Positions 1 to 30,218 of a stretch of DNA of 30,218 bases are shown here, one piece after another. The position numbers and the translations under genes are program-made. This DNA is from a virus. Below the pieces are notes generated by a model. It ran no database searches. It was not told where the DNA came from and saw only the letters and a program-made list of their open reading frames with translations. The DNA lies in IMG/VR virus record IMGVR_UViG_3300017917_000567, positions 1 through 30,218 of that record; one strand, written 5' to 3'. Within the stretch, counting starts at the first letter, position 1; the number at the start of each line of letters is the position of its first letter.

Positions 1-50
1 AAGAGAACAAAGAAAATACAATTGTCTTATATAATGGATTTTACAAATGA
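1..50 (+). CDS. 3' end of an unknown gene (partial)
   Basis: The frame that starts at base 3 is open from the window edge and reads ENKENTIVLYNGFYK before a TGA at 48-50. That stop overlaps the next gene's ATG as ATGA, the same start-stop coupling seen at other junctions in this cluster. The other two frames also run a short way to stops at 32-34 and 61-63, so the frame choice rests on the ATGA junction and the protein-like residue mix. Too little is visible to assign a function. It is probably the upstream member of the modifying-enzyme operon. Confidence 0.5.
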   Translation, partial: ENKENTIVLYNGFYK

Positions 51-727
51 AAGATTACTATAAAATAGCAAGAGATATTATAGAAAATCATAAACTATAC
101 TATCTTAAATTAAATATTACTTTACCTAAAGAATCTTTAGAAGAAGTATTGGCTGTTTACAATCAAAAATTTTTTGTAAAACATAGAGGTTGGAATCATA
201 AAGGTTGGTTATCTGCTGCATTACATTCTGTCAATGGAGATTTTTGGAAAACAATGAGTGGTAAACAATATGGTTATGAAAATGATTCTGATGAATCTAT
301 AAAATGGAATTGGACTGATGTTTGCGATTATGCTCCAAAAACAACTGAATTTTTTAAAAAAGAATTTCCCGCAAATGGTTATAGAAGATTAAGATATATG
401 TTATTAGAACCATCTGGTTACATAGAAGAACATTGTGATGCGCCTAGTAAAGTACCTTACAATCCTAGAAAAGTAGATTCTATTTTTAGTGCATTAAATA
501 TGTGTATTACTCAACCTGACAATTGTGAATTGACTCATTTAGATAATGGTCCTGTTCCGTTTAAACCATTTGAAATATATCTTTTTAATAATGATGAAAT
601 GCATTACGCATTTAATAAATCAGATAAAAATAGATTTCATATTATAGCTCACGCTAATTATAATGATGATTTTTGTAAGTTATTTGTAGAAAGTTTTGAA
701 AAAAATTATGAACCTATTTACAAGTGA
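47..727 (+). CDS. 2-oxoglutarate/Fe(II) oxygenase, aspartyl/asparaginyl beta-hydroxylase-like
   Basis: A 226-residue protein with the layout of Asp/Asn beta-hydroxylase-type dioxygenases, which use O2, Fe(II) and 2-oxoglutarate to hydroxylate side chains. The metal triad can be read as H129-x-D131 (in EEHCDAP) and H186 (in DEMHYAFNKSD). R196, ten residues further on in KNRFHII, is in the right place to bind the 2-oxoglutarate carboxylate. The spacing and the order HxD, then H, then R fit the family's double-stranded beta-helix core. The gene starts on an ATGA overlap with the upstream gene and runs into the next gene. The substrate is unknown; a phage-encoded protein, or a product of the neighbouring glycosyltransferases and radical SAM enzyme, is possible. 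The family call is fairly firm and the substrate is open. Confidence 0.8.
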   Translation: MKDYYKIARDIIENHKLYYLKLNITLPKESLEEVLAVYNQKFFVKHRGWNHKGWLSAALHSVNGDFWKTMSGKQYGYENDSDESIKWNWTDVCDYAPKTTEFFKKEFPANGYRRLRYMLLEPSGYIEEHCDAPSKVPYNPRKVDSIFSALNMCITQPDNCELTHLDNGPVPFKPFEIYLFNNDEMHYAFNKSDKNRFHIIAHANYNDDFCKLFVESFEKNYEPIYK

Positions 728-2162
728 AAATCAATCCTTAAAAGGTAATCCAAAAATAAAACCCAATACTATTGCTATTGCTGTTATTGATGATAGAGAA
801 ATAATAAAACACGACTTAGTAAGATACCTTGTAGAGACTTATACTGAAAATACATTATTTAATTTACAGAAACGTAGATGCGATATATTAGGATTTTTTA
901 AAGAAACCAAAATAGATGATATAATAGAAACTTCATATAAACAAAACTATGAGTTATTAGTTATTATAAAAACAGGAACTTTTATTAACAGTAGTTTCTT
1001 TTTTGAAAATTTAAAAGAAATGATTAATAATAACATAGCTTTAATGGGACACGTTTTAGATTATAAAGAGTCTTATTATTTTTTACACGAACAATGTTTT
1101 TTTATAAACTTAAAGTCTTGGAAACTGTCAGGATCTCCTCAGTATTTTTCAACAGAAAACAATCTTATTAATGTAGATAGATCAATTGATAATTTCCACG
1201 ATAACTATACACCAAAATGGATTAAAGTAGGAAAAGATAAAAAGAAATATGATAAGACATTACCCGGAGGTTATTTGATATCTTCTCTATTAGAAAGTGG
1301 TTATAATGTAAGTCCATTTAAACACGAAAGAGATTTAAAATTCTTTACATATCATAGTGATACTATGAAGTCTTTAATGAAGTTTATTAATTTAAGTAAT
1401 ACAAAATATACAGTTGGTTTTTTTTCAACTGAAACTGAAACTATTAAGAATATTGATCTAAGGGATAAAAATATAGATACAGTATTAAGTATTGCTTCTG
1501 CCTTTCACCCATTTAAATTAGTTAAGAAAACAAATATAGAAAGTACATTAAAAAATTTAATTATATATGATTACAGTCCTGTGGCTATAGATGTATATAA
1601 AAATATGTTACACGTTTGGGATGGCAAGAACTATTTAAGTTTATTAAAAAACACAAAAACTTTTGAATTTAAAGCAGGTCATAATGAAGTACTATCTGAA
1701 AAAAGTTTTATAGAAATGATAGAATTATGTAATGGTAATTCAAATTGGATTGAATATTTTAATCATATTTGTAAATTAAATAAAGATTTTTTAACTGGTA
1801 ACTTAATATCGGAAACTTTTCATAAAAAAATTACTAATAAATTAGAAAAAGATAATATCTGTTTATTTAATGTAAGTAACATATTTACATATGAAACCGA
1901 AACGTTTTGGATAGATATATTTCAACGATATTTTTCTTTTTTCAATTTATATATGTTAATGAAACACAACACTAAGACGACTTACTTTTTAGGTTCATTA
2001 TTTAATTTTGACAGTTTAATATCTACGAATGATTTTACACTTGAAGATTTTATTATAAAATCTAAAGAATTAGCAATAACTCCTTGGCAAAAAGAAAGAT
2101 TAAAAGACTTTGAAAGTTCTTTAATTAAAAGATATGAAGATATTAGCAATAAGAATAGGTAA
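708..2162 (+). CDS. glycosyltransferase-like protein of unknown specificity
   Basis: A 484-residue protein if started at the ATG at 708. A TTG four codons upstream (696) is possible but less likely. The N-terminal half alternates hydrophobic strands and helices (IAIAVIDDREI; ELLVIIKTGTFI; ALMGHVLDYKESYYFLHEQ; NFHDNYTPKWI) in a way that recalls nucleotide-sugar transferase proteins carried by marine T4-like phages. I do not see a clean DxD motif that would prove it. The C-terminal half (about residues 215-484) is helical, aromatic-rich and unassigned. It overlaps the oxygenase upstream and the DxD glycosyltransferase downstream (about 30 bases), so it belongs to the same operon. Treat the product as a reasoned guess. 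Confidence 0.5.
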   Translation: MNLFTSENQSLKGNPKIKPNTIAIAVIDDREIIKHDLVRYLVETYTENTLFNLQKRRCDILGFFKETKIDDIIETSYKQNYELLVIIKTGTFINSSFFFENLKEMINNNIALMGHVLDYKESYYFLHEQCFFINLKSWKLSGSPQYFSTENNLINVDRSIDNFHDNYTPKWIKVGKDKKKYDKTLPGGYLISSLLESGYNVSPFKHERDLKFFTYHSDTMKSLMKFINLSNTKYTVGFFSTETETIKNIDLRDKNIDTVLSIASAFHPFKLVKKTNIESTLKNLIIYDYSPVAIDVYKNMLHVWDGKNYLSLLKNTKTFEFKAGHNEVLSEKSFIEMIELCNGNSNWIEYFNHICKLNKDFLTGNLISETFHKKITNKLEKDNICLFNVSNIFTYETETFWIDIFQRYFSFFNLYMLMKHNTKTTYFLGSLFNFDSLISTNDFTLEDFIIKSKELAITPWQKERLKDFESSLIKRYEDISNKNR

Positions 2163-2838
2163 TAAGTACGGACCAGAGTACGAAACCTACTTAGAAAAAA
2201 AATTACCAGAATATGAATTTATATGGTTAAGAAAAGCATATGATAGTAGAGTACTATTACAGTGGAATAAAATGTATGGTATGGCTTTAGATATTGATGA
2301 GCCTATCTGTGTTATAGACATTGATATATTATTGATTAATGAATATAAAAAACTATTTGAGTATCCTATTAATCGTGGAGAATTTTTAGCAATCCCTGGT
2401 TGGTGGAGAGATACTAAAAAAGAAGGATATAAAATTAATGGTGGGTTTTTTAAATACTATCCAAAAGATTGTAAATATATCTATGATAAGTTTATGTCAA
2501 ATATCGATTACTGGCAGAATTATTATATTAAAAAGGGTGTTACCGCTGGTCCTGTAAATGGAGAACAATATTTTGTTGAAGATAGTGTTAAAGAAAAATT
2601 AACTTTAAAAACTATACCAAATTCTTGGGTTACACGTTGGGTGTCGAATGATATTATTGTAAGTTCTGAGGATAATAAAGAGTGGCAAACAAAGTTAACA
2701 ACAAAATATAAAACACTAACAGGTAATCAATACATATACTTAGGTGGTGAATTTCACAATGATATAAAAATGGTTCATTTTACTCACGCCATAAATAAAC
2801 CTACTGAATGGAAAGAATACGCAAAATTTAATGACTGA
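2134..2838 (+). CDS. GT8-like glycosyltransferase with DxD motif
   Basis: A 234-residue protein that opens with a hydrophobic strand (MKILAIRIGNKYG) and carries VIDIDILLINE, where D62-I-D64 is a typical metal- and nucleotide-sugar-binding DxD motif of GT-A fold transferases. Downstream, the segment INGGFFKYYPKD and an NGEQYF stretch resemble the acceptor-side region of GT8-type enzymes, where a glycine-rich 'N-G-G' follows the DxD. The gene starts inside the 3' end of the previous gene and its stop overlaps the radical SAM start by 8 bases. It probably transfers a hexose to a phage or host surface component. The donor and acceptor cannot be told from the sequence. Confidence 0.65.
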   Translation: MKILAIRIGNKYGPEYETYLEKKLPEYEFIWLRKAYDSRVLLQWNKMYGMALDIDEPICVIDIDILLINEYKKLFEYPINRGEFLAIPGWWRDTKKEGYKINGGFFKYYPKDCKYIYDKFMSNIDYWQNYYIKKGVTAGPVNGEQYFVEDSVKEKLTLKTIPNSWVTRWVSNDIIVSSEDNKEWQTKLTTKYKTLTGNQYIYLGGEFHNDIKMVHFTHAINKPTEWKEYAKFND

Positions 2839-4147
2839 TAAAAAACAATTTAGTTCATTTAAAAATATAGAAAAAAATTTTGTTAATGAAACAGGTATTG
2901 AATGGTTTTGTCCTGAACCCTATGGTAATATTTACACTGAAACAACTGGAGAATATAAAGCATGCTGTTCTGGTGCAGATTTTTATGATGTTAAAACTGA
3001 TACACATACTCCTATTGAGGCAATGAATTGTAGTAAGGCAAAAGAATTAAGAAAAGCTTTTGTTACTAAAGATAAAAAAATATTAAACGAACATTGTCAA
3101 ATGTGTATTGTACAAGAGAAAAGTGGTATAAAAAGTTCTAGGCAATATTCAATGGAACACTATGTTGATAATAAAAATGCTTTTGATAGTGTAGTAAAAT
3201 TGACAAAACAAGTAAAAGAAAATCCTAAAACAGATATTAAGCCAGAGTTTTTTCATACAATGGAGCATTTGGCTGGAGGAGGTAATTTTTGTAACTTAAA
3301 ATGTTTAATGTGTCACCCTTATAAAAGTTCTTCTTTTGCAAGTGAGGCTTTAGAATTGGGAGAAGATATAAGTGTTTTTAACGTAACTAAACCTTTAATA
3401 AAACCTCCAACTAATAAAAAAGTAAATGATGAAATACAAGGTTACATATTAGAAAGGTTAGATGAAATAAAATTTACTGGTGGTGAACCATTAATGATAC
3501 CTTACAATTATGAATTGTTACAAAAAGCTGTAGATTTAAAAACATCTTACAAACAAAATTTAAGAATTATTACTAATGGTACAAATATTCCTAAAATGAA
3601 AGGTAAAGATATTTTTGATTATATACCTCATTTTAAATATGTTACATTTAATATTTCTATAGAAGCTTGGGGAGTGAGAAATAATTATATAAGATATCCT
3701 AGTGACTTTAATCAAATTTTAGATAATGCAAATAAATTAGTAAATACTTTTTCTAACGTTAGTGTTTCTTTTGTATCTACGATCAATTCTCTAAACATAG
3801 GTTATGTAGATGATTTTTTTAGATATCCACCGTTAGTTAATAAAAAATTTAGACAACCTGTTATGTCCTCTTACGTATTGAAATGGGAAGATTTTAAAAC
3901 TGACTCATATCACGGTATGAATATATCTTCTTTACCTTATGATATTAGAGAAAAATATTTAAATAGATACTATACATTAGAATCTGATGTTGCTATAAAA
4001 ATGAGACCATATATAAAAATATTAGAAAATAGAGATCATAATATGGACGATACTAAAATCTTAATTAGTAGATTGAAAAAACGAGACAAGTTAAGAAATA
4101 CAAATCTTTTAGAAATGTGGCCAGAGTGGGAAAAGTACTATGTATGA
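2831..4147 (+). CDS. twitch-domain radical SAM protein
   Basis: A 438-residue radical SAM enzyme. The [4Fe-4S]-binding CxxxCxxC is C154, C158, C161 (FCNLKCLMCHP), and GGEP at 217-220 is the SAM-binding motif after beta-2. Unusually, an N-terminal cysteine-rich segment (CCSGADF around residues 45-51 and HCQMC near residue 90) precedes the radical core. This is the layout of 'twitch' or SPASM-like auxiliary-cluster proteins, with the auxiliary part at the N-terminus. Such proteins usually modify ribosomal peptides, proteins or sugars by radical chemistry. No precursor peptide is evident here. The gene overlaps both neighbours by 8 bases, so it is translated with the glycosyltransferase and the GNAT-like gene. 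The family is firm and the reaction is unknown. Confidence 0.85.
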   Translation: MTDKKQFSSFKNIEKNFVNETGIEWFCPEPYGNIYTETTGEYKACCSGADFYDVKTDTHTPIEAMNCSKAKELRKAFVTKDKKILNEHCQMCIVQEKSGIKSSRQYSMEHYVDNKNAFDSVVKLTKQVKENPKTDIKPEFFHTMEHLAGGGNFCNLKCLMCHPYKSSSFASEALELGEDISVFNVTKPLIKPPTNKKVNDEIQGYILERLDEIKFTGGEPLMIPYNYELLQKAVDLKTSYKQNLRIITNGTNIPKMKGKDIFDYIPHFKYVTFNISIEAWGVRNNYIRYPSDFNQILDNANKLVNTFSNVSVSFVSTINSLNIGYVDDFFRYPPLVNKKFRQPVMSSYVLKWEDFKTDSYHGMNISSLPYDIREKYLNRYYTLESDVAIKMRPYIKILENRDHNMDDTKILISRLKKRDKLRNTNLLEMWPEWEKYYV

Positions 4148-4715
4148 AATTAAAGAATTTAACGAACATTTAAATTTAAATTTTTTTTATAATAAATGTA
4201 ACGAAAAAAAGTTTTATAATAACAGTTCTAAAGAGAAGTTATATGATTCATTAAAAAATGAAAAAGAATTTAAATTGTGGATATTGTATTACAATAACAA
4301 CCCTGTTGGTAGTACTGCTGTTCATAGTTTTGATGATGTAATGGGTACAAGTAGTTATAGAATATGTGCAAGAACTTGTGTACTTAGCGAAGAAACACAT
4401 TTACATAATATAAGAACTTTAAACAAAACTATTTTACAACATCAAAATATAACCTCTCAAATTTTTATACCTATTTGTTTAGAGTGGGTTAATAAAAAAG
4501 GTAATGTATATATTACTACAAGTGACAAAGATGTAGCTAGTATGAAAGGTGTACATAATGTATATGCCCCTGCATTATCTAAAAAAGGTATATTAAAGAA
4601 CATAAAAGACGTTTTTTATAAAGGAACAAAACAAACTGTATGGCAACTATTTCCTGATATTTTCTTAAATAGTTTAAATAAGTATCATAAATGGGATTAT
4701 AAATATATAAATTAA
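4140..4715 (+). CDS. GNAT-like acyltransferase (tentative)
   Basis: A 191-residue protein. The stretch FKLWILYYNNNPVGSTAVHS looks like the beta-2/beta-3 hairpin of GNAT N-acyltransferases, where a cellular 'own value' strand is followed by a G-containing turn. A later part reads QIFIPICLEW, VYITTS and FYKGTKQTVW, which gives more strands. I cannot see a convincing acyl-CoA pyrophosphate loop (Q/RxxGxG/A), so the call rests on overall pattern. It is the last gene of the overlapping modification operon. A TATAAATA box lies within its final codons (4698-4705) and may drive the next gene. It could also be an unrelated alpha/beta protein. Confidence 0.45.
   Translation: MYEIKEFNEHLNLNFFYNKCNEKKFYNNSSKEKLYDSLKNEKEFKLWILYYNNNPVGSTAVHSFDDVMGTSSYRICARTCVLSEETHLHNIRTLNKTILQHQNITSQIFIPICLEWVNKKGNVYITTSDKDVASMKGVHNVYAPALSKKGILKNIKDVFYKGTKQTVWQLFPDIFLNSLNKYHKWDYKYIN
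4698..4705 (+). promoter_or_regulatory. candidate T4-type late promoter
   Basis: An exact TATAAATA lies 20 bases upstream of the ATG at 4726, inside the 3' end of the GNAT-like gene. The octamer is the T4 late-promoter -10 element recognised by gp55-RNA polymerase with gp33 and gp45. AT-rich chance matches are possible, but position relative to the following gene is right. Confidence 0.5.
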
Positions 4716-4725
4716 GGAGTGAATT

Positions 4726-4914
4726 ATGACAATTAAAATTAATGGTAAAGATTATGATGAAACTAAATTTAGTGATAAATTAAAAAATTACATCATAGCA
4801 AGACAAGAGATACAAAACAATAAAACAAGATTAATTGTAGAACTTGAAAAAATAGACGTATTGACTGAATATTATAATAATAAGATAACAGAAGAATTAA
4901 AAATAGAAAGTTAA
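4726..4914 (+). CDS. small coiled-coil protein, DUF6447-like
   Basis: A 62-residue protein that begins TIKINGKDYDETKFSD and then turns into a charged helix (about residues 18-60). This matches the pattern of DUF6447 proteins of marine T4-like phages: a short beta opening 'INGKxY' followed by a helical hairpin. A clear Shine-Dalgarno (AAGGAGTG) sits 7 bases before the ATG. Its place at the head of the structural block suggests a small virion or assembly protein, but the function is not known. Confidence 0.65.
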   Translation: MTIKINGKDYDETKFSDKLKNYIIARQEIQNNKTRLIVELEKIDVLTEYYNNKITEELKIES

Positions 4915-4920
4915 TATTAA

Positions 4921-5262
4921 ATGGCAGCTGTAGCAAACCTATCAATAGATCAAGGAGCAACATTTTCTTCAGATGTTACGATTAAAGGATTTGATGGAAA
5001 TGTTTTTAACTTAACAGGTTACACAGCTAGAGCAAAGTTAGCCAAAGGTTATTCATCTACAAGAACAAGAACAAATATTACTTGTACTATTGCCAATGAC
5101 GCCACTTCTGGCGTAATTACATTGTCTCTTACAGATGCTCAAACTGCTGCTTTAGATGCAGAAAGATATGTTTACGACTTGGAAATAGTCTCAGGTAATG
5201 GTGTAGTTACAAGAGCTTTAGAAGGTATAATAACTGTTAGACCAGAAGTTACTACCGCTTAA
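4921..5262 (+). CDS. small virion structural protein, BppU-N-like beta-sandwich
   Basis: A 113-residue, strand-rich protein. The pattern 'LSIDQGATFSSDVTIKG...NLTGYTARAKL' followed by 'SGVITLSLTDAQTAAL...YVYDLEIV' is like the N-terminal attachment domain of baseplate or upper-fibre (BppU-type) proteins, in which an extending beta-sandwich docks a fibre to the baseplate. It comes just before a run of fibre genes. It is likely a baseplate or fibre-attachment component. The assignment is from fold-like pattern only. Confidence 0.5.
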   Translation: MAAVANLSIDQGATFSSDVTIKGFDGNVFNLTGYTARAKLAKGYSSTRTRTNITCTIANDATSGVITLSLTDAQTAALDAERYVYDLEIVSGNGVVTRALEGIITVRPEVTTA

Positions 5263-5289
5263 TTATTGTATATTATAAGTTAAAATTAA

Positions 5290-5297
5290 TATAAATA
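5290..5297 (+). promoter_or_regulatory. candidate T4-type late promoter
   Basis: An exact TATAAATA sits 18 bases before the ATG at 5316, in the 53-base spacer after the BppU-like gene. Its intergenic location makes it better supported than an intragenic match. Confidence 0.65.
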
Positions 5298-5315
5298 TAG
5301 AGAAAAAGGTACTGA

Positions 5316-5600
5316 ATGGCTAACATAACTGCTACTATTAATTCTAATAATACAACTAGCGCACAGATTAACTCACCGACTTCAACGGGTCCTCAAAGAG
5401 TATCAATTACTATACCTGCGGGGTCAGCAGTTGTTAATGGCCAATTACAATTAAAATTATTAGCAGATGTAGATACTGTAACAGAAGGTTTAAATGATGG
5501 CGCAATGTTACAATATAGAGCAAGCGATCAAAAATTTGTTACACGTAACGAAATAATTACTACTACAGGAAATCTTACTATGAACGGAGGAGAGTACTAA
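5316..5600 (+). CDS. small fibre-associated structural protein
   Basis: A 94-residue protein. Residues about 48-80 (LADVDTVTEGLNDGAMLQYRASD, here split as LADVDTVTEGLNDG and AMLQYRASDQKF) match a short module common in marine T4-like tail fibres, in which 'L-DVD...GxxLxY' joins beta-rich pieces. The N-terminus is Thr/Asn/Ser-rich. Its last codons (MNGGEY) contain the strong Shine-Dalgarno GGAGGAG that serves the next fibre gene, so the two are translationally linked. Function is probably fibre tip or connector; not proven. Confidence 0.5.
   Translation: MANITATINSNNTTSAQINSPTSTGPQRVSITIPAGSAVVNGQLQLKLLADVDTVTEGLNDGAMLQYRASDQKFVTRNEIITTTGNLTMNGGEY
5586..5594 (+). promoter_or_regulatory. Shine-Dalgarno embedded in the upstream coding end
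   Basis: GGAGGAGAG encodes the final Gly-Gly-Glu of the 94-residue protein and also forms a strong ribosome binding site 9 bases before the ATG at 5604. Confidence 0.7.
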
Positions 5601-5603
5601 TTA

Positions 5604-7733
5604 ATGGCAACAATTTTAAGGATAAAACGTTCATCAGCTGCAGGAAAACCCGCTACACTTAAATTAGGGGAAATTGCTTATGCTTATGGTACATCGCCCG
5701 GTAGTTTTCCAAAACAATTATTTTTAGGGGTAGATGGTGTTGATGGAAATGGTGATGCCCAACGTATTGCAGTAATAGGTGGAGAATTTTTTACAGCATT
5801 ATTAGATCATGCACCAGGTACATTAACTGCTGGTTCAAGTATAATTGTAGATTCTAATAAAGCTATTGATTCTTTAATTATTGGTAACTCAACATCTTTA
5901 GGTGGTGAATTACAATTAAAAGAAGCTACTGATAATGGTTCTAATTATATAGGATTAAAAGCTCCTAATAATGTTGCAGTAACTAAAGTTTATACACTAC
6001 CTTTATTAGATGGTACTTCTGGACAGTATTTAAAAACTGATGGTAATGGCCAATTATCTTTTGGCGTTGCAGATGAATTTGTTATAGGAAATAATACTTC
6101 TTCAGGCGGGGTATTAAAATTAAATGAAGCGACAGCTAATGGAACTAATTATGTAGGATTTCAAGCTCCTGTTGCTCTTGCTGGTAATCAAATTTGGACA
6201 TTACCTGCAGTAGATGGAGCTAATGAAGAATATTTAAAGACAGATGGTGCAGGTAATTTATCTTTTGGTATAGCAAACAATATAAATGTAGGTAATAGTT
6301 CTTCTGTAACTGGTAGTATTAGATTTAGAGAACTTACTACTAACGGAACAAATTATGTAGAATTAAGAGCTCCAAATGCACTTGCAGGTAATAGAGTATT
6401 TACTTTACCTTCAACAGACGGAACTGCTGGTCAATATTTAAAAACTGACGGTTCAGGTAATTTAGCTTTTCAAACAGTTGATACTACACTTGAAATATCC
6501 ACTGATTCTGGTTCAGGATCTTTTGAAACAAATCAAACATTAACAATTGCCGGCGGTACAGCATTAGATTCATCTTTTGATGATACAACAAATACAATTA
6601 CAATTAATGTAACTAATAGTTCAATTGGTACAACTCAATTAACTGATGCTGGTGTTACAAATGCAAAATTACAATATCCTTCAGTCTTTATAGGTGCCCA
6701 AACAATTACATTGGGTGCTGCAGCAACAACGGACCTTTCAGGAATTACTTCGTTAGTTGTAGATGATCTTACACTTAATGGTCAAACAATTTCAACAACT
6801 TCTTCAAACAAAGATATAGTTTTAACACCTCACGGAACAGGTACAGTCGTAGTTCCAGCAGGATATAAAGACAGAGCAGGATTTACTGATGATTCTTTAA
6901 CAACAAAACAATATGTTGATTCTGTTGCTTCAGGATTAAATGTAAAAGATTCTGTTAGAGCTGCTTCTACAACAAATTTAGTTGCAACATATTCTAATGG
7001 AACATTAGGTGTAGGTGCAACATTAACATCTAATTCAAGTGGAAGAATTGTTTTAGATGATATTCTTGTTCCTTTAAATAGTAGAGTTTTAATTAAAGAT
7101 CAAACTACACAAGCGCATAATGGTATATATAAAGTAACTGTAATTGGTAACAGTTCAACACCTTGGGTTTTAACAAGAGATGTAGAAGCTGATACATCAG
7201 CAGAATTAACTGGCGGTTCTTTTGTATTCGTTGAAGAAGGAACAATTGGTGCTGATAATGGTTACGTATTTACTCATACAGGTGCTCCAACAATAGGTAG
7301 TACTGCATTACCAGTTTCTCAATTTTCTGGTGCAGGACAAATTACAGCTGGAGCAGCGTTATCTAAAATTGGTAATCAATTAGATGTAAATGTAGATAAT
7401 AGTTCTATAGAAGTAAATGCTGATTCTTTAAGAATTAAAGCGTTAGGTGTAACAAATAGTATGTTAGCTGGTTCTATTGCAAATAGTAAATTAGCTTATC
7501 CTACAATTACAATATCAGACGAAAGTTCTACACAAGGCTCTATATCTTTAGGTCAAAATTTTGAAATTTTGGCAGGAGAAGGTATAGATACACAAATTAA
7601 TGGAAACATATTAAGAATTATTGGTGAATTGGCTTCAAATTCAAATATTGGAGTTGCGTCATTTCATTTAGATAATTTTGCAGTATCATCAGGTGTTGTT
7701 ACTGTATCAACAATAGACGGAGGAAGCTACTAA
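5604..7733 (+). CDS. tail fibre-like protein with 68-residue repeats
   Basis: A 709-residue, Thr/Ser/Gly/Asn-rich protein. The N-terminus (ATILRIKRSSAAGKPATLKLGEIAYAY) is the short beta-hairpin docking type often seen at the start of phage fibres ('LKxGELAYN...LFIG'). Three tandem repeats start near residues 92, 160 and 228, each with a core 'GNxTSxGGxLxLxEAT.NGxNYVGLxAP' and 'YLKTDGxGNLxFG' end. Further on, YVDSVASGLNVKDSVRA and LVLTPHGTGTVVVP-like segments are typical of cyanophage and pelagiphage fibres. It is likely an extended trimeric fibre. The stop TAA overlaps the ATG of the 46-residue gene. Receptor specificity is unknown. Confidence 0.75.
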   Translation: MATILRIKRSSAAGKPATLKLGEIAYAYGTSPGSFPKQLFLGVDGVDGNGDAQRIAVIGGEFFTALLDHAPGTLTAGSSIIVDSNKAIDSLIIGNSTSLGGELQLKEATDNGSNYIGLKAPNNVAVTKVYTLPLLDGTSGQYLKTDGNGQLSFGVADEFVIGNNTSSGGVLKLNEATANGTNYVGFQAPVALAGNQIWTLPAVDGANEEYLKTDGAGNLSFGIANNINVGNSSSVTGSIRFRELTTNGTNYVELRAPNALAGNRVFTLPSTDGTAGQYLKTDGSGNLAFQTVDTTLEISTDSGSGSFETNQTLTIAGGTALDSSFDDTTNTITINVTNSSIGTTQLTDAGVTNAKLQYPSVFIGAQTITLGAAATTDLSGITSLVVDDLTLNGQTISTTSSNKDIVLTPHGTGTVVVPAGYKDRAGFTDDSLTTKQYVDSVASGLNVKDSVRAASTTNLVATYSNGTLGVGATLTSNSSGRIVLDDILVPLNSRVLIKDQTTQAHNGIYKVTVIGNSSTPWVLTRDVEADTSAELTGGSFVFVEEGTIGADNGYVFTHTGAPTIGSTALPVSQFSGAGQITAGAALSKIGNQLDVNVDNSSIEVNADSLRIKALGVTNSMLAGSIANSKLAYPTITISDESSTQGSISLGQNFEILAGEGIDTQINGNILRIIGELASNSNIGVASFHLDNFAVSSGVVTVSTIDGGSY
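5877..6488 (+). repeat. three in-frame 204-base repeats in the fibre gene
   Basis: Copies begin at 5877, 6081 and 6285, exactly 204 bases (68 codons) apart. The protein copies are clearly alike (GN-TS-GG, E-T-NG-NY, LP--DG, YLKTDG-GNL) but the DNA is diverged. The exact spacing suggests duplication of one structural shaft unit. Confidence 0.75.
7719..7724 (+). promoter_or_regulatory. Shine-Dalgarno that supports the 46-residue gene
   Basis: GGAGGA ends 8 bases before the ATG at 7733 and lies in the last codons (DGGSY) of the 709-residue fibre. Ideal spacing argues that the short downstream frame is translated. Confidence 0.7.
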
Positions 7734-7873
7734 TGGCATTTTTAACTTGGCATTTAATTGCAATACTTACAGTTATGGCTGTATCTTTTTTAATAGGATA
7801 TAGCGTAGGTAAAAAAGAAGATAGAAGAAATTACAATTATATTGATAGACTAAAAAATTTATTTAAAAAATAA
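7733..7873 (+). CDS. 46-residue single-pass membrane protein
   Basis: A short reading frame: MAFLTWHLIAILTVMAVSFL then IGYSVG and a basic tail KKEDRRNYNYIDRLKNLFKK. Residues about 4-25 form one hydrophobic transmembrane helix and the C-terminal 20 residues are highly charged, mostly Lys/Arg, so an N-out/C-in topology is expected from the positive-inside rule. The start overlaps the fibre's stop as TAATG and is preceded by GGAGGA at ideal spacing. No protein family is recognised. A role in host membrane takeover, lysis timing or particle assembly is possible. It is unusual to find it inside a block of virion fibre genes. Confidence 0.75.
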   Translation: MAFLTWHLIAILTVMAVSFLIGYSVGKKEDRRNYNYIDRLKNLFKK

Positions 7874-7880
7874 TTAAATT

Positions 7881-8261
7881 ATGACAACTGTAATTAAACC
7901 AAAACGTTCGGAAACCCTTAACGCCGTTCCTTTACCAGGTCAACTAGAAGTAGGAGAGTTGGCAATTAATATAACGGATGGTAAACTATTTACAAAAAAA
8001 ACTGATGGTACTATAAAAGAATTAGGAGGTGCCGGTGCAGTTAGTTTACAAGCGGCTACAAACTCTGGTAATATTACAACTAATGATATAGTATTGAATG
8101 GATCTAATTTAGTTTTTGAAGGAAGTATTAATGATGCTTTTGAAACGACTTTAACTGTAGAAAATCCTACACAAGATAGAACAATAACAATACCAAATCA
8201 AAGTGGGGCATTAGCAATGGATGGAGATGCGTTAGCATACTCTATAGTTTTTGGATCATAG
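7881..8261 (+). CDS. short tail-fibre protein with MTD-N-like start
   Basis: A 126-residue protein. Residues 1-50 (VIKPKRSETLNAVPLPGQLEVGELAINITDGKLFTKKTDG, here VIKPKRSETL...GELAINITDGKLFTKK) are the common fibre-docking motif 'P.L..GELAVNxxDGKLFxK.xDG' known from major-tropism-determinant-like and cyanophage fibres. The rest (DIVLNGSNLVFEGS; TLTVENPTQDRTITIPNQSG) is a beta-rich shaft of the type that pads longer fibres. It looks like a miniature fibre or an adaptor. It follows the membrane gene by 7 bases and precedes another small structural gene by 8. Confidence 0.65.
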   Translation: MTTVIKPKRSETLNAVPLPGQLEVGELAINITDGKLFTKKTDGTIKELGGAGAVSLQAATNSGNITTNDIVLNGSNLVFEGSINDAFETTLTVENPTQDRTITIPNQSGALAMDGDALAYSIVFGS

Positions 8262-8269
8262 GATAAAAA

Positions 8270-8599
8270 ATGGCAAGCGCATTTAAAAGTAAAGCTGCAG
8301 TTTTAGGAACAGTTAATAGTTCAGCGGCAACTATATATACTTGTCCAGCAGGTACAAAGGCAGTTATACACGCAGTTTATATATCTAATACTAATGAAAG
8401 TTTAGATATTAATGCTAGTATAACAATAACTGTTGATGCTGTATCTTATTTTTATTATTTGGGTAAAGATTTAAACGTGGTTTCCGGAAATACACTAGTA
8501 TTAGATAAACCAATAAACATGCAACAAAATGACAGATTGCGTGTATGGTGTGATGTTTCTGGAGGTAATGTTTTTTTAAGTATTTTAGAAATAACATAA
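8270..8599 (+). CDS. small virion structural protein
   Basis: A 109-residue protein made of alternating strands (KSKAAVLGTVNSSAATIYTC; KAVIHAVYISNTN; SITITVDAVSYFYY; LRVWCDVSGGNVFLSILEI). This is a jelly-roll-like pattern often seen in small marine phage structural proteins near fibres. No catalytic residues are visible. It is co-oriented and close to its neighbours. The function within the virion is unknown. Confidence 0.45.
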   Translation: MASAFKSKAAVLGTVNSSAATIYTCPAGTKAVIHAVYISNTNESLDINASITITVDAVSYFYYLGKDLNVVSGNTLVLDKPINMQQNDRLRVWCDVSGGNVFLSILEIT

Positions 8600-8606
8600 A
8601 AGGTTT

Positions 8607-8614
8607 TATAAATA
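8607..8614 (+). promoter_or_regulatory. candidate T4-type late promoter
   Basis: An exact TATAAATAG-type box lies in the 31-base gap before the ATG at 8631, 16 bases from the start. This matches the T4 late consensus including the trailing G. Confidence 0.65.
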
Positions 8615-8630
8615 GTAAGAAAGATTTTAA

Positions 8631-9050
8631 ATGGCATATCTAGTATCAACACAACCTGATATCGGCGGTTATAGTAGAACTGCTGCCGTACATACATTAA
8701 GAAAAGATGATACTGGGATTTTATATTATACTAAAGTAAAGTTTTTTGGTGATAGTGGTACAATAAATTTATCAAATGGACAAGGATTTCCTTATTCAGT
8801 TGAACAAGTTGAAACTGGATTAGCAACTGATGAACAAACATTACATAATACAATTCCACTATTAACTGATGAAGGAACTACTGTAAGAGATTATAATTAT
8901 CTACATAGAAATTATGATCAAATAAAAGTAGATCAAAAAAAAGTAACTTATTATGTTAACGAGATTGGATTTTTAGTTGCAAGATATGATGCAAACTATT
9001 CATATTCGGCAACACAAAATGGCGCAACAGCAAACTGGATTGCACCATAA
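8631..9050 (+). CDS. structural protein of unknown role
   Basis: A 139-residue protein with an aromatic-rich composition and a repeated use of 'YxVN/YxxK' (TGILYYTKVKFFGDSG; YDQIKVDQKKVTYYVN; IGFLVARYDANYSY). It has its own candidate late promoter and is followed 16 bases later by the 1224-residue adhesin, so it is probably made in comparable amounts. I recognise no domain. Position suggests a fibre attachment or baseplate-peripheral protein. Confidence 0.45.
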   Translation: MAYLVSTQPDIGGYSRTAAVHTLRKDDTGILYYTKVKFFGDSGTINLSNGQGFPYSVEQVETGLATDEQTLHNTIPLLTDEGTTVRDYNYLHRNYDQIKVDQKKVTYYVNEIGFLVARYDANYSYSATQNGATANWIAP

Positions 9051-9066
9051 ACAAAAAGAGAGATAG

Positions 9067-12000
9067 ATGGCAGATTTTATTTTAGGTCGTATTAAGTTTC
9101 ACTTTGTTGGTGATTGGACTACAGCATATTCATACATAAAAGATGATGTTGTAAGATTTGGTGGTAACGCTTATGTTTGTAAAGTTAATCACACGTCTGC
9201 TGCAAATTTTTATACAGATTTAAATTTTGCTACACCAAGATGGGCAAAAATGACAGCAGGTACCGAGTTCAAAGGTAACTGGACTGCAACAACAGTTTAT
9301 AAACTTGACGACATTGTTAAATGGGGTGCTTACATATATATTTGTAACACTCCTCACACATCTCAAGCTAACTTATATCAAGATGAAGCTAAATGGACAA
9401 TATACAATACAGGTTTTGATTGGAAAGGTAATTTCGCTAATGGTACTGCATACAAATTAAATGATGTTGTAAAATATGGACCTTCTTTATATATTTGTAC
9501 AGACGATCATACTTCATCAGGTTCTGTAATTAATTTAACAAAATTTACTTTATTTGTTCCAGGATTAGAATTTGAAGATACTTGGAATGCAGGAACATCA
9601 TATCAACCAGGAGATATTGTATCTTACGGTGGTTATGTATATACAGCAATTTTATCAAATACTGGTGTTGTACCTTATGCAAATACAGCAACTTGGGAAG
9701 TATTTACAACAGGATTTAAATTAGAAGGTATATTTAATCCAGCTACATTTTATAAAGTAGGAAGCGTAGTTAAATTTGGTGGTGGCGTATTTGTTGCAAT
9801 ACAAAATACTACAGGCAATTCACCAGATCCTACATTTGGTGGTGGAACTTATTGGGAACAAATACAAGATGGTATGAACTGGAGAGATATTTGGACATTA
9901 GCTAGTGACTATTTACCAGGAGATGCAGTATCATATGGTTCATCATCATATAGAGCAAAAGTTTCTCACACAGCTTCAAATGGTTCTGATAGACCAGATA
10001 ATGATGTAACAGGATTATTTTGGGATTTAATTGCAGAAGGAGATTCAAATTTTGCATTAACTACTAGAGGAGATTTACTAACACGTAATGCTTCTATCAA
10101 TACAAGATTGCCTATAGGTGGTGCAGGAACTTTCTTAAAAAGTGATGGAACAGATCCTGTATGGACGCATAGAACAGGAACGACAAACGTATTATGGGTT
10201 GCACCTCACGGTACAGACGACACTGCAACTGGAAGAGGTTTATCTGAAGATAGACCATATTTAACAATTAGATATGCTGCGACAAGAGCATTAGCACTTG
10301 GAGGCACAGGAACAATTCACGTAAAAACTGGACAATACAATGAATTATGTCCTATAAGAGTTCCAGCTAATTGGTGTATACTGGGAGAAGAAATAAGAGG
10401 TACAAGAATATCACCTAATACTTCACAAAATTTAGGTTATGGTGTAGGTATATCTGCAGACGGTTCTACACCTAATAATAGATCAAAAATGTTCTTAATG
10501 AATAATGGAACAGGATTAAGAAACTGTACATTAACAGGTATGACAGGAGTATTTAACTCTGCTGATGCTTATGGAACAGTTACAGTTAACGGAGGTCAAT
10601 ATGTATCTTTCGATCCTGCTGGAGCAATTACATCTAAGTCTCCATATATTCAAGGTGTTTCAACATTTGGTACAAGATGTGTAGGATTAAGACTAGATGG
10701 TAGTTTACAAGCATCTGGTTATAAAACTATGGTTGCTAATGACTTCACACAAATATTAGATGAAGGTATTGGTATATGGGCAAGTGATAATGCTAGAGCT
10801 GAATTAGTTTCTGTATTTACATATTACAATAAAATAGGTTATCTTGCACAGTCTGGTGCAGTTTTACGTGCTACTAATGGTAATAACTCTTATGGAGATT
10901 ACGGTAGCGTAGCTTCAGGATTTGATGCAACAGAAACTCCTTATACTGCAACAGTTAATAATAGAGATAATGAAGCACAAGTAGGAAGAACATTAATATC
11001 AAACGGAGCAGTTTCTCGTTTAGAATTTGAATACGCAGGACAAAATTACACAACTGCTTCATACACATTTTCAGGAACAGGTTCTGGTGCATCTGTATCA
11101 GGTACAACATTTGCTAATAACGGAGTCAAATATATTGATGTTGTTACGGGTGGAGCAAATCACAGAATAGCATCAAGTTTTGCTCAAACGGGAAATACTA
11201 CACAAATTACACTTACTGCATCTGATACTGCTAATACAAATAGTTACAATGGTATGAGAATTAATATTGTAGATGGAACAGGCGCAGGACAGACAGGTAT
11301 AATTTCAACATTTAATGCTGGTACAAAAATTGCAACTATAGTTAACGAAGCAGGTAGTCCTGGTTGGGATACTTGGACAGGTGCTTCAGTTGTTGCTACT
11401 TTAGATACAACAACAAAATACGAAATAGAACCTAGAGTTAGAATTGTTGGTGGTGGTCCTACAAATACTGCAAAAGCTAGAGCTGTAGTAGAAGGTGGAG
11501 CTATAGTAAAAATATATATTTTAGATTCTGGTTCAGGGTATGTATCAACTCCAAGTGTTGTGATTACAGATCCAAATGCAACTGTTTTAGGAACTGGACA
11601 AGTAAGTTTAGGTTCAGGTGTTATTAGAACTGTTGCTTTCTCATCAGGAGGAAGTGGATACGAACAATTATCAGCTGATACAACAGTTGCTGGTGATGGT
11701 TATGCTGAAATTAAACCTTTAGGTTCAACTGTAAAAATTGCAGGATTATCACAAGCGCCTAGACCTGGTGCTTCTTTTCAGTTTGCTGGTGATTCTATTA
11801 CAAATTATTTTGTTGTTTCTGTAGGAAATTATGTACCTAATTCCGTAGGTGGTGGTGGTGGAACAGCTCAATTAAGTGTATCTCCTTCAATTGTAAAATC
11901 TGTTTCTCCTAATCACGGTGTTACTGTTACATTTAGAGAAAGATATTCAAACATCAGATTAACGGGTCACGATTTTTTAAATATAGGAACAGGCGGATTT

Positions 12001-12741
12001 GCTAGTACAAATTATCCAGGAATTCCAGCTATTGCTCCTGATCAAACTAAAGAAGTTGATGAAAGAAATTTAGGTAGAGTATTCTATACAAGTACAGACC
12101 AAGATGGTAATTTTAGAGTTGGTAGTTTATTCAGAATTGAACAGGCAACAGGTATTGCAACTTTAAATGCTGAAGCTTTTGATTTAACAGGATTATCTGA
12201 AATTGCTTTAATACCTATTTCAGGATTTTCAAGTGTAATTGAAGAATTTTCTTCAGATGGTACATTAGTTGCTAATTCAAATAATAAATTACCTACACAA
12301 CAAGCTGTTAAAACTTATATTGACACACAACTTGGAGGCGGAGGTAACGATTTAGTTGTTAACAGTGCAAGAGCAGGACAAGTTAGAATTACAGGTTCAA
12401 CAATAGAAACTTTTGATGGTGGTTCTGCTCCATTAAATTTATCAATACAATGTCAAGGTACTGGAATAATTACATTTAATGATCAAACTCAAATTGGTAT
12501 AGTTCCAAGTGCAAATAATGACATTACAAATAAAGCTTATGTTGATGATAATATTACTGAATCATTACAAACTTTAACAATTACAGCTAATAATGAAATT
12601 CAATCAGCAAAAATAACAAACTACAACAGTGGTGCACAAAATGTTGTAATAGAAAATTACGATACTTCTTCTTTAATTAGTAAAAACACATCTATGAGTG
12701 TAAACGCTAATGGAAGACTTATTATAACATTACCTCTATAG
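9067..12741 (+). CDS. large fibre/adhesin: carbohydrate-binding-like modules plus beta-helix
   Basis: A 1224-residue protein. Residues about 7-325 hold six copies of a roughly 50-residue module, 'W....Y..GD.V.YGG..Y.C...HTS...', which resembles the small chitin-binding-type (CBM5/12) carbohydrate-binding fold. A linker (TTRGDLLTRNAS) follows. From about residue 375, 'LWVAPHGTDDTATGRG' and 'DRPYLTIRYAATRAL' open a pectin-lyase-like right-handed beta-helix, as in fibres and tailspikes of many phages. No obvious hydrolase motif was found. The C-terminal part holds 'GRVFYTSTDQDGNFRVGSLF' and 'NKLPTQQAVKTYIDTQL', both typical of marine T4-like fibres. It probably binds host-surface glycans. Enzyme activity is not supported by what I see. 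Confidence 0.7.
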   Translation: MADFILGRIKFHFVGDWTTAYSYIKDDVVRFGGNAYVCKVNHTSAANFYTDLNFATPRWAKMTAGTEFKGNWTATTVYKLDDIVKWGAYIYICNTPHTSQANLYQDEAKWTIYNTGFDWKGNFANGTAYKLNDVVKYGPSLYICTDDHTSSGSVINLTKFTLFVPGLEFEDTWNAGTSYQPGDIVSYGGYVYTAILSNTGVVPYANTATWEVFTTGFKLEGIFNPATFYKVGSVVKFGGGVFVAIQNTTGNSPDPTFGGGTYWEQIQDGMNWRDIWTLASDYLPGDAVSYGSSSYRAKVSHTASNGSDRPDNDVTGLFWDLIAEGDSNFALTTRGDLLTRNASINTRLPIGGAGTFLKSDGTDPVWTHRTGTTNVLWVAPHGTDDTATGRGLSEDRPYLTIRYAATRALALGGTGTIHVKTGQYNELCPIRVPANWCILGEEIRGTRISPNTSQNLGYGVGISADGSTPNNRSKMFLMNNGTGLRNCTLTGMTGVFNSADAYGTVTVNGGQYVSFDPAGAITSKSPYIQGVSTFGTRCVGLRLDGSLQASGYKTMVANDFTQILDEGIGIWASDNARAELVSVFTYYNKIGYLAQSGAVLRATNGNNSYGDYGSVASGFDATETPYTATVNNRDNEAQVGRTLISNGAVSRLEFEYAGQNYTTASYTFSGTGSGASVSGTTFANNGVKYIDVVTGGANHRIASSFAQTGNTTQITLTASDTANTNSYNGMRINIVDGTGAGQTGIISTFNAGTKIATIVNEAGSPGWDTWTGASVVATLDTTTKYEIEPRVRIVGGGPTNTAKARAVVEGGAIVKIYILDSGSGYVSTPSVVITDPNATVLGTGQVSLGSGVIRTVAFSSGGSGYEQLSADTTVAGDGYAEIKPLGSTVKIAGLSQAPRPGASFQFAGDSITNYFVVSVGNYVPNSVGGGGGTAQLSVSPSIVKSVSPNHGVTVTFRERYSNIRLTGHDFLNIGTGGFASTNYPGIPAIAPDQTKEVDERNLGRVFYTSTDQDGNFRVGSLFRIEQATGIATLNAEAFDLTGLSEIALIPISGFSSVIEEFSSDGTLVANSNNKLPTQQAVKTYIDTQLGGGGNDLVVNSARAGQVRITGSTIETFDGGSAPLNLSIQCQGTGIITFNDQTQIGIVPSANNDITNKAYVDDNITESLQTLTITANNEIQSAKITNYNSGAQNVVIENYDTSSLISKNTSMSVNANGRLIITLPL
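9085..10041 (+). repeat. six tandem carbohydrate-binding-like modules
   Basis: Protein-level repeats of about 50 residues (about residues 7-66, 67-116, 117-166, 167-216, 217-269, 270-325). Each has a Trp or Phe near the start, then 'Y...DDVV.(Y/W/F)G...Y' and a 'HTS/NTG' turn. Confidence 0.65.
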
Positions 12742-12749
12742 TTTATGAA

Positions 12750-12757
12750 TATAAATA
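12750..12757 (+). promoter_or_regulatory. candidate T4-type late promoter
   Basis: An exact TATAAATA in the 41-base spacer, 25 bases before the ATG at 12783. It would start the three RCC1 genes as a unit separate from the beta-helix adhesin. Confidence 0.65.
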
Positions 12758-12782
12758 CTAATACAAAAGGATATATATTATA

Positions 12783-15530
12783 ATGGCAATTACAACTTCA
12801 ATTTTAGGAAATTTACAATTTAGATATAGAGGTACTTACAGTGGTGCCACAGCGTACATAATTGATGATGTTGTAGATTTTAATGGTACAGAATATGTTT
12901 GTACTCAAAATACAACTGGTAATTCGCCTACAGCAAATCCTGAAATAAAAGCCAGAGTTACTGTATCAGGTGGTGTATTTTTTATAAATGGTACAACAAA
13001 TCCTGTTTTAAATCAAAAAAGAGGAGAAAAAATTATATTTGATCAAGATGATGCAACAAATGCCAATCACGTATTACAATTTGCTACAACAAGTACATCT
13101 CAAACATCAAATTACTATACAACAAACGTATCTTATTTTTTAAATAATGTAAACGTAACTGAAACTGCATATAGAAATACTACGACTTTTAATTCTGCAT
13201 TAAGAAGAAGAATTGAAATAACATTAGATAGTACTGCTCCAAACACTCTTTGGTATTTTTCAAATGCTGGTGGTGCAAGTTATGGTAATTCAATTGCAAT
13301 TACAAACGTACTTTATTGGAAACCATTAAGATATGCTTTTAATTTTAGAGGAAATCATAATAATACATCAACACTATATAGAGTTGGTGATGTTGTAAGA
13401 GTAGTTCCTAGAGTTAATAATAATAATCAAACATATATGCCAGGTCAATTTGTTGATTCTGAAGCATTTTATATTTGTACTGAAGAACATACATCAGGAG
13501 GAACAGATACATCTTTACCTCAAAACAATACAAATACAAACAAAATTAATAACAAATGGAATTTATTAGAATCAGAATATGATTATGATGATAATTCATT
13601 TACTGTTAGAGGAGATATTTTAACTGTAACAACATCTACAGCAGCAAATGCTTTAAGAACTGCTGGTACATATATGGGAGTTCAAGGAACAGCATCAGGC
13701 TCTCCAACAGATCCAGCGTTATTTGATATAATAGTTGCACCAACTACTGGAGCAATTTCTTTAGTATCTGTAAGTTGGGGTGGATTAGGATATGCAGAAG
13801 GTGGTACAGTAACTATTAGTGATGCCAATTTAGGAGGAGGTGGCGCACCTAACGTGGTATTAAACATTACATCAGTAGGAAAATATGTAAGAGGTCAAAA
13901 TGCTATGTTTACAGGAAATCATAGAGACTGTATTGCATTAGCTAATAGAGATGGTGTTATAGGACAAAATGAAAGATGGTATAGAAAATATGGACATCAC
14001 AATGGAAAGAACGTTGTTGATTGGCCTTGTTTTATTGATGGTTCAGGAAATGTAAAAAGTTGGGGTTCTACTTCAACAGGTCAAAATGGAGTTATAAGTG
14101 CACAAAGAGTTGCAACAGGTATGACTTTTACTTTCCACGATTGGTACAGAAGTACCGATAATGGTGGTACAGGTATACATACAACACCAGATGGACAAGT
14201 TCCAAAATGTATTCAATTAGAAGCTGGTTACAGCAGTGGTATGGCTTTATTTAACAATGGAGAAGTTTATCATTGGGGTTATGGTGGTCACGGTCAATCA
14301 GGAGATTCTTCAACATCAGATAGAGCATTTCCTGTACGTGTAGGTGGTTCATACGGTAACGTATTTACTGCACTTAATACATCAAACCATACTTGGTTAA
14401 ATACTAAAATTGTAAAAATTTGGATTTCAAATAAATATTCTGACGATACATCTACTCACACTTGTTATGCTTTAGATGATACGGGTGGATTATGGGCTTG
14501 GGGTTATAACGGTTATGGTCAAATAGGTGATAACAGTACAACAAATAGAAGTCAACCTACATTAATTAATAAAGCTTCATATTTTAATGGAAATAATATT
14601 GTAGCTTTTTGGACTGCTGGTGGCGCATATGTACATTGTATGGCATTAGATAATGCAAATAGATTATATGCTTGGGGTTATAACGGTTATGGTCAATTAG
14701 GACTTAATGATACTACACAAAGAACCGTTCCTGTAGAAATTACATCTCCAGTGTTTACTGATGCTGGTGTTGGAAAAATTGCAAAAGTTTTAAAAGATGA
14801 CCACGGTTCATATGGTAGAACAGCAATTTTAACAGACAAAGGTAGAGTATTTGCTTGTGGTTATAATGGTTATGGTTGGATGGGAAATAACAATACAACA
14901 CAATTAAACTCATTAACTCAAATTGGTTCTGGCGTAGGTTCAGCTTCCAATCAAACTTGCGTAAATATGTGGTTTACAGGAAATGGTCAATACCATTCAA
15001 TGTTTACTCAAGGTTTAAATGGAACAATTTCTGCTTATGGTAGAAATAATAATTATCAATTAGGTGATACTACATCTACTGATAGATCAGTTGCAGTAAC
15101 TCCTAACTGGAGAATTAAAGGTACAAACTACCCATTAAGAGATGTTAAATGTATATTAGGACATTCATCTAGTGATTACCACCGAACACACGTATTAACT
15201 AATTCTGGTTGGTTATTTTTTAGTGGAAGAAATAATTATGGTTGTTCTTCTATGGGATTCTCATCAACTTATGTAAATGATAGATCTAATCCTAACGGTA
15301 TAGAAGAAAATACATCAGCAGTATTTCAAATACCTAGAATGATGAATGATATGCAAGGAAATATAGAAGAAGTACAGTCATTTGGATATGGTACATCAAA
15401 CGTTTATTTTTGTTCTGAAGTAAAAACAAAAGATAATAGATATATGAGAGTTGGTTACTCTGGTTCACAAATGAGTGGTCACCACAGCAACCCTTCCGAA
15501 ACACAATTTCAACCACCACAGATAGGATAA
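12783..15530 (+). CDS. RCC1-repeat fibre/adhesin 1
   Basis: A 915-residue protein. It starts with the same module as its neighbours (FRYRGTYSGATAYIIDDVV). It then has a beta-sandwich (ITLDSTAPNTLWYF; 'KRGEKIIFDQDDATNANHVL' recalls a cupredoxin-like domain often fused to marine phage fibres) and a second module around residues 185-230. From about residue 415 it carries RCC1-type blades: 'GEVYHWGYGGHGQSGD', 'GGLWAWGYNGYGQIGDNST', 'NRLYAWGYNGYGQLGLNDT', 'GRVFACGYNGYGWMGNNNT', ending near the C-terminus. RCC1 blades form a seven-bladed propeller used for protein or ligand binding. It is likely a receptor-binding tip. The biochemical ligand is not known. Confidence 0.75.
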   Translation: MAITTSILGNLQFRYRGTYSGATAYIIDDVVDFNGTEYVCTQNTTGNSPTANPEIKARVTVSGGVFFINGTTNPVLNQKRGEKIIFDQDDATNANHVLQFATTSTSQTSNYYTTNVSYFLNNVNVTETAYRNTTTFNSALRRRIEITLDSTAPNTLWYFSNAGGASYGNSIAITNVLYWKPLRYAFNFRGNHNNTSTLYRVGDVVRVVPRVNNNNQTYMPGQFVDSEAFYICTEEHTSGGTDTSLPQNNTNTNKINNKWNLLESEYDYDDNSFTVRGDILTVTTSTAANALRTAGTYMGVQGTASGSPTDPALFDIIVAPTTGAISLVSVSWGGLGYAEGGTVTISDANLGGGGAPNVVLNITSVGKYVRGQNAMFTGNHRDCIALANRDGVIGQNERWYRKYGHHNGKNVVDWPCFIDGSGNVKSWGSTSTGQNGVISAQRVATGMTFTFHDWYRSTDNGGTGIHTTPDGQVPKCIQLEAGYSSGMALFNNGEVYHWGYGGHGQSGDSSTSDRAFPVRVGGSYGNVFTALNTSNHTWLNTKIVKIWISNKYSDDTSTHTCYALDDTGGLWAWGYNGYGQIGDNSTTNRSQPTLINKASYFNGNNIVAFWTAGGAYVHCMALDNANRLYAWGYNGYGQLGLNDTTQRTVPVEITSPVFTDAGVGKIAKVLKDDHGSYGRTAILTDKGRVFACGYNGYGWMGNNNTTQLNSLTQIGSGVGSASNQTCVNMWFTGNGQYHSMFTQGLNGTISAYGRNNNYQLGDTTSTDRSVAVTPNWRIKGTNYPLRDVKCILGHSSSDYHRTHVLTNSGWLFFSGRNNYGCSSMGFSSTYVNDRSNPNGIEENTSAVFQIPRMMNDMQGNIEEVQSFGYGTSNVYFCSEVKTKDNRYMRVGYSGSQMSGHHSNPSETQFQPPQIG
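14496..14696 (+). repeat. 27-base direct repeat in RCC1 blades
   Basis: Bases 14496-14522 and 14670-14696 are identical (start GCTTGGGGTTATAACGGTTA), 174 bases apart. Both encode AWGYNGYGQ of adjacent blades. A near copy lies around 17165-17190 in the next gene. These are plausible crossover points. Confidence 0.75.
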
Positions 15531-15537
15531 ATAAAAT

Positions 15538-18153
15538 ATGGCAACTATAGATGTAGGACGTATAAAATTATCACTTCAAGGTGATTGGAGTAATTCAACA
15601 GTTTATACTGTTGGAGATATGGTTTTATTTAAAAATAAAATATGGATTTTAAAAAGAGCCTACACTCCTAACAATTCTACAAATTATGCTCCAGGTACTA
15701 AATCTATGGGGCACCAAGAATTTATTTCTAAAGAAGATTTATTAACACGTACAAGTGTTGGAGATTACGATTTATTTGCTGCTACTCAAAATTTAGGACC
15801 AGGAAATACTAATGAAGAAATTGGAGTAAATGATGAATATTTAACTATTAATGACGATCCGAGATTTGCATATAACTATAGACAATTTAAAAATACATAT
15901 TCTGTAAAAGTTACTGGAACTACACCTAACTTTAAATTTGTAATAGATGGAGTTACTGCTAACATAGGATCTGCTTTACAATTATTAGAAGGTGAAACTT
16001 ACGCTTTTGAACAACACGATCAAACGAATTATCTAATGCCTTTAAGCTTTAGTTTAGCAGCAGAACCATCAGCAGTAAGTATGTATGCTGCAGGTAATGT
16101 AAAATATTTTTTAAATAATACTGAAGTAACAGAAACATTTTATAGAACACAATTTGCAACTGATGCTCCTTTTAGAAGATATGCACATAGACGTGTAGAA
16201 TTAACAGTTCCAATTGGAAGTACAATTATATATCCATTTAATAATACTTACACTGCTTCTTATAACGGAACAGGAATTTCTGTAACTAAGTCTTGGGAAG
16301 GTTATTTGTATTGGGACGAAGTACAAACAACTTTAAGATATAGAGGAGAGTGGAGTTCCAATATTCAATATTATCATAATGATATAGTAACATTAAAAAC
16401 TTTTCCTACACATAAATTATTTGCTACTCCAAGTCCTAATAGATTATTAACTATGGGTCCAGAATTATATAGATGTTTAGTTGATAATATAGATTGCGCT
16501 CCTGTTGAAGGAACAATGGAAAAAACTAGATCACCATTAATGACAGCAGCAACAACAACATCAGGAAGATTATCTAGTAACGTAAATAGCAGACAAACAA
16601 AATGGGAAACTTTTTCAGGAGATACAGATAATCAAGCAGCTGCTTGGTTCCCTAATCAAGGTCCTATAGCTTGGCCATATAAACATCATACTTGTAACGG
16701 TGCAAACGTTTATAGATTAATTAAATACATTGACAAAAATGGAACAGTATGGGTAAGAGGTGGAGGTTCTGATGGAGATACAGCAAACGGAGATGGTAAC
16801 GTAATTTCTTTTTTTAATGAAATTTGTTTTAAATTTAGAGAGTGGGACGATTCAGAAGATAGAAATAGAGGCGGATTTCAGGAACGCAGAGGAACAAAAT
16901 ATACAAGACACGGAAACGTTCCTAAATGTATTCAAATAGAACAAGGATATGGACACACTTTATACTTATTTGATAATGGAGAAGTAAAACATTCAGGATA
17001 CGGAGGACACGGACAAAGTGGAACAGGTAACTATAATAGTTATAACCAGCCTACAAACATAAATGGTTTAGAGCACGTAAGAATAATAAAAGTTGCTTTA
17101 AATATAACACAAGAAGATACAGCTCATACTTGTATGGCGTTATCTGAAGATGGTGACGTATATACTTGGGGTTATAATGGTTATGGTCAACTTGGTTTTG
17201 GTAGAACAGAAAACTGGGCTTCTGCTAGAAAAATACCTAGAGAATATTTTGGTAACAGAAAAATTATTGATATAGCTATAAGCGGTAATTCTGAAGCTGC
17301 TTGTTTTGCTAGAACTTCTGATGATAATATTTATGCTTGGGGTAGAAATAACAGCGGTTGGCTTGGAACAAACGATACAACAGATAGATATAGACCAAAT
17401 TTAATGCAAGGTTGGAACCCATCTGCAAATGGTGGAATTAGAGTGTTTCAAGTTGCTGGTTACGGTAGCAATGGTGTTGCATATATTTTAGATGGTAATG
17501 GTTTTATTTGGAGTTGTGGTTATGGTGGTATGGGAAATAGATTTTCTGCTAACACTTCTAACGTAAACGTGTTTACACAAGCAACTGGTACACCAGGTGG
17601 TGATATAGTTGATATCTGGGCTGTACATTGGAATTCTTATCATAGTACGTTTGCTAGACTTAAAAACGGAACTACTTATTTTGCAGGAGCTTCACGTTCA
17701 TACTATGTAGGTGCAACTAACGGTACGGGTGATGTTACTACACCAGTATTATTAAATGCTAAAATGAACAATTTAAAAGAAGTACATATTTTAGGTACTT
17801 ACAGTGATGTTGCAACAGCTTATTATTTACTTGATAATGGTAAAATGCTAACACAGGGTTATGATAGTTATAATAGTTGTCCAAATCCTTTTGCAGGCAG
17901 TAACTATAATGGAGAAGATGGAACATATTTACCGTATCACGCATATGTACCTGCAGGAAGTAGAATTACATCAATATGTGGACAAGGTATATGGCAATCA
18001 ACAAACTATTTTGGTAATATAAGTTTTGTAGGAACTGAAAATGGGCAATTATATAGTTGGGGATATAGTGGTAACTATGTTCACGGTACTAATGATTGGA
18101 ATAACGGTGGAGATAACGGCGGAATTATGACCCAAGGCGGTCAGGGAAGATAA
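15538..18153 (+). CDS. RCC1-repeat fibre/adhesin 2
   Basis: An 871-residue paralogue of the previous gene, starting 7 bases after its stop. The N-terminus (IDVGRIKLSLQGDWSNSTVYTVGDMV) is the shared module. The beta-sandwich follows (LLEGETYAFEQHDQTNYLMP; VKYFLNNTEVTETFYR), then a second module near residue 262. RCC1 blades run from about residue 395 to the end, e.g. 'GEVKHSGYGGHGQSGTG', 'GDVYTWGYNGYGQLGFG', 'DNIYAWGRNNSGWLGTNDT', 'GQLYSWGYSGNYVHGTND'. The phrase VPKCIQIEQGYGHT aligns with VPKCIQLEAGYSSG of adhesin 1, so duplication is evident. The C-terminus is glycine-rich. Expected role is receptor binding at the tail tip. Confidence 0.75.
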   Translation: MATIDVGRIKLSLQGDWSNSTVYTVGDMVLFKNKIWILKRAYTPNNSTNYAPGTKSMGHQEFISKEDLLTRTSVGDYDLFAATQNLGPGNTNEEIGVNDEYLTINDDPRFAYNYRQFKNTYSVKVTGTTPNFKFVIDGVTANIGSALQLLEGETYAFEQHDQTNYLMPLSFSLAAEPSAVSMYAAGNVKYFLNNTEVTETFYRTQFATDAPFRRYAHRRVELTVPIGSTIIYPFNNTYTASYNGTGISVTKSWEGYLYWDEVQTTLRYRGEWSSNIQYYHNDIVTLKTFPTHKLFATPSPNRLLTMGPELYRCLVDNIDCAPVEGTMEKTRSPLMTAATTTSGRLSSNVNSRQTKWETFSGDTDNQAAAWFPNQGPIAWPYKHHTCNGANVYRLIKYIDKNGTVWVRGGGSDGDTANGDGNVISFFNEICFKFREWDDSEDRNRGGFQERRGTKYTRHGNVPKCIQIEQGYGHTLYLFDNGEVKHSGYGGHGQSGTGNYNSYNQPTNINGLEHVRIIKVALNITQEDTAHTCMALSEDGDVYTWGYNGYGQLGFGRTENWASARKIPREYFGNRKIIDIAISGNSEAACFARTSDDNIYAWGRNNSGWLGTNDTTDRYRPNLMQGWNPSANGGIRVFQVAGYGSNGVAYILDGNGFIWSCGYGGMGNRFSANTSNVNVFTQATGTPGGDIVDIWAVHWNSYHSTFARLKNGTTYFAGASRSYYVGATNGTGDVTTPVLLNAKMNNLKEVHILGTYSDVATAYYLLDNGKMLTQGYDSYNSCPNPFAGSNYNGEDGTYLPYHAYVPAGSRITSICGQGIWQSTNYFGNISFVGTENGQLYSWGYSGNYVHGTNDWNNGGDNGGIMTQGGQGR

Positions 18154-18174
18154 TAAATAACAATAGGATAATTT

Positions 18175-18594
18175 ATGGCAAATCAAATATTTCAACTTAA
18201 AAACATATCAATCGGTGATGATTATATTCACCCTAGCTTAAAAGAAGGAAAAACTGTTTACAATGTACAATACTTACATTCAAATAGTACTCACGCATTT
18301 TTTTCTTTTAATCCAGAAGATATAACTATAAAAACTGATGGAATTAATTTAAGTAAATATGATGTAAAAATATTAGATAAAACTGACGAAGATACTGCAA
18401 AAGTATTAAGTTTTATAAAATCTAATTCATCATATATTAAACTTAAAATTGCAGATATTGAAGCTAAAATATCAGGCAAATATTCACTAGTAACTTTATT
18501 TTCTAAACTTGCGGCTAATGATTCAACTGTGAAATCAGAATTAGTAGCAAACGAACAAGAAAAAGCAGATTTTATTACAGGATTAGGATTTTAA
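18175..18594 (+). CDS. unknown 139-residue protein between RCC1 fibres
   Basis: A 139-residue, mixed alpha/beta protein (IFQLKNISIGDDYIHPSLKE; THAFFSFNPEDITIKTDG; YIKLKIADIEAKISGKYS) with no family I recognise. It lies 21 bases after adhesin 2 and 9 bases before adhesin 3. Length and wedge position would suit a fibre-specific assembly factor or a small tip protein, but there is no motif to prove it. Confidence 0.4.
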   Translation: MANQIFQLKNISIGDDYIHPSLKEGKTVYNVQYLHSNSTHAFFSFNPEDITIKTDGINLSKYDVKILDKTDEDTAKVLSFIKSNSSYIKLKIADIEAKISGKYSLVTLFSKLAANDSTVKSELVANEQEKADFITGLGF

Positions 18595-18603
18595 ATATAA
18601 AAA

Positions 18604-19872
18604 ATGTCAACTATAGATATATCAAAAGTAAAATTAAAGTGGAAGGGTAAGTGGAGAGCACGACAACAATATTTTAAAAATGATATTGTTCAGTGGATGG
18701 GAAAATCTTTTAAATGTATAAAAGATACTCCTGTTGAATTTGTTATTAGATCTAGTTCTAAAGTATCTACTGGTAACTTTTCTTTTGATCCTCCTCATCT
18801 TGTAAGAAGAAGTTATAGACCAGAAAATCCTAAGTATTGGTCTTTATTTGTTAGAGGAACTGACAGAATTAAATTATGGAATTGGTTGAAACAATATTTT
18901 CCAGGAGAAATGGTACGAGTTAAAGGTGAAGTATTTTTATGTACTAATACAACTAGATATAAAAATACATATGTAACTGAATCGAATTATTGGACTAAAA
19001 TTTATCAATCTCCTAAAACTGCAAAATATAGACACGAGTCAATAATGTTTTGTAACCGTGCTCCATTAGGTTGGAAATATAATATGGGAGAAAATCAGTG
19101 GGGTGGTGGTGATATGAGTTATAACACTACTGTTATTAACACTGATGGTACTTCAATGTGTATCGGTGGATCAGATTCTACAAGCAAAAATGGTAGAGGC
19201 GCAGATGGTGTTGGTGGTTCAACTCAAATGGGAAAACATCAATATACAAATTTTACTTTCGTTGATTGGTTAACATCAACTGATCAATCTTCTTGGCAAA
19301 CACAAGACAACACTGGAAAATTAACTACTCCAGATGGTAAATGTCCTAAAGTAATTCAAATTGCTACAGGTTCTGATACAACTCTTTGGTTAATGAATAA
19401 TGGTGAAGTATATTCAGCAGGATTTAATACTCAAGGTCAATTAGGTATTTCTAATACAACAAATTACGCTTATACAAATAGAGTTACAGCAACTGATACT
19501 ACTGATTGGAATGGAAACAATATACCAAATACTTTTAACCAAACAAAAATTGTAAAAGTTGGTATTACAAATCAAATGCAAACATCAAGTACTTCTTCTT
19601 GTTTTGCATTAGGAGAAGATGGTTCTGTTTGGGTATGGGGATATAATAACGTAGGTCAATTAGGATTAGGTAACCCTGGAGTAAACAACTCAGCTGATGC
19701 AAGTGGTTTTTATACATCAAATCAAACAAGACCTAGAAGAATATGCCAAGATTTATTTGATGGAAAATTTATTGTTGATATGTGGTGTAATGGTTCTGGT
19801 TCGGAAGATTTTGGGCACTTGATGAAGAAGGTAAATTATGGGCTTGGGGTTATAACCAATATGGAGAATTAG
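18604..19872 (+). CDS. RCC1-repeat fibre/adhesin 3, 5' part (frameshifted)
   Basis: A 422-residue frame with the shared N-terminal module (IDISKVKLKWKGKWRARQQY) and a second similar module near residues 93-130, but without the beta-sandwich of adhesins 1 and 2. RCC1 blades begin near residue 180: 'GTSMCIGGSDSTSKNGRGADG', 'GEVYSAGFNTQGQLGIS', 'GSVWVWGYNNVGQLGLG'. At bases 19809-19812 the run is four T's. After it the frame reads 20 residues of non-RCC1 sequence and stops at 19870-19872. The -1 frame from 19812 carries on the RCC1 pattern without a gap. The true protein is expected to be about 722 residues. Either the T-run lost one base, or a frameshift joins the parts. Confidence 0.7.
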   Translation: MSTIDISKVKLKWKGKWRARQQYFKNDIVQWMGKSFKCIKDTPVEFVIRSSSKVSTGNFSFDPPHLVRRSYRPENPKYWSLFVRGTDRIKLWNWLKQYFPGEMVRVKGEVFLCTNTTRYKNTYVTESNYWTKIYQSPKTAKYRHESIMFCNRAPLGWKYNMGENQWGGGDMSYNTTVINTDGTSMCIGGSDSTSKNGRGADGVGGSTQMGKHQYTNFTFVDWLTSTDQSSWQTQDNTGKLTTPDGKCPKVIQIATGSDTTLWLMNNGEVYSAGFNTQGQLGISNTTNYAYTNRVTATDTTDWNGNNIPNTFNQTKIVKVGITNQMQTSSTSSCFALGEDGSVWVWGYNNVGQLGLGNPGVNNSADASGFYTSNQTRPRRICQDLFDGKFIVDMWCNGSGSEDFGHLMKKVNYGLGVITNMEN

Positions 19873-20771
19873 GAGTTGGACATAGAGATGGTACTTACTA
19901 TGTTTACCATCCAATGCCAGTTACAGTAGATTTTAAACAGTATGGTGGCGTTAAGAAATTTATGACAACTTGTAATGACGCAGGTGTTACAACGACTTAT
20001 GTTTTAGATCACGAAGGTTGGTTATGGGCTTGTGGTTATACAACAGCTGGTTCAGTTCCTGGAGCTGTACCAACAGGAGGTACATCTACATTACAATGGG
20101 GTTCATTTAGAAGATTAGATTTTTATTTGAATGGTGATATTGAAGAATTTTGGGTGGGTGGTGATGAATCACAATGGTGTGTTATAAGACAAAAAAATTC
20201 AGATTTAGTTTGGCAAACAAACGGTAGATATTCTAACGGATCAGATGGTGCTGGTGTTCAACAATCTTCTTATTGGTATACTTCTGGTGGACAAGCAAAC
20301 TCATTTAACGTTATAGATGGTCCTAGAGGTTGCAGATTTGCTGCAGGTCATTCTGTAAGTAGAGTAGATGGTTCTCAACAATGGGCGGATCCTATTATAT
20401 TTGATGACGATGGTGTTATGTGGGCCGGCGGAAGAAACTATTATGGTTTTTCATCATTAGGATTTGATGGAGCAAACGATACTGAATGGGCAGATGGAGG
20501 TCCTCATTCTCCAGAACAAGATATGAATGATAATGAATATAACTTTAATAAAAAGCGTAAACTTTTTGTTCCATCAGGTTTATCAATCGTAGACATTCAC
20601 GCATTTGGTTATGGTTCAGCTAATATGTTTTGCTGGAGAGATGAATCAGGTAAAATATTATTTGCTGGTTATGATGGTTCTACTGCTCAAGCGTTTCAAT
20701 ATAGCAGATGGCCTGTACCAGCATCATCTACTGCACCTAGATACTTTATGCACAGTGGACCAAACGATTAA
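19812..20771 (+). CDS. RCC1-repeat fibre/adhesin 3, 3' part
   Basis: Open in the -1 frame from 19812. It reads WALDEEGKLWAWGYNQYGEL, which continues the blade in line with adhesin 1 (MALDNANRLYAWGYNGYGQL). The first ATG in this frame is at 19914 and would give 285 residues, but it lies inside a blade, so a separate start is unlikely. More blades follow: 'GWLWACGYTTAGS', 'GVMWAGGRNYYGFSSLGFD', 'GKILFAGYDGSTAQ'. It ends 26 bases before the heme oxygenase start. It is the C-terminal half of the same fibre. Confidence 0.7.
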   Translation, partial: WALDEEGKLWAWGYNQYGELGVGHRDGTYYVYHPMPVTVDFKQYGGVKKFMTTCNDAGVTTTYVLDHEGWLWACGYTTAGSVPGAVPTGGTSTLQWGSFRRLDFYLNGDIEEFWVGGDESQWCVIRQKNSDLVWQTNGRYSNGSDGAGVQQSSYWYTSGGQANSFNVIDGPRGCRFAAGHSVSRVDGSQQWADPIIFDDDGVMWAGGRNYYGFSSLGFDGANDTEWADGGPHSPEQDMNDNEYNFNKKRKLFVPSGLSIVDIHAFGYGSANMFCWRDESGKILFAGYDGSTAQAFQYSRWPVPASSTAPRYFMHSGPND

Positions 20772-20797
20772 ATTTAAAAATATGAAAACTTTATATT

Positions 20798-21376
20798 ATG
20801 GATATAAAACAGTTAACAGCTGAACATCATAAACTAGCAGAAAATCAAGATTTTGTAAAAATCCTTATGTCAGGAAATATTAATCCTGAATTGTATGGTA
20901 TTTACATTTACAATCTTTTACAATGTTATTCTGTATTAGAAAAATATTGTTTTGAAAATGGTTTGTTTAGACAAATTCCAAATATTGAAAGATCAGAAAG
21001 ACTTGATTATGATTACCGAAAACTTTGGCCTAATACTGATACTCCTCCTCGTATAACAGATAGTGTGTTACGTTATATCTATCATTTAGATAGTATTAAA
21101 GACGAACCAGAAAAATTATTTGCTCACGTGTATGTAAGGCATATGGGTGATTTGTATGGTGGTCAAATGATAAAGAAAAAAACACCTGGACCAAATTCAT
21201 ATTTGGTTTTTATAAAAGCTGAACAGTTAAAAAAAACAATAAGAGAACTAATTAATAATTATGTTTTAGCTTATCAAATTAATGTTGTAGCTGAAGCCAA
21301 ATTATGTTTTGATTATGCTACAGAACTATTTAAGGAGATGAATGATTTGGGAAAATCTTATACAGTGCAAAAATAA
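20798..21376 (+). CDS. ho: heme oxygenase (biliverdin-producing)
   Basis: A 192-residue heme oxygenase, which opens heme to biliverdin IX-alpha with release of Fe2+ and CO, using electrons from ferredoxin. H11 in AEHHKLAEN matches the proximal heme ligand of the family (as in 'EVHTQAEN' of animal HO-1). YVRHMGDLYGGQMI (with G117-D118 and G121-G122) is the distal-helix signature. It is shorter than typical cyanobacterial enzymes (about 240), mainly at the C-terminus. The last 35 bases overlap the bilin reductase, so the two act in sequence. No strong Shine-Dalgarno or TATAAATA box is seen before it. The family call is firm. Confidence 0.9.
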   Translation: MDIKQLTAEHHKLAENQDFVKILMSGNINPELYGIYIYNLLQCYSVLEKYCFENGLFRQIPNIERSERLDYDYRKLWPNTDTPPRITDSVLRYIYHLDSIKDEPEKLFAHVYVRHMGDLYGGQMIKKKTPGPNSYLVFIKAEQLKKTIRELINNYVLAYQINVVAEAKLCFDYATELFKEMNDLGKSYTVQK

Positions 21377-22025
21377 CATTATAGACATATTAGATATAAA
21401 TTGTAAAGAATACTTTGAAGAAGGTATGACCCGATTTAATAAAGAAGGTTGGGTTAATCGTACTTGGAAAAATGATAATGTAAGACGAGCACACGTTGAT
21501 GTGGTTGATGCCAGAGAAACTAAGGGACTTTATATGATGCACGTTTGTTTATTTCCTGGCCTTACAAATGGCGGACCCATTTATGGATTTGATGTAATTG
21601 CAGGTAAAAATAAAGTAACAGGTGCATTCCACGATTTTTCACCATTACTTAAAAAAGAACACCCATTAACGAATTGGTTTATCAATGAAACAAAATGGTA
21701 TAAACCGAGTAAAGAGAGAGAGTTACCAGATTGGGCAAAGGCCATCTTTAGTGGTGGTATGATTGCCGCTGGTAATATACAAACAGAAGAAGAATTGTTC
21801 CAAGTCACAACAATGGCCGAAAGTAATTTACATAATTACTTAGAAAAAATTGGCGATTTTAAAAATGACTCAAAACAAGAAGATGTTGTAAAGGCACAGA
21901 ATTACTACTGTGAATATCAACAAAAAAATCCACATACACCTAAAGTTATGTTGTCTTTAGGTTTAAATGAAGAAGATGTTATGGTGTTTAATAAACACCA
22001 TCTTTTTCCAAAGATAAATAATTAA
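21342..22025 (+). CDS. pcyX: ferredoxin-dependent bilin reductase, PcyA/PcyX-like
   Basis: A 227-residue member of the bilin reductase family (PcyA, PebS, PcyX), which reduce biliverdin to phycobilins with electrons from ferredoxin. It follows PcyA along its length: RRAHVDV, LYMMHVCLFPG, PIYGFDVIAG, FHDFSP, ELPDWAKAIFS, TEEELF, YYCEYQQKNPHT. By my alignment to Synechocystis PcyA, D84 equals catalytic D105, H67 equals H88, and D53 takes the place of E76. Loss of E76, plus the HO partner and a likely non-cyanobacterial phage, points to the PcyX type, which has been described from oceanic phages and makes phycoerythrobilin. The symbol and product are inferred. It overlaps HO by 35 bases and the porin follows 1 base after its stop. 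Confidence 0.85.
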   Translation: MIWENLIQCKNNIIDILDINCKEYFEEGMTRFNKEGWVNRTWKNDNVRRAHVDVVDARETKGLYMMHVCLFPGLTNGGPIYGFDVIAGKNKVTGAFHDFSPLLKKEHPLTNWFINETKWYKPSKERELPDWAKAIFSGGMIAAGNIQTEEELFQVTTMAESNLHNYLEKIGDFKNDSKQEDVVKAQNYYCEYQQKNPHTPKVMLSLGLNEEDVMVFNKHHLFPKINN

Positions 22026-22026
22026 T

Positions 22027-23088
22027 ATGAAATATATTATTATTTTTTTGATGTTTTTATCATCAGTTGTAAAGGCAGATGAAAAAAAAATATCTGAATT
22101 AGAAAAAAGAATATCACAATTAGAGTCAAACAAACTATCAATACCTAAAGGCTTATTCATCACAGGCGAAGTAGAAGGTTATTATGATGACCGTACTTAC
22201 GACAGTGGTTGGGATTTAAGAGCTGAATTACAAATAGGCATTACACATAAGTTTAATAATTCTTATGTTAATTGGACTGGTGCTTCAATGTTATATGATA
22301 CATATTATTCACTTGATACTTCTTTAAATAATACAATACAAGAAAAACAAATGGGATTTGGTAATGATTATTACAGATTATATCTTGGTGAAACGGATGC
22401 ACAACGATTAGGATTTGCTAAGACACCTAAAGTAGGTGCACCATTAATTATTACACAAACAAATTCAAGGATAGATCATAGAGAGAAAACAGTTCTTGCG
22501 ATTGGTGGTTTTAATTGGGACGAACAATTTGATTTTGATTCATATAGATTAAGACAAGATTTGCCAGTAGGTTTAGTTGTAGGTTGGGATAATGAAAGAG
22601 ATGCTTTATATACAGGTGTAACTGTAGGACTTTTTGGATATGCTGATTTGTCTTATATGCAAATTAAAAATCCAAAAAGTTCAACAAGTGTTTCTAGTTT
22701 TAATGAACGAACACAACAAGGTTGGTCATTAGGCGGTACTTTATATCGTTGGAATATTCCTTTGATTTGGGGTGCAGAAGTTTGGGACGATAAAGATACA
22801 GGCTTTGCTGATAAAAACAGATATGATTACGGTTTATTATACAGTTTTAATGAACGCATTTATGGTACAGTTCACAGAACAGAAAATGATGATCTAGGAT
22901 TTACAGGTAACTATTGGGGTCTTGTTTACAATATACATACTGAAGATGATAAACATAAAAGACCTGATAAAAGAGCTGGTTTAGAATTTGGCTTGTACTA
23001 CCACGATAAAGAACAAAGATCAGTATATACAGGCGTATATAAAGACTATAACCCACAGTTATTAGCAACAGTAAGATATAAGTTCTAA
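22027..23088 (+). CDS. outer-membrane porin
   Basis: A 353-residue beta-barrel. Residues 1-17 form a classical signal peptide (MKYIIIFLMFLSSVVKA, cleavage after A17). A short coiled coil follows (KKISELEKRISQLES), as in many porins and OprB-type channels. Alternating amphipathic strands fill the rest (e.g. LRAELQIGITHKF; GLVVGWDNERDALYTGVTVG; LFGYADLSYMQI). The last strand ends LLATVRYKF, with the C-terminal Phe that the BAM complex recognises. It starts 1 base after the bilin reductase stop. It would insert in the host outer membrane. Substrate is unknown; an Asp/Glu/Tyr-rich barrel is consistent with nutrient uptake. It is not an obvious virion protein. Confidence 0.8.
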   Translation: MKYIIIFLMFLSSVVKADEKKISELEKRISQLESNKLSIPKGLFITGEVEGYYDDRTYDSGWDLRAELQIGITHKFNNSYVNWTGASMLYDTYYSLDTSLNNTIQEKQMGFGNDYYRLYLGETDAQRLGFAKTPKVGAPLIITQTNSRIDHREKTVLAIGGFNWDEQFDFDSYRLRQDLPVGLVVGWDNERDALYTGVTVGLFGYADLSYMQIKNPKSSTSVSSFNERTQQGWSLGGTLYRWNIPLIWGAEVWDDKDTGFADKNRYDYGLLYSFNERIYGTVHRTENDDLGFTGNYWGLVYNIHTEDDKHKRPDKRAGLEFGLYYHDKEQRSVYTGVYKDYNPQLLATVRYKF

Positions 23089-23097
23089 TTAAATTTA

Positions 23098-23105
23098 TAT
23101 AAATA
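23098..23105 (+). promoter_or_regulatory. candidate T4-type late promoter for gene 13
   Basis: An exact TATAAATAG-type box in the 26-base gap between the porin and gene 13, 9 bases before the ATG at 23115. The close spacing means a very short leader, but the sequence and location fit. Confidence 0.65.
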
Positions 23106-23114
23106 GTAGAGATT

Positions 23115-23927
23115 ATGGCTAATCCATCTACTAGAGAAACACTTAAACAATACGCTCTTAGAGCATTAGGTAAACCAGTAATAGAAATTAACGTTGATGA
23201 TGACCAGCTAGAAGATAGACTGGACGAAGCGTTACAATTTTATGCTCAATACCATTATGACGGTATTCGTAGAACGTATTTAAAATATCAAGTTACAGAA
23301 GCTGATAAAGCTAGATTACAAGCATCTTTACCAAATACAGAAACAGCAACAAAAAATTCTGTAAGTTCTACTTGGTATGAAGCAAACAATTTTTTAGTAG
23401 TACCGGAAACTGTAATCGCTGTTACAAATATATTTCCATTTTCAGATAAATCTAGTATGAATATGTTTGACGTAAGATATCAATTACGTTTAAATGACCT
23501 TTACGATTTTGCTTCAACATCAATTATTAACTATGATATGGTGTTAAGACATTTAGATTTTTTAGATCAAATTTTAGTAGGTATGAAACCTATTAGATTT
23601 CAACAACACGATAATAGATTATATATTGATATGGATTGGGTTAATGATTTACAAGTTGGAGAATTTTTAGTTATTGACTGTTATCGTAAATTAGATCCAA
23701 CTACATACACAGACGTATTCAATGATCAATGGTTAAAAAGATATGTTACGTCATTATTTAAAAAACAATGGGGTGCCAATTTAAGTAAGTTTGATGGAGT
23801 TACAATGATTGGTGGCGTTAAGTTGAATGGAGAAAAAATTTATACTGATGCTCAAACAGATATTGAAAAATTAGAAAAAGAAATAAGAGATAGTTTTGAA
23901 ATAGCACCAGCATTTTTAGTAGGTTAA
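23115..23927 (+). CDS. 13: neck protein gp13
   Basis: A 270-residue homologue of T4 gp13 (309 in T4), a head-completion/neck protein that joins the portal vertex to the tail with gp14. The N-terminus, RETLKQYALRALGKPVIEIN and VDDDQLEDRLDEALQFYAQYH, is the conserved opening of this family in marine myoviruses. The pattern ends with IRDSFEIAPAFLVG. It has its own candidate late promoter and is followed 4 bases later by gene 14. Gene order confirms it. Confidence 0.85.
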   Translation: MANPSTRETLKQYALRALGKPVIEINVDDDQLEDRLDEALQFYAQYHYDGIRRTYLKYQVTEADKARLQASLPNTETATKNSVSSTWYEANNFLVVPETVIAVTNIFPFSDKSSMNMFDVRYQLRLNDLYDFASTSIINYDMVLRHLDFLDQILVGMKPIRFQQHDNRLYIDMDWVNDLQVGEFLVIDCYRKLDPTTYTDVFNDQWLKRYVTSLFKKQWGANLSKFDGVTMIGGVKLNGEKIYTDAQTDIEKLEKEIRDSFEIAPAFLVG

Positions 23928-23931
23928 AACT

Positions 23932-24726
23932 ATGCCTGTAAATCATTATTTTCAAGGTGGCCACGGTATTGGCAATCAAGCCGAAAAAACACTTTATGAA
24001 GATTTAATTATAGAAAGTTTAAAGATATACGGTCACGACATTTATTATTTACCTAGAACATTAATTAATAGAGATTTAATATTAGGTGAAGATACATCTA
24101 GTAAATTTGATGATAGTTATTTAATTGAAATGTATTTTGAAACTACTGAAGGTTTTGCAGGTCAAAGAGAATTAATTAATAAATTTGGATTAGAGATTAG
24201 AGAAGATACAACTTTTGTTATATCAAAAAGAAGTTGGAGAACACAAGTAGGTAATCCTGCTACAACAATAGTAAATGATAGACCTAACGAAGGTGATGTA
24301 TTATATTTTCCATTAATGAATAGTTTTTTTGAAATTCAATTTGTTGAAGACCAGGAACCATTATTTCAATTAGGTAGTTTACCTGTTTATAAATTAAGAG
24401 TAACACGTTGGGAATATAGTTCTGAACAATTAAATACTGGTATTTCTGAAATAGATTCTGCTGAAACAAAATATTCATTAGATACTTTACAGTATAAATT
24501 TACATTAGAAGATGGATTGGGTTCTTTAATATTAGAAGAAAATGAAGCTACAGGACAACCAAATTTCTTTTTAGCAGAAGATTATGTTATGTCAAATATT
24601 CAAACACAATCTCCATATGCTGATAATTTAGATTTAGATAGTGCAGCTGGATTTGATACGTTATCTAATAATGATGATATATTAGATTTTACAGAAAGAA
24701 ACCCGTTTGGGGAGGTTGATTTATAA
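23932..24726 (+). CDS. 14: neck protein gp14
   Basis: A 264-residue homologue of T4 gp14 (256). The N-terminal part, ESLKIYGHDIYYLPRTLINRD and DSYLIEMYFETTEGFAGQRELI (shown as two adjoining pieces), is conserved across T4-like phages. The C-terminal tail is acidic (DNLDLDSAAGFDTLSNNDDIL). It completes the neck so the tail can attach. The stop TAA shares its last base with the ATG of gene 15. Confidence 0.85.
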   Translation: MPVNHYFQGGHGIGNQAEKTLYEDLIIESLKIYGHDIYYLPRTLINRDLILGEDTSSKFDDSYLIEMYFETTEGFAGQRELINKFGLEIREDTTFVISKRSWRTQVGNPATTIVNDRPNEGDVLYFPLMNSFFEIQFVEDQEPLFQLGSLPVYKLRVTRWEYSSEQLNTGISEIDSAETKYSLDTLQYKFTLEDGLGSLILEENEATGQPNFFLAEDYVMSNIQTQSPYADNLDLDSAAGFDTLSNNDDILDFTERNPFGEVDL

Positions 24727-25532
24727 TGTTTGGAAATTTTTTTTATAATGAAGGATTGAGAAAGATGACAGTTGCGTTTGGTCAATTGTTTAATAATATA
24801 ATTATTCAATCTACAAATAGTACTGGAGGAGTTACAAAAAGAATTAAAGTTCCTTTAGCATATGCTCCTAAAGAAAAATTTTTAGTAAGACTAGAACAAA
24901 AACCAGATTTAGATGAAAGACAATTTGCTGTAACTTTACCTAGAATGGGTTTTGAAATTTCTGGTATTAGTTATGATGCTAGTAGAAAGTTAACAAGAGT
25001 TCATAAGTATAAACAAGTTAAATCTAATACTTCAGGTGATACACATAATTTTAATTATGTACCTGTACCATATAATATAACTTATAATTTATATTCGTTT
25101 ACTGCAACTGCAGAAAATGGTTTACAGATTATAGAGCAAATACTTCCTTTCTTTCAACCTGATTATACAATTACATTAAATGTTTTACCTGAAATGAATA
25201 TTAAAAGAGATATTCCAATTGTTTTAAATACTGTTTCTTATGAAGATAGTTACTCGGGAGATTTTACTACACGTAGAGCTGTTATATATACTTTGAACTT
25301 TACTGCAAAAACTTATTTGTATGGACCTATGTCAAATCAAGGTGTTATTAAAACAGTACAATCTGATTTATATGGAAGTACAAATGTTAATACAGCTAAG
25401 AGAGAAGAAAGGATTGTTGTAGTGCCTGATCCAACAACTGCTGATGCAAATGATGATTTTGGTTTTACAACAACAATTACTTTTTATGATGACAGTAAAA
25501 AATATAATCCAACAACTGGTAATGATGTATAG
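24726..25532 (+). CDS. 15: tail completion and sheath stabiliser gp15
   Basis: A 268-residue homologue of T4 gp15 (272), the hexameric tail terminator that caps the sheath and tube and docks to the neck. The start 'MFGNFFYNEGLRKMTVAFGQLFNNI' (split here as MFGNFFYNEGLRKMTV and AFGQLFNNI) fits the usual N-terminus, so the ATG at 24726 is preferred to the later one at 24765. The conserved core includes PRMGFEISGISYDASRKL and YNITYNLYSFTA. It lies between gp14 and gp16 as in T4. Confidence 0.85.
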   Translation: MFGNFFYNEGLRKMTVAFGQLFNNIIIQSTNSTGGVTKRIKVPLAYAPKEKFLVRLEQKPDLDERQFAVTLPRMGFEISGISYDASRKLTRVHKYKQVKSNTSGDTHNFNYVPVPYNITYNLYSFTATAENGLQIIEQILPFFQPDYTITLNVLPEMNIKRDIPIVLNTVSYEDSYSGDFTTRRAVIYTLNFTAKTYLYGPMSNQGVIKTVQSDLYGSTNVNTAKREERIVVVPDPTTADANDDFGFTTTITFYDDSKKYNPTTGNDV

Positions 25533-25534
25533 TT

Positions 25535-26011
25535 ATGACAAAATTAGAAGATAACGTAAATGAAATATTAGGTATACACCCTAAAGAAAAACCTACATTA
25601 GAATCTGTTATTAAGGTTTCTAATCCACCTGTTGCTAGAATTGAAGATCCTAGTAAACCAGATGTAGATAAAGATTACAAATATAGTAGAGATAATTATT
25701 ATAACCTTATTGAAAAGGGTCAAGAGGCTATTGAAGGTATATTAGAAATTGCTAAAGAAGGTCAACACCCACGTGCATACGAAGTGGCTGGACAATTGAT
25801 TGCAAACGTAGCTCAAACAGTAGATAAGTTACAAGACCTACAAAAAAAATTAAAAGATTTAAAAGATTTACCTAAAACAGCAAATCATAATATTAAGAAT
25901 GCTTTATTTGTAGGCTCTACTGCAGAGTTACAAAAAATGTTAAAAAGAGAAAATGAAAATACTCAAAGCGAAAAAAAATTATCTGAACAAACAGATATTT
26001 TTAATAAGTGA
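25535..26011 (+). CDS. 16: terminase small subunit gp16
   Basis: A 158-residue homologue of T4 gp16 (164), which forms an oligomeric ring that regulates gp17 during DNA packaging. Long central helices with charged heptads (YNLIEKGQEAIEGILEIAKE; LQDLQKKLKDLKDL) are the hallmark coiled-coil region, and the C-terminal segment is polar. It starts 2 bases after gene 15 and overlaps the ParB-like gene by 59 bases. Gene order supports it. Confidence 0.85.
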   Translation: MTKLEDNVNEILGIHPKEKPTLESVIKVSNPPVARIEDPSKPDVDKDYKYSRDNYYNLIEKGQEAIEGILEIAKEGQHPRAYEVAGQLIANVAQTVDKLQDLQKKLKDLKDLPKTANHNIKNALFVGSTAELQKMLKRENENTQSEKKLSEQTDIFNK

Positions 26012-26237
26012 TTTAAATTATACAGATAGAATGACTCCTTTAAAAGAGTTATTAAATGGTGAAGATATGATAGAACCTATACAAATAATTAAACATCAAA
26101 AACAAAAAGAACGTATTGGTGCTAATGGTGTTAATTATATAGAAAAAGAATTTAGTGTATGGAAAGGTAATCAACGATTACAAGCCGCAGTACAATTAGG
26201 TTATACACATATAGAAGGAATTATAATTAATGAGTGA
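25953..26237 (+). CDS. ParB/sulfiredoxin-fold protein inserted between 16 and 17
   Basis: A 94-residue protein with the ParB-N/Srx-type layout: 'FLISDLNYTDRMTPLKELL', then 'IEPIQIIK', then 'VWKGNQRLQAAVQLGYTHIE' and a closing strand GIIIN. The 'G-N-x-R-L-x-A' box corresponds to the nucleotide-binding helix start of the fold ('DGxxRxxA'). The upstream ATG at 25953 is chosen because it keeps the ISDLNYTDR strand; a start at 26031 would lose it. It overlaps gene 16 by 59 bases and gene 17 by 8. Its role is unknown, and regulation or DNA handling at packaging is a natural guess. Confidence 0.7.
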   Translation: MKILKAKKNYLNKQIFLISDLNYTDRMTPLKELLNGEDMIEPIQIIKHQKQKERIGANGVNYIEKEFSVWKGNQRLQAAVQLGYTHIEGIIINE

Positions 26238-27873
26238 AAAGACTTCAGTATATTTAGGTAATCCAAACCTAAAAAAGGTTAACGTACCTGTAGAGTTTAC
26301 ACAAGAACAGATACAAGAATTTGATAGATGTTCTAAAGATCCTTTATACTTTATTCAAAATTATGTAAAAATTGTTTCTTTAGATCACGGTTTGATACCA
26401 TTTAAAATGTATGATTTTCAAAAAGAAATGATTGGTACTATGCACAGTAATAGATTTACAATATGTAAATTACCTAGACAGTCAGGTAAATCAACCACAA
26501 TAGTCTCTTATTTATTACATTATGCAATTTTTAATCCAAATTGTAATATTGCTATACTTGCAAACAAATCATCTACTGCAAGAGATATATTAGGTAGTTT
26601 ACAATTAGCCTATGAGAATATACCTAAGTTTTTACAACAAGGTGTATTGAACTGGAACAAAGGTAATATAGAATTAGAAAACGGTAGTAAAATTGTGGCC
26701 GCTGCAACATCTTCAAGTGCAATTCGAGGAGGTTCTTATAACATCATATTCTTAGACGAGTTTGCTTTCGTACCAGTCACTATTGCCGAACAGTTTTTTA
26801 GTTCAGTGTTTCCTACAATATCTTCTGGTAAAAGTACAAAGATGATTATTGTTTCTACACCTCACGGTATGAATATGTACTATAAGTTATGGACAGATGC
26901 TGTTAATAAACAAAACGATTATATTCCTATAGATGTACATTGGTCAGAAGTCCCTGGTAGAGATGAGAAATGGAAAGAAAATACAATACGTAATACAAGT
27001 AAAGAGCAATTTCAACAAGAGTTTGAGTGCGAATTTTTAGGTTCTATTGATACTCTTATTTCATCTACTAAAATAAAATCCACACCTTATATGAAACCTA
27101 TTCAGTCAAGTGGAGGATTAGATATATATGAGAGACCAGATAAAGATAAGATATATGTTTGTACAGTTGACGTATCAAGAGGTCTTGCAAAAGATTATTC
27201 AGCATTTATTATATTTGATGTTACCAAAATGCCATATAGAGTTGTGGCCAAATATCGTAACAATGAAGTTAAACCATTAGTATTTCCAAATATAATTGAA
27301 CAGGCTTGTAAAGGATATAACAAGGCACACATACTAGTAGAAGTAAACGATTTAGGTGGACAGATATCAGACGCATTACAATTTGATTTAGAATATGAAA
27401 ATTTATTAATGACAACACAAAGAGGAAGAGCTGGTCAAGTATTAGGAACAGCATTTAGTGGTAGAGGTAGTCAGTTAGGTATTCGTATGACTAAACAAAT
27501 TAAAAAAATAGGTTGTTCTAATTTAAAAACAATTGTTGAATCCGATAAAATTATAATTAATGATTTTAATATTATAGAAGAAATGTCTACCTTTTCCAGA
27601 CGACATAATTCTTGGATGGCTGAAGAAGGTTGTAATGATGACTTAATGACGTGTCTTATTATATTTGGATGGTTATCTAATCAACCATATTTTAAAGAAT
27701 TAAGTAATTCTGACGTTCGTTCTAAACTATATGAAGATCAGGCCAATATAATAGAACAAGATATGGCACCTTTTGGCTTTATAGATGATGGTATTATAAG
27801 AGAAAATGAAGAACCTTTTAAAGATGAATATGGAGAAACTTGGCACCCGGTAATAAGGAGGGGTGAAAATTAG
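26230..27873 (+). CDS. 17: terminase large subunit gp17
   Basis: A 547-residue packaging ATPase and nuclease (610 in T4). The ATPase domain has Walker A at P82-RQSGKS-T89 (with K87) and Walker B IIFLDE at 172-177, with D176 and catalytic E177. The 'STPHGMNMYYKLW' coupling motif follows. The RNase H-like nuclease domain has acidic residues D314 (TVDVSRG), E371 (LVEVND) and D471 (CNDDLMT), which line up with the T4 triad D401, E458 and D542. It drives headful packaging at the portal and cuts concatemers. The start overlaps the ParB-like gene. The call is firm. Confidence 0.95.
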   Translation: MSEKTSVYLGNPNLKKVNVPVEFTQEQIQEFDRCSKDPLYFIQNYVKIVSLDHGLIPFKMYDFQKEMIGTMHSNRFTICKLPRQSGKSTTIVSYLLHYAIFNPNCNIAILANKSSTARDILGSLQLAYENIPKFLQQGVLNWNKGNIELENGSKIVAAATSSSAIRGGSYNIIFLDEFAFVPVTIAEQFFSSVFPTISSGKSTKMIIVSTPHGMNMYYKLWTDAVNKQNDYIPIDVHWSEVPGRDEKWKENTIRNTSKEQFQQEFECEFLGSIDTLISSTKIKSTPYMKPIQSSGGLDIYERPDKDKIYVCTVDVSRGLAKDYSAFIIFDVTKMPYRVVAKYRNNEVKPLVFPNIIEQACKGYNKAHILVEVNDLGGQISDALQFDLEYENLLMTTQRGRAGQVLGTAFSGRGSQLGIRMTKQIKKIGCSNLKTIVESDKIIINDFNIIEEMSTFSRRHNSWMAEEGCNDDLMTCLIIFGWLSNQPYFKELSNSDVRSKLYEDQANIIEQDMAPFGFIDDGIIRENEEPFKDEYGETWHPVIRRGEN

Positions 27874-27879
27874 TACAAA

Positions 27880-27906
27880 ATATACATTTTATAAATAGAT
27901 GTATAT
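27880..27906 (+). repeat. inverted repeat flanking the gp18 late promoter
   Basis: ATATACAT (27880-27887) and ATGTATAT (27899-27906) are perfect 8-base inverted arms around an 11-base spacer that contains the whole TATAAATA box. There is no T run after it, so a terminator is unlikely. Confidence 0.6.
27890..27897 (+). promoter_or_regulatory. candidate T4-type late promoter for gene 18
   Basis: An exact TATAAATAG-type box in the 118-base gap between genes 17 and 18, the longest gap in the window. It would give a leader of about 90 bases for the highly expressed sheath gene. Confidence 0.75.
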
Positions 27907-27923
27907 GAAATTTTGACTATGGG

Positions 27924-27938
27924 CGTATGAATAATACG
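27924..27938 (+). promoter_or_regulatory. small hairpin in the gp18 leader
   Basis: CGTAT and ATACG can pair across a five-base loop, inside the expected mRNA leader. The stem is short, so it may be incidental. It could help mRNA stability or translation of the sheath gene. A good Shine-Dalgarno (AAGGAGAAAA) follows, about 10 bases before the ATG at 27992. Confidence 0.3.
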
Positions 27939-27991
27939 ACAGTTGGACTATATGAAACAATTAGCTAATTTATAAAAAGGAGAAAACCGAA

Positions 27992-29923
27992 ATGGCATTT
28001 CAAGTATCACCAGGAATTCTCGTACAAGAAAAAGACTTAACTAGAATTATACCAGCAGTATCAACATCAGTTGGTGCATTTGCAGGCGATTTTAGAAAAG
28101 GTCCATTGGACGAAATCGTAACGATTTCTAGCGAACAAGAGTTAGTAGATACGTTTGGCAAACCAGACTCAAATAACTTTGAGGACTTTTTTAGTGCTGC
28201 CAATTTCTTACAATACTCAAACGCATTGAGAGTAGTACGAGCACAAAATACAAGTATATCAAATGCAACTGCTTCAGGCAGTACTTTTGTTATAAAAAAT
28301 GACACAGATTATTCAAATAATTATGCCGCTGGTCAAGGAACAGTAGGCGAGTGGGCTGCAAGATCTGCTGGAGCATGGGGTAACAGTGTATCTGTTTCTA
28401 TATGTCCATCAGCTACAGCATATGAACAAAATGGAGTAACAACTTTAGCATCAGCAGGTAGTGTTGGTGACACACAAGTAACTGTAACATCAGGAACAAA
28501 TATCGCCGTAGGTGATATTATTTCTTTTTCAAATACTGCATCTACAAACGATTATGAAGATGGTAATGAATATAGAGTTACAGTAAAAGCAACAAATACT
28601 TTAACTATTGTAAGACACCCGTCAGGAACTGGTGGATTACAAAGAGCTATATCTATTTTATCAAACGTTAGACGTAGATGGAAGTATTACGATAAAGTTG
28701 CTGGCGCACCAGGAACATCACCGTATGTTTCTGAAAGAGGTGGTTCCGGAGATGAAATTCACATTATAGTAGAAGATACTACGGGTGCAATTTCTGGAAC
28801 TGCAGGTAACCTATTAGAAGTTTACGAAAAAGTATCTAAAGCTTCTGATGCCAAAACACCGTCAGGTGACAGTAATTATTATCCAACAGTAATATTTAAT
28901 AAATCAAAAAATATTTACTGGATGGATCACAACGCAAGTGGTGCCAACTGGGGTAATACTGCAAGTGGAACAACATTTACAGCTGTGACTGTACCTTCTA
29001 CAGTTACATTGTCAAATGGTTCAAATGGTTCTACAACATTAACAACTGCTCAAAGAAAAACAGCATATGAAAAATTCTTAGATTCTGAAACAACAGATAT
29101 AGGATTAATTATTGCTGGTTCTGCTGGTACAGATGGCGTTCACATAGATAATATAATAACAATTGCTGAAAATAGAAGAGATGCAGTTGCTTTTGTATCT
29201 CCTAGAAGATCAGATGTTGTTAACGTGGCAAATGCAAACAAACAAGCAAATAACGTAATTTCTTTTTATAGTGGAATACGTTCTTCTTCTTATGTTGTAT
29301 TTGACAGTGGTTACAAATATCAGTATGACAGATACAATGACGTGTACAGATTTGTACCGTTAAACGGAGACATTGCTGGTTTATCAGCAAGAACTGATTT
29401 AGTTGCTGACAGTTGGTATTCACCAGCTGGCTTTAATAGAGGTACTATTAGAGGTGCAGTTAAATTAGCTTTCAATCCAAATAAAACACAAAGAGACGAC
29501 CTATACAGAAGTCGAGTTAACGCTGTAGTTACTTTCCCTGGACAAGGTACAGTTCTTTTTGGTGATAAGACTGGATTAAGTGCTCCATCTGCTTTTGATA
29601 GAATCAATGTTAGAAGATTGTTTATCGTTTTAGAAAAAGCAATCTCTACTGCTTCTAAATTCCAATTGTTTGAATTTAATGACGAGTTTACTAGAGCAAA
29701 CTTTAGAAATATCGTTGAGCCATTCTTACGAGAGGTACAAGGTAGACGTGGTATCACAGACTTTTTAGTAGTGTGTGATGAAACAAATAATACAGGCGAA
29801 GTAATTGATAGAAATGAATTTGTAGCAGAAATATTTGTTAAACCTGCTAGAAGCATTAACTTCATTACTTTACAATTTGTAGCAACTAGAACTGGCGTTT
29901 CTTTCGAAGAAGTAGCTGGGTAA
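27992..29923 (+). CDS. 18: tail sheath protein gp18
   Basis: A 643-residue contractile sheath subunit (659 in T4). The N-terminus, VSPGILVQEKDLTRIIPAVS, and SVGAFAGDFRKGPLDEIVTI are the conserved start that arranges the sheath ring. The conserved C-terminal domain reads RRLFIVLEKAISTASKFQLF, FNDEFTRANFRNIVEPFLRE and RGITDFLVVCDETNNT, and is the core of sheath-sheath handshake contacts. The middle (about residues 100-370) is the variable outer part. It is followed 22 bases later by gene 19. Expected to be one of the most abundant late proteins. Confidence 0.95.
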   Translation: MAFQVSPGILVQEKDLTRIIPAVSTSVGAFAGDFRKGPLDEIVTISSEQELVDTFGKPDSNNFEDFFSAANFLQYSNALRVVRAQNTSISNATASGSTFVIKNDTDYSNNYAAGQGTVGEWAARSAGAWGNSVSVSICPSATAYEQNGVTTLASAGSVGDTQVTVTSGTNIAVGDIISFSNTASTNDYEDGNEYRVTVKATNTLTIVRHPSGTGGLQRAISILSNVRRRWKYYDKVAGAPGTSPYVSERGGSGDEIHIIVEDTTGAISGTAGNLLEVYEKVSKASDAKTPSGDSNYYPTVIFNKSKNIYWMDHNASGANWGNTASGTTFTAVTVPSTVTLSNGSNGSTTLTTAQRKTAYEKFLDSETTDIGLIIAGSAGTDGVHIDNIITIAENRRDAVAFVSPRRSDVVNVANANKQANNVISFYSGIRSSSYVVFDSGYKYQYDRYNDVYRFVPLNGDIAGLSARTDLVADSWYSPAGFNRGTIRGAVKLAFNPNKTQRDDLYRSRVNAVVTFPGQGTVLFGDKTGLSAPSAFDRINVRRLFIVLEKAISTASKFQLFEFNDEFTRANFRNIVEPFLREVQGRRGITDFLVVCDETNNTGEVIDRNEFVAEIFVKPARSINFITLQFVATRTGVSFEEVAG

Positions 29924-29945
29924 TTTTAGAATAGGAGAATAAAAA

Positions 29946-30218
29946 ATGGCAAACATTAATGACTTCAAAGCTAAACTTGCTGGCGGAGGCGCTCGTGCCA
30001 ATCAGTTTAAGGTAGTAATGCCTTTTCCTGGTTACGCTCAAGTTGGTGGAGAAATAGAAGATCTAGCTTTCTTATGTAGAGCAACATCTATACCTGCAAT
30101 GACACTTGGTGAGGTTGACGTTAAGTTTAGAGGTCGATCAATCAAAATAGCTGGAGATAGAACATTTGCAGATTGGACTGTTACAGTTTATAACGATTCA
30201 AACTTCAAACTAAGAAAT
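29946..30218 (+). CDS. 19: tail tube protein gp19 (5' part, cut by window edge)
   Basis: The first 91 codons of T4-type gp19 (163 in T4). It reads MANINDFKAKLAGGGARANQ, FKVVMPFPGYAQVGG, FLCRATSIPAMTLGEVDVKF and RSIKIAGDRTFADWTVTVYN, which is the standard tube-protein N-terminus. A Shine-Dalgarno (AGGAGA) lies about 8 bases before the ATG. It forms the inner tube inside the gp18 sheath. The C-terminus lies beyond the window. Confidence 0.92.
   Translation, partial: MANINDFKAKLAGGGARANQFKVVMPFPGYAQVGGEIEDLAFLCRATSIPAMTLGEVDVKFRGRSIKIAGDRTFADWTVTVYNDSNFKLRN

Follow-up and report, generated by a model that had tools for sequence, protein, structure and literature searches.

A predicted phage porin as an optional partner of heme oxygenase and bilin reductase genes in T4-like phages

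Why would a phage carry a gene for a predicted outer-membrane pore immediately behind genes for the breakdown of heme? Such an arrangement is found in the 30,218-base virus record analyzed here (the window), which comes from a presumably aquatic T4-like myophage and includes genes for tail sheath, terminase (TerL) and neck. Heme oxygenase (HO) together with bilin reductase in phages of non-photosynthetic hosts has been called enigmatic, and iron supply has already been proposed for the HO of these phages, both in PMC11480375.

The genes of the locus lie on the plus strand. The heme oxygenase gene (hemO, 20798..21376, PF01126, E 9e-19) overlaps by 35 nt the gene for a PcyX-like ferredoxin-dependent bilin reductase (21342..22025, PF05996, E 6.8e-18), whose product shares 68% identity with its counterpart in Pelagibacter phage Mosig. 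Given its kinship to Mosig, the window phage may infect a SAR11-like host. The reductase stop codon occupies 22023-22025, and after a single base (22026) an ATG opens the intact reading frame of the porin (22027..23088, 353 aa, no internal stops), exactly where the preliminary description had placed it. This TAA-T-ATG junction is retained in most close relatives. Directly 3' of the porin are TATAAATA, a T4-type late promoter motif belonging to the neck gene (23098..23105), and the gene for the neck protein, a head-tail adaptor that forms the right edge of the cassette slot (23115..23927, phrog_211, E 3.9e-44). No valaS was found among the ORFs of this 30,218-base fragment or in close related records. 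A terminator-like hairpin at 21981-22001 was set aside, as it lies within coding sequence and is only partly retained in relatives. On the far side of hemO, two ORFs with RCC1 repeats (422 and 285 aa) span 18604-20771; since one relative (L051) has a single ORF of 722 aa, this gene is split in the window, by either a true break or an assembly error.

The 353-residue product contains the signal peptide, coiled coil and C-terminal Phe that had been noticed in it (the terminus reads ...LLATVRYKF). The signal peptide covers residues 1 to about 17 (22027..22077; MKYIIIFLMFLSSVVKA followed by DEKK, the boundary falling between VVKA and DEKK), with A17 invariant in the family alignment, and both the signal peptide and a C-terminal aromatic residue are kept in all full-length relatives. 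A barrel had also been proposed, with a strand count as its check, and AlphaFold2 models from 20 and 36 alignment rows (pLDDT 71 and 77, respectively) both predict 16 strands (residues 43-352, 22153..23082), an N-terminal helix (residues 19-34 in the model secondary structure, 22081..22128) and, after strand 5, an extended loop (residues about 123-152, 22393..22482). This loop occupies the place of the general-porin constriction loop L3 and is mostly modeled at pLDDT <50. The best solved-structure matches found by Foldseek and VIA-align were OmpF/OmpC/OmpK36, OmpU and the Rhodobacter porins. Against OmpC, VIA gave a Z of 22.6 and 3.1 Å over 276 residues at 9% identity (9-10% across the top matches), and a Z of about 22 well exceeds the chance level quoted for the tool. 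Together, these predictions support a porin-fold barrel as the gene product. In 34 of 36 relatives the N-terminal helix carries an R-h-x-x-h-E motif of the kind seen in trimeric coiled coils, and the motif is absent from the ALAS-linked porin subfamily; it is a suggestive hint of a trimer, and the porin is probably trimeric. Acidic and basic residues balance each other in the predicted pore lining (10 and 11, respectively, a crude estimate from strand alternation made with no coordinates), so no specific ion or cargo can be read from the pore.

A scan of IMG/VR returned 49 loci with the window protein as query and 128 relatives with a profile, with relatives 46-95% identical among the matches listed. 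Porin genes had been described as rare in lytic phages; within this phage group that does not hold, as the 128 IMG/VR relatives show. Searching by sequence in Pfam, PHROGs, NCBIfam and the PDB recovered no kin, and tblastn against 50,697 phage records gave no match at E<=1 and hence no sequence kinship with porins of sequenced phages, as would be expected of an Lc/NmpC-type prophage porin. None of 20 relatives matched any of the Pfam porin families at E<=1, and one distant ALAS-linked relative reaches OMP_b-brl under its cut-off. Matches of phmmer to hemagglutinin in the PDB (E 0.2-0.5) were attributed to chance. Because there is no curated Pfam porin match, the protein is classed as a porin by its fold rather than assigned to any named Pfam porin family.

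Among about 780 proteobacterial genomes, the porin family occurred only in phage contigs binned into one genome. The bacterial matches comprise three loci of a single Rhodobacteraceae bin (G054), which were considered as host porins and rejected: their neighbors are ThyA, NrdAB and ALAS and they reach 100% identity to IMG/VR contigs. With phage-type neighbors and such identity, these loci are phage contigs in a bacterial bin, and a cellular ancestor was thus not found among these genomes. Seen almost only in virus contigs, the family is apparently virus-specific. Two contigs of Rhodobacteraceae bacterium Water_Bin34 (L115 and L116; FZLS01000039.1 and FZLS01000005.1) are phage DNA, since their ALAS and porin have counterparts of up to 100% identity in IMG/VR contigs, and they may explain the one bacterial bin whose AlaS groups with phage AlaS in PMC11480375.

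The tie between the porin and the heme genes can be counted at the neck-gene site. A reductase gene lies directly 5' of every neck-site porin with enough upstream sequence (39/39; 7 further porins end at contig edges and fall outside this count), and other phages with HO and PcyX thus carry the porin in the same order, a comparison that the preliminary description had recommended. The slot in 103 different neck-site contigs is empty in 44, and contains HO-reductase in 28, HO-reductase-ALAS in 4 and HO-reductase-porin in 27. No porin occurs in the 44 reductase-free contigs, and all 27 porin-bearing contigs have the reductase (Fisher p 1e-8, uncorrected for kinship and, given the shared descent of the contigs, an overstatement); most of the negative set came from a search by neck protein, independent of porin and reductase. 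Given this shared descent, repeated gain or loss is the better argument, and the distribution of the porin on the neck-protein tree requires a minimum of 5 changes on starred branches and 8 on the best tree. An independent-pairs test on the neck-site set had too few informative pairs for significance.

The enzymes do not need the porin. Mosig, a cultured isolate, has the order HO-PcyX-neck with 35 bp where the porin would be, and about 30 other neck-site contigs retain HO-PcyX and have no porin. The proposal that heme breakdown, bilin formation and the porin make up one module holds as far as a genetic module is concerned, with the porin as an optional member. Mosig, with its empty porin site, provides a natural control. 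Several 2OG-Fe(II) oxygenase genes accompany the Mosig cassette, and Mosig_00059 (L117, 6357-7127), a ferrochelatase in GenBank, has a sequence closer in appearance to the 2OG-Fe(II) oxygenases and was for this reason left out of the evidence.

Among 110 neck genes, 87 have the consensus of T4 late promoters, TATAAATA, no more than 100 nt upstream, against 5/62 porins, 1/74 reductases and 3/78 heme oxygenases. Its six copies in the window (4698, 5290, 8607, 12750, 23098 and 27890) are all on the plus strand, and five of them precede a gene start by 9-25 nt, although the total count is not above chance. With no late promoter of its own and with TATAAATA on its 3' side, the porin groups with HO-PcyX rather than with the neck gene. 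This bears on the idea that the protein is a structural or envelope-weakening part of the virion or of lysis that lies in the structural cluster by chance. Its location among structural genes, just 5' of the neck gene, would suit such a role, but a signal peptide, a porin fold and the missing late promoter would not, and since the same site in Mosig has no porin and other phages carry the porin away from the neck gene, we consider this highly improbable.

Pairwise omega among close relatives is about 0.09-0.15 for the porin, similar to the reductase and neck genes, and values this low indicate that the gene is maintained. A decayed fragment, the outcome that would have counted against the original proposal, is not what we see: the ORF is intact and has relatives. 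It could still be argued that a host porin was acquired and kept without function, as its presence is optional and it has been gained or lost several times. An omega of about 0.1, recurrent gene partners and the failure to find the family in the cellular genomes tested speak against such a passenger, which we rank as the least likely of all explanations. The porin can also be exchanged on its own, as two opposite patterns indicate. In L024, porin identity is 87%, at saturation of synonymous sites, and reductase identity 74%, whereas in L133 a porin of 49% identity lies between a reductase of 84% and a neck protein of 79%.

Porins of this family are found on other phage backbones. The T4-like L024 and L068 carry HO, an MFS permease on the opposite strand, PcyX, the porin, an Fe-S assembly gene (PF01883) and an FTR1 iron permease (PF03239), the last two in only one porin-bearing lineage. 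The L024 phage has 46% GC, and further genes on its contig we take, from their translations, to be T4-type UvsX, UvsW, gp32, gp41 and primase. The order ALAS-(IscA)-DUF454-porin is present in 8 of 80 viral ALAS loci, with the ALAS identified by TIGR01821 (553 bits, over the cut-off) and no reductase nearby. On an NrdAB backbone the porin is locally alone, with HO/reductase about 7-9 kb off in several contigs, and one 116 kb contig (G030) has the porin and neither HO nor reductase. HO and reductase are both present in 27 of 48 porin records, and many of the remaining records are cut short. In the porin tree, all ALAS-linked porins fall into a single clade (100/100), and the neck-site and FTR1-linked porins are intermixed. 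With ALAS, FTR1 and Fe-S assembly genes nearby, the gene context leans toward tetrapyrrole/iron uptake.

Some neighbors of these genes were recorded in their own right. DUF454 (YbaN family, PF04304) lies near viral ALAS in 61 of 80 loci (L271-L350), often directly 3', a constant partner that the literature consulted does not name. A DUF401/CitMHS-like permease is directly 5' of HO-reductase, with or without the porin, in L103, L104, L105, L107, L156, L161, L163, L166, L167, L172 and L231, with a DUF454 gene between the two in L172. A tryptophan-halogenase family gene (PF04820) is common just 5' of HO (7154-8731 in L073, and at many HO loci).

We give about even odds (roughly 0.5) to the explanation that the phage porin is the optional component with which a tetrapyrrole/iron cassette acts at the outer membrane and increases uptake in the infected cell. 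The porin would be the optional last member of this cassette, which includes HO and bilin reductase, and ALAS in other phages. During infection it would be exported and presumably inserted in the host outer membrane, where it would raise the inward passage of small solutes for the tetrapyrrole/iron module. The cargo would most likely be iron, either unbound or in a small chelate, or else organic acids; the latter (2OG, succinate) are kept because DUF401/CitMHS-like and MFS permeases also occur. HO would meanwhile release iron from host heme, and PcyX would dispose of biliverdin. A more tentative extension is a phage-built uptake route, in which the porin in the outer membrane, FTR1, DUF401 or MFS permeases in the inner membrane, and enzymes for tetrapyrrole synthesis (ALAS) or opening (HO, bilin reductase) may be combined in different ways from lineage to lineage.

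The same pore might work outward and release biliverdin, phycoerythrobilin or heme breakdown products, a role in keeping with its direct coupling to the reductase and with the inner-membrane permease (DUF401 or MFS) that often adjoins HO. Bilins, however, are about 585 Da, near the usual size limit of general porins, and no family known to export bilins is present. Additionally, the ALAS-DUF454-porin context is without a nearby reductase, and phages without the porin also retain reductase genes, all of which makes bilin export very unlikely.

The strongest rival follows from the fact that porins are phage receptors and that the loops here are short. Porins of E. coli prophages are thought to replace the receptor porin and block adsorption of other phages. 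The phage porin could likewise supplant the host receptor porin, and linkage to heme genes would then reflect shared timing or mobility. Phages often use general porins as receptors, the best structural match in the PDB is OmpC bound to a phage fiber, and the predicted extracellular loops, short and in several cases conserved, would suit a poor receptor. The porin can be swapped alone, as in L133, and in E. coli the sRNA ipeX, a regulator of OmpC, derives from the transcript of a phage porin (review PMC12197685). Receptor replacement nevertheless gives no reason to expect a link with tetrapyrrole genes in particular, and such a link is found in several backbones; lasting exclusion also profits lytic phages less. 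We regard it as rather unlikely and prefer a porin that serves uptake for the tetrapyrrole/iron module.

A pore tied to heme genes, and in one lineage to iron and Fe-S genes, points to transport and iron rather than pigments. The virus probably changes host-cell uptake while breaking down heme, and an apparently virus-specific porin family extends the short list of phage host-envelope alterations. Phage porins (PMC8115048, PMC12197685) and the HO-PcyX-ALAS cassette (PMC11480375) are already known. We found no literature report joining the two, a search that left many subscription papers outside, so novelty is unproven.

The window protein resembles general 16-stranded porins (OmpF, OmpC, OmpK36, Rhodobacter) in its number of strands, its signal peptide and terminal Phe, the long loop that follows strand 5 and the superposition of the whole barrel, and differs in its 9-10% identity, lack of a Pfam porin family, N-terminal coiled-coil helix and phage origin. 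The E. coli prophage porin (Lc/NmpC type; phage porin/ipeX transcript, PMC12197685) is also a phage-encoded general porin, but belongs to a temperate coliphage, is linked to host-porin change and has no heme genes. In the viral GlnK-AmtB-OmpL set (PMC8115048), a phage-borne porin likewise stands beside a nutrient transporter, although that porin is OmpL-like, of Bacteroidetes origin according to its authors, and tied to ammonium rather than heme. As in the phage hemO-pcyX(-valaS) cassette of PMC11480375, HO and bilin reductase are adjacent at the gp13 neck-gene site of Mosig-like phages; the main text of that paper mentions no porin, and ALAS-DUF454-porin is another arrangement. In some hemO-pcyX(-valaS) phages valaS fills the same neck-site slot that is here filled by the porin.
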